Source of the DNA: Geobacter sp. FeAm09 | Lineage (GTDB): Bacteria > Desulfobacterota > Desulfuromonadia > Geobacterales > Pseudopelobacteraceae | Direction of reading: 5' to 3' | DNA: 64,000 bases | NCBI RefSeq assembly: GCF_008330225.1 | Contig: NZ_CP042466.1 | Coordinates: 3,776,001 to 3,840,000 of the forward strand | Shown: positions 1-64,000 of the stretch, in pieces | How positions within the stretch are numbered: position 1 is the stretch's first letter | How the letters are laid out: every line of letters begins with the position of its first letter | Program-made: the position numbers and the translations under genes | Notes under the pieces: model-generated | What the model saw: the letters and a program-made list of their open reading frames with translations, nothing else | The model's database searches: none | Told to the model about the DNA's origin: nothing

Positions 1-32
1 TGCCCGGCATCAAGGAAGTGGTGCAGGTATAA
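1..32 (+). CDS. C-terminal tail of an unidentified protein (partial)
   Basis: The window opens inside a plus-strand reading frame that ends PGIKEVVQV followed by TAA. Only nine residues are visible, so no family can be named. It points the same way as the liv genes but is separated from them by an opposite-strand transporter. Confidence 0.5.
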   Translation, partial: PGIKEVVQV

Positions 33-50
33 GCTTGCTGACCATGGCTT

Positions 51-90
51 GCAACGGGGGGGAAACGGCGCGCCGCTTCCCCCCCGTTGC
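51..90. terminator. Long GC-rich hairpin between convergent genes
   Basis: A perfect 14-bp inverted repeat (arms GCAACGGGGGGGAA and TTCCCCCCCGTTGC) with a 12-nt loop lies between the converging ends of the upstream partial gene and the EamA transporter. There is no clear T-run on either side, so a bidirectional terminator is inferred from position and stem strength. Confidence 0.55.
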
Positions 91-111
91 GTGATGCGTG
101 GCCGAAGGGCG

Positions 112-1001
112 TCAGGCCCGGCGCCAGGAGACGATCAGCACCGCCAGCAGAATCACCCCGCCCCCGGCAAAGAACGACAGGGACAGGTGCTCCCCCAGCA
201 CCAGCCACCCCAGCAGCGCCCCCACCACCGGCTGGAGAAAGAAGAAGACCGACCCGGTGCCCGCCTCCACCAGGCTCATCCCCTTGTTCCAGAGATAGAA
301 GGCCCCTGCGGTGGAAACGACCCCCAGGTAGAGGATCGCCCCCCAGAGGACCGGATTGGCCAGCCCGCTCACCGGCAGGAAACGCCATTCGATGACCATG
401 GCCGGGGTCGTCATCAGGGTGGCCCAGAAGATGGCCCCGGTGGTGATGACCAGGGGGAGAGGCTGGCCGAGAACTTCCGGGCCAGGACCGACAGGAGCGC
501 CCAGGTGACGGCGGCGCCGATCAGGGCCAGATTGCCGGCCAGCACCCGGCCGCCGGTGGCGCTGGCGTCCCACCCCACGACGATGATGACCCCGATGCTC
601 GCCAAAAGCACCGAGGAGAGCTTGCGGGGGGTCAGGCGCTCCCCCAGCATGAGCCAGGCAAAGAGCAGGATGAAGGCTGGGCTGGCGGAGGTGAGGATCG
701 CCCCGTTGTGGGCCGAGGAGAGGCGCGTCCCGATGAACTGGAGCCCCACCGACACGAAGTAGCCCACAAAGCCGATGGCGATGAAGGCGCGGTGGTCGCT
801 GCGGGTCAGGGGGGCGGTCTGCTGGCGCGCCGCCAGCGGGTAGAGCGTGGCAAAGGCGGTGACGTACCGCAGCCAGAGCAGGGTGAAGGGGGGGATGAAA
901 TCGAGGGTGTACTTGCTGACCACGTACATGCCGCCCCAGATGGAGGCCGCCGCAGCCAGGGCGCAGTAGCCGCGCATCGTCTGATGTCCGTTTGTGTGCA
1001 T
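112..1001 (-). pseudogene. EamA/DMT-family permease, reading frame broken by a one-base deletion
   Basis: This is a drug/metabolite transporter (EamA) inner-membrane permease, normally about 300 residues with ten membrane segments in two EamA repeats. The first repeat reads in one frame (MRGYCALAAAASIWGG through VTWALLSVLARKF) and the second continues in another (LVITTGAIFWATL through SWRRA). The frames join if one C is added to the five-C run at 453-457, which restores SLSPLVITTG. Start candidates are ATG at 1001 or 977, neither with a strong ribosome site. The substrate cannot be inferred. The break matches four others in the window and is probably a sequencing undercall, so the gene may be intact in the organism. 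Confidence 0.8.
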
Positions 1002-1212
1002 ACCGTCCGTTTCCGCTGGAGAGTGGGTGATTCCGCCGCGCCGGGTGTTCGTCTGTATACCACAGATTTTTTTCCTGAAATCAAACAAAATGTCATCCTT
1101 CGCACAATTCGCTTGCAGGCATACTGTTTACCGTGATAAAAAACAGTGCTTTTTTCTTCATAAAAGGCACCTTTTTTCATACACTTTTACGCATAATCAC
1201 GGGATATCCGGC

Positions 1213-2088
<876 letters not shown>

Positions 2089-2090
2089 CT

Positions 2091-3005
2091 ATGCTGCATG
2101 GCTTTGTCAACTCCATCGACCCCTATTTCCTGCAGATCCTGGTCAACATCGGCATCGGCATCACCCTGGCGCTCGGGCTCAACGTCATCACCGGCCTGAC
2201 CGGCCAGCTCTCCCTCGGCCATGCCGCCTTCATGAGCGTCGGCGCCTTCACGGGCGCGCTGTTGACCCTCAAGACCGGCACCCCCTTCTACCTCAACCTG
2301 ATCCTGAGCGGCCTCTTCACCGCCGCCGTGGGCGCCCTGATCGGCTGGCCGATCCTGCGGCTCACCGGCGACTACCTGGCCATCTGCACCCTGGGCTTCG
2401 CCGAGATCGTCAAGGTGGTCTTCCTCAACCTGGAGATCACCAACAAGGCCCTGGGCCTCACCGTCCCCACGCCGCAGACGGCGCTGCCCATGCCGGTGAT
2501 CGTCCTCATCGTCGCCATCATCATGATCGTCGCCTCCACCTTCATCCAGAACTCCCGCTTCGGCCGGGCCCTCAAGGCGATCCGGGACGACGAGATCGCC
2601 GCGGAATCCATGGGTATCAACATCGCCCGCTACAAGGTCCAGGCCTTTGCGGTCAGCACCTTCATGGCCGGGGTCGGCGGCTGCCTCTACGCCCACTTCC
2701 TGGGGTACATCAACCCGTCGGACTTCGGCTTCCTCAAGTCCGTGGACATGCTCAGCATGATCGTCCTGGGCGGCCTGGGAAGCATCCCCGGCGCGGTCAT
2801 CGGCGCCTCGATCCTCTCCACGGCGCCCGAGGTCCTGCGCTTCATGTCCCAGTACCGCATGCTGGTCTACGGCGCCCTGATGGTCTTTTTGATGGTCTTC
2901 CGCCCCAACGGCCTCCTGGGGGGCGTCAACGTCACCGACCTAGTGCTGCGCAAGCTGGGGGTGAAGCCCCACGGCGCGCTGCGCAACGAGGAGGGGAAAC
3001 ACTGA
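2091..3005 (+). CDS. livM: Branched-chain amino acid ABC transporter permease LivM
   Basis: This is the second permease subunit of the branched-chain amino acid importer, 304 residues. It shows the LivM core: ALGLNVITGLTGQLSLGHAAFM near residue 25, and KAIRDDEIAAESMGIN, the cytoplasmic coupling loop that contacts the ATPases. Hydrophobic segments span most of the chain. It begins two bases after the livH stop and overlaps the livG start, so translation is very likely coupled through the operon. Confidence 0.93.
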   Translation: MLHGFVNSIDPYFLQILVNIGIGITLALGLNVITGLTGQLSLGHAAFMSVGAFTGALLTLKTGTPFYLNLILSGLFTAAVGALIGWPILRLTGDYLAICTLGFAEIVKVVFLNLEITNKALGLTVPTPQTALPMPVIVLIVAIIMIVASTFIQNSRFGRALKAIRDDEIAAESMGINIARYKVQAFAVSTFMAGVGGCLYAHFLGYINPSDFGFLKSVDMLSMIVLGGLGSIPGAVIGASILSTAPEVLRFMSQYRMLVYGALMVFLMVFRPNGLLGGVNVTDLVLRKLGVKPHGALRNEEGKH

Positions 3006-3774
3006 TGGCGCTGCTCAAGCTCGATAACGCCACCATCCGCTTCGGGGGCCTGGTGGCGGTGAACGGAGTCAACCTGGATGTGGAGGAAGGGGAGATCATG
3101 GCGCTCATCGGCCCCAACGGCGCCGGCAAAAGCACCATCTTCAACCTCATCACCGGCATCTATCCCCCCACGGAGGGGGGCATCAGCTTCAAGGGCAAAA
3201 GCATCGCCGGACTCCAGCCCCACGTCATCGCCGGGGGCGGCATCGGCCGCACCTTTCAGAACATCCGCCTCTTCAACGAACTGACCGTGCTCGAAAACGT
3301 CCTCATCGGCGCCCACACCCGTGGGCGGTGGGACCTGACCGGCGCGCTGCTCAAGCTCCTCCCCCCGGTGCGCCGGGAAGAGGGACGGCTCCTGGAGCTG
3401 GCCATCCGCTGCCTGTCCCAGGTGGACCTGGCCCACAAGGCCTACGAACAGGCGTGCAACCTCCCCTACGGCGAGCAGCGCCGCCTGGAGATCGCCCGGG
3501 CCCTGGCCATCGAACCGGCCCTGATCCTGCTGGACGAGCCGGCTGCCGGCATGAACCCCCAGGAAAAACAGACCCTGCTGGAGATGGTGCGCAAGATCCG
3601 CGCCTCCGGGGTGACCGTCTTTCTCGTGGAGCACGACATGAAGTTCGTCATGGGGCTCTCGGACCGCATCGCGGTGCTGGACTACGGCGTCAAGATCGCC
3701 GACGGCCGTCCCGAGGAGGTCCGGGCCAACCCGGCCGTCATCGAGGCCTACCTGGGGAAAGGAGCCACCCACTG

Positions 3775-3775
<1 letters not shown>
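3005..3775 (+). CDS. livG: Branched-chain amino acid ABC transporter ATP-binding protein LivG
   Basis: LivG is one of the two ATPases powering the importer, 256 residues. Visible motifs are Walker A GPNGAGKST near residue 37, the Q-loop in GRTFQNIRLF, a signature region PYGEQRRLEIARAL, Walker B LILLDEPAAGMNP, and the switch histidine in VFLVEHDMKFVM. The signature has PYGEQ rather than the strict LSGGQ, which is common in LivG. It starts within the last codon of livM and overlaps the livF start, as expected for a coupled operon. Confidence 0.94.
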
Positions 3776-4479
<704 letters not shown>

Positions 4480-4504
4480 CCGCCCCTTGCCCTACGTACA
4501 GCGA

Positions 4505-4536
4505 CGCCCTGCCGGGATACCGGCGGGGCGTTTTTT
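4505..4536 (+). terminator. Intrinsic terminator of the liv operon
   Basis: The arms CGCCCTGCCGG and CCGGCGGGGCG form a GC-rich stem with a four-base loop, followed directly by six T. It lies 25 bases after the livF stop. Confidence 0.88.
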
Positions 4537-4546
4537 GTTTGGGGGA

Positions 4547-4924
4547 TCAACAGCTTTGAACCGTAAGGGATGGAATGCCGGAGAAATGAGAATCGTTTGT
4601 GATGATAACGGCTTTGCGGCACAGTGCGGTAGCGCCGATAATTGCATCAGGAAGCTTCAGCCGATGCTGCGTACGCAATGTCAGGGCACTATCTGCAAGT
4701 TCGTCATTATGGACAAGCGAGACGATCTCGATTCTCGAACAAAAGCGTTTGAAACTTTTTCGGTCATTGAGCGTCAAGCCATCAAAGGCGAGGAATTCGA
4801 GGTAGGTAACAACCGAGATGCCGACATAAGCCGCTGCCTCAAGCCGGACAGCCAACTCCCGGTTGCCATTCAAAAGCGATACAACGGCATTGGTGTCGAG
4901 CACATAGCGCAGTTTACCACTCAT
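4547..4924 (-). CDS. vapC: PIN-domain toxin ribonuclease, VapC family
   Basis: A 125-residue PIN-domain protein, the usual VapC size. PIN toxins are metal-dependent ribonucleases that cut tRNA or rRNA when freed from their antitoxin. The acidic active-site residues are visible: D in VLDTNAVVSLLNG near residue 9, E in YLEFLAF near 43, D in LPDAIIGATA near 93, and D in IITNDSHF near 110. Its start overlaps the end of the small upstream gene by 11 bases, the normal vapBC arrangement in which the antitoxin comes first. Confidence 0.85.
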   Translation of the reverse strand: MSGKLRYVLDTNAVVSLLNGNRELAVRLEAAAYVGISVVTYLEFLAFDGLTLNDRKSFKRFCSRIEIVSLVHNDELADSALTLRTQHRLKLPDAIIGATALCRKAVIITNDSHFSGIPSLTVQSC

Positions 4925-5123
4925 CCCGCAAACTCCGTTGAGCAGCTACCGCATCACCCTTCCAGGTCACGGTGCCGCACAGATCGCTGAAACGATAGGA
5001 TGCCGCGGATTTTTTGGCGCCGGCCTGCCGGGTAAGCAGAAACTGGACAAAATCCCGCACCTCGCGGCGCTGGGGAGCAGGGAGTCCGGAAAGATCAAGC
5101 AGATCGGTTGCGGAACGTGGCAT
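4914..5123 (-). CDS. vapB: VapB-type antitoxin
   Basis: A 69-residue protein starting MPRSATDLLDLSGLPAPQRR, with the short amphipathic middle and flexible C-terminal tail (FSDLCGTVTWKGD) of DUF2281-like VapB antitoxins. The ATG at 5123 is chosen over an upstream start because AGGAGGGTGATC precedes it immediately. It overlaps vapC by 11 bases, and should neutralise the PIN ribonuclease and repress the pair. Family assignment rests on context and length, since small antitoxins are divergent. Confidence 0.75.
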   Translation of the reverse strand: MPRSATDLLDLSGLPAPQRREVRDFVQFLLTRQAGAKKSAASYRFSDLCGTVTWKGDAVAAQRSLRDEW

Positions 5124-5211
5124 GATCACCCTCCTTGTTTTCGATGATTTTACGTTAGCATAGAGACCTGATGATGACAAGTTCGTGTTTCGGCCTTAAA
5201 ACCGCGATGGT

Positions 5212-5346
5212 CCACGAAAAACACGAACGGCACGAACAAAGCTGGTTGATTATGGGTAATAGCCTCTTGCCTTTCGGGTGAACGATTCAATTTCGCGTTC
5301 AGACTGGCTGCTCGTTTTCGTTCGTGTTTTTCGTGCATTTCGTGGA
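5212..5346. repeat. Dispersed inverted-repeat element, CACGAA type
   Basis: Two arms face each other: CCACGAAAAACACGAACGG at 5212 and its near-complement, TTCGTGTTTTTCGTGCATTTCGTGG, ending at 5346, with about 80 bases between. Short open frames across it translate to the low-complexity text typical of intergenic repeats (for example FVPFVFFVDHRGF), so I treat it as non-coding. The architecture matches the ACAGAGACACGGAG-type elements near 29.4 and 31.3 kb, although the arm sequence differs. Confidence 0.65.
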
Positions 5347-5474
5347 CAGGTGCCGTTTGGAGTTCGAGGCTTGCGCGAGAGGGTGCGGGACGAAATGATA
5401 CAAAAGGGGCTCCCGGAGGCGGTTTGGGGGCCTTTTTTTGTGTGATGACGGGTGGTTGGGAGGACAGGAGTGGA

Positions 5475-5493
5475 ATGTTAATTTTTTTAACAT
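5475..5493. promoter_or_regulatory. 19-bp palindrome ATGTTAA-N5-TTAACAT (copy 1)
   Basis: A perfect 7-bp inverted repeat with a five-T spacer. A second copy lies 29 bases on and a third at 25197. The size and symmetry fit a dimeric repressor site, but no adjacent regulator gene is evident, and all three copies sit inside a larger repeated block. Confidence 0.55.
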
Positions 5494-5503
5494 GTCGAGG
5501 AGA

Positions 5504-5522
5504 GTGTTAATTATTTTAACAT
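5504..5522. promoter_or_regulatory. 19-bp palindrome, copy 2 (one mismatch)
   Basis: GTGTTAA, spacer TTATT, TTAACAT. The outer base of the left arm differs from the other copies. It is followed by a further half-site-like ATGTTGA. The spacing to copy 1 is 29 bases centre to centre, close to three helical turns. Confidence 0.5.
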
Positions 5523-5749
5523 GTTGATTTTGCGATTGAAATTTGTGGATGCGGAGAGTAGAAGGAGACTGTGCAATCAATGCCCTCTGAAGGGGACATG
5601 TGAGCCGCCGTTGCAGAATCGAATCGGTGTTTTGAAGATAGAGGAATGCAAAATGGATAGGAAGTTGTGTCTTTGGTGCGGAAAGAGTTAGAAATATAAA
5701 TAATGGAGATTTGGCAGTTGTGCTTATCGCCGCTTGCAGGAATAAGGAT

Positions 5750-6436
5750 ATGAGAAGAAAAACAATATCACAAAAAATGAAGATGCTTCTTCAACAAGAG
5801 GTTGAATCTATATGCCCATTTTGTAATAGTAATGATGTTGATCACTTTCAATTTCACCATATTGACGAAAATCCTGAGAATAATACTATTGGTAATATAC
5901 TAATGTTGTGCCCTACTTGCCATTCAAAAATTACTAAAGGTGATATAAGCTTGGCTACAGTTGAAGCTAAAAAACAAGGATTATTAAATAAGTTTTATAA
6001 AAAGGATAAAGAAATGGGTAAAATCATTAATTTTAATGCGAAGGTCGGGAATGCAGTAGTTGGTGACAATAATAAAGTGACACTTAACATAAAAAAAGAT
6101 GTAAAAAAATCAAAATATCCTGAAGGTTGCATTGGAGCAGCTAATGTAAAAGCTAATTACATTAGCTATTTAATTACAAGGTACCACGAATATAAGGAAT
6201 GGGAAGTCGGGAAGGAAAATATGAATTACGCGATCTTCCAATCCGGCTTGAAGAAAAAGTACAAGCTTGGTAAAACTAGAACAATTTATCATGTGCCAGA
6301 GCCTAGATTTGATGAACTTGCTGCCGACATCCAAGAGCGTATTGATAGAACAGTATTGGCAAACGTAAAGCGGTCAAAAGGGCAACATAAGAACTATGAA
6401 ACATTTGAAGAGTACCTTGACGAAACTCAAAGCTGA
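5750..6436 (+). CDS. HNH endonuclease-like protein with a zinc-ribbon core
   Basis: The 228-residue product has an N-terminal HNH nuclease module: C22-P-F-C25, HH at 36-37, N in ENNTIGN, and C54-P-T-C-H58. The four cysteines would hold zinc, and the histidines form the beta-beta-alpha metal site. A segment near residues 100-112 (VGNAVVGDNNKVTLNI) resembles the glycine/asparagine-rich beta repeat found as a linker in many defence and signalling proteins. The C-terminal half is not recognised. The ATG at 5750 follows AGGAATAAGGAT; an upstream TTG at 5711 is possible. The gene is very AT-rich compared with its surroundings and opens the foreign island. DNA cleavage is inferred from the motif only. 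Confidence 0.75.
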   Translation: MRRKTISQKMKMLLQQEVESICPFCNSNDVDHFQFHHIDENPENNTIGNILMLCPTCHSKITKGDISLATVEAKKQGLLNKFYKKDKEMGKIINFNAKVGNAVVGDNNKVTLNIKKDVKKSKYPEGCIGAANVKANYISYLITRYHEYKEWEVGKENMNYAIFQSGLKKKYKLGKTRTIYHVPEPRFDELAADIQERIDRTVLANVKRSKGQHKNYETFEEYLDETQS

Positions 6437-6450
6437 CATAAAAATTGAGA

Positions 6451-6497
6451 GACACCATACCAATTAAAGTATTCATTCATAAAATAGGTATGGTGTC
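6451..6497. repeat. Perfect 11-bp inverted repeat with a 25-nt loop
   Basis: GACACCATACC at 6451 pairs exactly with GGTATGGTGTC ending at 6497. It lies just after the HNH gene. There is no T-run, so a classical terminator is doubtful. It could be a transcript-end hairpin or a regulatory structure between the HNH gene and the receiver/kinase pair. Confidence 0.55.
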
Positions 6498-6636
6498 CCG
6501 GCATTCTACCGATAGGAGCGTTTGGAATTACTACGCAAATGGAAATACTGAGATTAAAGCCCAGCGAAGAGTAAAATGATGGTGTTATGTCCACATATTG
6601 CCAAAATTAATTGTTATCATAATTTTAGGAGGGGAT

Positions 6637-7266
6637 ATGTCGTGGTTTAGTAAACCTTCTTGGCCTGATTACCCATTTGATGAAATTAAAAAGAGAGCAA
6701 AAATACTTGTTGTTGATGATAACGATTTCCCCTACGATAAACTCTTCTCTAGAGATGGTTACACATTTGAAAAGTGGAATGATATTGAAAATCTCCCGAA
6801 ACTAGAAAGCGGATATTATGATATAATACTACTTGATATTAACGGAGTTGGACTTAATGAGTCTGAAGAGCAAGGATTAGGGATATTAAAGCACCTTAGG
6901 AAGACATCTCCATCCCAGATTATTATTGCATATTCAAATGCAGATTGGCCATTAAAATATCAAGATTTTTTTGATATGGCTGATTCAAAACTAGATAAAA
7001 GAAAAGATTATATTGAATTTAAGCAGGTTGTTGACAAGCTCTTAAAAGATAGGTTTTCTCTTGGTTTTTACGTTGATAGAATAATTAAAGCAGCAGGTAA
7101 TTCCATTCCAGATACAGATAAACTTAAAAAAGTTGCTATTGATTCTATTTTAGGTAAAAATACAAAAAAACTTTCAAAATATATTGAGTCGAACACTGAA
7201 AAAAAGGATATCGTTCAAATTATCTTAGGTATCGCACAAGTTGCTATTGGATTGGCGGCATTATGA
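6637..7266 (+). CDS. Response-regulator receiver-like protein with a hydrophobic C-terminus
   Basis: The 209-residue product has a CheY-like receiver at residues 22-140: ILVVDDND with acidic pair D27/D28, phospho-acceptor D67 in IILLDING, S100 in IIAYSNA at the switch position, and a lysine near 118-121. No DNA-binding or enzymatic output domain follows. The last 19 residues (DIVQIILGIAQVAIGLAAL) are hydrophobic and could insert in a membrane or form an oligomer interface. The ATG at 6637 is fixed by AGGAGGGGAT directly upstream. Its stop overlaps the kinase start (ATGA), so the pair is co-translated. AT-rich composition marks it as acquired. Confidence 0.8.
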   Translation: MSWFSKPSWPDYPFDEIKKRAKILVVDDNDFPYDKLFSRDGYTFEKWNDIENLPKLESGYYDIILLDINGVGLNESEEQGLGILKHLRKTSPSQIIIAYSNADWPLKYQDFFDMADSKLDKRKDYIEFKQVVDKLLKDRFSLGFYVDRIIKAAGNSIPDTDKLKKVAIDSILGKNTKKLSKYIESNTEKKDIVQIILGIAQVAIGLAAL

Positions 7267-8393
7267 GTAGTGTTTTTTACTCCCCTTTACCATGCTTCTA
7301 CAAAGAAAGGATGATTTCTGGTTTCCTCTTTGACTGGCCAGATAAATGTAAAATATGCAAAACACAGATTTGCAAATCAGGCAGGATTATGTTGATTTCT
7401 TCCTGCTCGTTTGGTTTTGATTATCTAAAAATATCGGAAGATTTGATTTTGGCAGGTTTTCTTGTAAAAGAGCACACCCCCCAAAACAAATCTCGATCCA
7501 AAAATCTCTCTCGTTTCAAAAATAACATAATTTCCAGAGACCATTATGATTCAATTATTGAGAAAACGAGACTTTCAATTATATCGTTTAATGATCTTAT
7601 TGAATCAGAAAAAAATCTAGCCGTTGAAAAGTATCTCGCTTCAGGAGAGTACAAAAATGATTTTTTTGAGAGAATGAAATTAGAAATTAAAAAGGGACTT
7701 TCATTTGTACATGATTATAAGCAGATTAACGCGCAAATTGTACAAAATATTAATGTCATTATAGAAACTAGATATGATGGCGATACCTTTGATGATAAAT
7801 TAAGTAAATCTACGCATGCTGAAAAAGCTATATACTTTGGTAGCAAATTCCTCCAAGAAAAACTTAATGTAGCAAAGTATTTGTTGCACCCGGAGTGGAT
7901 TAATAGAGAGTCTGAAAAGACATTTTTTAGATTTCATGGCTGCCTCACAAAGTATATTAGGCTTTACAAATATATGTTTGAAGCAAAAAATATTAGTATA
8001 AAAACATTAGGTGAAAGTTACGATAACATATATACAGATCCAGAGATAATTGGTGTTATACCGCATACTTTTTTAGATAATGCTTTAAAATATTCGAAAC
8101 CAAATTCTTCTATAACAATAAACGTCAATAACAATAGAGAAGGAATCTATTTTGCTATTTCTTCTTTTGGTCCATTGATAAAGGATGGTGAAAAGAAAGA
8201 TATTTTTCTTCCGTTTATTCGTGGCAAAGAAGCCGAAAAGATGCAAGAAGAAGGTTCTGGTTATGGGTTGTTTATTGCCCAGGAAATTGCTAAAAGTATG
8301 GGCACAGAAATTAAAGTTCAGCAGGAAACTACTTGCGAGAGTTATGGCTATTTAACCACTTTTTCTGTTGTCTTACCATATGGCCTTGAATGA
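7263..8393 (+). CDS. Histidine-kinase-like ATPase with a cysteine-rich N-terminus
   Basis: The 376-residue product ends in a GHKL/HATPase_c domain: N-box LDNALKYS with N273, SFGPLI at 301-306, the F-box IFLPFIRG, and G2 GSGYGLFIA at 331. A plausible phospho-acceptor H150 lies in SFVHDYKQI before it, in HisKA-like position. Residues 1-140 are not recognised and include C11, C29, C32, C37 and C48, with CKICKTQIC suggesting a small metal site or redox switch. No membrane segment is evident, so it should be cytosolic. It overlaps the receiver gene by four bases. The natural reading is a soluble two-component pair, but the input signal is unknown. Confidence 0.8.
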   Translation: MSSVFYSPLPCFYKERMISGFLFDWPDKCKICKTQICKSGRIMLISSCSFGFDYLKISEDLILAGFLVKEHTPQNKSRSKNLSRFKNNIISRDHYDSIIEKTRLSIISFNDLIESEKNLAVEKYLASGEYKNDFFERMKLEIKKGLSFVHDYKQINAQIVQNINVIIETRYDGDTFDDKLSKSTHAEKAIYFGSKFLQEKLNVAKYLLHPEWINRESEKTFFRFHGCLTKYIRLYKYMFEAKNISIKTLGESYDNIYTDPEIIGVIPHTFLDNALKYSKPNSSITINVNNNREGIYFAISSFGPLIKDGEKKDIFLPFIRGKEAEKMQEEGSGYGLFIAQEIAKSMGTEIKVQQETTCESYGYLTTFSVVLPYGLE

Positions 8394-8479
8394 TGCAAGT
8401 AAGGGCTTGAGGGTAGGTCTCCAAAACTCAAATTTGAAATTTGGCGATTCGACCCAGCAAAAAAAGTCCTAAACAAACA

Positions 8480-8505
8480 AAGCCCCTCCGATGCAGAGGG
8501 GCTTT
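8480..8505. terminator. Intrinsic terminator after the AT-rich island
   Basis: The stem AAGCCCCTC / GAGGGGCTT has a seven-base loop and is flanked by A and T runs. It lies between the kinase gene and the convergent PEP-CTERM gene and could serve both strands. Confidence 0.8.
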
Positions 8506-8589
8506 ATTGTGTGATCCGAAGCAAGCGGCTGGCCGCTCCGGATATTAGTATTATGTCAGATCCCGACCGGCGTTCGCCTTACAACGCTC

Positions 8590-9462
8590 TCAACGCCCGG
8601 CGTCCCCTTTGCCCTTGGAACGGGCACCCAGCCTGGTAGCGTTACGCCTCAGCAGGGCAACGACGGAAACACCCGTCAGCAAAAGGAGCAAGGTGGATGG
8701 TTCGGGGACCACGGTAACCGTGTTGGGTGGCTTGCCCGAACTATAGTTCTTGAAATTATCGGAACCGCCACCGGACACAAAAGGCTGCGGACCGCTGCTG
8801 GGAAAAGACCTCAAGGATTTATCGATCGGCGGCAGCGGTTCATCCTGAAAGGCCACGGTCGGGGGCGTCCGTGTTGCCACATTTCTCGCAGGGGCCACCC
8901 GGCGCGCGGGGCTGTCAACCCGCTCCACGGGGTCGGCACTGGCACTATTGGGGGGCGGAGCAGCGACATAGTCATTGCAGCAGAACGTCCGCACCGTGCG
9001 GGTCCCGTCGGTTATGTACGTATCGCCCTTCGGCAGCTTGACCGGCCGGGACGTCATCCGGATGACATCGTCTTTCCGGTAGCTCACATAGGTCCAGACG
9101 GCGCTGTCCTGTTGGCCGAGGTGGGCGGCCTGCCAGTTGAACCCCTCGAAGTGACTCGCCAGCACGGGGTCTTTCTCGACCGTGTTTCGGAAATCCTTTA
9201 CCGAATGGATACTGTTTTTGGCGCACAGCCCGTAGTATTTGCCCGCTATCTCGCTCGTGGCGCTCGCCGGCTCCTCGACGGCCGGTTCCGGTATTTGTTG
9301 CTCCTGAACGACCTGTACCGGTGTTTTCCGGGCGACAATGTCGTTATTTTTGAAAAAAGAACGAACGAAGATGCCGGATGCAAGCAAAACCGCGATGATG
9401 ACAGCCCAGCGGATATAGCCCGTAGCCGCCTTTGTTGGCTTATGATTTTTTGTCGTTGGCAT
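8590..9462 (-). CDS. PEP-CTERM sorting-signal protein with an N-terminal membrane segment
   Basis: The 290-residue product ends with a PEP-CTERM tripartite signal: VPEPST, a hydrophobic stretch LLLLLTGVSVVALL, then basic residues. This signal is recognised by exosortase, which sorts proteins to the cell surface or exopolysaccharide. Near residue 16 is a membrane helix (WAVIIAVLLASGIFV). The middle is proline-rich and has no recognised domain, apart from a cysteine pair in TFCCNDY. The ATG at 9462 follows AGGCGGTGA. It is unusual that 20 basic-rich residues follow the PEP-CTERM helix. No exosortase gene is in the window. Confidence 0.75.
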   Translation of the reverse strand: MPTTKNHKPTKAATGYIRWAVIIAVLLASGIFVRSFFKNNDIVARKTPVQVVQEQQIPEPAVEEPASATSEIAGKYYGLCAKNSIHSVKDFRNTVEKDPVLASHFEGFNWQAAHLGQQDSAVWTYVSYRKDDVIRMTSRPVKLPKGDTYITDGTRTVRTFCCNDYVAAPPPNSASADPVERVDSPARRVAPARNVATRTPPTVAFQDEPLPPIDKSLRSFPSSGPQPFVSGGGSDNFKNYSSGKPPNTVTVVPEPSTLLLLLTGVSVVALLRRNATRLGARSKGKGDAGR

Positions 9463-9547
9463 GGTATCGGTTCACCGCCTTACGTTAGCCATTGGGGTTG
9501 CTTGGCTCTCAATGAATACTCAACAACACGCGAAACACCCCGTAAAT

Positions 9548-10816
9548 TTAATTGCTTGCCAAGCTCATCGTCGCCTGGACGGGCCCTGCCGGGTCGGATT
9601 CGGTGCCAAGCCAGATTATTGCGTAGTTCTTGTAGACCCCTACCCCCAATGCGGCGAGCTTGCTGCCGGCCCATTGACCCTTTTCCAGCAGGATTGCATT
9701 GTGGCTGGGGCTTTTTTTCCAGGCCTCCAGCACTCTTTTCGGGTTTATTTCCTTCTCGGAGGTGGAGTACGCATTCTCATACCCATCGCCCGTGTAGGTA
9801 AAATTGGTGATTTCCCGTGGCTTATCCCACATGTACTCGGCATATTTGTTGTCTTTTGTGTAACAGACCTGGCGCCAGTTCCCCTTGTCCGACCAGCTAT
9901 GGAGCGAACAGCCCAAGCCGCGGTCATCGCGCCCCTCCGCAGGGGCATTGGAATAAAGATCGATGGCGTGGACCCGGGCGACCTTGGTCAAGGAGCGCGA
10001 ACTCTCGATGGCCGGCAAACCGTTTTCCTGGCGGTATTCGTTGATGAGATCCCATAATTCCAGCTCTTTTTGGGAAAAACGGGAAAACTGCCGGGATTCG
10101 TGTAGCACGCTTTGAATCATGTTCTTGGGGCCGGTATCCGTTTCGGCCGTCCCCGCTTCGCCCGATTCAACGGAAGATAGCGAAATAATGGCCGCCAACG
10201 ATGCCGTGACGAGCATCTTCTGCAGCTTGATGCCATGTGCGACACCGGATGCGGAGACGTACCCCTCGTCAATGAGGATCTCGCCTAATTTCTTGTGGGA
10301 CGTTTTCTGCTTGTGTAAGGCGTATTCCAGGTTTGCCCGGGTGATCTGGCCCGTTTCCACCAGCAAGTCGCCAAGGCGCAGCGGCGAAGCCGTTGCCTTG
10401 CCCTGGTTGGACTGGAAGCTCAAGATCGACTGCAACGGCAGTTCCGTCAACATCCCCAAACGGACAAAAACATCGCCGATTTTCTCGCCGGAGCATTTCT
10501 GCTCCGCCAGGGCGAAATCCAACTGATCCTGCGTTATGTAGCCGGACTGGAGCAACAGATCGCCCAACATCTGGCGTTCGCCCGCAGCGATTTCACCCGC
10601 ATCAGTAATGTTTGCCAACTTTGCCTGCAAGGTTGACGGGACGGTGATATCCGGCGACTTCAGGATGCCGATCCTGGACAAAACCTGGCCCAACAGGTTT
10701 TTCGTGGTCCGCTGCACATTGCGAGCAAAACCCGATGTCCTGTGGGCTGGATACGTTCCGCCACCATTGAAATCGTCGTCTGATTTTCTAGCTGCAAATC
10801 CCATGCGAAGCCTCAT
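9548..10816 (-). CDS. MshEN-like N-terminus fused to an exported CAP/SCP domain
   Basis: The 422-residue product has two tandem modules of the GspE-N/MshEN type near residues 80-200 (LGDLLLQSGYITQDQLDFAL and LGDLLVETGQITRANLEYAL, each followed by a second helix pair). Such modules can bind cyclic di-GMP. A hydrophobic segment follows (MLVTASLAAIISLS), then a CAP/SCP domain (ELELWDLINEYRQENGLPAI, HAIDLYSN, LHSWS, ENAY, SPSHNAILLEKGQ, LGVGVYKNYAIIWLGT). The arrangement suggests a cytosolic sensor tied to an extracytoplasmic CAP domain. ATG at 10816 or 10804 are both possible, and a TTG at 10855 is less likely. A short gap separates it from the PEP-CTERM gene in the same direction. Confidence 0.75.
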   Translation of the reverse strand: MRLRMGFAARKSDDDFNGGGTYPAHRTSGFARNVQRTTKNLLGQVLSRIGILKSPDITVPSTLQAKLANITDAGEIAAGERQMLGDLLLQSGYITQDQLDFALAEQKCSGEKIGDVFVRLGMLTELPLQSILSFQSNQGKATASPLRLGDLLVETGQITRANLEYALHKQKTSHKKLGEILIDEGYVSASGVAHGIKLQKMLVTASLAAIISLSSVESGEAGTAETDTGPKNMIQSVLHESRQFSRFSQKELELWDLINEYRQENGLPAIESSRSLTKVARVHAIDLYSNAPAEGRDDRGLGCSLHSWSDKGNWRQVCYTKDNKYAEYMWDKPREITNFTYTGDGYENAYSTSEKEINPKRVLEAWKKSPSHNAILLEKGQWAGSKLAALGVGVYKNYAIIWLGTESDPAGPVQATMSLASN

Positions 10817-11104
10817 TTTGCGGACAGAGCCATCCGCCAGCCCACCATACAACAATGCTTGTTAGCAAGTATAACAGCATATATTGTAGACTGAAAGCCT
10901 TTTTTTGACATAAAACGCGGAAATTCCGGGTACATCCATGACACGCCAGGGGAAAACGGCGATTTTCACGGCGTTCCCAAGCGGCGGCGGGCAGCGGCCA
11001 ACGGGCCGGCGCATGCCGCCACCGCCCGACTGCGGGGCCCCCGGTTATCCGGCAAGCCGCCGTGTTTGAGCCTATCAAACCCGTGAGGCCAAAAACAAAA
11101 CAGC

Positions 11105-11134
11105 TTGACTTTGCCGATTTTTTGCTTTTATGAT
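11105..11134 (+). promoter_or_regulatory. Sigma-70-type promoter for T-box-leuA
   Basis: TTGACT and TATGAT are separated by 18 bases, close to the housekeeping consensus. Transcription would start near 11141, just before the T-box leader. Confidence 0.7.
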
Positions 11135-11149
11135 GGGCCATATTTGAAA

Positions 11150-11396
11150 GGCAACGAAGAGGAGTAGTAGTCGTTTCAGGCTTCCCAGAGAGCCGGTGGT
11201 TGGTGCGAACCGGTAAGCGTGATCGATGAACTCGCCTCAGAGCCGCTTCGGTGAACCTATGGCTAGCCGAAGCCGTCCTCCCGCGTCAAGGGTGAATCGA
11301 GGCCCGGCAGGTCGGTTGTGCCGGGTGAAAAGGGTGGTACCGCGAATGTGCTGATAAAGCCTTCGCCCCTGTGTGGGGCGGAGGCTTTTTTTATTT
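11150..11396 (+). ncRNA. T-box leader (leucine-tRNA-sensing riboswitch)
   Basis: The T-box sequence AGGGTGGTACCGCG is present at 11331-11344. Stem I shows the GCCGGTGGTTGGTGCGAACCGG region and a likely specifier CTC (leucine) in GAACTCGCC near 11230. A terminator stem (AAGCCTTCGCCCC / GGGGCGGAGGCTT with a T-run) ends near 11394. Uncharged leucine tRNA should bind the specifier and T-box, favouring the antiterminator and leuA expression. The specifier is consistent with the downstream gene. Confidence 0.93.
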
Positions 11397-11527
11397 TCCA
11401 TCACCATACCACGACGCCGGCATGTAAGCCCCGGCCGGGCGAAAGTGCCAAAACGGGTATATACTTGCCCCAGGGCTTTCACGGGCGGACGGCGTTGTGT
11501 ACAACCAGGAAAGGAGCGTAGCGCGAC

Positions 11528-13099
11528 ATGGCAAAGGCACCGACGAAAAAACAGAAGCAGGACGACCGGCAACTCATCAGGATTTTTGACACCACGCTGC
11601 GGGACGGCGAACAGGCCCCCGGCAACAGCATGAATATCGAAGAAAAACTGCGGGTGGCAAAACAGCTCCTGAAGATGAACGTGGACGTGATCGAGGCCGG
11701 CTTTCCCATTGCTTCCGAAGGCGATTTCGAGGCGGTCAAGCTGGTGGCCCAGCAGATCAAGGGACCCCAGATCGCCGGCCTGTGCCGCGCGGGCGACAAG
11801 GACATCGACCGGGCCTGGGAGGCCCTGAAGTATGCCGGGGACAAGGGGCGCATCCACACCTTCATCGCCACCTCCGACATCCACATGAAGTACAAGCTGA
11901 GGATGGAGCCTGACCGGGTGCTGGCCACGGCCATCAAGGCGGTGAAGCGGGCCGCCTCCTACACCCCCAACGTGGAGTTCTCCTGCGAGGACGCCACCCG
12001 CACCCGCCTGCCGTTTCTGGCCCAGGTGGTGGAGGCGGTCATCGACGCCGGGGCCACCACGGTCAACATCCCGGATACGGTGGGCTACACCATCCCCTTC
12101 GAGTACTTCAACATCATCACCTATCTGAAGGAGCATGTGCGGAACATCGACAAGGCCATCATCTCGGTCCACTGCCACAATGACCTGGGCCTGGCCGTGG
12201 CCAACTCCATCGCCGCCGTGCAGGCGGGCGCCCGCCAGGTGGAATGCACCATCAACGGCATCGGCGAGCGGGCCGGCAACTGCTCCCTGGAGGAGTTCGC
12301 CATGGCCCTGCGCACGCGCCACGACATCCTCCCCTTCACCACCGGCGTGGCCACCGACCAGCTCACCCCTGCCAGCCGGCTCCTGTCCAACATCACCGGC
12401 GTGGGGGTCCAGCCCAACAAGGCCATCGTGGGGGCCAACGCCTTTGCCCACGAGTCGGGCATCCACCAGCACGGCATGCTCATGGACAAGTCCACCTACG
12501 AGATCATGACGCCGGAATCGGTGGGGCTTTCCGCCAGCGCCCTGGTGCTGGGCAAGCACTCCGGCCGCCACGCCTTCAAGCAGCGCCTGGAGGAGTTGGG
12601 CCACGACCTGGACGACGACCGGCTCAACCGGGCCTTCGAGCGCTTCAAGGCCCTGGCCGACCTGAAGAAGGAGGTCTTCGACGAGGACCTGGACGCCATC
12701 GTCATGGAAGAGTCCCGGGAGGACGTGAAGTACAAGCTGGGGCACATCACCGTCACCTGCGGTTCCTTTGCCGTGGCCACCGCCACGGTGCAGCTGGAGA
12801 TCGACGGCCAGCCGGTGCGCACCGCCGAACTGGGGGACGGCCCGGTGGACGCCACCCTCAAGGCCATCAAGAAGCTGACCAAGACCAAGGCCAAGCTGGT
12901 GCAGTACAACGTGGGGGCCATCACCAGCGGCACCGACGCCCAGGGGGAGGTCACCGTGCGCGTGGCCGAGGGGAACAATATCGTGGTGGGCAAGGGCTCC
13001 TCCACCGACATCATCGAGGCCTCGGCCAAGGCCTACGTCCACGCCCTCAACCGGCTGAACATGAAGCAGAAACGCCTCAAGGAAACCGTAACCGTCTGA
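11528..13099 (+). CDS. leuA: 2-isopropylmalate synthase
   Basis: LeuA condenses acetyl-CoA with 2-oxoisovalerate, the first committed step of leucine synthesis in the cytosol. The 523-residue length fits the bacterial type I enzyme. Visible are FDTTLRDGEQAPG near residue 22 (catalytic Arg and metal-binding Asp), SVHCHNDLGLAVANS near 217 (metal-binding His pair), NGIGERAGN, and a C-terminal LeuA dimer domain that senses leucine (KLGHITVTCGSFAVATATV). The ATG at 11528 follows AGGAGCGTAGCG. Expression is governed by the T-box leader 130 bases upstream. Its last 97 bases recur at 14116-14200. Confidence 0.96.
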   Translation: MAKAPTKKQKQDDRQLIRIFDTTLRDGEQAPGNSMNIEEKLRVAKQLLKMNVDVIEAGFPIASEGDFEAVKLVAQQIKGPQIAGLCRAGDKDIDRAWEALKYAGDKGRIHTFIATSDIHMKYKLRMEPDRVLATAIKAVKRAASYTPNVEFSCEDATRTRLPFLAQVVEAVIDAGATTVNIPDTVGYTIPFEYFNIITYLKEHVRNIDKAIISVHCHNDLGLAVANSIAAVQAGARQVECTINGIGERAGNCSLEEFAMALRTRHDILPFTTGVATDQLTPASRLLSNITGVGVQPNKAIVGANAFAHESGIHQHGMLMDKSTYEIMTPESVGLSASALVLGKHSGRHAFKQRLEELGHDLDDDRLNRAFERFKALADLKKEVFDEDLDAIVMEESREDVKYKLGHITVTCGSFAVATATVQLEIDGQPVRTAELGDGPVDATLKAIKKLTKTKAKLVQYNVGAITSGTDAQGEVTVRVAEGNNIVVGKGSSTDIIEASAKAYVHALNRLNMKQKRLKETVTV

Positions 13100-13125
13100 C
13101 CCGTAATCACCCTATTTTCACCCAA

Positions 13126-13154
13126 AAGGCCGGGCGGCGGTTACGCCCGGCCTT
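13126..13154 (+). terminator. Hairpin terminator after leuA
   Basis: GGCCGGGCG and CGCCCGGCC form a nine-pair GC stem preceded by A residues and followed by TTCGG. The U-tract is poor, so termination may be weak. Confidence 0.6.
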
Positions 13155-13334
13155 CGGTCGTTTAAGGGTCCGGTTGTGTGGTGGAGGGGTTGGGGATGTT
13201 TAAATGTCGAATCTGACCGTCGAGTAGTCCGCCAAAACCTGGAACGGTGGAAAAACGCCAAACGCTCCCCATCCTTGATAAGGAGGGGGCCGGGGGTGGT
13301 CGATCCCCCCTTCCCAAACAAAAAACGTCCTGCC

Positions 13335-13369
13335 GGTGGTACTATGATTTTGAAAAACATAGCACCACC
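13335..13369. repeat. 12-bp inverted repeat upstream of hicAB
   Basis: GGTGGTACTATG pairs with CATAGCACCACC with one G-T wobble around an 11-base loop. The rest of 13155-13431 holds no convincing gene. This hairpin and the hicA operator are the only structures I see there. Confidence 0.45.
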
Positions 13370-13401
13370 GTGACAGATCATTCAACGCAATTCCTATTGA
13401 A

Positions 13402-13426
13402 GATAGTATCGCAAAGTGATACTATC
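13402..13426. promoter_or_regulatory. Palindromic operator of hicAB
   Basis: GATAGTATC, spacer GCAAAGT, GATACTATC: a perfect nine-base inverted repeat ending five bases before the hicA start codon. HicB antitoxins commonly repress their own operon, and this is the obvious binding site. The position would block ribosome and polymerase access together. Confidence 0.75.
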
Positions 13427-13431
13427 TATCT

Positions 13432-13686
13432 GTGAAAAACAAACATCGCAAAATCCTTGAGGCGATATTTGCCACCCCAGCCCAGGCCGGGATCGACTGG
13501 AGCGACATTGAAGCGCTCCTGATACACCTGGGGGCTGAACGTTTTGAAGGTTCCGGCTCCCGCGTCCGCTTTTTGTTGAATGGGGTCAGAGCCACCTTTC
13601 ACAGGCCGCACCCGCAGAAGGAAACCGACAAGGGCGCGGTGCAGTCGGTGAGGCGATTTTTGGAAACCGGAGGTATCAGGCCATGA
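13432..13686 (+). CDS. hicA: HicA mRNA-interferase toxin
   Basis: HicA toxins are small dsRBD-fold ribonucleases that cut mRNA. The 84-residue product shows the family pattern: HLGAERFEGSGSRVRFLLNG, catalytic histidine region FHRPHP, then KGAVQSVRRFLETGGI. It starts at GTG 13432 immediately after the operator and has no recognisable ribosome-binding sequence, so initiation may be leaderless or weak. It overlaps hicB by four bases (ATGA), which couples toxin and antitoxin synthesis. Confidence 0.9.
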   Translation: MKNKHRKILEAIFATPAQAGIDWSDIEALLIHLGAERFEGSGSRVRFLLNGVRATFHRPHPQKETDKGAVQSVRRFLETGGIRP

Positions 13687-14018
13687 TGGAATATAAAGGA
13701 TACGTGGGCAAAGTCGAGTTCGACGACACTGCCGGGATTTTCCACGGCGAGGTGATCAACACGCGTGACGTCATAACCTTCCAGGGCACCACCGTCGATG
13801 AAATTCGCGGGGCCTTTCAGGAATCCGTTGAAGACTACCTCGACTTTTGCAAGCAACTCGGCCAGGCCCCGGAGAAGCCGTTTACCGGCAAGCTTATGCT
13901 GCGCCTGACGCCCGACCTGCACCGCAAGGCGTTCATAGCGGCTACGCAGGCGGGTAAAAGCCTCAATGCCTGGATTGCCGATCGTATCGGGCAAGGCACC
14001 ACCCCGTTGCATACCTGA
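13683..14018 (+). CDS. hicB: HicB antitoxin
   Basis: The 111-residue HicB has the degenerate RNase-H-like N-terminal domain (MEYKGYVGKVEFDDTAGIFHGEVINTRDVITFQG at residues 2-35, DYLDFCKQLG) and a C-terminal ribbon-helix-helix (LMLRLTPDLHRKAFIAATQAGKSLNAWIADRI) for operator binding. It should neutralise HicA and repress the operon through the palindrome at 13402. Translation begins within the hicA stop. The pair lies between two copies of the leuA 3' end. Confidence 0.9.
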   Translation: MMEYKGYVGKVEFDDTAGIFHGEVINTRDVITFQGTTVDEIRGAFQESVEDYLDFCKQLGQAPEKPFTGKLMLRLTPDLHRKAFIAATQAGKSLNAWIADRIGQGTTPLHT

Positions 14019-14061
14019 GGGCTTGACTGCCCTGCCCCGGCATTGCTTCGGATTACCCGGC

Positions 14062-14088
14062 AAAGCCCCTCTGGATCGGAGGGGTTTT
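14062..14088 (+). terminator. Terminator of hicAB
   Basis: AAAGCCCCTC and GGAGGGGTTTT form a stem with a short loop, followed by a broken T-rich tract. It lies 44 bases after the hicB stop. Confidence 0.7.
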
Positions 14089-14115
14089 GTTTTAGCCTCT
14101 TTCTCCCCAATCCCC

Positions 14116-14200
14116 CGACATCATCGAGGCCTACGTCCACGCCCTCAACCGGCTGAACATGAAACAGAAGCGCCTCAAGGAAACCGTAACCGTCTGACCC
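14116..14200 (+). repeat. Second copy of the leuA 3' end
   Basis: These 85 bases match 13006-13102 of leuA through the stop codon. The copy lacks 12 bases (TCGGCCAAGGCC) in frame and has two synonymous lysine-codon changes (AAG/AAA and AAA/AAG). It translates to the LeuA tail NMKQKRLKETVTV then stop. The pair acts as direct repeats around the hicAB cassette. Confidence 0.9.
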
Positions 14201-14223
14201 GACCCTCCATCCTTTATCAGCCG

Positions 14224-14252
14224 AAAGCCGGACTTCATGGTCCGGCTTTTTT
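14224..14252 (+). terminator. Terminator behind the duplicated leuA tail
   Basis: AAAGCCGGAC and GTCCGGCTTT pair around TTCATG and run into six T. This is a better terminator than the one after the present leuA and may have been the original one. Confidence 0.85.
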
Positions 14253-14375
14253 CGTGCCGTCACGATGCACACGCGGCTCAAAAAATCCCCATTATTTGCT
14301 ATTTTGAAAATCTCTGGTATATGTATAAACTATTAATTTAACGGCGTTCTTATTTTTTAGCACGGGAGCATGCCC

Positions 14376-15691
14376 ATGAAAAGAGCCCTTTGCCGCCTGC
14401 TATCTGCCGTTTCCCTCCTGCCCCTCCCCGTTGCCGCTTCGGCGGCCGAAACCGCCATCGACGCCACCACCATCTTCCGCTTTGAACAGCGCGACATTGC
14501 GGGGGCGTCCAAACAGGACCTCATGCCCGCCACCCAGTTCCTGGGCCTGGATGTGGAAAAGCTGGCCGACGGCAACCTCTCCCTGCATTTTTCCGGCTGG
14601 GGGCGCGCCGACCTGGCCGACAAAAGCTACAACAACGACAGGGTGGACGGCAGCTTCACCTACGGGTACCTCCAGTACCGCTTCAAGGAGGCCAACGCCA
14701 CTGTCCGCCTCGGCCGCCTCTTCGTGCATGAGGGTATCGTGAACGAGCAGGTGGACGGCATCAGCGCCCGTACCGACCTGCCCCTGGGCTTCGGCCTGTC
14801 GGCCTTCGGCGGGGCCACCGTGCATACCCGGCACCTGTACGGGGAGAAGAGCGACGGCAAAGGAGATTCCATCATCGGCGGCCGGGGCAGCTACCGCTAC
14901 CGGGGGTGCTGGAACTGGGAGCCTCCGTGGTCTACGAGGACAACGCCCCCACGCTGGTCAATTACGCCACCACCACCCACCGCCTGGTGGGGGGCGACAT
15001 CTGGCTGAGCCCCGTCCGCATGGTGGAGATCATGGGACACAGCAGCTACAATACCGAGACCAGAACCCTGGCCGAGCACAGCTACCTCATCAACCTCACG
15101 CCGCTGCGCAGCCTGGTCGCCACGGTGGAGTTCAACGAACAGCGGGACCGCAGCTACCTCTCCGCCTGGGCCATGTTCTCCGGCGCCGCCCTCAACCCCT
15201 CGGACAAATCCCGCTCCCTGGGGGGGAGCGTCTCCTATGACGTCGCCAAAAACGTGGGGCTGTCCGCGGATTACAAGCACTACACCCGCGAGCTGGGCAA
15301 TGCCGACCGCTACGGCGTCACCGGCCGCCTCAGCTTCCTGAACAACGCCGTCCGAACCGGCATAGGCTACCACTACCTGCGCGCCGGCTCCGGTTTCGCC
15401 ATCGCCACGAACCCCAGCGCCTCCTACCACGAGCTGCACGCCTTTGCCCTGTACGACTCCGCCGGCATTTTCGCCGCCCTGGACGGCATCGACTACATCT
15501 TCAAGGACAAGGTCTACAACGAGAAAAGCGCCTGGGAGGGAACCGCCTCCCTGGGGTATCACATCACGCCGGCCCTGGCCCTTTCCGGCGACGTGAGTTA
15601 CGGCCGCAACCCCCAGTTTACCGAAGAGACCAAGGGGCTCGTCCGCCTGACCTACACCACGACCTTTGACCGCAAGGGGGGGAAAAAATGA
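14376..15691 (+). pseudogene. Outer-membrane porin-like beta-barrel, frame broken by a one-base deletion
   Basis: The gene encodes a signal peptide (MKRALCRLLSAVSLLPLPVAASAAE) and a roughly 438-residue barrel rich in alternating aromatic/polar strands, ending in a strand before a lysine-rich tail. The first 175 residues and the remainder lie in different frames, joined if one G is added to the run at 14902-14906 (restoring YRGVLELGASVVYEDN). ATG 14376 is preferred because GGGAG sits seven bases upstream. Its stop overlaps the pentaheme lipoprotein gene (ATGA). The neighbours suggest it is the barrel of a porin-cytochrome conduit carrying electrons across the outer membrane. The break is probably a sequencing undercall. 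Confidence 0.75.
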
Positions 15692-16164
15692 GAATCATGC
15701 ACTGGATGCTTCCCATGGCGTTCCTGGCCGGGCTGATCCTGCTGCTGGCGGCCTGCGCCCAGATGCAGGGGCTCCACAGCCTGCCCGCATCCCACCCCGA
15801 GGCGTTGGCCGCGGGGCAACAGGTGGACTGTTCGGAATGCCATGACGACCAGGCCAAGGGGACCCTGAAGGCCCTCACCGCGTTCAGCCATACCCCGGCC
15901 TTCGTGAAAAACCATCGCTTCTACGCCGCCTCGGACGACCGCCTCTGCGCCGTCTGCCACAAGAGTTCCTTCTGCAACGACTGCCATACCAACAAGGTGG
16001 AGATGAAGCCGTCCTACAAATTCGGCTACCGCCCCGACCGGGAGATGCCCCACCGCGGCGATTTCCTGACGCTCCACAAGATCGAAGGCAAGCTCGACCC
16101 GGCCAGTTGCTACCGCTGCCACGGGCGAGCCAACAACGAACGCTGCGTGGCCTGCCACCGCTGA
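15688..16164 (+). CDS. Pentaheme c-type cytochrome lipoprotein
   Basis: The 158-residue product has a lipoprotein signal with lipobox LLAAC near residue 22, then five CxxCH haem sites (CSECH, CAVCH, CNDCH, CYRCH, CVACH). Extra histidines (HTPAF, HRFY, HRGD, LHKI) can supply distal ligands. It should be a membrane-anchored periplasmic electron carrier delivering electrons to the adjacent barrel. The start overlaps the porin stop, and the giant cytochrome follows 14 bases later, so the three genes form one operon. Confidence 0.88.
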   Translation: MRIMHWMLPMAFLAGLILLLAACAQMQGLHSLPASHPEALAAGQQVDCSECHDDQAKGTLKALTAFSHTPAFVKNHRFYAASDDRLCAVCHKSSFCNDCHTNKVEMKPSYKFGYRPDREMPHRGDFLTLHKIEGKLDPASCYRCHGRANNERCVACHR

Positions 16165-16178
16165 CGGAGGTGCGACCC

Positions 16179-19100
16179 ATGAAACGCCTGTTCAAGCCAG
16201 CCCTGTGTGCACTCGTTGCCGTGACGCTCTTCGCCTGCTCCAAGGGCAACGACAAGGCAGCCAACATCGACCCGCGCACCGGCAAGCATCCCGCCGGCTG
16301 GGCGGTCGCCAATACCGGCGGGAGCCACCCGGCGGCCTTTCTCAGCGTGCCCAGTTCCTGCTACGAATGCCACGGCAAGGACCTGAAGGGGGGCATCAGC
16401 GCCGTGAGCTGCTTCACCGCCTCGCGCAGCGGCATGACCTGCCATGCCAATGGGCCGTCGGGGCATCCGGCCGGCTGGGCCGCGCCCGACGTCCATGGCG
16501 CCGCGGCCAAGGCGGCCTTGAGCGGCATGAACGGCCTGGCCCACTGCCAGGTATGTCACGGCGCCGACTTCTCCGGCGGCATCGCCAAGAAATCCTGCCT
16601 GAATACCGCCGGCTGCCACGGCGCGGGCATCATGGCGGCCCATTCGCCCAAGCCCTGGCTGTCGCGCATCGGCGGGCGTAGCCACACCTCCGCCGATGCG
16701 TCCAACGCCGCGGCCTGCGCCGTCTGCCACACGGCCGGCGCCAATTCGTCACGCACCCCCGCCACCCCCGCACCGGCGGGGACCGCGCCCGGCTGCTTCA
16801 ACAACACCCTCTGCCACGGCGTCGAGGGGCATGCCTTTGCCAGCTGGACCTCCGGCAGCTTCCACGGCGCGGCTGCCAAGGCCGCGGGAGGGGGCATCAC
16901 CGTCAACGGCCAGTACAGCCCGGTCAGCTCCTTCGCCAGTTGCAGCGTGTGCCACGGGACTGACTATGGCGGCGGGACCGCCCAGCAGACCTGCCTGAAG
17001 ACGGCCGGCTGCCACGGGGCCAACGTCGCCGCGCCCCACCCGGCCCGCCCGTGGCGCTCCACCACCGGTGGGGCGACCCACACCACCACCGACACCAGCA
17101 ATGCGGGGCAGTGCGCCATCTGCCACACGAACGGCGCCAATTCCACCCGGGCACCCCGGGCCGGCGACCCCGTGGGCATCACCGGCTGCTTCAACAACAC
17201 CCTCTGCCATGGCACGGAAGGCCACCCGACCGGGTGGAGCGCCGCTGCCCAGCACGGCGCCGCAGCCAAGGGAGCGCCCGGCGCGACCACCGGCTTCTCC
17301 TCGTGCCAGCCCTGCCACGGCACCACCTTCAACAACGGGGCCGAGCCGTCCTGCACCAACACCCTCGGCTGCCACGGTCTGTTCGTGTCGTCGCCCCACC
17401 CGGCCAAGCCCTGGTCGTCCACGGTGGCCGGCGCCTCCACCCACACCACCACCGATCCGGGGAATGCGGCCATCTGCGCGGCATGCCACACGGCCGGCGC
17501 CAACTCCACCGTCGTTCCCCCCAACCCGGCCAGCGGCACCGCCGGCTGCTACAACAACACCCTCTGCCACTTCCACCAGATACCCTTTGCCCCGCCCACG
17601 GTGGACCCGTCGGTCCATGGGGGGCTGGCCAAACAGGACCTGACCGTCTGCCAGACCTGCCACGGCGTCAAGGGGACCACCGCTTTCGACGGCCTGGCCC
17701 TGGCCGGCGGCGTCACGACCATCGCCTGCTCCGGTTGCCACACCTTTGCCAAGGCCCACCCGACAGCCTGGCAGGGGAGCACGGTCAACCCGGGTGAAAC
17801 GGTCATCTACTCCCACCGCACGGCCGGCAACATCGCCAATGCCTGTTCCCTCTGCCATGATGTCACCCAGGGACGCACCCCGCCCCTGGCCACGGCGCCA
17901 AGCTGTTTCAGCACCACCTTCACCAACAGCCTGGCCCAGGCGGGGACCTGCCACGCCAACGGCCCGGGGGCGGCGCCCCACAGCGTGCCCTATCCCAACC
18001 ACAACGCCACGGCCCGCAGCAACTTCAACTACTGCCTGGGGTGCCACCAGGTCGCGGCCAATGCCGCCGGCTCGAAACCGCCGGGATGCCAGAACTGCCA
18101 CCTGAGCGATCCCACGGCCACGCCCACCGGCTGCACCTCCTGCCATGCCAAACCGCCGGCCGGGACGGCCTATCCCAACATCGCCGGGGTGCATGCCTCC
18201 CATGCCGTTCTGAACGTCACCGAGAACGCCACCCAAACCGCCGTCTGCGACCAGTGCCATACCGGCCTGGGGCTGGGGACCCTCGACCACCTCAACCGGG
18301 CCCGGGCGCGCGCCAGTGCGGTCCAGGCCAACCCGGTCGTCTTCGGCAGCCTGGCCTTCACCGGCGGCCTGGCGCCCACCTACACGGCCGCCACCCAAAC
18401 CTGCACCGCCACCTACTGCCACGGCAACACCCTGGACAAACCGGCGTCCGCCATCCTCTCCCCCTCGTGGACGACGCCCTTCCTGACCGGCAGCGCCGCC
18501 AGCGACTGCATCAAGTGCCACGGCTACCCGCCCAGCTCCCACGCCGCCGGCATGACGCCGACCCAGTGCATCACCTGCCACCCCCACGTCAACAGCAGCG
18601 GCACCGGTTTCACCGACGCCACCAAGCACATCAACGGCGTTGTCGACGCCACCGGCAGCCACGCGGTGCCCTACCTGACCCATAACGCCTCGGCCGCGGC
18701 CTCCTGCCTGGCGGCCAACGGCGGCTGCCACAGCACCGGCACGGCCGCCTCACCCTATCCGGCCGCCACCGGCGTACCGCCGGACTGCATGTCGTGCCAC
18801 ACCCTGGCCGACCCCCTGGGCACCGGCAACGGCCTGGGCAACTGCAAATCGTGCCACGGTACCGGCGGCACCGGCACGCTGGCCGCCCCGACCGGCACCA
18901 CTTGGCCCAACATCCGCGGTACCAACACGAATGCCCGCCATCCGAGCCACCAGGGGTCGAGCTGCGGCTACTGCCACCCCAATGTGGACACCACCGGCAG
19001 GTTCACCGGCACCATCGCTGCGGGCACCGTCGCCGCCGGTTCCGGTGCCGGGGTGAACCACGGCCCCAACAAGACCATGACCAGCGGCACCAGCCAGACG

Positions 19101-19223
19101 AACGTAGTCAACACCGCCGCCGGCATCGTGCCCAAGACGCCGCGCGGCACCGGCGCCACCTGCACCCACGGCAGCATCACCGCGGGCAACTGCCACAACG
19201 GGTCGGGCACCCAGACGTGGTAG
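16179..19223 (+). CDS. Giant multiheme c-type cytochrome lipoprotein (CxxCH plus expanded CxnCH sites)
   Basis: The 1014-residue product has a lipobox (TLFAC near residue 20), indicating a lipid-anchored exported protein. I count 19 canonical CxxCH sites and about eleven expanded ones: six Cx5CH (such as CLNTAGCH and CFNNTLCH), one Cx4CH (CTATYCH), one Cx6CH and three with longer gaps. The first half holds three tandem repeats of roughly 125 residues that alternate CxxCH and Cx5CH. The C-terminal part contains the CxxxxCH...CxxCH module known from Geobacter cytochromes. GGAGGT precedes ATG 16179. It is likely the surface-exposed terminal electron carrier of the porin-cytochrome locus. Whether the expanded sites carry haem is unknown. 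Confidence 0.88.
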   Translation: MKRLFKPALCALVAVTLFACSKGNDKAANIDPRTGKHPAGWAVANTGGSHPAAFLSVPSSCYECHGKDLKGGISAVSCFTASRSGMTCHANGPSGHPAGWAAPDVHGAAAKAALSGMNGLAHCQVCHGADFSGGIAKKSCLNTAGCHGAGIMAAHSPKPWLSRIGGRSHTSADASNAAACAVCHTAGANSSRTPATPAPAGTAPGCFNNTLCHGVEGHAFASWTSGSFHGAAAKAAGGGITVNGQYSPVSSFASCSVCHGTDYGGGTAQQTCLKTAGCHGANVAAPHPARPWRSTTGGATHTTTDTSNAGQCAICHTNGANSTRAPRAGDPVGITGCFNNTLCHGTEGHPTGWSAAAQHGAAAKGAPGATTGFSSCQPCHGTTFNNGAEPSCTNTLGCHGLFVSSPHPAKPWSSTVAGASTHTTTDPGNAAICAACHTAGANSTVVPPNPASGTAGCYNNTLCHFHQIPFAPPTVDPSVHGGLAKQDLTVCQTCHGVKGTTAFDGLALAGGVTTIACSGCHTFAKAHPTAWQGSTVNPGETVIYSHRTAGNIANACSLCHDVTQGRTPPLATAPSCFSTTFTNSLAQAGTCHANGPGAAPHSVPYPNHNATARSNFNYCLGCHQVAANAAGSKPPGCQNCHLSDPTATPTGCTSCHAKPPAGTAYPNIAGVHASHAVLNVTENATQTAVCDQCHTGLGLGTLDHLNRARARASAVQANPVVFGSLAFTGGLAPTYTAATQTCTATYCHGNTLDKPASAILSPSWTTPFLTGSAASDCIKCHGYPPSSHAAGMTPTQCITCHPHVNSSGTGFTDATKHINGVVDATGSHAVPYLTHNASAAASCLAANGGCHSTGTAASPYPAATGVPPDCMSCHTLADPLGTGNGLGNCKSCHGTGGTGTLAAPTGTTWPNIRGTNTNARHPSHQGSSCGYCHPNVDTTGRFTGTIAAGTVAAGSGAGVNHGPNKTMTSGTSQTNVVNTAAGIVPKTPRGTGATCTHGSITAGNCHNGSGTQTW

Positions 19224-19252
19224 CGGCCTGATACGCCACCCACAACAGCGAC

Positions 19253-19279
19253 GGCCGGGCAGCATATGCGCCCGGCCTT
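19253..19279. terminator. Hairpin between the multiheme cytochrome and the sigma-54 activator
   Basis: GGCCGGGC and GCCCGGCC pair around a nine-base loop between two convergent genes. The T-run is poor on both sides, so a bidirectional terminator is inferred mostly from position. Confidence 0.6.
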
Positions 19280-19302
19280 CGTTCCGTTCCGAAGATTTCT
19301 CC

Positions 19303-22122
19303 TCAGCCGATCTTCACCGTCTTGTACAAAAAATTCTTGAACTTGTACAGCCGCAGCCGTTCTTCCTCCGCATCTCCGCCCCCAACCGCCTTGAGGTAGC
19401 GCGCCACGGCCGGCAGGGTCTTGCCCGCCGCGGCGCGCGCCTTTTCGATCACCAGCCGCACCGTCTCCCGGGGGATGTCGCTGCGGGAAAACGGTTCGTA
19501 CACCTCGCCCCAGAAATCGCCACCACCGGCGATCCGGTGCAGGATGTCGTCGGCCAGCCGCTCGTCCAGGTCCCGGGCCGGGGGGAGCTGCCGGGCACTG
19601 TTGCCGCCATCGCCCATGCCGGCAACGGCCTGGGCGATGGCGTCGCCCGTGATGACGTTCTTGCGCCGGAAAAAGAGCGCCCGGAGCAGGATGCTGCGCA
19701 GTTCGCGGATATTCCCCTTGTAGGTATGCCGCGTGAGGATCTCCTTGGCCTCCCTGGTGAGCACGGGGGGCTTGTCCGAGGGCTCGTTTTCGCCCCGGTA
19801 GGTGCGGTACAGCTTCCCCAGGAAGTGCACCGACAGGTCGGGGATGTCCTCGCGCCGCTCGTTGAGGGACGGCAGGCGGATGGAGAGTTCGGCCAGGCGG
19901 TGGTACAGGTCCTCGCGGAAACGGCCGGCGGCGATCTCCTCCTGCAGGTTCTTGTTGGTGGCCGCCACCACCAGCACGCGGCTGTAGCGTTCCGTGTTCT
20001 CTCCCAGGCGCACGAACCCGCCGTTGTCCAGGAAGCGGAGCAGCTGCACCTGGGTCTTGGGGTCGGCATCGCCGATCTCGTCCAGGAAGACGATGCCGCC
20101 GATGGTCTCCTCCAGGATGCCGCGCCGGTCGGTGTAGGCGCCAGTGAAGGCCCCCTTCTTGTGGCCGAACAGTTCGGAATAGGTCAACTCCCCGGCATAG
20201 GCGGCGATGTTGCTCTTCTTGACCGGCAGCTCGCCCCCCGGGTTGATCTGGCTGCGGTAGAGGCCGTTTAGGTTGTTGTACAGGTTGTTGAAAAAGAACT
20301 CCTTGCCCGAACCGGTGGGGCCGGTCACCAGGATCGACGGCAGCCCGATGGTGGCCTCCTGGAGGATGTTGCGGCTCCAGAAGACGATCCGGTTGAACAG
20401 CGGCCGCGAAACGGTGCTGATGAACTCCACCACGGCCTGGGACGCGGAGCTGTTGCCGATCATGTTGCCCAGGCGGTAGGAGGAGACGTGCGGGTCCTTG
20501 TAGGCCACGTCGCTGGTCAGCCGGTTCACCTCCCCCTGGAGCCGCTCGATGCGCTGCAGGTCCGAAATATGCCGGGCGGTGAGGGAGCCGATGATCTGGA
20601 GGATGCGGCGGTGCTCCTCGCGGAAATGGTCGTAGTACAGGGAGTTGAGGCAGATCACCGCGATCACCTCGTCGTCGCAGATAACCGGCACGGCGATCTC
20701 GCTCTTCAACAGGTCGCTCATGGAGCGGTGGAAGCCGCTGGCCTGCTGCTCCTCCTCCACCCGGGCGATGATCTTGGGCTGCTTGGTGAAAGCCACGTAG
20801 CCGGTGAGGCTGCGCTCCTCGGGCGGCAATTCCTCGCCGCCGATGAGAAACGGCGGGATGTACTTCTTGAGCCACTCCTTGTTCTTGGCGCCGATGATCG
20901 TCCCGGCCTCGTCCTCCACCACCAGCCACTTGACCCCGTCCCGCTCGCTGACCACGGCGATGCTGCCGGTATCCGCGCCGATCAGCTCGGTGGCCTTGGA
21001 GAGCACCTTGGTCAAAAACGGCTGGAGGCTCTCGGTGCTCTCGTTCAGCAGGTCGGTGATCTCGGACAGCACCCGGATCTCCAGATGTTCGCCCCCCACC
21101 TCGCTGATGACCCGCTCCACCATCTCGGCATGGGTCTGCAACAGCCCCATCTCGAAATCGCTGAACCGGTACAGGTCGTGGGAAAAATAGTTCACCAGGC
21201 AGATGACGCGGCGGCTCTTGGGCTCGAAGCGCGGCACCACGTAGAGTGAGCGCAGGGCCATGGACTCGGTCAGTTCCCGCTTTTGCAGCCGGTGCTGGGT
21301 CAGGTCGGCGATGAAGATCGGCTTGAGCAGGCGCTCGTCGTCGATCACCGCCTGGTCGTCCACATACTGGGAGATCAGCGACCGGCCCCGGTGCAGATCG
21401 ATGGCCCCCTGCTGGTCGTAGAGCGCCTTGAGCCCCGCGTCCTCCGAATAGCTGGCCAGGATCTCCAGTTCGCCCACCGCCGCTCCCGGCTGCTGTCCCG
21501 GCACGAGCACCGACGCCAGGGAGAGCTTCTCGATCAGCCGCACCGCCGACTGCACCATCATGCCCGCCGCCTCCCGGGCCTTGAACTCCTCCAGGCGGCG
21601 GGCCAACTGCACCTGCTGGTGATAGATGCGGGCCTGGTCGAGCCGGTCGGCCGCGAAACCGGTAAAATCGGCCAAAAGCGACTTGTCCTGGGCGTTCAGG
21701 ATCTCCCCGCCCGTTTCGCTGTCGACGCAGAGCACGCCGATGGACTTGCCCAGGCTCACCACCGGCATGATCCAGGCAGAACGGAAGGAGAAGGTCTCGG
21801 CAAAGAGGCGGTCGGCCGACAGGGGCGGGGCTGCGGCGCTCTTGAAATCCACGGGATACTGGCTGACGAAGACACTGGAAACCACGGTCTCGGTGGAGAT
21901 GATGGGGAAATGCACGTCGCGGATGGCCGCCGCCTGGTCGCCGGTGGCATAGACGCAGGAGAGCGCCCCCCGGGTCAGGTCCTCCAGGTAGATGCGCACC
22001 CGTTCGCTCCCGGACAGCAGGCGGGCGCCCTCGGAGAGGGCGTACAGCAGCTCCCCCTGGTTCTCCTTGCCGTAGGTGGCGATCTTGGCGCGCAAGGCGT
22101 CCAGTCTGGTATCGGTGGGCAT
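19303..22122 (-). CDS. Sigma-54-dependent activator with GAF-type sensory domains
   Basis: The 939-residue product has two N-terminal GAF-like regions (about residues 20-180 and 330-540) and a central AAA+ domain. Walker A GPTGSGKE lies near 598, the sigma-54-contact loop GAFTGA near 656, and Walker B IVFLDEIGD and the R-finger region RFREDLYHRLAEL follow. The C-terminal 60 residues lack a textbook Fis helix-turn-helix, though a divergent one may be present (AVARYLKA...KFKNFLYKTV). ATG 22122 follows AGGAGCACAT. It is convergent with the porin-cytochrome genes; its target promoters are not visible here. Confidence 0.88.
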   Translation of the reverse strand: MPTDTRLDALRAKIATYGKENQGELLYALSEGARLLSGSERVRIYLEDLTRGALSCVYATGDQAAAIRDVHFPIISTETVVSSVFVSQYPVDFKSAAAPPLSADRLFAETFSFRSAWIMPVVSLGKSIGVLCVDSETGGEILNAQDKSLLADFTGFAADRLDQARIYHQQVQLARRLEEFKAREAAGMMVQSAVRLIEKLSLASVLVPGQQPGAAVGELEILASYSEDAGLKALYDQQGAIDLHRGRSLISQYVDDQAVIDDERLLKPIFIADLTQHRLQKRELTESMALRSLYVVPRFEPKSRRVICLVNYFSHDLYRFSDFEMGLLQTHAEMVERVISEVGGEHLEIRVLSEITDLLNESTESLQPFLTKVLSKATELIGADTGSIAVVSERDGVKWLVVEDEAGTIIGAKNKEWLKKYIPPFLIGGEELPPEERSLTGYVAFTKQPKIIARVEEEQQASGFHRSMSDLLKSEIAVPVICDDEVIAVICLNSLYYDHFREEHRRILQIIGSLTARHISDLQRIERLQGEVNRLTSDVAYKDPHVSSYRLGNMIGNSSASQAVVEFISTVSRPLFNRIVFWSRNILQEATIGLPSILVTGPTGSGKEFFFNNLYNNLNGLYRSQINPGGELPVKKSNIAAYAGELTYSELFGHKKGAFTGAYTDRRGILEETIGGIVFLDEIGDADPKTQVQLLRFLDNGGFVRLGENTERYSRVLVVAATNKNLQEEIAAGRFREDLYHRLAELSIRLPSLNERREDIPDLSVHFLGKLYRTYRGENEPSDKPPVLTREAKEILTRHTYKGNIRELRSILLRALFFRRKNVITGDAIAQAVAGMGDGGNSARQLPPARDLDERLADDILHRIAGGGDFWGEVYEPFSRSDIPRETVRLVIEKARAAAGKTLPAVARYLKAVGGGDAEEERLRLYKFKNFLYKTVKIG

Positions 22123-22374
22123 ATGTGCTCCTGAGCCGGGGTGGGATGCGCTCTGCGGGTTGGCGCGTACCGGCGCTTGGACTTGAGTAACTATTTTACA
22201 CAGTTGAGTTTAGCGCGGCGGGGGTGGGGTGTCAAGAGGGAGGCGTGTCATCTTGTTCGAGTCCGTACTGGCTCCCCAGCGCGGACAAATCTGGGCGCTG
22301 GTAAGAGGAGATTTCACTATAACGGGGCTGAGGGTGTGCGGGTTCGCCGCACCACCCGAGGGTTGGACAATGAG

Positions 22375-23508
22375 CTATCGCCCCATAGCATCAAGCAAGT
22401 CCTTCACAACTTGTTGAAGTCCCTTTTGAGATGATGTTGCTAATCGGTCGGCAAGGAGTGGCGAGTTAGATCTGACCGTCTCCAAAGCAACATTATGCCA
22501 TACTGGCAAAATAACTTTATTCCCCTCAAATTCTCTAGCTACTAAACCATCTAATTCTTTTTGCGGCCATTCCTTTTGAAGAAATGATTCACTTATCACT
22601 ACTACCCCATATTTTGAGTGAGCCAAACCTTTATCGATTGATCGGCGGAGACTGTCCCCAACACGTAGGGTAAATTCATCAAACCAAACATGAAGACCAG
22701 CATCTTGCAACGCGCTAGCAAGCGGGCGTGCAAAAGCCTCTTTGTCCTCAGATGCATGAGAGATGAAAACGTCCCATTCTTTTTGTGGTTGTTTGGGGGC
22801 TGCTGATGCAGTCTTTTCAACCCGTGAAGACTTTGGAGTCTCAGCCGGAAGGGCCTCTGAAGTTACAACTAACGGTATACCCAAGAGATCAGAAATATCG
22901 TCATGAGCAGACATTCGTTGACGACGTCTGCTTATTGCAGCATATATCTGTCCCGACAATGAAACAGTGATATTTTGGAGTTGGGATGCTTGGCTGGTTA
23001 AGTAAAATTTTATATCGTCAAGAGTTCTTTCATATTGCTGCTTGATTTTCTCTGGGCCTTCATCGATTGGGGTATCAATGATTATTTCAACTGTTCCTTC
23101 TGACTTTCCGTGGGACTCATTGATGTTTGCACATGGAAAGGTAGTGCGCCAAGAGTTCGGGCGAAGTTTCCAAAGACCAGGATCTCCTTTGAAAGGAACC
23201 AATATTCTGACGCGTGTGCCATCTACGTAAAGCGGGCCACCACCTCGATTGAATATATTACGCATAGGGTCACCACTGACATCTATTTTCACCTCTTCCT
23301 TCCGCATTGTTTTCTCGGCTTCAAGAAGCTCTAGTGGTTTGACTGCTAATTGTTCCATTAATTCATTCAACAACTGTTCGTCGGTTGAAGATACGAATTT
23401 TTTAGTGGGAATAGTATCAACTATGTCTTGAGCCTTAGCGAAATGTGCTCGTAGCGTTGCATCAAGGTCGCCTTCTGCAAAAAGATAATTATCCCTGCCT
23501 CTTCTCAT
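22375..23508 (-). CDS. TIR-domain protein, probable NAD-degrading effector
   Basis: The 377-residue product has a C-terminal TIR domain from about residue 245: WDVFISHASEDK, FDEFTLRVGDSLRRSIDKGL, VVVISESFLQKEWPQKELDG. The glutamate in QKELDG sits where bacterial TIR NADases have the catalytic residue. Residues 1-230 are an unrecognised domain that could sense a trigger. ATG 23508 follows GGAGGATGAAGC. Composition is lower in GC than nearby core genes, and an IS30 remnant lies just upstream, which supports acquisition. TIR proteins often act in anti-phage abortive infection, but no partner gene of a named system is adjacent. Confidence 0.85.
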   Translation of the reverse strand: MRRGRDNYLFAEGDLDATLRAHFAKAQDIVDTIPTKKFVSSTDEQLLNELMEQLAVKPLELLEAEKTMRKEEVKIDVSGDPMRNIFNRGGGPLYVDGTRVRILVPFKGDPGLWKLRPNSWRTTFPCANINESHGKSEGTVEIIIDTPIDEGPEKIKQQYERTLDDIKFYLTSQASQLQNITVSLSGQIYAAISRRRQRMSAHDDISDLLGIPLVVTSEALPAETPKSSRVEKTASAAPKQPQKEWDVFISHASEDKEAFARPLASALQDAGLHVWFDEFTLRVGDSLRRSIDKGLAHSKYGVVVISESFLQKEWPQKELDGLVAREFEGNKVILPVWHNVALETVRSNSPLLADRLATSSQKGLQQVVKDLLDAMGR

Positions 23509-23537
23509 GCTTCATCCTCCGATTGAATATAGTTCTA

Positions 23538-23764
23538 GGAATTCCGGTGAATTCTATTCGTAAGTGCACCACATGAGGTAAGAGCAGGACATGATGGGAT
23601 TTTCTGGTAATGTGAGAAGCACGACCAACTCACTACCGGAAAGGATCCCACCATGTCCTACACTCATCTTACCGAAAAAGGTCGATATGTCATTAGCCAT
23701 TTAAGATTGGCGAAATTTAGTTTGCGAGAGATTGCCCGACGTCTTGGGCGAGGGGGAATTCCGG
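23538..23764 (+). mobile_element. Truncated IS30-family insertion sequence
   Basis: An open frame from ATG 23653 encodes MSYTHLTEKGRYVISHL followed by LAKFSLREIARRLGRG, the N-terminal helix-turn-helix of IS30-type transposases, and then breaks off at about 23753. The remaining roughly 300 residues with the DDE core are absent. The remnant is bounded on both sides by the 10-base sequence GGAATTCCGG (23538-23547 and 23755-23764). It cannot be active. Confidence 0.75.
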
Positions 23765-23765
23765 G

Positions 23766-23812
23766 GATAGCATACTTAACTCATAATTTAGTATCCTGCC
23801 CCCAGAACTCGT
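23766..23812 (+). repeat. Short repeat GATAGCATACTTAACTC
   Basis: The motif GATAGCATACTTAACTC here and GACAGCATACGTAACTC near 24510 match at 15 of 17 bases in the same orientation. They flank the 187-residue membrane-protein gene. They resemble the GGGGACAGTATACTTAATT-type dispersed repeats of Geobacter genomes, by memory only. Confidence 0.4.
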
Positions 23813-23813
23813 A

Positions 23814-24377
23814 CTATTTGAAATTACCCCGTTCCTTCAATTTGGAGATGATCATATCGGCCTCTGCCTCATCAATTGACGTTCCAAAACGGAAAGTTTT
23901 TGCCCCATAGTCAAATGCTATGAGGCCACCACCATAGCCCCAAAACCGCATAGCGGAGTTGAAGTCAAACGGGTTAAATTCTCCAGACATTACGCGAAGA
24001 TTCTTTAAATGTGAAAGATCATATTCATGCTCTTTTCCAAATCCTTTAATGTCCTTTTTGATACAAAGGACATCTGATTTCAGAGTAATAACTTCTTTTC
24101 CAAAGGCCATCCAAAACCAAATAAAAATTGCAAATCCGCCGCCGACCGTCCAAGCAACAAGCCAGGCAGCGAGAAATGCTGTGCCGCCAGCATCTTTCAT
24201 TTGGCCGCCAAATAGTTGGGAGCCTGCTCCGAAAAAGCCGGCACACCAGCCTACGAGCCATGCACCCAAAAATAACATCAGAAAAATATTCTTCTTTGAA
24301 GGGATAGTAACCACAAAACCGGTTGATACATCACTGAAAGAAGAACGCAGTCCAGGAGGTGCTACGCGTGCCATCAT
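23814..24377 (-). CDS. Membrane protein with a predicted beta-rich cytoplasmic domain
   Basis: I do not recognise the family by name. The 187-residue product has two adjacent hydrophobic segments (IFLMLFLGAWLVGWCAGFF near residue 30 and FLAAWLVAWTVGGGFAIFIW near 70). A C-terminal half of about 95 residues (ITLKSDVLCIKKDIKGFG through MIISKLKERG) has alternating strands like membrane-anchored PH-like domains. Start ATG 24377 follows AAAAGGAGACC; ATG 24374 is equally possible. It sits between two short direct repeats next to the IS30 remnant, and its base composition is lower in GC than core genes. Confidence 0.65.
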   Translation of the reverse strand: MMARVAPPGLRSSFSDVSTGFVVTIPSKKNIFLMLFLGAWLVGWCAGFFGAGSQLFGGQMKDAGGTAFLAAWLVAWTVGGGFAIFIWFWMAFGKEVITLKSDVLCIKKDIKGFGKEHEYDLSHLKNLRVMSGEFNPFDFNSAMRFWGYGGGLIAFDYGAKTFRFGTSIDEAEADMIISKLKERGNFK

Positions 24378-24410
24378 GGTCTCCTTTTAATACACTGTCC
24401 TCACCCTTCC

Positions 24411-24502
24411 CCTTCTACACCACCCAAACACGCATTTCAACGCAATTTAAGCATGTTAAATAAGGGTTGTTCTAGGGGGGCAGCTCTCCAAAACTCAAAT
24501 TT
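24411..24502 (+). repeat. Repeat block B: CTTCTACnCCA...CATTTCAACGCAATTT plus CTCCAAAACTCAAATTT
   Basis: The stretch from about 24411 is very similar to 25151-25215 (shared CATTTCAACGCAATTT and AGCATGTTA). It is also related to the reverse complement of 5475-5575. It contains half of the ATGTTAA palindrome. Directly after it, TCTCCAAAACTCAAATTT (24485-24502) is identical to 8418-8435 at the right edge of the AT-rich island. Confidence 0.55.
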
Positions 24503-24571
24503 TAAGAATTCTGTGGACAGCATACGTAACTCTCCAATGTAATATACTCTCCCGAAATCCTCCGCCGATCA

Positions 24572-25078
24572 TTACCTGCCGCTATTCAGATAATACTCCA
24601 GTGACTCCTGGGAAAAACCGTTCATCCTGTTCGAACCGATGATGATCAGCGGCACGCCGCGGCCACCCAGTTCCTTGTAACGTTTATGGGCGGCGCCGTC
24701 CTTTTCGATGTCGTAGGCGACGTAGGGTATGCCCCTGCCTTTCAGGTACGCCTGGGCCTTTTTGCAGTAGCCGCACCAGTCCGTGACGTAGAGTTCCACC
24801 ATACCGGAGAAGCCCTCTTTCCTGGCGGGTTCGGCCGGTGCCACTATCTTCTTCGTTGTACCGCGCGGCGCGGGTTGGGGTTGTGGTTGAGCGAGGGGGG
24901 CTGGAGCGAAGTCGCTGTCGTTATAGACCTTTACCTTCCTGCGCTTCTTGGAGGCAGGTGGAGGCGTGTCCTTGAAGGTCACCACCCCGTTTTCATCCAC
25001 CCATTTGTACATCTCGGCTCCGGCGAGCGAGAAGCCAAGCGACAGGATGACGAGTGCCAGCACCAGCTTTGTGAACAT
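24572..25078 (-). CDS. Exported DUF4124-glutaredoxin fusion protein
   Basis: The 168-residue product has a signal peptide (MFTKLVLALVILSLGFSLAGA), a DUF4124 module (EMYKWVDENGVVTFKDTPPP), a proline/lysine linker, and a glutaredoxin-like domain from about residue 92 (VELYVTDWCGYCKKAQAYLKGRGI, GVPLIIIG). The CGYC pair is the predicted thiol-disulfide active site. It likely acts in the periplasm on protein disulfides, but partners are unknown. A GGGGGGAAA ribosome site precedes ATG 25078. It is an isolated gene. Confidence 0.85.
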   Translation of the reverse strand: MFTKLVLALVILSLGFSLAGAEMYKWVDENGVVTFKDTPPPASKKRRKVKVYNDSDFAPAPLAQPQPQPAPRGTTKKIVAPAEPARKEGFSGMVELYVTDWCGYCKKAQAYLKGRGIPYVAYDIEKDGAAHKRYKELGGRGVPLIIIGSNRMNGFSQESLEYYLNSGR

Positions 25079-25196
25079 TTTCCCCCCATGGCGTAGTTCG
25101 AGTCTGCTTGGGAATTACGGGGACGGTATTCTTGGCTCTTAATCCGCCCATCCCCCTTCTACTCCAGCCAAACACACATTTCAACGCAATTTCAGC

Positions 25197-25215
25197 ATGT
25201 TAATAAATTTAACAT
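25197..25215. promoter_or_regulatory. 19-bp palindrome ATGTTAA-N5-TTAACAT (copy 3)
   Basis: Perfect seven-base arms with spacer TAAAT, about 120 bases upstream of the glutaredoxin-like gene and inside repeat block C (25151-25215). Identical arms occur at 5475. Confidence 0.55.
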
Positions 25216-25287
25216 AACTGCCGCCATCATCTATCCCACTGTTTTCACACGAAAAACGGCACCCGAAACCTGTTCGGATGCCGCCGT

Positions 25288-25306
25288 TTGTATCACTTTG
25301 ATACAA
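25288..25306. repeat. Palindrome TTGTATC-ACTTT-GATACAA
   Basis: A perfect seven-base inverted repeat between the higBA terminator and the glutaredoxin-like gene. It is followed by a run of A, so it could be a terminator for the minus strand or a regulator site. Confidence 0.45.
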
Positions 25307-25324
25307 AAAAAGTTGTTCTGACCG

Positions 25325-25369
25325 CAAGACAAAGGGCCTGCAGATCGACCCCGCAGGCCCTTTGTCTTG
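25325..25369 (-). terminator. 17-bp perfect hairpin after higBA
   Basis: CAAGACAAAGGGCCTGC pairs perfectly with GCAGGCCCTTTGTCTTG around an 11-base loop. It lies about 80 bases beyond the antitoxin stop on the minus strand. It is the natural transcript end of the toxin-antitoxin operon. Confidence 0.65.
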
Positions 25370-25451
25370 ATTACAACCATGCGGAGCTCTCCGCTACATT
25401 TTCATGAATGCTCCCCAAGGCCTAAGCCGGAAAACATATCGAGCGGGGTGG

Positions 25452-25757
25452 TTATGCCGGAACCTCTTGCATTGGCTGGATGGTAATAGTCAGCCCCATA
25501 CCGTGGAGCACATTAAACAGGCTGGTAAGTTCCGGGTTGCCCCGCTTCGAAAGCATCTGGTAAAGACTTTCGCGCTTTACATGCGATCTTTCGGCAATTG
25601 CCGCCATGCCGCCGTTAGCCTGCGCCACTTCCCGCAATGCAATCAACATGGCTGACTTGTCGCCATCCTCCAGGACTGCGTTGAGATACGCAGCCGCATT
25701 TTCCGGGGATTTCAGCCACTCGTGAAGATCGGATTCATAATCGGTCATCTGTTTCAT
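25452..25757 (-). CDS. higA: Addiction-module antidote protein, HigA-like
   Basis: The 101-residue product is a helix-turn-helix antitoxin: MKQMTDYESDLHEWLKSPEN, ALREVAQANGGMAAIAERSHVKRESLYQMLSKRGNP near residues 49-83, LGLTITIQP-like tail. It should bind and neutralise the adjacent RelE-fold toxin and repress the operon. ATG 25757 follows AGGAGCAAAGAAA. It overlaps the toxin gene by four bases, the toxin-first order typical of higBA and of the Gp49-like killer/antidote modules. Confidence 0.85.
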   Translation of the reverse strand: MKQMTDYESDLHEWLKSPENAAAYLNAVLEDGDKSAMLIALREVAQANGGMAAIAERSHVKRESLYQMLSKRGNPELTSLFNVLHGMGLTITIQPMQEVPA

Positions 25758-26089
25758 TTTCTTTGCTCCTGATGGTTTTTCCAAAACTTCCGGGCGGTTT
25801 CAATGTCGCGCTGCTGAGTCCCTTTGTCGCCGCCGCACAAAAGAAGAATAATCGTTCCGGCATCTATCGCGTAATAAACTCTGTAACCGGGGCCATGATC
25901 GATTTTCAACTCCACAACGCCTTCACCCACATTGCGGACTGTGCCAAAGTTTCCTGCTTTCACCCGCGTCAAGCGGGCACGTATGCGTACTGCCGCTACT
26001 TGGTCACGCAAGCCTTGCAGCCATTCCCGGAATGGCTTGTTCCCGTGTTCGTCGGTGTAGTAGGCTATCCGGTATGGTTCCGTTTGCAT
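25754..26089 (-). CDS. higB: Addiction-module killer protein, HigB/Gp49-like RelE-fold toxin
   Basis: The 111-residue product matches the phage-derived Gp49-like family: YRIAYYTDEHGNKPFREWLQGLRDQ, RARLTRVKAGNFGTVRNVGEGVVELKIDHGPGYRVYY, ILLLCGGDKGTQQRDIETAR. These toxins are RelE-fold ribonucleases acting on translated mRNA. The start codon lies nine bases from a palindromic operator. It is co-translated with the antitoxin through an ATGA overlap. Confidence 0.87.
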   Translation of the reverse strand: MQTEPYRIAYYTDEHGNKPFREWLQGLRDQVAAVRIRARLTRVKAGNFGTVRNVGEGVVELKIDHGPGYRVYYAIDAGTIILLLCGGDKGTQQRDIETARKFWKNHQEQRK

Positions 26090-26097
26090 TGCTTATA

Positions 26098-26117
26098 TTG
26101 TAAGTTATATCTTACAA
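26098..26117. promoter_or_regulatory. Palindromic operator of higBA
   Basis: TTGTAAG, spacer TTATAT, CTTACAA: a perfect inverted repeat directly upstream of the toxin start. The spacer looks like a -10 element (TATATT-like), so bound antitoxin would occlude the promoter. Confidence 0.7.
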
Positions 26118-26136
26118 CGTGTCAAACGAAAACAAA

Positions 26137-26167
26137 AAGGGCCTACGGATCATCTCCGTAGGCCCTT
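26137..26167. terminator. Terminator between RNase J and higBA
   Basis: AAGGGCCTACGG and CCGTAGGCCCTT are perfect arms with a seven-base loop, with an A-run on the left. On the minus strand this A-run becomes a U-tract, so it terminates the RNase J transcript. Confidence 0.8.
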
Positions 26168-26194
26168 ACCTTGGTCGCGAATATGTGGAGAGCG

Positions 26195-27867
<1,673 letters not shown>

Positions 27868-27930
27868 AAACGTTTCTTTCTGCCGCAACGGGCCGGTGGG
27901 TCCCGCACCGCGAATGGGCCGCGCGCGAAG

Positions 27931-28332
27931 CTACCGTTCCCGCTGCAACGGCACCAGCATGGCGATTTTTTGATCACAGCGTTCGATCCAGTCCGCGCCG
28001 GGCTGCGTCAGCCAGCGGTCGGCGTAGAAGGCGCTCCGCAGGGCGCGGTAGGCGATCAGGGCGCGGTTGACGTCCCCCTGCCGCTCCGCGATTTCCCCCA
28101 GTTGCCAGAGCCTTTGGGCCGCTTTCGCGATGGTCGGATGGGAGGGGATATACATATGGATGGCCGATTCGTATCCCGCCAGCGCCCCGGTGAAATCGCC
28201 CTTGCCGAAGGCCGCCTCACCCGCCCGGAACTGGGTCTCCAGCCGCCACCAGGTCCCGGCGAGGAACAACAGCAGGGTAAGCACCACGATGATGACGGCA
28301 TTGACGGCGGTTTTCTTGATTCGTTCGTCCAT
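27931..28332 (-). CDS. TPR-like membrane-anchored protein
   Basis: The 133-residue product has one N-terminal membrane helix (AVIIVVLTLLLFLAGTWW) and then TPR-type repeats (FRAGEAAFGKGDFTGALAGYESAI, LWQLGEIAERQGDVNRALIAYRALRSAF). The soluble part likely faces the periplasm and mediates a protein contact. No catalytic motif is seen. It follows the 61-residue membrane protein by three bases and is in the plsC operon. Confidence 0.75.
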   Translation of the reverse strand: MDERIKKTAVNAVIIVVLTLLLFLAGTWWRLETQFRAGEAAFGKGDFTGALAGYESAIHMYIPSHPTIAKAAQRLWQLGEIAERQGDVNRALIAYRALRSAFYADRWLTQPGADWIERCDQKIAMLVPLQRER

Positions 28333-28335
28333 TGT

Positions 28336-28521
28336 TCACCTGAAAAATGTGGGGATTATGGTCAGCAGGATGCCGAGCGCCGTCAGGATGACGCCGGCCA
28401 GGACCGCCAGCGCAGCGGCGATGTCGTACGGCTTTTGCAGGCGATGGGCCGCGGGCAAACCCCAGATGACGGCGGCGAGACCGGCAACGACGAGCGCGAG
28501 ATACTGATAACCGATGTCCAT
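28336..28521 (-). CDS. Small two-helix membrane protein
   Basis: A 61-residue protein with two hydrophobic segments (YLALVVAGLAAVIWGLPAA and IAAALAVLAGVILTALGILLTII). The family is unknown to me. It starts directly at the plsC stop and ends three bases before the TPR gene, so a coupled three-gene unit is likely. Confidence 0.65.
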   Translation of the reverse strand: MDIGYQYLALVVAGLAAVIWGLPAAHRLQKPYDIAAALAVLAGVILTALGILLTIIPTFFR

Positions 28522-29256
28522 TCAATGCTCCAGGGCCGAAACGATGGTGGAACGGGTCCGCTCCAGCAGCACCGCCTCGGCGTCACTTTTTGAAATGTCC
28601 GGCGGCAGCACCAGCGGCGGGTGCAGCACGATGGTGATATTCCCCCGCGAGAGCCTGATCAGGCCGGCGGGATTGATCCGGCCGCTGCCGTTGATGGTGA
28701 CCGGGACCACCGGCACCCCGGCCTTGCGCGCCAGGATGAAGCCGCCGCGCTTAAACGGCAGGAGTTCCCGGGTCAGGGAACGGGTCCCCTCGGGGAACAT
28801 GACCACGCTCTTGCCTGCCCTGATGATCGCCGCGGCATTGTCCATGCTCTTCAGCGCCTTGCGGCCGTCGCCCCGGTCCAGGGGGATGTAGCCGCCGCGC
28901 CGCATGGAGGGGCCGAATACCGGGATATCGAAGAGCTCCTTCTTGGCGATCCAGTAGATCTGGCGCGGCATGGCCGCCAGAAGCGCCAGGATGTCGAAAT
29001 TGCTCTGGTGGTTGCTCATGAAGATGACCGGCCCGGCCGGAAGGTGCTCGCTGCCGCTCACCGTGACCCTGACGCCGGCCATGGCCAGGGCCAGCCGCGC
29101 CCAGAGCCGGGCGTGGACGGCGTAGACCCGGCCGCTGCCGTCCAGCAGCGTGCCGAGAAGCGCACTGGCGGCAAAGAGAAAGGTCAGCGGGGTAAACAGC
29201 GCCAAGTACAGGTATGCCCGGATTCGGGAAACGTCCACGGTAGTCTCGTTTATCAT
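28522..29256 (-). CDS. plsC: 1-acyl-sn-glycerol-3-phosphate acyltransferase
   Basis: PlsC adds the second acyl chain to lysophosphatidic acid at the inner membrane. The 244-residue product has an N-terminal membrane helix, the HX4D motif in SNHQSNFD near residue 80, RGGYIPLDRGDGRKAL, FPEGTRS near 150 and the substrate motif VPVVPVTINGSG. ATG 29256 is taken because the protein then begins MINETTVDVSRIRAYLYL; an ATG four codons upstream is possible. It heads a short operon with two small membrane proteins. Confidence 0.9.
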   Translation of the reverse strand: MINETTVDVSRIRAYLYLALFTPLTFLFAASALLGTLLDGSGRVYAVHARLWARLALAMAGVRVTVSGSEHLPAGPVIFMSNHQSNFDILALLAAMPRQIYWIAKKELFDIPVFGPSMRRGGYIPLDRGDGRKALKSMDNAAAIIRAGKSVVMFPEGTRSLTRELLPFKRGGFILARKAGVPVVPVTINGSGRINPAGLIRLSRGNITIVLHPPLVLPPDISKSDAEAVLLERTRSTIVSALEH

Positions 29257-29350
29257 GCCACGATGCATTCAGGATGACGGACCGGCGGCATGGTGAAGGT
29301 TGCGGAGCAGCACACTCGGCATTTGAATCTAAAAACGGCAAATCAAAACC

Positions 29351-29489
29351 TGCCACAGAGACACGGAGACACAGAGGACCACAGAGAAAAGCTAAAACCA
29401 TTTTTCGGTAGTAAAACCATTATCAGGAATTATTGTTATTTTTTTGCCTTACTCTTGATCTTCTCTGTGTCTCTGCGTCTCTGTGGCAG
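29351..29489. repeat. Dispersed inverted-repeat element, ACAGAGACACGGAG type (copy 1)
   Basis: TGCCACAGAGACACGGAGAC at the left faces GTCTCTGCGTCTCTGTGGCA at the right. The total length is about 139 bases with a degenerate middle. A second copy is at 31281. No gene is seen in it. Confidence 0.8.
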
Positions 29490-29518
29490 AATTTAGGTTA
29501 AATGCTGTCCGGCACTCC

Positions 29519-29977
29519 TCAATGATGGTATGGTTCGTTATTCAGTATGCTGAACGCCCGGTAGAGCTGTTCCAGCAAAAACACCCGCACCATCTGGTGC
29601 GTAAAGGTCATCTTCGACAGCGAGAGCAGCCGCCCCCGGCTGCGGAACTCTTCGGAAAAGCCGTAGGCTCCGCCCACGGCAAAGACCAACTCGCCGGTCC
29701 CCCCGTCCCGCTGCGCCCCGACGAAGGCGGCCAAGCCGGGGGAATCCATCTGCCCGCCCCGCTCGTCCAAAAGCACCAGGGTGGCGCCGGGCGGGATCTG
29801 CTTCTCCAGCCGCTCGCACTCGCGGCGGCGCATCTCTTCGGCCCCGGCGCCCTTTTCGTCACGGACCTCGCACAACTCCAGCGGGCAGTAGCGGCGGATG
29901 CGCCCGGCATAGTCGGCCAGCGCCTCCTTGACCCACTCTTCCTTGCTCTTTCCCACCCATACGACACGGAGTTTCAT
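29519..29977 (-). CDS. rlmH: 23S rRNA pseudouridine-1915 N3-methyltransferase RlmH
   Basis: RlmH is a SPOUT-class methyltransferase that modifies helix 69 of 23S rRNA using S-adenosylmethionine. The 152-residue length is typical. Seen are MKLRVVWVGKSKEEWV, LLDERGGQMDSPGLA, the SAM-knot region FAVGGAYGFSEE, and the C-terminal signature LSLSKMTFTHQMVRVFLLEQLYRAF. It lies downstream of nadD and rsfS, the usual grouping in this lineage, although a repeat element separates it from rsfS. Confidence 0.94.
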   Translation of the reverse strand: MKLRVVWVGKSKEEWVKEALADYAGRIRRYCPLELCEVRDEKGAGAEEMRRRECERLEKQIPPGATLVLLDERGGQMDSPGLAAFVGAQRDGGTGELVFAVGGAYGFSEEFRSRGRLLSLSKMTFTHQMVRVFLLEQLYRAFSILNNEPYHH

Positions 29978-30047
29978 TGCCTCTACCGCTCCCCTGAAGG
30001 TGTCACGTATTCAGGGTTCCGTCAGCCTAACAAACTGTTAAAACCCC

Positions 30048-30187
30048 AGGTTGTTCAAAAATAGTCAGATCGTCGTAACCGCAGCAGGCCTACTCCGCCG
30101 AAGCAGCTTTGGCTGCGAAGGCCGGGCGCTACGCCGCACGAAAGGGCCTGCAAGGACGGCAGCGAGATGGCTGTTTTTCAACAACCT
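30048..30187. repeat. 140-bp inverted-repeat element (MITE-like) between rsfS and rlmH
   Basis: The terminal arms AGGTTGTTCAAAAATAG and CTGTTTTTCAACAACCT are inverted with two mismatches. Internal segments also pair (GCAGGCC...GGCCTGC). It encodes nothing plausible. The sharp ends suggest a non-autonomous transposable element. Confidence 0.75.
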
Positions 30188-30188
30188 G

Positions 30189-30602
30189 TCAAAAATCGTC
30201 TTCCTTGCGGGCGCTTCTGATCTGCTCCGGCAGGTCCATTTCCGGCGCCAGGTGCCAGAGCTCGTCCAGCTTGTAGTGGTGGCGGAGTTGATCGCTGAAG
30301 ATATGCACGATCACGTCGCCGTAATCTATGACGATCCACTTCCCTTCGGCCTCTCCCTCGATATCCAGCACCTTGCCGTATTTCTTCAAACCGGTGCGGA
30401 TCCCGTCGGCAATGGCCTGGTTCTGCTTGTCCGAGTTGCCGGAGATGATCACCAGGTAGTCGGCGATGGAGGAGACCTTCGAGATTTCCAGGGCCCGGAT
30501 GTCGAAGGCCTTCTTGTCAAAGGCCAGCTCGGCGCATTTCAATGCCCGTTCCTGGGAGGAAAGCACCGGTTTCTCTGCTGCTGTCGTTTTCTTTACCGGC
30601 AT
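30189..30602 (-). CDS. rsfS: Ribosomal silencing factor RsfS
   Basis: RsfS binds ribosomal protein L14 and blocks subunit joining during starvation. The 137-residue product shows the Iojap/RsfS core: ALEISKVSSIADYLVIISGNSDKQNQAIADGI near residue 42, GEAEGKWIVIDYGDVIVHIF, and YKLDELW at the end. The start ATG 30602 lies ten bases inside the end of nadD, so translation is coupled. A MITE-like element begins immediately after its stop. Confidence 0.93.
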   Translation of the reverse strand: MPVKKTTAAEKPVLSSQERALKCAELAFDKKAFDIRALEISKVSSIADYLVIISGNSDKQNQAIADGIRTGLKKYGKVLDIEGEAEGKWIVIDYGDVIVHIFSDQLRHHYKLDELWHLAPEMDLPEQIRSARKEDDF

Positions 30603-31243
30603 GTGTTGTAGATCCCCTGTTCTGTAATGTAGGCCGCCACCTGCGGCGGCACCAGGCCGGCGATGGAACGTCCCGCGGCGGCCAGTTCGCGGATTTCGCT
30701 GGACGAGATGTCCAGCGGGCAGCCGGAAAGGAATTGGACGCTGGTGCCGGCATGGTGGTCCAGCCTGCGTGCGGCGGAAGTATAGCTGAACTCTGCCCGT
30801 ATGGCAACAGGAAGGGCTTCCGCCGGGTTGCTGATGCGCTTGCCCGGCCGTTCCACCACGATCAGGTTGCAGGCGGCGAAGATCTCCCGGAAACGGTGCC
30901 ACTGCCCGATCTCCAGAAACGAATCGCTGCCGATGATGAAGTAGAGTTCGTCCCGGGGAAAGCGCTCCCGGAAAGCGCGGATCGTGTCGATGGAGTAGGA
31001 TTTCCCGGCCCGTTCCCCCTCCACCAGCGACAGTTCGAAAAGGGGATTGCCGCTGATGGCCAGCGTGACCATGCGGCTGCGCCGGGCAAAGGAGACCTCT
31101 CCGGCCAGCGGCTTGTGGGGGGGATCGCCGGCCGGGATAAAGATCACCCGGTCCAGGGCGCAGGCCTCCCGCGCCTCTTCGGCTATGTGAAGATGGGCAA
31201 GGTGCACCGGGTTGAAGGTGCCCCCCATCAGTCCGATTCGCAT
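30593..31243 (-). CDS. nadD: Nicotinate-nucleotide adenylyltransferase NadD
   Basis: NadD transfers AMP from ATP to nicotinate mononucleotide in NAD synthesis. The 216-residue enzyme has the nucleotidyltransferase motif GGTFNPVHLAHLHIAEEA at residue 8 (HxxH), FIPAGDPPHK, FIIGSDSFLEIGQWH, and the C-terminal ISSSEIRELAAAG. It precedes rsfS with a ten-base overlap. A dispersed repeat lies between its start and gspN. Confidence 0.95.
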   Translation of the reverse strand: MRIGLMGGTFNPVHLAHLHIAEEAREACALDRVIFIPAGDPPHKPLAGEVSFARRSRMVTLAISGNPLFELSLVEGERAGKSYSIDTIRAFRERFPRDELYFIIGSDSFLEIGQWHRFREIFAACNLIVVERPGKRISNPAEALPVAIRAEFSYTSAARRLDHHAGTSVQFLSGCPLDISSSEIRELAAAGRSIAGLVPPQVAAYITEQGIYNTCR

Positions 31244-31280
31244 GTCGCTTTCACCGTCCGATTGAAACCAAAATCAACAT

Positions 31281-31403
31281 CTGCCACGGAGACACAGAGA
31301 CACGGAGAAAACCCTAAACAGAATAACGTCATAAAAATTCAACCACTGATTTAAGAGCGTTATCCATTTTCCGCCTTTGACGTTCTCTGTGTCTCTGCGG
31401 CAG
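31281..31403. repeat. Dispersed inverted-repeat element, ACAGAGACACGGAG type (copy 2)
   Basis: CTGCCACGGAGACACAGAGAC at the left and CTCTGTGTCTCTGCGGCAG at the right are inverted. It matches the element at 29351 in arms and length class. It occupies most of the nadD-gspN gap. Confidence 0.8.
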
Positions 31404-31419
31404 AAGCGTTTTGTTCGTG

Positions 31420-32262
31420 CTACAAAATCACCGGTTTGAGCAGTGTGCCCTTGATGGGCACCTTGTACACGCCGGGGGAGGCGGCGAACTTGGCCAGAAG
31501 CAGGAACACCAGTTTCTGTTTGTCCAGGAACTCCGGCTTGGGCATGATCTCCAACGTCAGGTTGAGCGGCTGCGTCGCGGCACTGGCGCCATCGGGCAGG
31601 TCACCCGACAGCCGCATGTAGAGGCCCTCACCCTGCAGGGTGAAGCTCTCCAGCCGCGCCCGGCCGGACGTGACCCGCACCATCCCCTGGCAGCGCAGGT
31701 TGGCGGCGTCGGGCAGTGGGAAGGCCCCCAGCTTCACCCCGGTGAAGGACAATTGTTTCAACTCCAGCTTCAGGTCGCCGGACAGCCGCCCCTTCGTGCG
31801 GGTAAGCCGCCCTTCGCTCCACAGGGTGCCCCCGGCCGTGGCGCCCAGGGCGGTCTTGAAGAAGGGGATGTCCGAGAGCTGGATGCCGGCGGCGGCAAGC
31901 TCCAGGGCGTCCGTGCCGGTGATGCCGTATCCCAGGTCCAGGTGCCCCTTTCCCACGGTCCCGGTGGCGCCGACCACGGCCTGTCCCGTCACCAGCGGCA
32001 GCAGCCGGAGCCGGACCCCGAGCCGATCGAAGCGCAGGAGCGGCCCCTGGTCGGAGGAGAGGACCGGCTGGCGCCATGCCAGGCCGGGGAGCAGGCTCTT
32101 GTGCGCTTGGGGGGCAAGGCTCAGCCCCTGGTCGGCCAGCAGGCGGCCGAGCAGTTCGTTCACCCGTTGCGTGGGGAGGAAGAGGTAGGTGCAGGCCAGG
32201 AAGAGGGCAACGCCCGCCGCCGCGAGGCTTCCCACCCGCAGCAGGCGGTGCCGGGGCATCAT
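31420..32262 (-). CDS. gspN: Type II secretion system protein GspN
   Basis: The 280-residue product has an N-terminal membrane helix (VGSLAAAGVALFLACTYLFL) and a large periplasmic beta-rich domain, as in GspN of Geobacter-type systems. The C-terminal part (LNLTLEIMPKPEFLDKQKLVFLLL, VPIKGTLLKPVIL) resembles AsmA/GspN-like proteins. Its exact role in secretion is poorly defined. It overlaps gspM by four bases at the end of the operon. Confidence 0.8.
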   Translation of the reverse strand: MMPRHRLLRVGSLAAAGVALFLACTYLFLPTQRVNELLGRLLADQGLSLAPQAHKSLLPGLAWRQPVLSSDQGPLLRFDRLGVRLRLLPLVTGQAVVGATGTVGKGHLDLGYGITGTDALELAAAGIQLSDIPFFKTALGATAGGTLWSEGRLTRTKGRLSGDLKLELKQLSFTGVKLGAFPLPDAANLRCQGMVRVTSGRARLESFTLQGEGLYMRLSGDLPDGASAATQPLNLTLEIMPKPEFLDKQKLVFLLLAKFAASPGVYKVPIKGTLLKPVIL

Positions 32263-32810
32263 TTGCGCTGTCCGGGGGCTGGTTTCAGGAGGGCGACGAT
32301 CAGGGACAGGTCGAGCCGGGAGGGGTCGTCGAAGCGGACCCGCAGGTTGGCCTTTTTCACCAGGACCGGGCGCCCACCCTTTTCCAGGCGGTAGATGAGG
32401 TTGATGGCTTCGTTGGCCGTCAGGCCGTCGATCTTCACGTCGGCGGCGTCCTCCAGCAGGCCGCCCCGCTCTTCTCCCTTGACCGGGGCGATCTTGACCC
32501 CTTTGCCCTTGATGCCGATCTCGTCGATGACCTTGGCGACGGTGTCGTCGGGACGTACCGAGGCCATGCGCCCGGCCAGTTGGTCGGAGGTCTGTTTGGC
32601 CGTGCGGTAGAGCGCCTTGAGCGGCAGCAGTTCCTTAAGCACCGCCTCCCGGGCGTGGCGTTTCTGTTCCAGGGCGGCGGTGCGGCCGGCCAGGGCCGAC
32701 CAGAGGAGGAAGAGTGCCAACAGGGCGATCAGGCAGTAGCCGACCGTGAGCCGGGTGCGGCGGTCCAGGTCGCGCCACAGGTCCTGGAGTTGCGTCAGCA
32801 GGTTCGTCAT
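32259..32810 (-). CDS. gspM: Type II secretion system protein GspM
   Basis: A 183-residue inner-membrane protein: short cytoplasmic start, one helix (VGYCLIALLALFLLWSALAG), coiled region, and a ferredoxin-like periplasmic end (LTANEAINLIYRLEKGGRPVLVKKANLRVRFDDPSRLDLSLIVALL). GspM pairs with GspL to hold the assembly ATPase at the membrane. ATG 32810 lies four bases inside gspL. The long open frame extending further upstream is a shadow of gspL. Confidence 0.85.
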   Translation of the reverse strand: MTNLLTQLQDLWRDLDRRTRLTVGYCLIALLALFLLWSALAGRTAALEQKRHAREAVLKELLPLKALYRTAKQTSDQLAGRMASVRPDDTVAKVIDEIGIKGKGVKIAPVKGEERGGLLEDAADVKIDGLTANEAINLIYRLEKGGRPVLVKKANLRVRFDDPSRLDLSLIVALLKPAPGQRK

Positions 32811-34114
32811 TTCCTGGCCTCCTTGAGCGTGCCGGCCAGGGTGAAGGTGACCGAGCCGTCGGGACGGCTTTTGACCTCGCCGAGTTCCACGGTGGCCATG
32901 AGCGGCGCCAGGGCGGCTTTGAAGTCGTTGGCGGCCTGGGCCGAGCGGGCATCGCCCTTGACCCGCAGGTTGCCCGCTTCGAGTTCGGCTTCGTAGAGGC
33001 CGTTGATGGTGGCCCCTTTGGCCTCGGCCAGTTTCTTGAGGACGTCGATGGCGGCGCCCCCCTCCTGCGGGCCGCCGACCATCTTTTTGATCTCCGCCTT
33101 GACTTCGGCCACTTCGTCCACGGCCTTGGGACGGGTGGGGAAGATCTCCCGGTAGATGGCGGCGATGGAGGTGTTCAGGGAGGTCAGGTCGGCCTTGGCC
33201 GCCCGGTACTGGAGCCCCTGGGAGACGAAGAGGAGGAGGATTGCCACGGCGGCCAGAGCGGCGGTGACGATCAGTTTCTTCCGCAGGGCGGCGTCGCCGG
33301 CGGTCCAGGCCAGGTCCTGCCGGCGGAAGTCGGGCAGGACGCCGGCCTGGCAGGCCCGGGCCACGGCCAACAGTCCGGCCAGTTGCTGGAAGGCCTGGTC
33401 GGTTTTGAACAGGGGGGCCAGGGGGTCGGGCATGGCCAGCCGCTGCGTGGGGAGCGGAAAGTCGTCCGGGGCAAGTCCGGCCGCCAGTTCGCCGAAGAGG
33501 ATGAGCCGGGGGGGGAGGTTCCCCGCCAGTTCCAGGGCCGCCAGGGTGGCGGTGATGCCGGGGCGCGGCTCGCCGGCCAGAGCCCGGGCGAAGGTGACCC
33601 GGTCGTGACCCACGACCGTGAGGGCGCTGCCGTCGCTGATGGCGGCGTCGGCGGGGCATTCCGGCAGGAAGTTCCAGGCGAAGGGGGCGGCGGTGACCAC
33701 CTGCGGTTCGCAGCCGGCCTCCCGGAAGGTGGCGATGACGTGGCCGATGTCGCTCTTGCGCGCCCACAGGGCCAGGTAGCGCCCCTCGCCCAGCGGCAGG
33801 GCGTCGAAGACCGCCTCTTCCACCGGCAGGGCGATCTCACCCTGCAGCTGTCCCGGCAGGACCTCCCGCACCTTGCGCAGGTTGTCCAGGGGGAGTTCCA
33901 CCGTCCGCTGGGCGAACAGGGAGGGCGAAAGGCAGAGCACGACGCGCGGCCCGCCGCTGCTGCCGGCGGCGATCCGGCCGGCAACGGCGGAGAGCGGTTG
34001 TTCCTCGGTTAGCTCGAACTCGGCCGCTCCCGAAAAGGAGAGCGACGTGCCCCCTACTCCGAAGCGGGCCGCCAACACGCGCTGTGATTCAACCTGTAGT
34101 ACCAGATAGTCCAT
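32807..34114 (-). CDS. gspL: Type II secretion system protein GspL
   Basis: The 435-residue product has the actin-like cytoplasmic domain of GspL/PilM (MDYLVLQVESQRVLAARFGVGG, VVLCLSPSLFAQRTVELPLDNLRKVREVLPGQL). A membrane helix lies near residue 275 (LIVTAALAAVAILLLFVSQG), followed by a periplasmic domain ending GSVTFTLAGTLKEARK. GspL recruits the GspE ATPase. It follows glgP after about 50 bases and overlaps gspM. Confidence 0.88.
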   Translation of the reverse strand: MDYLVLQVESQRVLAARFGVGGTSLSFSGAAEFELTEEQPLSAVAGRIAAGSSGGPRVVLCLSPSLFAQRTVELPLDNLRKVREVLPGQLQGEIALPVEEAVFDALPLGEGRYLALWARKSDIGHVIATFREAGCEPQVVTAAPFAWNFLPECPADAAISDGSALTVVGHDRVTFARALAGEPRPGITATLAALELAGNLPPRLILFGELAAGLAPDDFPLPTQRLAMPDPLAPLFKTDQAFQQLAGLLAVARACQAGVLPDFRRQDLAWTAGDAALRKKLIVTAALAAVAILLLFVSQGLQYRAAKADLTSLNTSIAAIYREIFPTRPKAVDEVAEVKAEIKKMVGGPQEGGAAIDVLKKLAEAKGATINGLYEAELEAGNLRVKGDARSAQAANDFKAALAPLMATVELGEVKSRPDGSVTFTLAGTLKEARK

Positions 34115-34164
34115 GTCGTTCCTAAATGACGTTGTTGATCAAGAAGCCGGGCAGGGGCCGCCCG

Positions 34165-36728
34165 TCATCCCCAGAGCAGAAAGCCCGGTTCGTACACATT
34201 TCCCAGCACCTTGTGCCGCGGCATGACCCGCAACATGAAGCCGTGCCGGCCGCAAAAGCGGCATTCGATGGTGCCGTCGAACTGGTAAAGGCCGTTGCCG
34301 GCCGGCGTCACGCTCTCCAGGGGAACCGTTTCCCCCCCTGGATGTTTCCGGTGGAGTCCAGCACGCCGAAGTATCCCTCCACGGCCACCTCCTCCACCGG
34401 GATCTCCCCCAGGAAGACCCTGGCCGAGACCGGCACGAGGCTCCCCACCGCCACGGCGTCGGCGATCTGGGCCGAGACCTCTTCGATGCGTACCTGCGGC
34501 CAGCCCTTGAAGGTGCGCTCCTTCCAGCGGGCCAGATCCAGGGCCAGGGCCAGGTTGTCGTCCACCAGTTGTTTCCACTGGCGGTAGGAAGGGGTATAGG
34601 AGCGGTTGGCGTACTCCTGTACCATGCGGTCGGTGGAAAATACCGGGCAGAGGCTCTGCATGGAGGCCTTCATGGTGGCGACCCAGGAGCGGGGGATGCC
34701 GTCGCTGCCCCGGTCGTAAAAATGGGGTACGATCTCCTTTTCCAGCAGATCGTAGATGGCCCGGCTCTCCACCTGATTCTGGTACTCCGTATCCTCGTAG
34801 ACCTCTCCCTTGCCGATGGCCCAGCCGTTGTTCCCCTGGTACCCCTCGCACCACCAGCCGTCCAGGATGCTCATGTTGAGGCCGCCGTTGAAGGCCACCT
34901 TCATGCCGCTGGTGCCGCTGGCCTCCAGGGGGCGCCGCGGGGTGTTGAGCCACACGTCCACCCCCTGCACCAGATGGCGGGCCACCGCCATGTCGTAGTC
35001 CTCGATGAAGACGATCCGGTGGCGGAAACGCTCCAGGTCCGAGACCTGGTTGATCTGGCGGATCAGTTCCTTCCCCTCCTGGTCCTGGGGATGGGCCTTG
35101 CCGGCAAAAATGATCTGCACCGGCATCTCCGCATTGTTGAGGATGCGCGCCAGGCGGTCCAAATCGCGCATCAAGAGCGTGCCGCGCTTGTAGGTGGCAA
35201 AACGGCGGGCAAACCCGATGGTCAGCACCTCCGGGTCCAGGACCTCCTCGGCCGTGGCGATCTCCTTGACCGTGGCCCCCACCTTGATCAACTGTTCCTT
35301 GAGCCGCTTGCGGGCAAAATCCACCAGCTTCTCGCGGCAGCTCTGGCGGGTGCGCCACAGTTCGGCGTCCGGGATCCGGGAGATGCGGCGCCACACGTTG
35401 TGGTCCGTCGGGTCGTCCAGCCAGCGGGTGCCCAGGTAACGTACCAGCAGGCTGGCCATGTGGTTGGACATCCAGGTGCGGGTGTGGACGCCGTTGGTGA
35501 TGGAGGTGAGCGGCAGCTGCTCCTCGGGCAGTTCCGGCCAGGTGTTCTTCCACATCTTGCGCGAAACCTCGCCGTGCAGTTCGCTGACGCCGTTGGCGTG
35601 GCCGGCCAGCTTGAGGGCCAGCACCGCCATGCAGAAGGTTTCCTGGGAATTTTTCGGGTTCTGGCGCCCCAGGCCGAGGAATTCGTCGCGCCCCAGGCCG
35701 AGGGAGCGGTAGTATTTGCCGAAGTAGCGCTCCAGCAGTTCGGCGGGGAAATGGTCGATGCCCGCCTCCACCGGGGTATGGGTGGTGAAGACGTTGCCGG
35801 CGCTGACGATCTCCCGGGCCTCGTTGAAGCCGACGCCCCGCTTTTCCATCAGAAGACGGATCCGCTCCAGGGCCAGGAACGCGGCATGCCCCTCGTTCAT
35901 GTGGCACACGTTGGGGATGATCCCCAAGGCGCGCAGGGCGCGGATGCCGCCGATCCCCAGCAGGATCTCCTGCAGGATGCGCATCTCCTGGTCGCCGCCG
36001 TAGAGTTGGGCGGTGATCAGGCGGTCTTCGGGGCTGTTCTCCTCCAGGTTGGTGTCCAGCAGGTAGAGCGGCACCCGGCCGACCTGCACCCGCCAGACGT
36101 GCACCTTGAACCGGCGGGGGCCGAACTCCAGCTCCACGCTGAGCGGGATGCCCTTTCCGTCCCGCTCCAGGGTCAGGGGGAGATTGTAGAAATCGTTCTC
36201 CGGGTAGTACTCCTGCTGCCACCCTTCGTTGTTGAGATACTGCCGGAAATACCCCTGGCGGTAGAGCAGCCCCACCCCCACCAGGGGGAGCCCCAGGTCC
36301 GAGGCCGATTTGAGGTGGTCGCCGGCCAGGATGCCCAGGCCGCCGGAATAAATCGGCAGCGATTCGTGCAGGCCGAACTCCATGGAAAAATAGGCGGCCT
36401 TCATCTGGGAGCTGCCGTTGCCGGTCTTCTGGAACCAGGTCTTCTCCGCCAGGTAGTCGGAAAGTTTCTCGTCCACCATGGTGAGGTGGGCCATGAACCC
36501 TTCGTCGCTCTTCAGGCTCTCCAGGGTGGTCTGCTGGAGGATGCCCAGCATCTCCACCGGGTTGTGGCGGGTGGCTTCCCACAGTTCGGTGTCCAGGCGG
36601 CGGAAGAGGTTGATGGCGTCCGGCTCCCAGCACCACCAGAAGTTGTAGGCCACCCGCTGGAGCGCCACCAACTCGTCGGTCAGCGACGGGACGACCGTGA
36701 ATTTGTGCAGCATCTTGGTGAAGTCCAT
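34165..36728 (-). CDS. glgP: Alpha-glucan (glycogen) phosphorylase, C-terminus displaced by a one-base deletion
   Basis: GlgP releases glucose-1-phosphate from glycogen using pyridoxal phosphate. The family core is clear: AYFSMEFGLHESLPIYSGGLGILAGDHLKSASDLG, TTHTPVEAGIDHFP, ITNGVHTRTWMSNHM, FARRFATYKRGTLL, and EASGTSGMKVAFNGGLNMSILDGWW near the cofactor lysine. The raw frame ends at 34308 (806 residues). The tail ETVPLESVTPAGNGLYQFDGTIECRFCGRHGFMLRVMP lies in another frame and joins if one C is added to the run at 34332-34338, giving about 854 residues. It interrupts the gsp operon ten bases after gspF. Confidence 0.92.
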
Positions 36729-36738
36729 GGGGCCCTCC

Positions 36739-37950
36739 TTACTTGATCAACTGGTTCATCTCGAAGATGGGGAGAAGGACGGCCATGACCACCACGCCCA
36801 CCGCCAGGCCCATGCCCAGGACCAACAGCGGTTCCATGAGACCCATGAGCCGGGTCAGACGCGTGCCGAACTCCCGCTCGTAGGCGGTACCCGCCTTGAG
36901 CAGCATCTCCTCCAGGGTGCCGCCCCGTTCCCCCACTCCCGCCAGGTGCACCAGCATGGGGGGGAAGAGCCGGCTCTTCTTCAGGCTCCCCGACAGGCTG
37001 CCCCCCTGGGAGACCTCTTCCATCACTTCCCGGAGGAAGCCGCGGTAGACCCGGTTGACCAGCACCTCGGAGGTGATCTCCAGGGCGCGGATGATCGGCA
37101 CCCCGCTGGAGAGCAACAGCCCCAGCACCCGCGCAAAGCGCGACAGGAGCAGCTGCTGCACCATGCCGCCGGCCACTGGCAGTCTGAGCAGCAGTTGGTC
37201 ACGTTTCAGGCGCAGGTTGTCGCGCTGCATGGCCGAGCGGTAGAGCGGCACCGAGCCGATGGCCAGGCCGGCGGGGATCCACCACCATCCCCGCAGGAAG
37301 TGGGACAGTTTGATGAGGATCACCGTGATGAGCGGCAGGGCGGCCTTGCTCTCCTCGAAGATGACCACGATCTTGGGGATGACCACGGTCAACAGGAAGA
37401 GCATGACCCCGCCCCCCACCAGGACCATGAGGATCGGGTAGGCCAGGGCGGATACCACCCGGCTCTTTACCTGTTCCTGTTCTTCCAGGAAGTCGGCCAG
37501 GCGGTCCAGGACGGCGTCCAGGGCGCCGCTGGCCTCCCCGGCAGCCACCATGCTGACGAAGCTTTCGCTGAAGGTCTTCGGTTCGGCCGCCAGGGCGCGG
37601 GACAGGGCGGCGCCTTCGGCGATCCGGTCCCGCACCCGCGCCAGGATCTGTTTGAGCTGGCCGTTCTCCTCCTGTTCGTACAGCGAGCCCATGGCTTCGA
37701 ACAGGGGGACCGAGGAGGCCGTGAGGGTGGCCAGGCGCCGGGTGAAGAGGGAGAGTTCGGCGGTGGTGATGCCCCGTTTGAAGGAGAAGGCGCGCTGTGC
37801 GCCGTTCCCGGCCGTTTCTTCGCCGACCTCCCGGGGCAGGAGCCCTTTGCCTTTGAGCTGGGCCAGGGCCTGGCGTTCGGATTCGGCCTCCAGGGTGCCG
37901 GAGACGGTGGCCCCGGCGCCGGTGTATGCCTTATACCGGTACGTCGGCAT
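36739..37950 (-). CDS. gspF: Type II secretion system inner-membrane platform GspF
   Basis: The 403-residue product has two GspF repeats (LSLFTRRLATLTASSVPLFEAM near residue 68 and LSRFARVLGLLLSSGVPIIRAL near 270). Three hydrophobic segments follow the repeats (LAYPILMVLVGGGVMLFLLTVVIP, WWWIPAGLAIG, LLVLGMGLAVGVVVMAVLLPIF). GspF is the platform that works with GspE to add pseudopilins. It overlaps gspE by 20 bases. ATG 37950 gives the conserved MPTYRYKAYTGAGATVSGTL start. Confidence 0.94.
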   Translation of the reverse strand: MPTYRYKAYTGAGATVSGTLEAESERQALAQLKGKGLLPREVGEETAGNGAQRAFSFKRGITTAELSLFTRRLATLTASSVPLFEAMGSLYEQEENGQLKQILARVRDRIAEGAALSRALAAEPKTFSESFVSMVAAGEASGALDAVLDRLADFLEEQEQVKSRVVSALAYPILMVLVGGGVMLFLLTVVIPKIVVIFEESKAALPLITVILIKLSHFLRGWWWIPAGLAIGSVPLYRSAMQRDNLRLKRDQLLLRLPVAGGMVQQLLLSRFARVLGLLLSSGVPIIRALEITSEVLVNRVYRGFLREVMEEVSQGGSLSGSLKKSRLFPPMLVHLAGVGERGGTLEEMLLKAGTAYEREFGTRLTRLMGLMEPLLVLGMGLAVGVVVMAVLLPIFEMNQLIK

Positions 37951-39502
37951 AGTCTTCCTGGGTGACGCGCAGGACCTCTTCGATGGTGGTGAGGCCGGCG
38001 GCGGCACGGGCCAGGCCGTCGTCCCGCAGGGTCTTCATGCCGTGGGCCACGGCGTACTCCTTGATCTGGCCGGCATGGGCGCGTTTGATGATCATGGAGC
38101 AGATCTCCTGGTCCACCGGCATGATTTCGTAGATGGCGCTGCGCCCCATGGTGCCCAGGCCGAAGCATTTGTCGCAGCCGCGCCCACGGTAGAGCTTCTC
38201 CGGCAGGGTGATGCCGGCGTACTGTTCCGCGGGACGGTATTCCTCCCGGCAGTGGGGGCAGATCACCCGCACCAGGCGCTGGGCCATGACCGCGGTGAGG
38301 GATGAGGCGATCATGAAGGGTTCGATGCCCATGTCCACCAGGCGGGTTACGGCGGTGGGGGCGTCGTTGGTGTGCAGGGTGGAGAGCACCAGGTGGCCGG
38401 TGAGGCTGGCCTGGATGGCGATCTCGGCGGTTTCGGCGTCGCGGATCTCGCCGACCATGATGATGTCCGGGTCCTGGCGCAGGATGGAGCGCAGCCCGGC
38501 GGCAAAGGTGAGGTCGATCTTGGCGTTGACCTGGATCTGGCCGATGCCTTTGATCTGGTATTCGATGGGGTCTTCGATGGTGATGATGTTCTTTTCGCTG
38601 GTGTTGAGCCGGTTCAGGGCGGCGTAGAGGGTGGTGGATTTGCCGCTGCCGGTGGGGCCGGTGACCAGGACGATGCCGCTGGTGCGGGCAAGGACCCGTT
38701 CCATGGTGCGCACCCCGGCGTCGCCTAAACCTATGTCCTCCAGGGAGAGGACCCCTTTTTTCTTGTCCAGGAGACGCAGGACGGCCCGTTCCCCGTAGAA
38801 GGTGGGGATGATGGAGACGCGGATGTCCACGTCCCGGCCGGCGACGATGACCCGGATGCGCCCGTCCTGGGGCAGGCGCTTTTCGGCGATGTTGAGCCCG
38901 GCCATGATCTTGACCCGGGAGACCAGGGCGTCCTGGATGATCTTGGGCGGGGTCAGTTTCTCGTAGAGGATGCCGTCGATGCGGAAGCGTACCACCAGGT
39001 CGCGCTCATAGGGTTCGATGTGGATGTCGCTGACCCGTTCCTTGACCGCTTCCGAGAGGATGGAGTTCAGAAGCCGGATGACCGGGGCTTCGTCGGCAAG
39101 GTCCAGGAGGTCCTGGGGGTCGTTGAGGGCGGTGGCCACCGTGGAGAGGTCTTCTCCCTCCAACTCCTGGAGCACTTCCTGGGCGGTGCCGGAGAGGCTG
39201 CCGTAGATGTGGTTGATGGCGTCTCCCAGGGTGGTCTCCGGCACCAGGATGGCTTCCACCGGTTTGCCGAACAGCAGCCTGAGTTCGTCCAGGGCTAGAA
39301 GCGCCGCCGGGCCGGAGATGGCTACCCGCACCCGCCCTTCCTGCTCACGCAGGGGGAGGATGGCGTGGGCCCGGGCAAAGGTGAGCGACACCCGCCCCAA
39401 CAGGACCGGGTCCACCTCGGCCACCGCGATCTCGGCCTGGCTGGCGAGGCCCAGGCGCTGGGCGGTGGCCGACAACTCTTCCGCAAGCGGGCTCGGACTC
39501 AT
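37931..39502 (-). CDS. gspE: Type II secretion system assembly ATPase GspE
   Basis: GspE is the hexameric cytoplasmic ATPase of type II secretion. The 523-residue product has an N-terminal GspE-N region, SDIHIEPYERDLVVRFRIDG near residue 195, Walker A GPTGSGKSTTLYAALN, the Asp box IEDPIEYQIKGIGQIQVN, Walker B ILRQDPDIIMVGEIRDAET, His box TGHLVLSTLHTNDA, and a four-cysteine zinc site (CPHC...CDKC). ATG 39502 overlaps the gspD stop by four bases. Confidence 0.95.
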   Translation of the reverse strand: MSPSPLAEELSATAQRLGLASQAEIAVAEVDPVLLGRVSLTFARAHAILPLREQEGRVRVAISGPAALLALDELRLLFGKPVEAILVPETTLGDAINHIYGSLSGTAQEVLQELEGEDLSTVATALNDPQDLLDLADEAPVIRLLNSILSEAVKERVSDIHIEPYERDLVVRFRIDGILYEKLTPPKIIQDALVSRVKIMAGLNIAEKRLPQDGRIRVIVAGRDVDIRVSIIPTFYGERAVLRLLDKKKGVLSLEDIGLGDAGVRTMERVLARTSGIVLVTGPTGSGKSTTLYAALNRLNTSEKNIITIEDPIEYQIKGIGQIQVNAKIDLTFAAGLRSILRQDPDIIMVGEIRDAETAEIAIQASLTGHLVLSTLHTNDAPTAVTRLVDMGIEPFMIASSLTAVMAQRLVRVICPHCREEYRPAEQYAGITLPEKLYRGRGCDKCFGLGTMGRSAIYEIMPVDQEICSMIIKRAHAGQIKEYAVAHGMKTLRDDGLARAAAGLTTIEEVLRVTQEDYADVPV

Positions 39503-41424
39503 TTGCCGCCGATCTCCTTCTGCACGTCCACCGGCTCCACCTTCTTCGCCGCATCGCCGAATTTGCTGCGCTGGCTGTCGGAGACCGCGGCCAGATCGGC
39601 GTTGTCCTTGACGATATGGGGGGTCAACAGGATCATCAGGTTGGTCTTGGTCTTGCTTTTGGTCTTGGTCTTGAACAGCCACCCCAAGCCCGGAATGTCC
39701 CCCAGGAACGGGACCTTGCTCTCCGATATGTCATCCTGATCCTGGATCAGGCCGCCGATCACGATCATCTCGTTGTCCTTGACCACGACGTTGGTCTTGG
39801 CCGAGCGCTTGGTGGTGATGCGGTCCGTGGTGCCGCTCCCCACCGTGACCGTGGAGCCGATGGCCGAGATCTCTTGGGAGAGGTCCATGCGGATGTAGTC
39901 ACCCTCGCTGATCTGGGGTTTGATCTTGAGGGTGATGCCCACGTCCTTGCGCTCCACGGAGGTGGTCGTGACCCCGGAGGAAACCGTGGACGAGCCCTGG
40001 AACGGGACGTTCTGCCCCACCACGATCTCCGCCTCCTTGTTGTCCGAGGTGAGGATGTTCGGGGTGGAGAGGACGTTCACCAGGCCGTTGCCGTCCAGGG
40101 CCTTGAGCACGGCTCCGATGTTCGCCGGCGTGGATAAGTTGGACAGTCCGCTGGTGGATGAAATCGACGACGTGGCGCTTTCGATGGTGGAGAGGACGCC
40201 GAAGGGGTCGTAGTAGCCGGCGACGCCGAAATACCTGCTGATGGTGCTCACCCCCAGGGTGCCGAGTTGCATGCCCACTTCCCGCGACTTGGAGAGCGAA
40301 ACCTCGGCGATCAGCACCTGGACGAAGACCTGCTTGCTGCGGCGGTCCAGTTTCTTGATCACCTGGACCAGGTTGTTGTAGTCGGTGGGCGAGGCCATGA
40401 TCACCAGGGAGTTGGAGGCCTTGTCCGCGGTGATGGTGACCTTGCCGCTGTCGAAGGGGGACGTCTGGGGCGCAGCCGCACCGGTCTGCCCGGTGCCTGC
40501 GCCGGCCGTGGCGGTGGCGCTCATTCCCTTGATGACTCCGTCCAGCACCTTGGCCATCTCCGTGGCGTCGGTATTCTCCAGGTAGTAGACGTTGACCTTG
40601 TTGCTGGCCTCGGGGGACGCCACGTCCAGCTTGGCCACCATCTCCCGCACCGCCTGCTTGATGCTGTCGCTGCCGAAGACCAACAGCGCGTTCAGCCGCT
40701 GGTCGGCCAGCACGCTCGTCTGGCCGCCGGAGGCCGCGGCTGCGGCCGCGCCCGGCTGCCCGCCAGCCTTGCTCTCGCTGCCGGACAGCCATTGCTGGAT
40801 GGTCTTGGCGGCGCTCTCGGCCGAAGCGTTCTTCAGGTAGATGATCTCGATCCCCTCACGGGTCTTGGCCGTGTCGATGATCTGCAGGATATCCTGGATC
40901 TTGCGCAGGTTGATGGCCGCATCCAGCACCAGCAGGTTGCTGGAGCCGAAGGCCGAGATGCTGCCGTCCTTGGACACCAGCGGCTGCAGGAAGGGAAGCG
41001 CCTCCTGGGCCGAGATGTTCTCCAGCTTGATCACCTGGGCGATGTAGCTGTCGTTCACCGGCGGCCGTTTGCCCGACGGCAGCAGGGGGAAGCCGGAGGT
41101 CTTGACGCTGGCCGAGGGGACGATCTTCAAGACCTTGCCGCTCTGCACCACGGTGAAGCCCTTCAGTTCCAGGACCGAGGTGAAGACGTTGTAGGCCTCG
41201 TCGATGGAGAGCTTCGTGGGGGAGTAGACCGAAATCTTACCCTTGACCCGGTCGTCCATCACGAAGTTCTTCCCGGTCAGGTCGCTGATGAACTTCACCA
41301 TGGTGGAGATGTCCACCTCGTTGAAGTTCAACACCACCCCCCGGGCGGTCGCCAATGCCGGCGAGGCGTATAACACCCCTGCCAGGAGCAGGGCGCAGAA
41401 TGTGCGCATCAGGTACTGTTTCAA
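39499..41424 (-). CDS. gspD: Type II secretion outer-membrane secretin GspD
   Basis: GspD forms the outer-membrane channel. The product (641 residues from TTG 41424) has a signal peptide (MRTFCALLLAGVLYASPALA), the N0 domain VVLNFNEVDISTMVKFISDLTGKNFVMDDRVKG, three N-domains with a Ser/Gly/Ala-rich linker, and the secretin core (VLSTPNILTSDNKEAEIVVGQNVPF, DVGITLKIKPQI, EMIVIGGLIQ). A TTG with GGAGG five bases upstream is the best start. GTG 41436 and ATG 41409 are alternatives. No pilotin is evident in the operon. Confidence 0.93.
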   Translation of the reverse strand: MKQYLMRTFCALLLAGVLYASPALATARGVVLNFNEVDISTMVKFISDLTGKNFVMDDRVKGKISVYSPTKLSIDEAYNVFTSVLELKGFTVVQSGKVLKIVPSASVKTSGFPLLPSGKRPPVNDSYIAQVIKLENISAQEALPFLQPLVSKDGSISAFGSSNLLVLDAAINLRKIQDILQIIDTAKTREGIEIIYLKNASAESAAKTIQQWLSGSESKAGGQPGAAAAAASGGQTSVLADQRLNALLVFGSDSIKQAVREMVAKLDVASPEASNKVNVYYLENTDATEMAKVLDGVIKGMSATATAGAGTGQTGAAAPQTSPFDSGKVTITADKASNSLVIMASPTDYNNLVQVIKKLDRRSKQVFVQVLIAEVSLSKSREVGMQLGTLGVSTISRYFGVAGYYDPFGVLSTIESATSSISSTSGLSNLSTPANIGAVLKALDGNGLVNVLSTPNILTSDNKEAEIVVGQNVPFQGSSTVSSGVTTTSVERKDVGITLKIKPQISEGDYIRMDLSQEISAIGSTVTVGSGTTDRITTKRSAKTNVVVKDNEMIVIGGLIQDQDDISESKVPFLGDIPGLGWLFKTKTKSKTKTNLMILLTPHIVKDNADLAAVSDSQRSKFGDAAKKVEPVDVQKEIGGK

Positions 41425-41500
41425 GCGTGCCTCCACGTTGTTTCGTAACAGCGGTCGTTGAGGATCGGCAAAAGCCCGTTCCCGTTCGGGGCGGGGCCGT

Positions 41501-42382
41501 TCACCGTATGTCGTAGTTGAATGTCGTCGGCTGGCCGTCGCGGATCAGGTCGAGCTTGAGCTTGCTCTGCCCCTTGAGGGCGATGAACGACTGCAGCGCC
41601 TTGTCCGGCGAATCCATGGGGAAGTCGTTGAGCCGCAGGAGCACGTCCCCGTTCTTCACGCCCACCAGGGCGAACAGGCCGTTGGGTTTCACCTCCGAGG
41701 CCCGGAACCCCTCCACCTTGCCGTCCTTCTGGCTCGGCAGCAGGCGGGCGTCGCTCATGGCCTGGGCCGGGTTGTCCAGGGCGGCGTTGAGCGCCCGCTG
41801 GTCGATGACGAAGTTGCCGCCGCCGATGTTGGCGACCGCGCCGCCTCCCTGGGGAGCGCCCGACGAGGCCGGAGCCGCCGCGGGAGGGGTCATGGGGGTC
41901 AAAAGCTCCACCTTCTTGCCGCCCACCACGATGAAGGCACGCTCCTTGCGGACCTCCGCCAGCCGCCCTGCGTCGAAGACCATGTCTCCCAGGCGGAAGA
42001 CCCGCTCTTCCTGTTTGGCGGTGTTGCGCACCAGGGCAAAGGTCTCGCGGAACGAGCCGACCGCCGTGCCGAGCAGCATCAGCTCGGCCGGCGCGGTGGC
42101 GGGTGCAGCAGCCTGGGCCGTAGCGGGGGCGTTCACGATGGGAGTGAGTTGCCCCTGGGTCGCCTTGCCGAACAGGCCGCTCCCCAGGATCGGGGCATAG
42201 AACCCCAGATCCTCGATCCTGGGGAGCGGTGCGGCCACGGGGGCCGGTTTGCCCCCCCCCGCGCCTCTGGGCACAAAGGCGGAGGTGAGCCGCCTCCCCA
42301 GGCTGTCGGCGGTGATGGCCGCCAACAGGGCGATAATGACGACCCCAAGCAGGGCATTTATGATGGTAAGAGCACGTGGCAT
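41501..42382 (-). CDS. gspC: Type II secretion system protein GspC with PDZ domain
   Basis: GspC links the inner-membrane platform to the secretin. The 293-residue product has an N-terminal membrane helix (INALLGVVIIALLAAITADSL), a homology region (LMLLGTAVGSFRETFALVRNTAKQEERVFRLGDMV), and a C-terminal PDZ domain (EVKPNGLFALVGVKNGDVLLRLNDFPM then KALQSFIALKGQSKLKLDLIRDG). It is the first gsp gene, 60 bases after dapF. Confidence 0.9.
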   Translation of the reverse strand: MPRALTIINALLGVVIIALLAAITADSLGRRLTSAFVPRGAGGGKPAPVAAPLPRIEDLGFYAPILGSGLFGKATQGQLTPIVNAPATAQAAAPATAPAELMLLGTAVGSFRETFALVRNTAKQEERVFRLGDMVFDAGRLAEVRKERAFIVVGGKKVELLTPMTPPAAAPASSGAPQGGGAVANIGGGNFVIDQRALNAALDNPAQAMSDARLLPSQKDGKVEGFRASEVKPNGLFALVGVKNGDVLLRLNDFPMDSPDKALQSFIALKGQSKLKLDLIRDGQPTTFNYDIR

Positions 42383-42441
42383 AAGTGTATATCACCTTCC
42401 CCTCCGGTCAAGCCGGGGGAGCGGGGGCTTTGCGGGACGTT

Positions 42442-43278
42442 CTACAGTTTGATCTCGCCGCTGAACACCTCGACCGCCGGGCCGGTCATGTAGATGGTGC
42501 CGTCCTCGGCCCACTCCATCTCCAGGTCGCCCCCCGAAAGGTGGTTGAGGATCTTTTTCTCGGTCAGGCCGTTCAACACGCATGCCGCGGTCACGGCGCT
42601 GGAGCCGGTGCCGCAGGCCAGGGTTTCGCCGGCGCCCCGCTCCCAGGTCCGCTGGCGGACCTCGGTGCGCGAGAAAATCTGGACGAACTCCACATTGGTG
42701 CGGCGCGGGAACAGTTCGTGGTTCTCGATCAGCGGCCCATAGGTGGAAACCGGGAAGTTCTCCACATCGTCCACGAAGATCACGCAGTGGGGGTTGCCCA
42801 TGGAGGCGCAGGTGATCGAAAAGGTGCGGTCGAGGACCGTGAGCGGCTCAGCGATCACCCGGGCGGCGGCATCGCCGGTCATGGGGATCTCGCCCCTGGT
42901 CAGCCGCGGCGGACCCATGTTGACGCGGACCTTGGCTATCGTGCCGTCGTCGCCCGGCACCAGTTGCAGGGTCAGGATGCCGGCCCCGGTTTCGGCGGTG
43001 ATCTCGGTTTTCGCAACGATGCCATGGTCGTAGGCGTATTTTGCCACGCAGCGGATGCCGTTGCCGCACATCTCGGACTCGGAGCCGTCGGAATTGAACA
43101 TCCGCATGCGCACGTCGGCCTTGTCCGAGGGCATGATCAGGATGAGCCCGTCCGAGCCGATGCCGAAGTTGCGGTTGGCAACCTGTATGGCCGTCTGCCG
43201 GGGGTCGGCAACCGTCTCCTCGAAGCAGTTCACATAGACGTAATCATTGCCGGCGCCCTGCATTTTGGTGAATTTCAT
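42442..43278 (-). CDS. dapF: Diaminopimelate epimerase
   Basis: DapF converts LL- to meso-diaminopimelate for lysine and peptidoglycan synthesis. The 278-residue enzyme has both catalytic cysteine motifs: [15 protein letters not shown] near residue 75 and [17 protein letters not shown] near 220. It also has the opening [17 protein letters not shown]. It lies directly upstream of the gsp genes in the same direction and may share their transcript. Confidence 0.96.
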
Positions 43279-43702
43279 CGTACACCGTCCCCTTTCAACA
43301 AATGCTATAGAGTAGCAAATATCATCCAGTGCCGCAACAAGACATTAAGCACATCCGCAGATACGAAAGATATCTCACAGAATATATGCTCTCCGCCTTC
43401 CCCCAAACCGGGGGCCGGAATGAACGCATACTTTTCGGCCACTGCCGCAGGAGAAGCGTTGCCGTAACGGATTCATCATAACTTTCCTGAATTCAGGGGA
43501 CTCAAGGGGCGTTATCTGTGGCGGCCAACCGAATCTTATCGACAAGGCATAATTAGTGCGGAGGGTGTTTTTTCGACAGCGGCGGGAAAGGGAACCCGAT
43601 TCATAAGCCTTTTCCTTCCGGTTCCATAAATGCCGGATTGGCAGGTTCTGATGCATGGTTTCGTGGGCTGGCGCCCTGCCGTGCGTACCATGCCAAACAT
43701 AA
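43279..43702. other. 424 bases without a supported gene
   Basis: Open frames here lack family resemblance and ribosome sites. The only structure I see is the 12-base palindrome CCTGAATTCAGG at 43486-43497. The dapF promoter should lie here. Confidence 0.4.
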
Positions 43703-43918
43703 TCATCCCGTTGTATCCGACGATGTTCCGGCACAGCAGGCACAGGCGATCCTTTGGCTATATATGGAGCAGGACTCGAAATCATCGCCGCAGAAGGTTA
43801 CTATGTTGGAAATTGTTTTGCTCGATATGGCGTAGCAATAACATTCCGGAAAGGGCGCTTCCACGAAACGGCATGTATCCTGTCGGCGCAGGCCTCTGAT
43901 TTCATCATGAGTTGTCAT
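43703..43918 (-). CDS. Possible small cysteine-rich protein
   Basis: The 71-residue frame from ATG 43918 contains IRGLRRQDTCRFVEAPFPEC, then YCYAISSKTISNIVTFC, then GDDFESCSIYSQ, with cysteines spaced as in a small metal-binding fold. It ends CACCAG plus a short tail. The in-frame sequence upstream (NPLRTTIQKRLQRLSADLWDD) also looks protein-like, so the true start may be further upstream. There is no clear ribosome site. I am unsure it is a gene, but its pattern is less random than the neighbouring frames. Confidence 0.4.
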   Translation of the reverse strand: MTTHDEIRGLRRQDTCRFVEAPFPECYCYAISSKTISNIVTFCGDDFESCSIYSQRIACACCAGTSSDTTG

Positions 43919-44035
43919 GGTTACAGGATCGTCCCATAGATCTGCCGACAGACGTTGCAATCTCTTCTGTATGGTCGTGCGTAGCGGATTGGCGGCATGC
44001 GGGCTCCCCTGCCAGATGCCGCCCGATGACAGAAA

Positions 44036-44073
44036 GAAGCCCATGGAGGAAGGAGGGGAACTCCACGGGCTTC
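44036..44073 (-). terminator. 13-bp hairpin downstream of tatA
   Basis: GAAGCCCATGGAG pairs with CTCCACGGGCTTC with one wobble. It lies about 80 bases after the tatA stop on the minus strand, followed by TTTCT. It is the likely end of the cytochrome/flavoprotein operon transcript. Confidence 0.65.
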
Positions 44074-44151
44074 TCACCACACAGAACGAGGGGCGCGGCC
44101 CCTCCCCTGCGTACGGCAGCGGATGCGGAAAACCGATGTCTTGCCCGGCTG

Positions 44152-44325
44152 TCAGCTCTCCGCCTTGGGGTTGATCTCGATCTGATCTCTGCCGTCGGCG
44201 GCTTTTCGGAAATTGCTGATCGCCTTGCCGAACGAACTGCCCAGTTCCGGCAGCTTTCCCACACCAAATATCAACATCAGGATTGCCCCGATAATCAGCA
44301 GCTCGGGCACACCGAAACCAAACAT
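44152..44325 (-). CDS. tatA: Twin-arginine translocase subunit TatA/TatE
   Basis: A 57-residue Tat[37 protein letters not shown] with the membrane helix, hinge and FGKAIxxFRKA amphipathic start, then a short charged tail. GGAAGGTCGGTT precedes ATG 44325. TatA forms the channel for folded Tat substrates. It is the last gene in a run whose second gene is a Tat-signal flavoprotein, so a dedicated export role is likely. tatB and tatC are not in the window. Confidence 0.9.
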
Positions 44326-44365
44326 AACCGACCTTCCTTTCAGGTTAGAATAACGGCCGCTGCAA

Positions 44366-44809
44366 CTAATTGTGCGGCGTGGTCTTGTGACAGACGAAGC
44401 AGGTGCTCTCCTGAACCGGTTTGTGGCACTGGGTGCAGTGGCCGGAACTCCAGCCGCTGCGATGGCTCGCCGGCGGCGTGTTCTGATGGCATTCGATGCA
44501 GCTGTCCTCCTTGTGGCAGGCAAGGCAACTGCTCCGGTCCCAGCGGGCCTCCAGGCCATGACCCTTCCTCGCCCAGGCACCCGTGTGGTTGCGCGGCTGC
44601 ACCTCCTGGTGACATTGGATGCACGACACCCGGTCCGTGTGGCATTCCAGGCATTCGGCCAGCTTCACCTTGCTCGCGGCGCCGTGGTTGTGCAGCCAGG
44701 TGGCGTCGTGGCTGGCAGGTTTGTTCGATTCCACGGCATATGCGGCAAGGGCGACGCACAGCAGTAGTGCGGCCGTCGCCAGGCTCAGTGCCGTTGTCTT
44801 GATGTTCAT
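44366..44809 (-). CDS. Exported hexaheme c-type cytochrome
   Basis: The 147-residue product has a signal peptide ([25 protein letters not shown]) and six CxxCH sites (CLECH, CIQCH, CLACH, CIECH, CTQCH, CFVCH) at short intervals. Non-CxxCH histidines ([21 protein letters not shown]) can serve as distal ligands. It is a soluble periplasmic electron carrier. It lies between the barrel gene and tatA with 14- and 40-base gaps, so it is probably part of the flavoprotein operon. Confidence 0.9.
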
Positions 44810-44823
44810 GGTTGTACCTCTCC

Positions 44824-46332
44824 CTAGAAGATGATGTTCGCCCACAGTTCCGTGGTGTAGTTCGTGTTCAGGCCGTTGTTCAGATCGTTGTAGAAGCTGC
44901 CGTGCTCCAGGTTGACGTCGGCGGAGAGGCTGATCATCTTCGTGGGCCGGTACTGGGCGCCGATATAGTAGTTGCGCGACCAGTCCATTTTCTTGGCGTA
45001 GTAGTTGTAGCCGGTGCTGTAGTCGGGGCTGAGGCTCAGGTTGAGGTTCTGGTCGTAGTCGTAGCGGTTGTAGGAGGTGCCGGCCCAGATGTCAACCGCT
45101 TTGGTGAGTTTCTGCCCCACCTGGACGCCGTACTGGATGCTGTCGTTAGAGTTGGAGATGGGGGTGCGCCTGACCCCCCAGTAGTCGGCGCTGAAGGAGA
45201 TGTAGGTGTCCTTGTGGGGCAGGCCGGAGATGTCGAAGGTGCCGCCGATCCGCTCGTAGCTGCGGTTGCCGAAGTTCTCAGGGCCGGTGACGATGCGCTC
45301 CTGAAAACGGATGCCCAGGACGAAGTGGTTGAGAAACGCCTGGTGGGCGCCCAGTTCGTATTTGTTGTAGCGGCTTTCCACCCCGACCACGTCGGTCAGC
45401 GGGTTGACCACATAGCTGGCGGTGCCGACGTCGTTGAGCATGCCGTGGTATGTGGCGGTGAGAATGGTGCCGGTGGCCGCCACTTCATAGCCCATTTCCC
45501 CATTGAGGCCGACGGCGCCGTTCATAACGGTGCTCCCCAAAGAGGCGCTGCCGCCCGCAAAGGTCTGGTCGATGCGCATCTTGCCGTAGTCGGTATCCAC
45601 GCCTTTGGTGCTCAGGCGGGTGTATTCCCCGGCGAATCTGGTGTGCGGCGCAAGCTGGTAGGTGGCGCCGCCACCCGCGAGCAGGTCGTGTCCCGTGTGG
45701 TAGTAGAAGCTCACCGGTTTGCCGCCGTAGACGTAGGCGGTGGCCTTGTCCCCCAGTTTGACCCCCACGTCGCCGCCGTCCAGCACAAAGTCGTTCAGGT
45801 GGCTGGTGGTGAGCCGTCCCACGGTTGCTTTGGTGTTCTTCACCACCCCGTCGAAGGTGGCGGTGCCCACATAGAAGCGCGGCGCCCATTCGTCATGTTT
45901 GAGCTGCGTATCCAAAGCATCGCGGTAATAGTAGTACAGGTCGCCGTTTCTGTTCCCTTCGTACTTGCCCTTGTCGCCGTTGACGTCGGCGGCGAACCGG
46001 GCGTAGGCGGAGAGGGAGACGGTGCCGCTGCCCAATTTCGCGGAGTCGGTGCGTACCCGCAGGTACTGGTAGAAGTCCTGGTCGTTACCCAGGTGGTTGC
46101 TGCCGAAATCGTTGAACCTGAGCCGGTACCGGGACGTAAGGGTGGTGTAGACCTTGGTGCCGCCCAGGCCGATGCCGGTGGCGCTCTCCTGCATCTGCCC
46201 CGGCGAAACCTGCCGCGACCAGCTGTCCGGGGTGGTGTAGTCCCCCTGCTCGAAGGCCGGGGCCTCGGCGGCAAGGGCGATGATACAGAGCATCGCCGCC
46301 AGCGGGATGCCCCATGATGGATGTCTGTGCAC
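44824..46332 (-). CDS. Outer-membrane beta-barrel protein of the cytochrome operon
   Basis: The 502-residue product has a signal peptide (IPLAAMLCIIALAAEAPAF) and then many alternating strands rich in Tyr/Gly/Asp, ending in F (TTELWANIIF), the usual barrel C-terminus. Segments such as YLRVRTDSAKLGSGTVSLSAYARFA look like porin strands. It may carry electrons with the hexaheme cytochrome, or admit substrate. GTG 46332 is chosen because AAGGAGACGCGCA is directly upstream. No N-terminal CxxC of the MtrB type is seen. Confidence 0.8.
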   Translation of the reverse strand: MHRHPSWGIPLAAMLCIIALAAEAPAFEQGDYTTPDSWSRQVSPGQMQESATGIGLGGTKVYTTLTSRYRLRFNDFGSNHLGNDQDFYQYLRVRTDSAKLGSGTVSLSAYARFAADVNGDKGKYEGNRNGDLYYYYRDALDTQLKHDEWAPRFYVGTATFDGVVKNTKATVGRLTTSHLNDFVLDGGDVGVKLGDKATAYVYGGKPVSFYYHTGHDLLAGGGATYQLAPHTRFAGEYTRLSTKGVDTDYGKMRIDQTFAGGSASLGSTVMNGAVGLNGEMGYEVAATGTILTATYHGMLNDVGTASYVVNPLTDVVGVESRYNKYELGAHQAFLNHFVLGIRFQERIVTGPENFGNRSYERIGGTFDISGLPHKDTYISFSADYWGVRRTPISNSNDSIQYGVQVGQKLTKAVDIWAGTSYNRYDYDQNLNLSLSPDYSTGYNYYAKKMDWSRNYYIGAQYRPTKMISLSADVNLEHGSFYNDLNNGLNTNYTTELWANIIF

Positions 46333-46429
46333 TGCGCGTCTCCTTGATGGTTGATTGCAGATATCCTTGTCAATGGAATGGGACGCCCGCAGGCGTCCCG
46401 CTGTCCATCGGGCCCCTCGGCGCGGCCTG

Positions 46430-48115
46430 CTAGAGCGCTGCGAGGTACTTGCCCACCAGATACCCCGACATGCAGTTGCGCGTATGGCTCAAACAGTTGA
46501 GATTGTGGGGATAGGTGTTGTAGAACATGCCGCCCGAGGTAAGGCCTATGGCGTAGAGCCCGTCGATGGGGGAACGGCTCTTGTCGAGCACCCGGCTGTT
46601 GGTGTCGACGATGAGCCCGCTGGCAGTGCAGAGCCCATCTGAGAACTCTTTCGTCGCATAGTAGGGAGGCGAGTCAATGGTCATCATCATATTCCCGGGA
46701 AAATTGAAATCGCTGTCCTTCCCGGCCGCCGCCATCTCGTTCCACCGCTTGATGGTGGCAACGAAAGCGTCCTGAGGGACCCCCATCATGACGGCAAGAT
46801 CTCCGAGCGTGTCCGCCTTGATGGCGGCGCTGCTGGTCGCGGCACCGACCCAGACGCTTTTTGGAGCATAGCACGATGACGAAGGGGTCCAGATTTTATC
46901 GATCTTGGTGGCGATGGCACTGTCGACGATGTAATAATCATAGGCTCCGGGCTGAGCCTGGATGGCGAGCGCCAGGTGGCCATACGGCTCATACTCGGGA
47001 GTGAAGCGTTTCCCCAGCTTGTTCACGCGCAGGAAGGGCATGAGCTGCTCGGGATCGAGCATGATCGAATGGGGGTACTCGTCTTCGGCAGCGCCGACGG
47101 CGAGCCCCATCAGATGGCCATCGCCGGTGTTGCCCGTTGCGGTGGTGAGCCAATGCCGCGGGACGCTTCGCGGACGGCAACGCTCCTTGAGCATCTGAAG
47201 ATTGAACTCATAGCCGCCGGTCGCGAGGACAACCCCCTTGGCGCAGTTGTACTTCTCATACCCCTGATCACTCTTGACGATAACCCCGGTGACCTTGCCG
47301 CCGGAGGTGACAAGCTGACAGGCCGGGCACTTGTATCGGATCTCCCCCCCGGCCGCCGTGATGAACCCGGCAACGATACCGGCCAGGTCGGAGGGCTTGT
47401 AGGGCAGGTTGAGGGAGGTGTTCCACGACCGGCTCAACGAGGTCTTGTCCCATTGGTCGCGGAAATTCGGGAAATCGCCCGCAGCGAACGTCAACGGATA
47501 GGAGTCGAGACTCTTGTTGTCGAAGTGGCTGATATACCAGTCCACGGCTTCCCCGTTGTTGTCGAGCCAATGGCGGAAAAGCTCCATGTCGCCCTGGAAG
47601 GCATTGTCCAGCATGGCGTCGGACATCCAGGCATCCGTGTCATAGGTCATGCCCCAATGCTTGTGAAGCTTCGAGGTGGTGCCCCCGATGGTGGCGGAGT
47701 TGTAATTGCCGGATGCACGCTTCTCCACGGCAACGGTCTTCAGGCCGCGCTCGGCGCAGGAGAGTGCCGCGGCGTCACCGGCGGGGCCGAGGCCGCAGAC
47801 GACCACATCCACATTGTAGGTTTTCACGATAGCACTGTCGGGGATGGTGGTGGTGACGAAAGCGCTCGTGCCGCTTCCGGCGGCTGTGACTTCGAGCTCC
47901 TCAAGGACGGGCCATACCGCCTTCGACGGATCGGTCGTCTGCATCGAGCCTGCGGATTGGGTGCTGGGGGTCTGGACGACCCTGGTGACATTATCCCCGC
48001 ATCCGGCGACCATCCCGCCCAAAACCGCCGTTCCCACGGCAGCGCCTCCGGCCTTCAAAAAGCCGCGGCGGGACATCTCGATGTTTATCGTTTTCTCTTT
48101 GTTGTGCTCATCCAT
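46430..48115 (-). CDS. Tat-exported FAD-dependent reductase (fumarate reductase flavoprotein family)
   Basis: The 561-residue product has a Tat signal (SRRGFLK at residues 15-21) and a lipobox-like VAGC ending near residue 39, so it may be a lipid-anchored periplasmic protein. FAD is bound by VVVCGLGPAGDAAALSCAERGLKTVAVEK near residue 102. Further family features are GGTTSKLHKHWGMTYD, GVVLATGGYEFN and GLIVDTNSRVLD...SPIDGLYAIG at the C-terminus. It lacks the haem domain of flavocytochrome c, so electrons should come from the adjacent cytochromes. The substrate is unknown; fumarate, urocanate and methacrylate reductases belong to this family. AAAGGAAATGGC precedes ATG 48115. Confidence 0.88.
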   Translation of the reverse strand: MDEHNKEKTINIEMSRRGFLKAGGAAVGTAVLGGMVAGCGDNVTRVVQTPSTQSAGSMQTTDPSKAVWPVLEELEVTAAGSGTSAFVTTTIPDSAIVKTYNVDVVVCGLGPAGDAAALSCAERGLKTVAVEKRASGNYNSATIGGTTSKLHKHWGMTYDTDAWMSDAMLDNAFQGDMELFRHWLDNNGEAVDWYISHFDNKSLDSYPLTFAAGDFPNFRDQWDKTSLSRSWNTSLNLPYKPSDLAGIVAGFITAAGGEIRYKCPACQLVTSGGKVTGVIVKSDQGYEKYNCAKGVVLATGGYEFNLQMLKERCRPRSVPRHWLTTATGNTGDGHLMGLAVGAAEDEYPHSIMLDPEQLMPFLRVNKLGKRFTPEYEPYGHLALAIQAQPGAYDYYIVDSAIATKIDKIWTPSSSCYAPKSVWVGAATSSAAIKADTLGDLAVMMGVPQDAFVATIKRWNEMAAAGKDSDFNFPGNMMMTIDSPPYYATKEFSDGLCTASGLIVDTNSRVLDKSRSPIDGLYAIGLTSGGMFYNTYPHNLNCLSHTRNCMSGYLVGKYLAAL

Positions 48116-48172
48116 GCCATTTCCTTTCGTACTCGTCATTCGGTAGTGGGGTGTTGGACATCATTTCCGGGC

Positions 48173-48496
48173 TTATTGCAGAGTTCCGAAATACGTTACG
48201 AGCGCTTTCAACTGCGCATCACTCAGCTCAAACTGCATGTTGGCCGGGATCGACGTTAGCGTTGACCACTTTATGCCGTAGGGGTCACCTGTCGTTTTGT
48301 GGCATTTGCTGCAGTATGTCTGGAACAATGTGGGCCCATCAAGAGTAGTGTCAGTCGGTGTCGTGGGGGTATCCGGTGTCGTGGTTGAGGAGCCGGTGCT
48401 TCCGTTCTCATAAATAGTTTTGTCTTCGCCACAACCGGCAATCATCATCACGGCTACCAGCAGCACTATCAGAAACGGCATTTTGCTTGAATTCAT
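48173..48496 (-). CDS. Monoheme c-type cytochrome lipoprotein
   Basis: The 107-residue product has a lipoprotein signal (lipobox MIAGC near residue 22), a Thr/Pro/Ser-rich linker, and one haem site CSKCH near residue 66. A methionine in SIPANMQFELSDAQLKALVTYF could be the distal ligand. It is the first gene of the operon and likely passes electrons to the Tat flavoprotein. ATG 48496 follows AAAGGGTTTATAAA. A strong GAGGAGGT lies farther upstream in frame but too close to its TTG. Confidence 0.85.
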   Translation of the reverse strand: MNSSKMPFLIVLLVAVMMIAGCGEDKTIYENGSTGSSTTTPDTPTTPTDTTLDGPTLFQTYCSKCHKTTGDPYGIKWSTLTSIPANMQFELSDAQLKALVTYFGTLQ

Positions 48497-48743
48497 TTTA
48501 TAAACCCTTTCGTTAGTAACTAGTTGCAACGTAATAATCGTAACATTTGTAAAAATACCGTTTTTCAACACCTCCTCTTTCAATCATTTGAAATATTTTT
48601 ACCATCACAAGTATCAGCTTAAATTTTAATACCTCCTTTTCGGGAATTATAAGCATGTCCATGAAATGGCTTCAAATTAGATAGCAAATTATTGACGTTA
48701 ATACAGATAGTTATTGCCATTAATCAATAATCCTGGTTTCGTA

Positions 48744-48759
48744 AGCCAGAATTATGCCA
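48744..48759 (-). promoter_or_regulatory. Sigma-54 promoter of the flavoprotein/cytochrome operon
   Basis: On the minus strand TGGCATAATTCTGGCT matches the -24/-12 pattern, with GG and GC spaced correctly. Only the T before the -12 GC deviates. It is about 250 bases upstream of the monoheme cytochrome gene, giving a long leader. Confidence 0.75.
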
Positions 48760-48866
48760 ACCCCAAAAGGGAATCCTAACAGCCTGAATTCGTGTGCCAC
48801 CGGGTCCCGGATTATGGAGGAACCGTGGCGTTCTCCAACATGTCGTAAAAAAGACTCAAATATTTT

Positions 48867-48886
48867 GTAATTAGTTCCCCAATTAC
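48867..48886. promoter_or_regulatory. Palindrome GTAATT-N8-AATTAC, candidate activator site
   Basis: It lies about 110 bases upstream of the sigma-54 promoter, the normal distance for an enhancer site, and about 200 bases before the divergent activator gene. Function is inferred from position. Confidence 0.45.
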
Positions 48887-49088
48887 GATATATTGGAAAT
48901 GCGAGAGGCATTGAAAGTTAAGGGGTAATTATTCGAAAGACCTAATGTGGCGGCAGACCGGGGGCGGCTGCCGGTGGCCCTGTGGCGCTTCCAGTCTGGC
49001 GGTTTTTGGAGGTTCGGCACCGGTTCTGAGAGGCCGGGGGCGGGGAGGTGGTCCTTTTGTTGCATGATTATTTCACGATTATTGCAAA

Positions 49089-50672
49089 ATGCCGTCTCGC
49101 GGGGGGATCGTGGTGATTGACAAAAATAAATTTTTCCGGGAAGCAACCCTCGCAATTTGCAGCAGCCTTCATATCACTACGGCCCTGGAAGGGGTATTCA
49201 GCCACCTGAGCAGTCACATGCCGTTGGACCAACTGATCCTCGGCACCTTTGACGACACCATTAGATCGCTTCGGCCAATAGCCTTTGTCGCCAACGGGCA
49301 TCGTGCCGCCCCTCCGCAACCGCTTACCGCTCAGGACGGCCTCTGGGAATGGGGCTTGTCGCGACGGGAGCCATTCATCATCTCGCACACCGCCCATGAC
49401 CCCTCCATCCGTGCCATTGCCCGATCCATCGGGAGAGATGACGATTCCGACCTGGTCCTGCCGCTGAGAATCGCCAACGAATGCATCGGGGTTCTGACAC
49501 TTCGCGCCCAGGGGAGAGACCGCTATACCTCGGAACACCTTGACCTGCTGTCAAGTGTGGCCGAGCCGTTTGCCATCGCCCTCTCCAATGCCTTGGCCCA
49601 CAGAATGCTGCTCAAGCAACGCGACCAGCTCATCGACGACAACAGCTTTCTGCAAAATGAAGTTCTTTCCCGGGCAGGCGACGAGATCATCGGCGGCAAC
49701 TCCGGGCTGCGCAACGTGATGGATCTGGTGCACCAAGTGGCGCCCCAGAAGACCACCGTCCTGCTCTACGGCGAAACGGGGACCGGCAAGGAGGTGATCG
49801 CCAATGCGATCCATGCCGCCTCGCCACGCCGTAACGGCCCCTTCATCAAGCTCAACTGCGGCGCCATCGCGGAGAACCTCATCGACGACGAGCTGTTCGG
49901 CCACGAAAAGGGGGCCTTCACCGGTGCTCACGCCGTGAAGCGGGGGCGTTTCGAACGCGCCAACGGCGGCACGCTGTTCCTGGACGAAATCGGCGAATTG
50001 CCGCTCTTGAGCCAGGTGCGGCTGCTGCGGGTGCTGCAGAGCAGGTTGATCAGCCGCGTGGGCGGGGAGAAGGCCATTCCGGTTGACGTACGGGTCATCA
50101 CCGCAACCAACCGGGATTTGAAACGGATGGTAGCCGAGGGGAGTTTCCGGGAGGACCTGTGGTTCCGGTTGTGCCTGTTCCCCATCACGATCCCCCCTTT
50201 GCGGGAACGGCGTAACGACATTCCGGCACTGGTCCGGCATTTTGTGGGGCAGAAGAGCCGCGAGTTGGGGATCAGCGTGCCGTCTCCCATTGTGCCGGGC
50301 GCTATGGAACGCCTGACGAACTATGCATGGCCGGGCAATGTGCGTGAGTTGGAGAACCTGGTGGAACGGGAACTGATCTGTTATCGCGGCGGCACGCTGC
50401 GCTTCGACGGCCTGGCGTTCGAGGAGAAATGCCGCGAGGAGCCGAGCCTCGTCGAGCCGCTTGACGAAGCATATCCCCTGGATCTCGACGAGGCGATGAG
50501 AGTACACTTCAGGCGGGCGCTGAAAATGACCAACGGCAAGATTCACGGGGCGGGCGGTGCGGCGGAGCTGCTCGGCATCCACCCCAATACCCTGACGGCG
50601 CGAATGCAGAAGTTGGGCATGGCCTACGGCAGGCAAAAATCACCGGCGTATCGGCACATTCAGGAGCCCTGA
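49089..50672 (+). CDS. Sigma-54-dependent activator with an N-terminal GAF domain
   Basis: The 527-residue product has an N-terminal GAF-like sensor (about residues 20-175) and an AAA+ domain with Walker A GETGTGKE, the sigma-54 loop GAFTGA, Walker [10 protein letters not shown], and [15 protein letters not shown]-type sensor region. A Fis-type helix-turn-helix ends it ([22 protein letters not shown]). FhlA/NorR-like. Divergent from the monoheme-cytochrome operon and its sigma-54 promoter, so it is the probable regulator. The start is ATG 49089 or GTG 49113. Confidence 0.9.
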
Positions 50673-50847
50673 GGCTCCAGGCTGCTTACGCCGCCTCCCC
50701 CGGCGGTCATCGCCGCCTCGCTCCCCTGGTTGCAAAACCGTGTGAAATGCGTATACTTACCTTCCACCTTATCCCGGCACCCCCCAAGAAGCGAAACATC
50801 CCATGACGAAGAGCAGGGAGAGCAGCGGCCAGAGAGGAACTATCGTT

Positions 50848-51375
50848 ATGATCCGACCATTTCAGGGCATCCACCCCAAGATCGACCCGTCCGCCTTCGT
50901 GGCCGAGACCGCCGTGATCATCGGCGACGTGGAGATGGGTCCCCAGAGCAGCATCTGGTACAACTGCGTGGCCCGCGGCGACGTGAACCATATCCGTATC
51001 GGCGCCCGCAGCAACGTGCAGGACCTGACCATGCTCCATGTCACCCACAAAAAGCATGCCGACGACCCCGGCGCGCCGCTCATCATCGGCGACGATGTCA
51101 CCATCGGCCACAGCGTGACCCTGCACGGCTGCACCCTGCACAACGGCTGCTTCATCGGCATGCAGGCCATGGTCATGGACCGGGCGGTGGTGGGGGAGGG
51201 CGCCCTGGTGGGGGCGCGGGCCCTGGTCACCGAGGGAACGGTCATCCCGCCCCACACCCTGTGGGTCGGCGCACCGGCCAAGTACAAGCGCGACCTGACG
51301 CCGGACGAGGTGGCCTGGCTGCGCAAATCCGCCGGCAACTACGTGAATTACGCCCAGCAGTATATGAACGACTGA
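50848..51375 (+). CDS. Gamma-class carbonic anhydrase-like protein
   Basis: The 175-residue product is a left-handed beta-helix with hexapeptide repeats, as in YrdA/CaiE gamma carbonic anhydrases. Zinc ligands are visible as H in VNHIRIG, H in MLHVTH and H in TIGHSVTLHGC. These enzymes interconvert CO2 and bicarbonate, though many homologues have no demonstrated activity. ATG 50848 follows AGGAACTATCGTT; its stop overlaps the EamA start (ATGA). Confidence 0.88.
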   Translation: MIRPFQGIHPKIDPSAFVAETAVIIGDVEMGPQSSIWYNCVARGDVNHIRIGARSNVQDLTMLHVTHKKHADDPGAPLIIGDDVTIGHSVTLHGCTLHNGCFIGMQAMVMDRAVVGEGALVGARALVTEGTVIPPHTLWVGAPAKYKRDLTPDEVAWLRKSAGNYVNYAQQYMND

Positions 51376-52258
51376 TGCCGAGACCGGCCCTCAATCCCTA
51401 TCTGGCCGTGGCGGCCGCCGTGATCGCGGTCTCCTTTTCGTCGCTGTTCGTGCGCCTCGCCACGGCGCCGCCCCTGATCATCGCCACCTACCGCCTGCTG
51501 TTCACCTTTGTGGCGCTGGCCCCCTTCACCCTCATGAAACGGGGGGTGCTGGCCGGGCTCGACCGGCGGCAGGTGGCGCTCTCCGCCATGAGCGGCCTGT
51601 TTCTGGCCCTGCATTTCGTGACCTGGTTCATCTCCCTGGGCTATACCAGCGTGGCCAGTTCCACGGTGCTGGTGACCCTGCAACCGGTCTTCGTGGTGGT
51701 CGGTTCGCTGCTTTTCTTCAAGGAGCGCATCCCGCGCCTGGCCGCCGTAGGCGGAGTACTGGCCCTGGCGGGAAGCGTCATCATCGGGGCCGCCGATTTC
51801 CAGGTCGGCATGCGGGCGCTGATCGGCGACCTGCTGGCGCTGGTGGCGGCGGTCATGGTCTCCGGCTACCTGCTGATCGGCCGCAGGCTGCGCTCGGGCA
51901 TCCCCCTGGAGGGATACACCTTCGTCACCTACGGGACCAGTTCCCTGGTTCTGGTGGCCGCAACGCTGGTCACCCGGACACCCTTCACCGGCTACCCGGC
52001 CCGGGACTGGCTCTTGTTTCTGGCCCTGGCCCTGGTCTGTACGGTCATGGGGCACACGGTCTTCAACTGGGCGCTGAAATACGTTCAGGCCTCGGTGGTT
52101 TCGGTCAGCATCCTGGGCGAACCCCTGGGGGCCATCCTGTGGGCCGCCGTTTTCCTGGGGGAACCGCCGACCCTGCGCCAGATGGCGGGGGGGCGGTCAT
52201 CTTCAGCGGCCTGTATCTCTTCACCAGGGTCACGGCGCGCGCTCCGCAGCCGACCTGA
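51375..52258 (+). CDS. EamA-family permease, C-terminus displaced by a one-base deletion
   Basis: A DMT-superfamily permease with two EamA repeats (YLAVAAAVIAVSFSSLFVRLA, GYTSVASSTVLVTLQPVFVVVGSLLFFKERI, SVSILGEPLGAILWAAVFLGEPPTLRQMAGG). In the raw sequence the frame then runs on without a stop through the next gene. Adding one G to the seven-G run at 52187-52193 restores GGAVIFSGLYLFTRVTARAPQPT and a stop at 52258, the family-like end, at 295 residues. The apparent EamA-YbaK fusion is therefore not real. Substrate unknown. Confidence 0.8.
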
Positions 52259-52286
52259 CACATGCAAAGAAGGAAGGAAACCAGTC

Positions 52287-52766
52287 ATGCACCATGAACT
52301 CAGCCCCAGCGCCCGCAAGGTGCAGGAAGCCCTGGAAGCGGCCGGGGTCCCCTGTCGCGTGCAGGAATTGGCCGCCAGCTCCCGCACCGCCGCCGAAGCG
52401 GCCGAAGCGGTGGGCTGCGATGTGGCCCAGATCGTCAAATCCCTGGTATTCAAGGGGACCCGCTCGGGAGCCCCGGTGCTGGCCCTGGTCAGCGGCAAAA
52501 ACCGCGTCGATGAGGCCTTGCTGGCAGCAGCCTGCGGCGAACCGGTGGGCAAGGCCGATGCGGCCTTTGTCCGGGAGCGTACCGGCTTCGCCATCGGCGG
52601 CATCCCGCCCCTGGGACACCGGGAGCCGCTTTGCCCGGTCATCGACCGGGACCTTCTGGAATACCCCGAGGTCTGGGCCGCGGCCGGCACCCCCCACGCC
52701 CTGTTCCGCATCACCCCCGCCGACCTGCTGGCCGTAACCGGCGGCCGCCCGGCGCCCCTCTCCTGA
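52287..52766 (+). CDS. YbaK/ProX-type aminoacyl-tRNA deacylase
   Basis: The 159-residue product is of the YbaK/EbsC family, which hydrolyse mischarged tRNA such as Cys-tRNA-Pro. Seen are VQEALEAAGVPCRVQELAASSRTAAEAAEAVGCDVAQIVKSLVFKG with the catalytic lysine region, ALVSGKNRVDE, FAIGGIPPLGH and VWAAAGTPHALFRITPADLLAVTGG. ATG 52287 follows AGGAAGGAAA. Specific substrate is not certain. Confidence 0.88.
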   Translation: MHHELSPSARKVQEALEAAGVPCRVQELAASSRTAAEAAEAVGCDVAQIVKSLVFKGTRSGAPVLALVSGKNRVDEALLAAACGEPVGKADAAFVRERTGFAIGGIPPLGHREPLCPVIDRDLLEYPEVWAAAGTPHALFRITPADLLAVTGGRPAPLS

Positions 52767-52780
52767 ACCGGGACCGGCCC

Positions 52781-53704
52781 ATGCAATCCCCCCCCAGCCG
52801 GGAACCGCTCCGCCAAGGCCTGATCTACGGCCTGCTGGCCTATCTGGTCTGGGGTTTTTTCCCGGTCTACTTCAAGGCGTTGCACGACATCCCGCCCCTG
52901 GAGGTGGTTGCCCACCGCATCGTCTGGTCGGTCTTTTTCCTGCTGGCGCTGGCGGCCCTCTCGGGGCGCTGGGGCGAGGTCAGGGCGGCCTTCGCGTCGC
53001 GCCGCGTGCTGCTGACCCTGGCCGGCTCCACCACCCTGATCACCGTCAACTGGCTCGTGTTCATCTACGCCGTGGGCCAGGGGCAGGTGCTCCAGTCGAG
53101 CCTGGGATACTTCATCACCCCCCTGGTTAACGTGCTTTTGGGCATGGTCTTCCTGCGGGAGCGGCTGCGGCCGCTGCAAATGATCAGCCTGCTGCTGGCC
53201 GTTGCCGGGGTCGGCCTCCTGACGCTCCGGGTCGGGGCCGTGCCCTGGATCTCCCTGGCGCTCGCCGCCTCCTTCGGCCTCTACGGCCTGCTGCGCAAGA
53301 CGGCCCATGTGGAATCCCTGGCCGGCCTGCTGGTGGAGACGCTCCTGACCGGGCCGCTGGCCCTGGCCTACCTGGTCTGGCTGGCCCTGCACGGCCAGGG
53401 CGCCTTTCCGGCGGCCGTGGAGCGGGGTGCCCTGTGGCTCCCCCTGGCGGGCGTCCTGACCGCCACGCCGCTTTTGCTCTTCGCCGCAGCGGCCCGCAGG
53501 CTGCGGCTGGCCACCATCGGCTTCCTGCAGTACCTGACCCCCACCCTGCATTTCGCCCTGGCCGTGCTGGTTTACGGGGAACCGTTCACCCCGGCCCATA
53601 TGCTGACATTCATCTTGATCTGGAGCGGCCTGGCGCTCTATACTGCCGATGCGGTCCGCACCTTCCGCAATCCGGCGGCAAGCCGCGGCGAAGATCACTC
53701 CTGA
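52781..53704 (+). CDS. rarD: RarD-type EamA transporter
   Basis: The 307-residue product matches RarD: GLIYGLLAYLVWGFFPVYFKAL, PLEVVAHRIVWSVFF, WLVFIYAVGQGQVLQSSLGYFITPLVNVLLGMVFLRERL, LLRKTAHVESLAGLLVETLL and LQYLTPTLHFALAVLVYGEPF. It has about ten hydrophobic segments. It starts 14 bases after the YbaK stop. RarD is linked by name to chloramphenicol sensitivity but its natural substrate is not established. Confidence 0.9.
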   Translation: MQSPPSREPLRQGLIYGLLAYLVWGFFPVYFKALHDIPPLEVVAHRIVWSVFFLLALAALSGRWGEVRAAFASRRVLLTLAGSTTLITVNWLVFIYAVGQGQVLQSSLGYFITPLVNVLLGMVFLRERLRPLQMISLLLAVAGVGLLTLRVGAVPWISLALAASFGLYGLLRKTAHVESLAGLLVETLLTGPLALAYLVWLALHGQGAFPAAVERGALWLPLAGVLTATPLLLFAAAARRLRLATIGFLQYLTPTLHFALAVLVYGEPFTPAHMLTFILIWSGLALYTADAVRTFRNPAASRGEDHS

Positions 53705-53725
53705 CCGCGGGGGAACGGCACCTTT

Positions 53726-55033
53726 ATGGTAAAAGAACATCCTCCACCCGCTGCGAATTCCCCCGACTCCCGGACCGTGCAGACCGCCCTGGACATCCTG
53801 GACGGGCAGTCGCGTCCGAACCGCCTGACGCGCCTGATGCCGTTTCTGGGACCGGCCTTCATCGCCAGCGTGGCCTACGTGGACCCGGGCAACTTCGCCA
53901 CCAACATCCAGGGGGGCGCCCAATTCGGCTACCTGCTGGTCTGGGTGATCGTGGCCAGCAACCTCATGGCCATGCTCATCCAGACCCTTTCGGCCAAGCT
54001 GGGCATCGCCACGGGCATGAACCTGGCGGAGCAGTGCCGGGCCCGCTTCCCCCGCCCGGTGGTCATCGCCATGTGGCTCTTGATGGAGATCGTGGCCATG
54101 GCGACGGACCTGGCCGAATTCCTCGGCGCCGCCCTGGGCTTCCAGCTCCTCATGGGCATACCGCTCTTCGCCGGCGCCCTGCTCACCGCCCTGGCAACCG
54201 TGCTGATCCTGGGGATGGAGCGGTACGGGTTCCGCCCCCTGGAGGCGGTCATCTCATCCATGGTCGGCATGATCGCCCTCTGCTACCTGCTGGAAACCAT
54301 CATCGACAGGCCCGACTGGGGGCTGGTCGCCTACCACGCCGTCGTACCGCAGTTTGCGGGGACCGAAAGCGTTCTCCTGGCCTCGGGGATCCTGGGGGCC
54401 ACGGTCATGCCCCACGCCATCTTCCTCCATTCCGCCCTGACCCAGGGGCGCATCGTCGTACGCGACCCGAAGCGGCTCAAAAGCCTCTACCGCTTCGAGA
54501 TCGCCGATGTGGTCATCGCCATGGGCATGGCCAGCTTCGTCAATATCGCCATGCTGGTCATGGCGGCAGCCACCTTCCACACCACCGGGCACACCGCCGT
54601 CGGCACCATCGAGGAGGCCTACCGGACCCTGGAGCCGCTCCTGGGCTCGTGGGCAAAATGGATCTTCGGCCTCTCGCTGCTGCTCTCGGGGCTATCGTCG
54701 TCCACCGTGGGGACCAGCGCGGGGCAGGTGATCATGCAGGGCTTCATGCAGCGGCACATCCCGATCTGGCTCCGGCGCCTGGTGACCATGGCGCCTTCCC
54801 TGATCGTCATCGGCGTGGGGCTGGACCCGACCCGCACCCTGGTCGTCAGCCAGGTGGTGCTCAGCTTCGGGCTTCCGTTCGCAGTCATTCCCCTGGTCAT
54901 GTTCACCCGCCGCCCGGACATCATGGGGGACCTGACCAACAAGCCCGTCACAACGCTCCTGGCCGGCATGATCGCGGGGATCATCCTCGCGCTCAACGGC
55001 TACCTCCTCTTCAAGACACTGGTAACGGGGTGA
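53726..55033 (+). CDS. mntH: Nramp-family divalent metal transporter
   Basis: The 435-residue product is an Nramp/MntH proton-coupled Mn/Fe importer. The metal-binding DPGN (YVDPGNFATN) lies near residue 52 and the M-x-x-H-type motif MPHAIFLHS near 230; about eleven hydrophobic segments are present. It starts 21 bases after rarD. The uspA stress gene follows four bases after its stop. Metal specificity is not deducible from motifs. Confidence 0.92.
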   Translation: MVKEHPPPAANSPDSRTVQTALDILDGQSRPNRLTRLMPFLGPAFIASVAYVDPGNFATNIQGGAQFGYLLVWVIVASNLMAMLIQTLSAKLGIATGMNLAEQCRARFPRPVVIAMWLLMEIVAMATDLAEFLGAALGFQLLMGIPLFAGALLTALATVLILGMERYGFRPLEAVISSMVGMIALCYLLETIIDRPDWGLVAYHAVVPQFAGTESVLLASGILGATVMPHAIFLHSALTQGRIVVRDPKRLKSLYRFEIADVVIAMGMASFVNIAMLVMAAATFHTTGHTAVGTIEEAYRTLEPLLGSWAKWIFGLSLLLSGLSSSTVGTSAGQVIMQGFMQRHIPIWLRRLVTMAPSLIVIGVGLDPTRTLVVSQVVLSFGLPFAVIPLVMFTRRPDIMGDLTNKPVTTLLAGMIAGIILALNGYLLFKTLVTG

Positions 55034-55037
55034 TCCC

Positions 55038-55943
55038 ATGTTCAAGCATTTCCTCGTCCCTTTAGACGGTTCACGCCTGGCCGAGGCGGCCTTGCCGGCC
55101 GCCGCCTTCCTGGCGGACAAACTCGACGCGCGGGTCACGCTCTTCCATGTGGTGGAAAAGAACGCCCCCAGCGAGGTCCATGGCCAGCCCCACCTGCGCA
55201 ACGCGGAGGAGGCGGCGGATTACCTGCACCTCCTGGCACAGCGCGCCTTCCCCCCCGGGATCGTGGTGGACTGCCACGTGCACGCCACGGAAGCGGACGA
55301 TGTGGCCGGCAGCATCGTCGCCCACGCCGACGAACTGGAACACGATCTGGTGATCATGTGTTCCCACGGCCGCGGGCAGGCCCTGCACCTGTTTCTGGGA
55401 AGCATCGCCCAGAAGGCCATTGCCCTGGGCTCCCGGCCGGTCCTCATCACCCATCCCGACGCGAAGGGGGGCGCGCCCCCCTTCGCCTGCAACAACATCC
55501 TCATCCCCCTGGACGGCGAGCCCGATCATGCCCTGGCCCTGCCGGTTTCGGAGGAGATCGCCCGGGCCTGCGGCGCGGCGCTGCACCTCATGACGGTCGT
55601 TCCCCGCTTCGCCTCCCTGTCGGGCGCGGCAAAGGTTTCCAGCAGGATGCTTCCCGCCACCACGTCCCGGATGCTGGAGATGGCCTTCCAGGATACCCGG
55701 GAGATCTTCCGGGAGCAGGTGGAATCCTTGCGGAGGCGGGGGTTTGCGGCGAGCGCCCACGTGTTGCGGGGGGACCCGGCAAAGACGATCGCCCAGGCCG
55801 CCAGCCAGACCGGGGTGGACCTGGTCGTGCTGGCCACCCACGGGAAAACCGGCATGGAGGCGTTCTGGGCGGGAAGCGTCGCCCACCGGATCTGCACCCT
55901 GAGCAAGATCTCACTGCTTTTGATCCCGCTCCCCAAGGCATAG
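55038..55943 (+). CDS. Tandem universal stress protein
   Basis: The 301-residue product has two Usp domains (residues 1-145 and 150-301). Each starts with a core strand (FLVPLDGSRLAE and ILIPLDGEPDHALALPV) and ends with the nucleotide loop (MCSHGRGQALHLFLGSIAQKAIA; LATHGKTGMEAFWAGSVAHRICTLSKISLLLIPL). It is probably an ATP-binding stress protein of unknown target. It follows mntH by four bases, suggesting co-expression. Confidence 0.9.
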   Translation: MFKHFLVPLDGSRLAEAALPAAAFLADKLDARVTLFHVVEKNAPSEVHGQPHLRNAEEAADYLHLLAQRAFPPGIVVDCHVHATEADDVAGSIVAHADELEHDLVIMCSHGRGQALHLFLGSIAQKAIALGSRPVLITHPDAKGGAPPFACNNILIPLDGEPDHALALPVSEEIARACGAALHLMTVVPRFASLSGAAKVSSRMLPATTSRMLEMAFQDTREIFREQVESLRRRGFAASAHVLRGDPAKTIAQAASQTGVDLVVLATHGKTGMEAFWAGSVAHRICTLSKISLLLIPLPKA

Positions 55944-56062
55944 CGGAGCGGGTCCGGCACCGCCCGCAAACGCCAGCGACATTGGCAGCTTGCAAGAAAT
56001 CCGGCCTTGCCTGCATCGTGGATTTTTGTTATTTTCCTGGCACATTACGGAAAGGACGTCGA

Positions 56063-56821
56063 ATGAAGGTAACCATCCTGGGGAGCGGGACATCCACCGG
56101 GGTCCCCATGGTGGGATGCAAATGCCGGGTATGCACGTCGGACGACCCGAAGGACCGCAGGACCCGGGCGTCCCTGCTGATCCACCATGGGGGGCGCACC
56201 ATCCTGGTGGACACCTCCACCGACCTGCGGCGGCAGGCCCTGCGCGAAGGGGTGGAAAGGATCGACGCCGTTCTCTTCACCCACCCCCATGCCGACCACG
56301 TGAACGGCATCGACGACCTGCGCGGCTTCCACTTTCTGCACAAAGAGGTCGTTCCCTGCTATGCCTCCGCCGAGACCTTCCGGGGCTTGTGGACGGGGTT
56401 CCGCTACATCTTTTTCGAAACCGGCGGGTCGGGCTATACGCCGCTTTTGTCGCCCCGGGAGCTTTCCGGCCCCTTCGAGCTGTTCGGGCTGACGGTCGTC
56501 CCGATCCCGCTGCTGCACGGCAAGGGCACCGCCACAGGTTTCCGCATCGGGCCGATTGCCTACCTGACGGACTGCAGCGCCATTCCCGCCAGTTCCCTGC
56601 CGCTCCTGGAGGGACTCGACGTGCTGATCATGGACGGACTGCGCTGGACGCCCCATCCGTTCCACTTCAACATCGAGGGGGCCATTGCCGCGGTGGAACC
56701 GATCAGGCCGGCCCGCGTCGTCCTCACCCATCTGACCCACGAAGTGCTCCACAGCGAACAGGCCACGCTGCCGCCCGGCTTCGAATTCGCCTACGACGGC
56801 ATGGCGTTCGATGTAATGTAA
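56063..56821 (+). CDS. PhnP-like metallo-beta-lactamase-fold hydrolase
   Basis: The 252-residue product has the MBL fold: GSGTSTGVPMVGCKCRVCTS with a cysteine pair near the start, FTHPHADHVNGIDDLR (metal ligands), HGKGTATGFRIG, YLTDCSAIP and THLTHEVL near the end. It resembles PhnP-type phosphodiesterases. The substrate is unknown since no phosphonate genes are nearby. AAAGGACGTCGA precedes ATG 56063. Confidence 0.88.
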   Translation: MKVTILGSGTSTGVPMVGCKCRVCTSDDPKDRRTRASLLIHHGGRTILVDTSTDLRRQALREGVERIDAVLFTHPHADHVNGIDDLRGFHFLHKEVVPCYASAETFRGLWTGFRYIFFETGGSGYTPLLSPRELSGPFELFGLTVVPIPLLHGKGTATGFRIGPIAYLTDCSAIPASSLPLLEGLDVLIMDGLRWTPHPFHFNIEGAIAAVEPIRPARVVLTHLTHEVLHSEQATLPPGFEFAYDGMAFDVM

Positions 56822-56849
56822 TATGTGATTGTGACGGGAGAGGGAGACT

Positions 56850-58688
56850 ATGCACAAGGACATACGGCTACATGGGCAGGTCGGCAGCCACGTCGAGTAT
56901 TTCGTCATGGTGGTGGGCAACGACGCCTATCAGCGCTACTTTTTCAACATCGTCCAGGAGGAGGAGCACCTCCGCATCTTCTCGCCGGGCAACGAGTTCA
57001 TTATCACGCCCCAGGGGATCGGCTACCAGGGAAACGGCGGTTATTTCTGCGAATACATGTTCGGCGTGGACCAGCCCTCCTCGGATCTCGCCAAACCGGA
57101 CATCATCAACCGCCTGGTCATGTACGGAGCGCGTTCCGACGACACGGGCTCCATCCGCTTCAGCGACCGCACCCAGGGCGAGGAGAGCTTCGAGAACATC
57201 TTTTTCGAGGGCAACGCCGTCTGCAACTACTACTTTTTCGTCCACTCCACCCAACTCTCCCGCAAGCTGAAATACCAGCAGGAGGAACTGGTCAAGAATC
57301 TCGGCAAGGTCATCAAGCGCTCGGAATCGGTGGGCGACGAGCGCGACGACGCCCTGATCGCCAACATCTTCCCGCTGCTCAAGGACGATTCGGCCCAACT
57401 CTTCATCATCAAGCTGATCAACCGCCACCACCGGGAATACCGCGACCTCTTCAAAAGCCTGTACTACCGCAACAAAAAGATCGCCGACGACGATTTCGCC
57501 CGCCTGGTCAAGCTTGCGGCCACCTACCGGATCGACCGCTACCAGCAGGAGCGCATGCGCATCGACGCCATGTACCGCCATCCGTCCAACAAGCGCATCG
57601 TGGACGAATACCGCAACATCCTTCTGGCCTGCAACAGCAAGGGGGAGATCAGCCACCTGGACAACGCCCGGCTGACCCGGCTCAAGACCCTGTCGGTGCG
57701 CAACAAGATCCCCGGCGCCCTGTTCTATACCCTGGACGAAATGCTCAAAAAGGGGCGCAATCTGGTCCACCACCAGGAACAGGATTACATCGCCGCCACC
57801 CGCGAGGTGCTGCAGGGGATCTTCCTCAGGGAAAAGGAGATCGAAAGCCCGATCAACCGCGAAGACATGCTCAACCTGATCCTGGCCAAGAAAAAGGCCG
57901 TGGAGAACCGCGACCATTTCTTCGACCAGCTCATGCTGGACGCCAGCAAGGAGTGCGACGAAAAGATCCGCGACGGCGCCGACCCGGGGCTGATGGACGG
58001 CTTTTCCTACGTCATCACCTACCTGGACCGTTTCGACAGCGTCTCGAACCTGATCAGCCAACTGGCCTTCATGGAGAACGTGCGGGTCAGCGAGGAGATG
58101 CTGCAGGGGCTCCTGGAGCACAAGGCCGCCTTCGACAACCTCAAGGTGGGATGTTTCGAGGAGCTGTTCATCCGTGAACTGTTCCACAACGCCTACCTGG
58201 GCCGTTTCGGGCGGCGCAAGGTGACGGTCCTCCTGGCGGGGCTCAATGCCGTGGAGCGGCGTACCGGCACCACGGAGGAATTGCACCGGCAGCTCCAGGA
58301 AATCGACCAGGAAGAACGTCTGTCGGCGGTGCTCCTGGAACATGTGCGCGACCGGATCCGCAACTTCTACTCCCGGTTCACCACCAAGGCCGACCAGGAG
58401 GCCCTGCGCCGCGAGGTGATCGAGGAGCTGAAGAACAAGCGGCTCATCAAGGCCGACATCCCCGACCACCTGTTTCACGAAACCATCTTCACCATCAAGA
58501 AGGAGGCCATGTACCTCCACTCCCTGCTGCCCCAGATCATCGCCGAGCGCAATGTGGGGTTGCGGGAGGATTTCCTGGAAAACTCCGGCCTCGACCGTTT
58601 CTATGTGGAGGAGTTGGAGCGGGAATACTACGAGAAGAACGGCTTGAACCTGGAGGGGCTGTACCAGATCAGGAAGGGCCTCAGTTAG
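56850..58688 (+). CDS. Conserved protein of unknown function
   Basis: The 612-residue product is long, charged and helical, with no recognised enzymatic motif. It begins MHKDIRLHGQVGSHVEYFVMVVGND and contains repeated helix-rich stretches (KKIADDDFARLVKLAATYRID, QEDYIAATREVLQGIFLREKEIE-like, LEHVRDRIRNFYSRF). No signal peptide or membrane segment is seen. I recall similar proteins in Geobacter annotated only as a TIGR family; I cannot confirm. It follows the MBL gene by 28 bases in the same direction, with GGGAGAGGGAGACT upstream. Confidence 0.8.
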   Translation: MHKDIRLHGQVGSHVEYFVMVVGNDAYQRYFFNIVQEEEHLRIFSPGNEFIITPQGIGYQGNGGYFCEYMFGVDQPSSDLAKPDIINRLVMYGARSDDTGSIRFSDRTQGEESFENIFFEGNAVCNYYFFVHSTQLSRKLKYQQEELVKNLGKVIKRSESVGDERDDALIANIFPLLKDDSAQLFIIKLINRHHREYRDLFKSLYYRNKKIADDDFARLVKLAATYRIDRYQQERMRIDAMYRHPSNKRIVDEYRNILLACNSKGEISHLDNARLTRLKTLSVRNKIPGALFYTLDEMLKKGRNLVHHQEQDYIAATREVLQGIFLREKEIESPINREDMLNLILAKKKAVENRDHFFDQLMLDASKECDEKIRDGADPGLMDGFSYVITYLDRFDSVSNLISQLAFMENVRVSEEMLQGLLEHKAAFDNLKVGCFEELFIRELFHNAYLGRFGRRKVTVLLAGLNAVERRTGTTEELHRQLQEIDQEERLSAVLLEHVRDRIRNFYSRFTTKADQEALRREVIEELKNKRLIKADIPDHLFHETIFTIKKEAMYLHSLLPQIIAERNVGLREDFLENSGLDRFYVEELEREYYEKNGLNLEGLYQIRKGLS

Positions 58689-58731
58689 CGGGGGGCGTTC
58701 GCCTGCGCTTGAGGGCGGCCCCTCTTCGGGC

Positions 58732-58806
58732 CCGGCGATGGAGTTCGCCGCAACCGCTTGCCAAAGCTGATGACTCCTGCCTTCACCTGCGAGGCAGGAG
58801 TTTTTT
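58732..58806 (+). ncRNA. Fluoride riboswitch (crcB motif)
   Basis: GGCGATGGAGTTCGCC, then AACCGC, then CTGATGACTCCTGCC matches the crcB motif. The 3' part overlaps an intrinsic terminator (ACTCCTGCC / GGCAGGAGT and six T) at 58773-58806. Fluoride binding should stabilise the aptamer and prevent termination, switching on crcB 114 bases downstream. Confidence 0.93.
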
Positions 58807-58919
58807 ATCTCCGGGGCGGACTTCGCCAGCCGGCAGAGGCACCACCCGGGGCACCCGGCGAAACAGGGGTGACATCGCCCGAAAGGCCGCTATACTTTCA
58901 TGCACGGAGGAGGTTCCAG

Positions 58920-59309
58920 ATGAAGACCGCTGCCGCCATAGCCATCTTCTGCGCCGGGGGGGGGCTTGCCCGCTACTATCTCTCGGGGTGGGTCTACAGC
59001 CAGCTCGGCCGGGTGTTCCCCTACGGCACCTTTGCCGTCAACATCATCGGCGCCTACCTCATCGGCCTGATCATGGAGATGGGTCTGCGCAGCACCGCCA
59101 TCTCCGATACGCTGCGCCTGGGGCTGACCGTCGGCTTTCTCGGCGGGCTGACGACCTTCTCCACCTTCAGCTACGAAACCTTCAAGCTGCTGGAGGATGG
59201 CCAGTTCCTCATGGCCTTTGCCAACGTGCTGGCCAGCGTGGCGCTCTGCCTGCTCTTCACCTGGCTCGGCATCATTACCGTCCGGGCGGCACTTCAAGGA
59301 GGATTGTGA
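58920..59309 (+). CDS. crcB: Fluoride channel CrcB/FluC
   Basis: CrcB/FluC is a dual-topology dimeric channel that exports fluoride. The 129-residue product has four hydrophobic helices and signature residues GGLARYYLSGWV, GTFAVNIIGAYLIGLIM (the N in FAVNIIG) and TVGFLGGLTTFSTFSYETF. It follows the fluoride riboswitch. ATG 58920 has GGAGGAGG upstream. The stop shares bases with the DUF190 start (TGATG). Confidence 0.95.
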   Translation: MKTAAAIAIFCAGGGLARYYLSGWVYSQLGRVFPYGTFAVNIIGAYLIGLIMEMGLRSTAISDTLRLGLTVGFLGGLTTFSTFSYETFKLLEDGQFLMAFANVLASVALCLLFTWLGIITVRAALQGGL

Positions 59310-59656
59310 TGACCAAATTGATCGGCGAGAATGTGCTGATGCGGATCTTCATCGGGGAGAGCGACCGCTGCGGCCGCAAGCCGCTCTACGAGGCGCTGGT
59401 GGAGCTGCTGCGCGGCGAGGGCTTTGCCGGGGCCACGGTCCTGCGCGGGATATGCGGTTTCGGCGCCCAGAGCGTGTTCCACACCCAAAAGCTCCTGGAC
59501 CTGTCCGCCGACCTGCCGCTGGTGGTCGAGGTGGTGGACAGCCAGGAGCGGATCAACGCCGTCATGCCCCGCATCGACGAGATGATGGACGGCGGCATGA
59601 TCACGCTGGAAAAGGCGACGGTCATCCGCTACAGCCGCAAAAACAGGGAGCCGTAA
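59309..59656 (+). CDS. DUF190 family protein, CrcB partner
   Basis: The 115-residue product has the DUF190 pattern: LMRIFIGESDRCGRKPLYEALVELLRGEGFAGATVLRGICGFG near residue 10, LSADLPLVVEVVDSQERINAVMPRIDEMMDGGMITLEKATVIRY. These PII-like proteins often sit beside crcB. Role unknown, perhaps regulation of fluoride export. It overlaps crcB by one base and shares its riboswitch control. Confidence 0.9.
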   Translation: MTKLIGENVLMRIFIGESDRCGRKPLYEALVELLRGEGFAGATVLRGICGFGAQSVFHTQKLLDLSADLPLVVEVVDSQERINAVMPRIDEMMDGGMITLEKATVIRYSRKNREP

Positions 59657-59685
59657 ACCGAAGGCCCAACCGCCGCCGCAGGCCC

Positions 59686-61038
59686 CTACAGTGCGATGCC
59701 GTGCAGGTCGCGTCGGTGGTATCTCCAGGCAAAGGCCGCCCCGCGGAAGTACCAGTCGATCAGAAAGACCCCCCACACGGCGTACAGGGAGAGGTGCAGC
59801 CATTCGGCCGCAACCCACGACAACGCCACCCGTATCCCCCACATGGCCACCAGCGTGACGATGAAGACGTAGAAGGTGTCGCCCGTTCCCCGCAGACTGC
59901 CGGCATAGACGAACGAAAGCGCCAGCGGCACCTGGGCGAAGGCCACGAGCCGCAGGAAGACGCTCCCCTTTGCAATGACGTCGCCGTCATGGGTGAACAG
60001 CCCGATCAGGTAGTGGGGGGCGCAGAAGAAGACGAGCGCCATGAGGGTCATGACCAGCACGGCCAGCCGCAGCGCTTCGTTGTGGCTGATGCGGGCGCGG
60101 CGGAGTTTCCCGGCCCCCAGGGCCTGCCCCATGAGCGTGGCGGCGGCGATCCCCATGCCGGCGCCGGGCATGAAGGAGAGGGACTCGATGGAGACCCCGA
60201 TCTGGTGGGCGGCGTAGGCGCCGGTGCCGTAGCCGATGATGAAGCTCGCATAGAAGAGCTGGCCGCTCTGCTGGGCGACCCGCTCCAGGGCCACCGGCCA
60301 GCCCACCCGCCAGATCCTGCCGAAAAGCGGCCCGTCCGGCCGGCCGAAGGTGAGATGCCCCTTGCGCACCGCCTGGACCAGCAGGTAGGAACAGCCGACG
60401 AATTCCGAACTGTTGATGGCGATGGCCGCCCCCTCGACCCCCAGCGCCGGCAACCCGAAGGTGCCGTAGATCAGCGGCCAGGCCAGGGCGACGTGCAGGA
60501 TGTTGACCAGGATGACCGCCTCCATGGGGGTGCGGGTGTCCCCGGAGCCCTGCATGATGGCGGAGAGGATGTTGAGGCCGGTGGTCCACACGAGGCCGAG
60601 AAACACCAGGCGGATGTAGTCGGCGGCCAGGGCCTGGACATCGGACGCGGCGCCCATCATGCGGGCGATGTCGCCTCCCCAGGCGGCCCCCGCCGCCGTG
60701 CAGACCGCCGTCATGGCCAGGCAGGCGAGGCAGCTCGCGAAGGCCGCCCGGCGGGCCTCCTCGCGCCTGCCGGCGCCCCACAGATGGGCGATCACCACCG
60801 TGGCTCCGGTGGCCAGCCCCCAAAACACGGTCATGGTGACGAACATCAGGAGCTGCCCCAGCCCGGTGGCGGCGATGGAGGCGGCCCCCAAACCGCCGGT
60901 CAGGAAGATATCGACGATGGATACCAGCCTTTGGAACAGCGAGGAGAGGAGCACCGGCATGGAGAGGCGGAAGACGTCGCGCCGGATGGAAACCGGCTTG
61001 GGCCGGCGCGGGATGGTTGTGGGGAAACGAAACGGCAT
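59686..61038 (-). CDS. MATE-family multidrug/toxin efflux pump
   Basis: The 450-residue product has twelve hydrophobic segments in two homologous halves, as in NorM-like MATE exporters (SIPVLLSSLFQRLVSIVDIFLTGGLG-like at the start; QQSGQLFYASFIIGYGTGAYAAHQIG and GAGMGIAAATLMGQALGAG in the second half). It exchanges cations for organic cations. It is convergent with crcB/DUF190, and its start lies 100 bases from the flgL stop. Confidence 0.9.
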   Translation of the reverse strand: MPFRFPTTIPRRPKPVSIRRDVFRLSMPVLLSSLFQRLVSIVDIFLTGGLGAASIAATGLGQLLMFVTMTVFWGLATGATVVIAHLWGAGRREEARRAAFASCLACLAMTAVCTAAGAAWGGDIARMMGAASDVQALAADYIRLVFLGLVWTTGLNILSAIMQGSGDTRTPMEAVILVNILHVALAWPLIYGTFGLPALGVEGAAIAINSSEFVGCSYLLVQAVRKGHLTFGRPDGPLFGRIWRVGWPVALERVAQQSGQLFYASFIIGYGTGAYAAHQIGVSIESLSFMPGAGMGIAAATLMGQALGAGKLRRARISHNEALRLAVLVMTLMALVFFCAPHYLIGLFTHDGDVIAKGSVFLRLVAFAQVPLALSFVYAGSLRGTGDTFYVFIVTLVAMWGIRVALSWVAAEWLHLSLYAVWGVFLIDWYFRGAAFAWRYHRRDLHGIAL

Positions 61039-61083
61039 GGTTCAGTATACGGCCCGCCTCTCACGGACTCAAGGCATTTGAGA

Positions 61084-61114
61084 TAAAAAAAGCGGGGCCG
61101 TGAAGGCCCCGCTT
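61084..61114 (-). terminator. Intrinsic terminator of the flgNKL genes
   Basis: GCGGGGCC and GGCCCCGC pair around a five-base loop, and the A-run on the plus strand gives a U-tract on the minus strand. It lies just after the flgL stop. Confidence 0.85.
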
Positions 61115-61137
61115 GGCGGACAGCGGCGCAGGACGGC

Positions 61138-62049
61138 TCAGAGATAATCCAGGAGCGACATCTGGGAGATCTTGGCCGTGGCGGACAGGGCGGCACTGAA
61201 GGCGTTCTGCTGCTGGGTCAGCTGCACCCCCAGCTTGGCCAGATCGACGTACTGGATATTGCTGGCGATATCTTCCAGGGTGTTTTTGTTGCTGGTATTC
61301 ATCTTGGTCATGTTCTCGAGCCGTATCATCCGCGCGGCCAGGTCGCTCTGGGCGTTGGCGATCTGCTTGGCGCCGGTTTCCAGGTCTTTCGCCCCCTGCT
61401 GGATGGCGGTCACGTTGCTCGGGGTGGTGCTGTCCCCCACCGCCGCGATGAGGTTGTCGAAGGTTTGCAGGATATCCGTCGTGCCGTAGCTGGGGCTCGT
61501 GCCGGTCCCCTTGAGGACCCGGTCGCCGGTGAGGTTCATGGCCTGGGTGGAATTCTGGGCCACCTCGATCTGGAGCTGGGTGCCGTCGCCCGCATAGGTG
61601 TTGTTGGCGGTGTTGAACGGCGGCGTGCTGCTGTCGGCCCCCCCGAAGACGTACTGGTCCCCCGACTGGGTGTTGGCCATATCGATGATCTGCTTCTTGA
61701 GCGCCACCAGCTGGTCGTTCACCGTCTGGCGTTCCGTGGCGTCGTTGCTGCCGCTGCTGACGCTGTTGACCAGGGATTTGGCCTGGGCCAGGAAATCGGA
61801 TATGCCGGTCAAAGCGGTATTGGTGACCGTCATGAAGGTGTTGGCCTTGGTGATGTTGCTCGAATACTGGTCGGTGGCCTTGAGCTTGTCGCCGATGTCC
61901 ATCAGTATCCTGGCCGCGATCGGGTCATCGCTCGGGCGGTTGATATTCTGCTCGGTCGTGGACAGTTCCTGCAGCTTGTCGAGCCGGGAACGCCCCTGCT
62001 GGAGGTTGTAAATGGCATTATTGGCGGTCATGTTCGAGGTAATGCGCAT
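61138..62049 (-). CDS. flgL: Flagellar hook-filament junction protein FlgL
   Basis: FlgL joins the hook to the filament and is exported by the flagellar type III system. The 303-residue product has the N-terminal MRITSNMTANNAIYNLQQGRSRLDKLQELSTTEQNINRPSDDPIAA pattern and the C-terminal IQYVDLAKLGVQLTQQQNAFSAALSATAKISQMSLLDYL coiled region. It starts 11 bases after flgK. The chain is close to the usual flagellin-family length. Confidence 0.93.
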   Translation of the reverse strand: MRITSNMTANNAIYNLQQGRSRLDKLQELSTTEQNINRPSDDPIAARILMDIGDKLKATDQYSSNITKANTFMTVTNTALTGISDFLAQAKSLVNSVSSGSNDATERQTVNDQLVALKKQIIDMANTQSGDQYVFGGADSSTPPFNTANNTYAGDGTQLQIEVAQNSTQAMNLTGDRVLKGTGTSPSYGTTDILQTFDNLIAAVGDSTTPSNVTAIQQGAKDLETGAKQIANAQSDLAARMIRLENMTKMNTSNKNTLEDIASNIQYVDLAKLGVQLTQQQNAFSAALSATAKISQMSLLDYL

Positions 62050-62060
62050 GGCGGCAGCTC

Positions 62061-63455
62061 CTAACGTATGAGTCCGATGACCGTGTCCATCATGTCGGTC
62101 GCGGTGGTGATGATCTTGGATGACGCCTGGTAGGAACGCTGGTATTTCACCAGGTTGGTCAGTTCCTCGTCCAGCGACACCCCTGAATTGGATTCGCGCA
62201 GCGTGCTCAGTTGGTTGCTGAACGCCTCGTCCTGGGCCACGGTGTTCTGGCTCGACTGCACATCCAGGCCGACCTTGCTGGCCAGGGAGTTGTAATAGCC
62301 GGTGAAGGTGGAGCCCCCCATGGTGCTGGTGTCGTTGAGCAGCGCGGCCATGGCCACGGCGTTGCTGTTGTCCCCCGAGAGGGTGGCGCTCCCCGAGGCC
62401 GCAATCTGGTCCGTGCTGGTGAGGGCCGGGTTGATGGCGATCGTTGCCGCGCTTGCGGCGGGGCTGAACATGGCGATGCCCGCCGCGCCGGGAGGCCCGC
62501 TGATGTCGAAACCCGCCGCCTGCTGGGCATTGACCTTGGACGCAATCGTGCTCGCCAGGGCATCCACCTGGCTCAGGTAGCCGGGGATGATCGTATCGCG
62601 CAGGGCAAGGGTCGCCCCCAGCGCCCCCTGGGTCGGCGTGACCGCTGCCGCGGCGGCCCCGCCGGCGGGCGTCAGGTTGACGTCGTAGAGGCCGGTGGCG
62701 GCGTTGGTGGTCAGGGAGAAGGCGCCGGCCTGCTGGCCGGTCACCAGGGCGGCACCCCCGTCCGCGAACTTGATGTCCGTGGTGCCGTCGCTGTTCTCGG
62801 TATAGGTGATGCCGATCTGCTTGGAAAGGTTCTGTACCAGCAGGTCCCGCTGGTCCTTCAGCTCGTTGGCGTTGCCGCTTACCAGTTGGGTCGTCTTGAT
62901 CTGGCTGTTGAGCTGGGCGATATCCTTCAGGGTGGCGTTGATGCTGTCCGTCATGGAGACGAGCGAGGTATTCTGGGTGGTGATGGTGTCGTTCAGGGTC
63001 TTGCTGACGGCATGGAAGTCGTCCACCAGGATCTGGGCGCGGGTCAGGACCGCCTGGCGCTCCGCCGTGCCGCCCGGATTGAGGGTCAGGTCCTGCCAGG
63101 CCCCGAAAAATTTGGAGATGGCGTCGCCCAGGCCGTCGTTTTTGACCTCGTTGAAGCTGGGTTCGATCTGCTGCAGCACGGTGGATTTGGTCGTGTCGTA
63201 ACCGAGGGTGGTCTGGCCGGTCACCATCTGCTGTTGCAGCAGGCTGTCGTAGTACCGCTCCACGGTGGTGATGTTGACGCCGGTACCGATGGAGAAACCG
63301 TTGGACATGGTCTGGGGCGCGGTCTCCAGGACGGCCCGCTGGCGGGAATAGCCGGGCGTATTGACGTTGGCGATATTCTCACCGGTGACCTCGGTTGCTA
63401 TCTGGTAGGCGTTGAGGCCGCTCTTGCCGATCTGCATTATGGAATTAAGGCTCAT
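62061..63455 (-). CDS. flgK: Flagellar hook-associated protein FlgK
   Basis: FlgK is the first hook-filament junction protein. The 464-residue product opens MSLNSIMQIGKSGLNAYQIATEVTGENIANVNTPGYSRQRAVLE and ends SLDEELTNLVKYQRSYQASSKIITTATDMMDTVIGLIR, the family signatures. The middle (about residues 200-380) is Ala/Gly-rich and variable. It is slightly short for the family. The ribosome site AAGGAGG lies within the end of flgN. Confidence 0.94.
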   Translation of the reverse strand: MSLNSIMQIGKSGLNAYQIATEVTGENIANVNTPGYSRQRAVLETAPQTMSNGFSIGTGVNITTVERYYDSLLQQQMVTGQTTLGYDTTKSTVLQQIEPSFNEVKNDGLGDAISKFFGAWQDLTLNPGGTAERQAVLTRAQILVDDFHAVSKTLNDTITTQNTSLVSMTDSINATLKDIAQLNSQIKTTQLVSGNANELKDQRDLLVQNLSKQIGITYTENSDGTTDIKFADGGAALVTGQQAGAFSLTTNAATGLYDVNLTPAGGAAAAAVTPTQGALGATLALRDTIIPGYLSQVDALASTIASKVNAQQAAGFDISGPPGAAGIAMFSPAASAATIAINPALTSTDQIAASGSATLSGDNSNAVAMAALLNDTSTMGGSTFTGYYNSLASKVGLDVQSSQNTVAQDEAFSNQLSTLRESNSGVSLDEELTNLVKYQRSYQASSKIITTATDMMDTVIGLIR

Positions 63456-63938
63456 CTATGCCTCCTTGTTGATGATGGACGCGCCCGTCGGGCGCTGCTG
63501 CTGGTAGCCGCCCGATGCACCGTACACGCTCGCCTGGTTGAGGAGGCGGGTCAAAAAATTCAGCGAGGTCCCCACCGTTGCCATGAAGCGCTCCGCAATG
63601 TCCCGGTTCAGGGCGGCCCGCTCCTGCACCTGCCGGGCCGCGTCATTGAGTTCGCGGTACAGCCGTGGAATCCCCTTCTCCCGGGTTGCGGCGACCACTG
63701 CCCCCAGGGTGGCGTCCGGGCCGAGCCCGGCGGCGCGGGCGGCCGCGGCGATCGCCTGGCGCAGGGGGCCGGTATGCGCCTCGATGCGCCCCGTCAGTTC
63801 CTCCTTCAGCCGGTTCACCTCCGCCATGGCCTCCAGGTTCATGTCCCCAAGCTCGCGCGTCTCCCGCTCGAGGAGGAGCCGCAGCTCTTCGAGGAGCTGC
63901 AACTGGGTCGTGAGTATCTCGGTGAGTGTTTTATCCAT
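63456..63938 (-). CDS. flgN: FlgN-like flagellar export chaperone
   Basis: FlgN keeps FlgK and FlgL export-competent. The 160-residue helical product begins MDKTLTEILTTQLQLLEELRLLLERETRELGDMNLEAMAEVNRLKEEL, the charged alpha-helical FlgN pattern. Its position directly before flgK supports the call; stop and flgK start are adjacent. Confidence 0.85.
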   Translation of the reverse strand: MDKTLTEILTTQLQLLEELRLLLERETRELGDMNLEAMAEVNRLKEELTGRIEAHTGPLRQAIAAAARAAGLGPDATLGAVVAATREKGIPRLYRELNDAARQVQERAALNRDIAERFMATVGTSLNFLTRLLNQASVYGASGGYQQQRPTGASIINKEA

Positions 63939-63947
63939 GGGCGCTCT

Positions 63948-64000
63948 TTATTCCCGGGTGTCCGTCTTTTTGCCCGGATTGCGGCTTTCCTGGCGGATGA
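63948..64000 (-). CDS. C-terminal tail of a gene upstream of flgN (partial)
   Basis: A minus-strand frame ends IRQESRNPGKKTDTRE and stops at 63948. Too little is visible to name it. Flagellar gene order suggests flgM or flgJ, but the residues do not confirm that. Confidence 0.4.
   Translation of the reverse strand, partial: IRQESRNPGKKTDTRE

Follow-up and report, generated by a model that had tools for sequence, protein, structure and literature searches.

A short AT-rich stretch of the Geobacter sp. FeAm09 chromosome carries two overlapping genes, encoding a receiver protein and a histidine kinase, which recur as a pair on plasmids and viral contigs. By sequence comparison, the pair is a divergent relative of PDC-M43, a phage defence candidate of PADLOC-DB 2.0.0 that consists of the genes M43A (receiver) and M43B (kinase). 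We put it at an even chance that the two genes form an anti-phage module that is related to this candidate and spreads by horizontal transfer, with the receiver as its membrane effector. The defence function is one that we infer from context, namely the match to PDC-M43, the plasmid and viral carriage, and the Thoeris-like TIR gene pair found in a congener (G397). Of the defence role suggested in the first-pass annotation of this DNA, the part that concerns the pair is kept on these grounds, while the part that made an HNH nuclease its partner is not.

In the window, i.e. the whole 64,000-nucleotide stretch of DNA that was analysed, the GC content is 0.335 at positions 5566-8440 vs. 0.624 elsewhere, in agreement with the sharp drop in base composition previously noted at about 5.6-8.4 kb. 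The HNH, receiver and kinase genes described there are all present, and all lie on the + strand. The relevant features are as follows:

4541..11088 (approximate limits), no strand: variable segment from livF to the leuA T-box leader, defined by congener comparison
5393..5565, no strand: dispersed repeat of the genus, bordering the AT-rich stretch on its left
5750..6436, + strand: HNH endonuclease-like gene with an ATG start and a conserved C-terminal part; probably outside the pair
6451..6497, no strand: perfect 11-base inverted repeat between the HNH gene and the pair
6637..7266, + strand: receiver gene with an ATG start; 209 aa, REC domain followed by four C-terminal helices and a hydrophobic tail
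7263..8393, + strand: histidine kinase gene; 376 aa, Cys-rich N-terminus, H-box H150, HATPase_c at residues 270-373

The kinase start and the receiver stop overlap by 4 bases. The two-component proteins are thus not the orphans they had been taken for, but the products of an overlapping gene pair.

The three genes had been interpreted as one system, in which the phosphorelay gates or licenses the HNH nuclease. They do share a strand and an AT-rich stretch, and the HNH motif is intact (Pfam HNH, 3.1e-5, above the cut-off). Against this, 200 bases separate the HNH gene from the pair and contain the inverted repeat (fold z -3.79), which is a possible terminator or operator. Moreover, the HNH family profile finds nothing at any of the nine other loci of the pair listed below (searched with roughly 1-10 kb of flank per side, the L058 flank stopping at the contig end), and the receiver and kinase profiles find nothing around the four HNH relatives that were searched (L108-L110 and L054, the last on a Novosphingobium plasmid; stretches of 9-19 kb). 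A consistent lack of linkage between the HNH gene and the pair was the refuting condition set in the first-pass annotation itself. Because linkage is absent in both directions, we rejected the three-gene system, whose nuclease gated by phosphorelay we consider improbable.

HNH relatives occur in 15 of 395 genomes of the phylum at E<=1e-3, the source genome included. Eleven of these matches span about 100 residues or less, and the three longer ones are L108-L110; near full-length relatives show 39% identity in G254 and 34% in G091. Two of the four relatives searched adjoin DNA methylase genes, a further point against coupling to the phosphorelay, and the one in G254 also has HerA, SIR2 and SNF2 genes nearby. 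It is for these reasons that the HNH gene is plausibly an independent defence or restriction gene; we regard it as probably a separate passenger of the same foreign stretch. It differs from those relatives in that a scan of seven proteins at 4547-10855 of the window matched no DNA methylase. Of the motifs previously ascribed to the HNH protein, the zinc ribbon is accounted for by the HNH fold: its two CxxC pairs fall within the Pfam HNH match, and the Pfam scores for zinc ribbons are below the cut-off. The GDNN-type repeat is a single VVGDNN motif and is not conserved in an alignment with three relatives.

Nine loci outside the window also have the receiver-kinase pair, on four plasmids, four viral contigs and one unverified gut contig:

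L032: pair on a Phaeobacter inhibens plasmid
L052: pair on an E. coli IncF plasmid
L053: pair on a 6-kb Kosakonia plasmid
L126: pair on a Shewanella baltica plasmid
L051: pair on a human-gut contig, deposited as an unverified 'Bacteriophage sp.'
L055, L057, L058, L065: pairs on four IMG/VR contigs (L055 and L057 are near copies, each counted)

Seven further loci (L056 and L059-L064), in which a kinase-like match lacks a receiver of the window family, were excluded from the count. In all nine loci the receiver is followed by a related kinase on the same strand; the spacing between the two genes ranges from -8 to +2 bases in eight loci and is 113 bases in the ninth. The window pair shares 18-31% identity with these relatives, and no relative at >50% identity was found. 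Further viral scans gave no new pair locus, and when other receivers served as queries against plasmids and phages, the only additional record was that of Shewanella. The GC content of the pair is 0.29-0.35 in nine of the ten loci, the window included, and 0.44 in Phaeobacter, while that of the loci, counted with the pair, ranges from 0.36 to 0.61; L051, L058 and Shewanella show only a small difference between pair and locus. In the E. coli genome collection, which may omit records, nothing matches the DNA of the plasmid-borne E. coli pair; this is odd, as the source plasmid is itself an E. coli record.

All ten receivers have a D-x-x-G-V-G motif at the phosphoacceptor Asp and a later Tyr-Ser/Thr. 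The H-box His is aligned in seven of the ten kinases and is present as a motif in those of Kosakonia and Shewanella, while the L058 kinase has no His at the aligned position. In a tree of the ten family receivers and ten generic ones, the family lies on one side of a single branch (support 100/98). The generic receivers were drawn from the matches of the window receiver in the phylum, ten of 14 being chosen; L005 (no coordinates) and L012, L015 and L030 (stop in translation) were left out. Within the tree, the window receiver falls between the three M43-type receivers (E. coli, Kosakonia, Shewanella) and the other six, on long branches for which the program warns of false joins.

Both window proteins have matches to the PDC-M43 models. 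The window receiver matches M43A at 6e-20 (69.9 bits, over the REC domain only, PADLOC's own cut-offs not being applied), covering residues 73-198 of the 203 in the model. The window kinase matches M43B at 3.2e-18 (64 bits, over the ATPase half, to which general histidine-kinase similarity could contribute), covering residues 180-321 of 347. The receiver match is specific, since the M43A model (PDLC04646) hits none of the 14 control genomes and one place in the source genome. Partial M43A matches like that of the window are also given by the Phaeobacter, L051, L055 and L065 receivers, and higher scores by those of E. coli (145 bits), Kosakonia (157 bits) and Shewanella (292 bits); the E. coli and Shewanella kinases match nearly the whole M43B model (226 and 438 bits). 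The window pair has in common with PDC-M43 the adjacent receiver-then-kinase order (with the 4-base overlap in the window), the DxxGVG motif of the receiver, and the same side of the tree with respect to generic receivers. However, in the PDC-M43-type receivers of E. coli, Kosakonia and Shewanella the N-terminus is hydrophobic and the REC domain occupies the C-terminal part, whereas the window receiver reverses this order, with REC first and the hydrophobic segment last. In addition, the PDC-M43-type kinases of these three bacteria do not have the Cys-rich N-terminus of the window kinase. Because the order of the receiver segments is reversed, the window pair is classed as a relative of PDC-M43 and not as a member. 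The earlier view that this is not a described system therefore needs qualification, as PADLOC already lists a related candidate, of which the window pair is only a divergent relative.

Our literature search found no mention of PDC-M43 by name and no phage test of any member of the pair. The PDCs derive from guilt-by-embedding and are mostly unvalidated (PMC12988326), and a DefensePredictor figure legend includes REC and HATPase domains among predicted systems (PMC13092281). We compared the pair with two other known arrangements of such genes.

Detocs comprises a kinase and a receiver. It is a defensive two-component system by its name and glossary entry, and a three-gene family that is best described with a PNP effector (PMC11249213). 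The likeness to the window pair lies in the use of a two-component system in defence, and the difference in the third, effector gene (e.g. PNP) of Detocs, as no such domain was matched in the HNH protein, the receiver or the kinase. Detocs identity was rejected since no PNP or other effector domain was matched; the PADLOC scan gave no Detocs match either, though Detocs models may be absent from its library. Linked genes for a receiver-like protein (Response_reg_2) and a soluble kinase-like protein (HEF_HK) near R-M systems are described in PMC8011034, and resemble the window pair in this linkage. Identity with them was rejected, as the Pfam scan of the window pair, which lists matches as weak as E = 1 but whose filters remove most above about 0.1, contains neither PF19192 nor PF19191. 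By Pfam, the window pair is a different family.

The receiver is recognised by its fold and motifs: its Response_reg match in the Pfam scan is only 0.015, under the cut-off. In the AlphaFold model (mean pLDDT 72), a REC domain at residues of about 14-136 is followed by helices, and the REC part matches solved receivers with E about 1e-5. Judged from the protein sequences, the canonical two-component residues are present: H150 in the kinase, and D27, D28, D67 (in a DINGVG motif), S100 and K121 in the receiver. The C-terminal helices (142-156, 160-171, 176-185 and 190-208) are modelled with lower confidence (block means 55-69), and the PDB fold search yields nothing informative on them besides the REC matches. 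Nor does the receiver have a Pfam match to a DNA-binding or enzymatic output domain beyond REC. Domain scans matched no DNA-binding domain in either the receiver or the kinase, and to that extent the earlier statement that neither protein has a DNA-binding output holds.

The last 15 residues of the window receiver form a hydrophobic tail (mean Kyte-Doolittle 2.43). A C-terminal hydrophobic segment is also found in the Phaeobacter (2.01) and L051 (1.66) receivers, and an N-terminal one in those of Kosakonia (2.81), E. coli (2.61) and Shewanella (2.07). The L055, L057, L058 and L065 receivers are weakly hydrophobic at either end (best values 0.59-1.52); all these ends were judged by hydropathy average alone. 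With four of the ten receivers lacking a clear hydrophobic end, an action at the membrane may not be general in the family.

The kinase has an HATPase_c domain (2.8e-12, residues 270-373) and, as had been recognised from the sequence, a Cys-rich N-terminus: five cysteines, C11, C29, C32, C37 and C48 (the last in CSFGF), lie in the first 48 residues, and no sensor domain is matched. The AlphaFold model of the kinase is poor (pLDDT 52) and was left out of the fold searches. A Cys-rich N-terminus with the motif C-[PS]-[FY]-G-F is shared by the kinases of the window, L051 and L065, i.e. by three of the ten pair kinases, the other seven being without it. It also occurs in the unpaired kinase of L031, a 16.4-kb Desantisbacteria contig on which there is no receiver of the window family. 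This N-terminus may bind metal or sense redox state.

These features suggest how the pair could work. The soluble kinase would sense a cue linked to infection, in this case via its Cys-rich N-terminal domain, and would autophosphorylate on His150, from which the phosphate would pass to Asp67 of the receiver; both steps are proposed because the residues are conserved and two-component chemistry is established. Phosphorylation would then alter the helical C-terminal part of the receiver, whose hydrophobic tail may sit at or enter the inner membrane. As there is no output domain, a helical, hydrophobic C-terminus acting at the membrane is the simplest output, and the receiver itself would be the effector, either by damaging the membrane, by arresting growth or by keeping phage DNA out. 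The fully specified version is offered as tentative and doubtful: a cytoplasmic two-component immune switch without a separate effector, carried by prophages and plasmids, whose phosphorylated receiver (REC and a four-helix part with the hydrophobic tail) is itself the membrane effector and whose kinase responds, via the Cys-rich N-terminus, to a metal or redox signal of infection. If the pair does defend, a plain phosphorelay with neither an enzymatic nor a DNA-binding output can be an immune system, and PDC-M43, a database candidate, gains a wider family, the conserved His150 and Asp67, and a membrane hypothesis. If the receiver is indeed a membrane effector, defensive two-component signalling would have a second, effector-less architecture.

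The neighbours of the other pairs point to mobile carriage. Among the viral contigs, the L055 pair adjoins an integrase gene, the L065 pair lies between amidase and tape-measure genes, and one IMG/VR pair contig has a phage-type repressor. In L058, 577 bp separate a portal gene from the start of the pair, which lies at the end of the contig; the PHROG names there are limited to portal, terminase, and scaffold or protease. On our reading, this last context looks P2-like; P2-like phages have a defence hotspot between gpA and the portal gene gpQ (PMC9122126). As no gpA is visible on the L058 contig, its arrangement agrees with that hotspot and does not prove it. Three of the four plasmids are typed as conjugative. 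Directly next to the E. coli pair are transposase genes of the IS3 and Tn3 types, followed further out by pentapeptide, DUF3800 and NACHT genes, and the Phaeobacter pair is flanked by transport and conjugation genes; the neighbours of the L051 pair, read by eye, are polysaccharide genes.

The four IMG/VR pairs, located near integrase, portal or tape-measure genes or with a phage-type repressor on the contig, also fit a prophage superinfection-exclusion or lysogeny module that was captured by the chromosome and protects the element, not the cell. The hydrophobic tails of some receivers would suit such a module, but the chromosomal and plasmid copies have no adjoining phage genes, and we hold this origin to be distinctly unlikely, while its mechanism largely overlaps that of an anti-phage module.

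The chromosomal site of the window pair is itself variable. The distance between livF and the leuA T-box leader is about 90 bp in the congener G395 vs. about 6.5 kb in the window, and other congeners hold different genes there; on this basis, the livF-leuA gap is a variable locus for foreign genes in the genus. The foreign origin claimed in the first-pass annotation is borne out by this comparison. The check that it suggested, whether relatives lack the island at this site, shows an empty site in G395 and other cargo in G396, G398 and G399. G396 has 3.7 kb of other genes, including one with a PLD domain. G399 retains the VapBC genes of the window and matches it, with about 90% identity, as far as position 5545, beyond which it diverges. 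In G398 the gap is filled by 4 kb that include a gene for a PIN toxin and an AT-rich gene for a Ser/Thr kinase; the PADLOC matches of this kinase (mad6, 4.8e-36, the best, and PD-T4-6, 5.3e-30) may be generic, as they are limited to the protein-kinase domain. In the 19.5-kb stretch of G397 that was examined, which ends before leuA, livF is followed by an AT-rich set (GC 0.405) with a Thoeris-like pair, TIR-SLOG (4.3e-59) and a ThsB-like TIR (2.1e-57), as well as nucleotide-modification genes. Apart from VapBC, no clear defence gene is found in the cargo of G396 or G399. Overall, one of the five congeners has clear defence genes and another has a possible one, and at least two carry toxin-antitoxin genes.

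An ordinary accessory two-component pair, whose receiver influences host regulation or membrane stress through protein contact, in the manner of single-domain receivers, and which is mobile for reasons other than defence, would account for several of these observations. Single-domain receivers are common in host signalling, no effector domain is recognised, the C-terminal helices have no informative PDB match beyond REC, and several pairs have no adjoining defence gene. The sporadic occurrence of the family, the cargo-like positions in viral contigs and the TIR defence genes at the same site in a congener argue against it, and we consider it unlikely. Of the 277 genomes of the class, only the source genome has the receiver family. 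Across the 395 phylum genomes, the receiver query matches 96 at E<=1e-3 (the source genome included), these being ordinary receivers, with a best match outside the source genome of 9.8e-7. The kinase profile is uninformative beyond its own copy, because ATPases match in 359 of 390 genomes at 1e-8, again with the source genome included.

The comparison marks the livF-leuA gap as a site of variable foreign genes in the genus, and a repeat accompanies it. Segments within 5180-5760 recur at 10 other places in the source genome. The genus repeat occupies the corresponding position in G397, where it stops 75 bp short of the TIR gene, and in G398, where it stops 116 bp short of the AT-rich Ser/Thr-kinase gene; its presence ahead of AT-rich cargo in these congeners counts in favour of the mobile anti-phage reading. 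It is also present in G399 and partly in G396, and is absent from the empty site of G395. The PEP-CTERM and CAP genes at 8590-10855 of the window are located elsewhere in G397.

A dispersed repeat closely precedes the AT-rich cargo in the window and in two of the congeners compared at the livF-leuA site, G397 and G398. When window positions 5180-5760 are compared with their own genome, 10 further partial matches are found, and the repeat may mark insertion points. It is listed here with the other features of the window, namely:

4547-5180, minus strand: VapBC toxin-antitoxin genes, also present at this site in congener G399
5393-5565: dispersed repeat, numerous copies across the genus
11145-11373: T-box leader upstream of leuA
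13432-14018: HicAB toxin-antitoxin genes
22375-23508, minus strand: TIR-domain protein gene (Pfam TIR_2, 1.7e-22)
25452-26089, minus strand: toxin-antitoxin-like pair (Gp49-like and dnstrm_HI1420 families)
58725-58786: fluoride riboswitch

The VapBC proteins are 94-96% identical to those at the same position in G399, while no match is found in the stretches taken from G395, G396, G397 and G398. HicAB is flanked on both sides (13029-14201) by a 75-nt direct repeat, 97% identical, that is a copy of the leuA 3′ end, as if this end had been duplicated by an integration.

The TIR gene lies in a second low-GC stretch of the window (GC about 0.43). Its product matches the PADLOC models PDC-S66 (9.4e-63) and PDC-S54 (1.1e-37), both from the mostly unvalidated phage defence candidate class, as well as ThsB (8.5e-37). 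The TIR gene is likely a further defence gene.

Two loci in other genomes were also read:

L119 (G397, chromosomal variable locus) 7224-13935, minus strand: nucleotide-modification genes
L031 (Desantisbacteria contig) 4082-8696: Cys-rich kinase without a receiver, and divergent neighbours

The former encode Nmad2, a dCTP deaminase-like protein, thymidylate kinase, a 5-hmdU DNA kinase helical domain and thymidylate synthase, and adjoin Thoeris-like TIR genes. Read by eye, the oppositely oriented neighbours of the L031 kinase encode STAS/ATPase-like, phosphoribosyltransferase-like and methyltransferase-like proteins.
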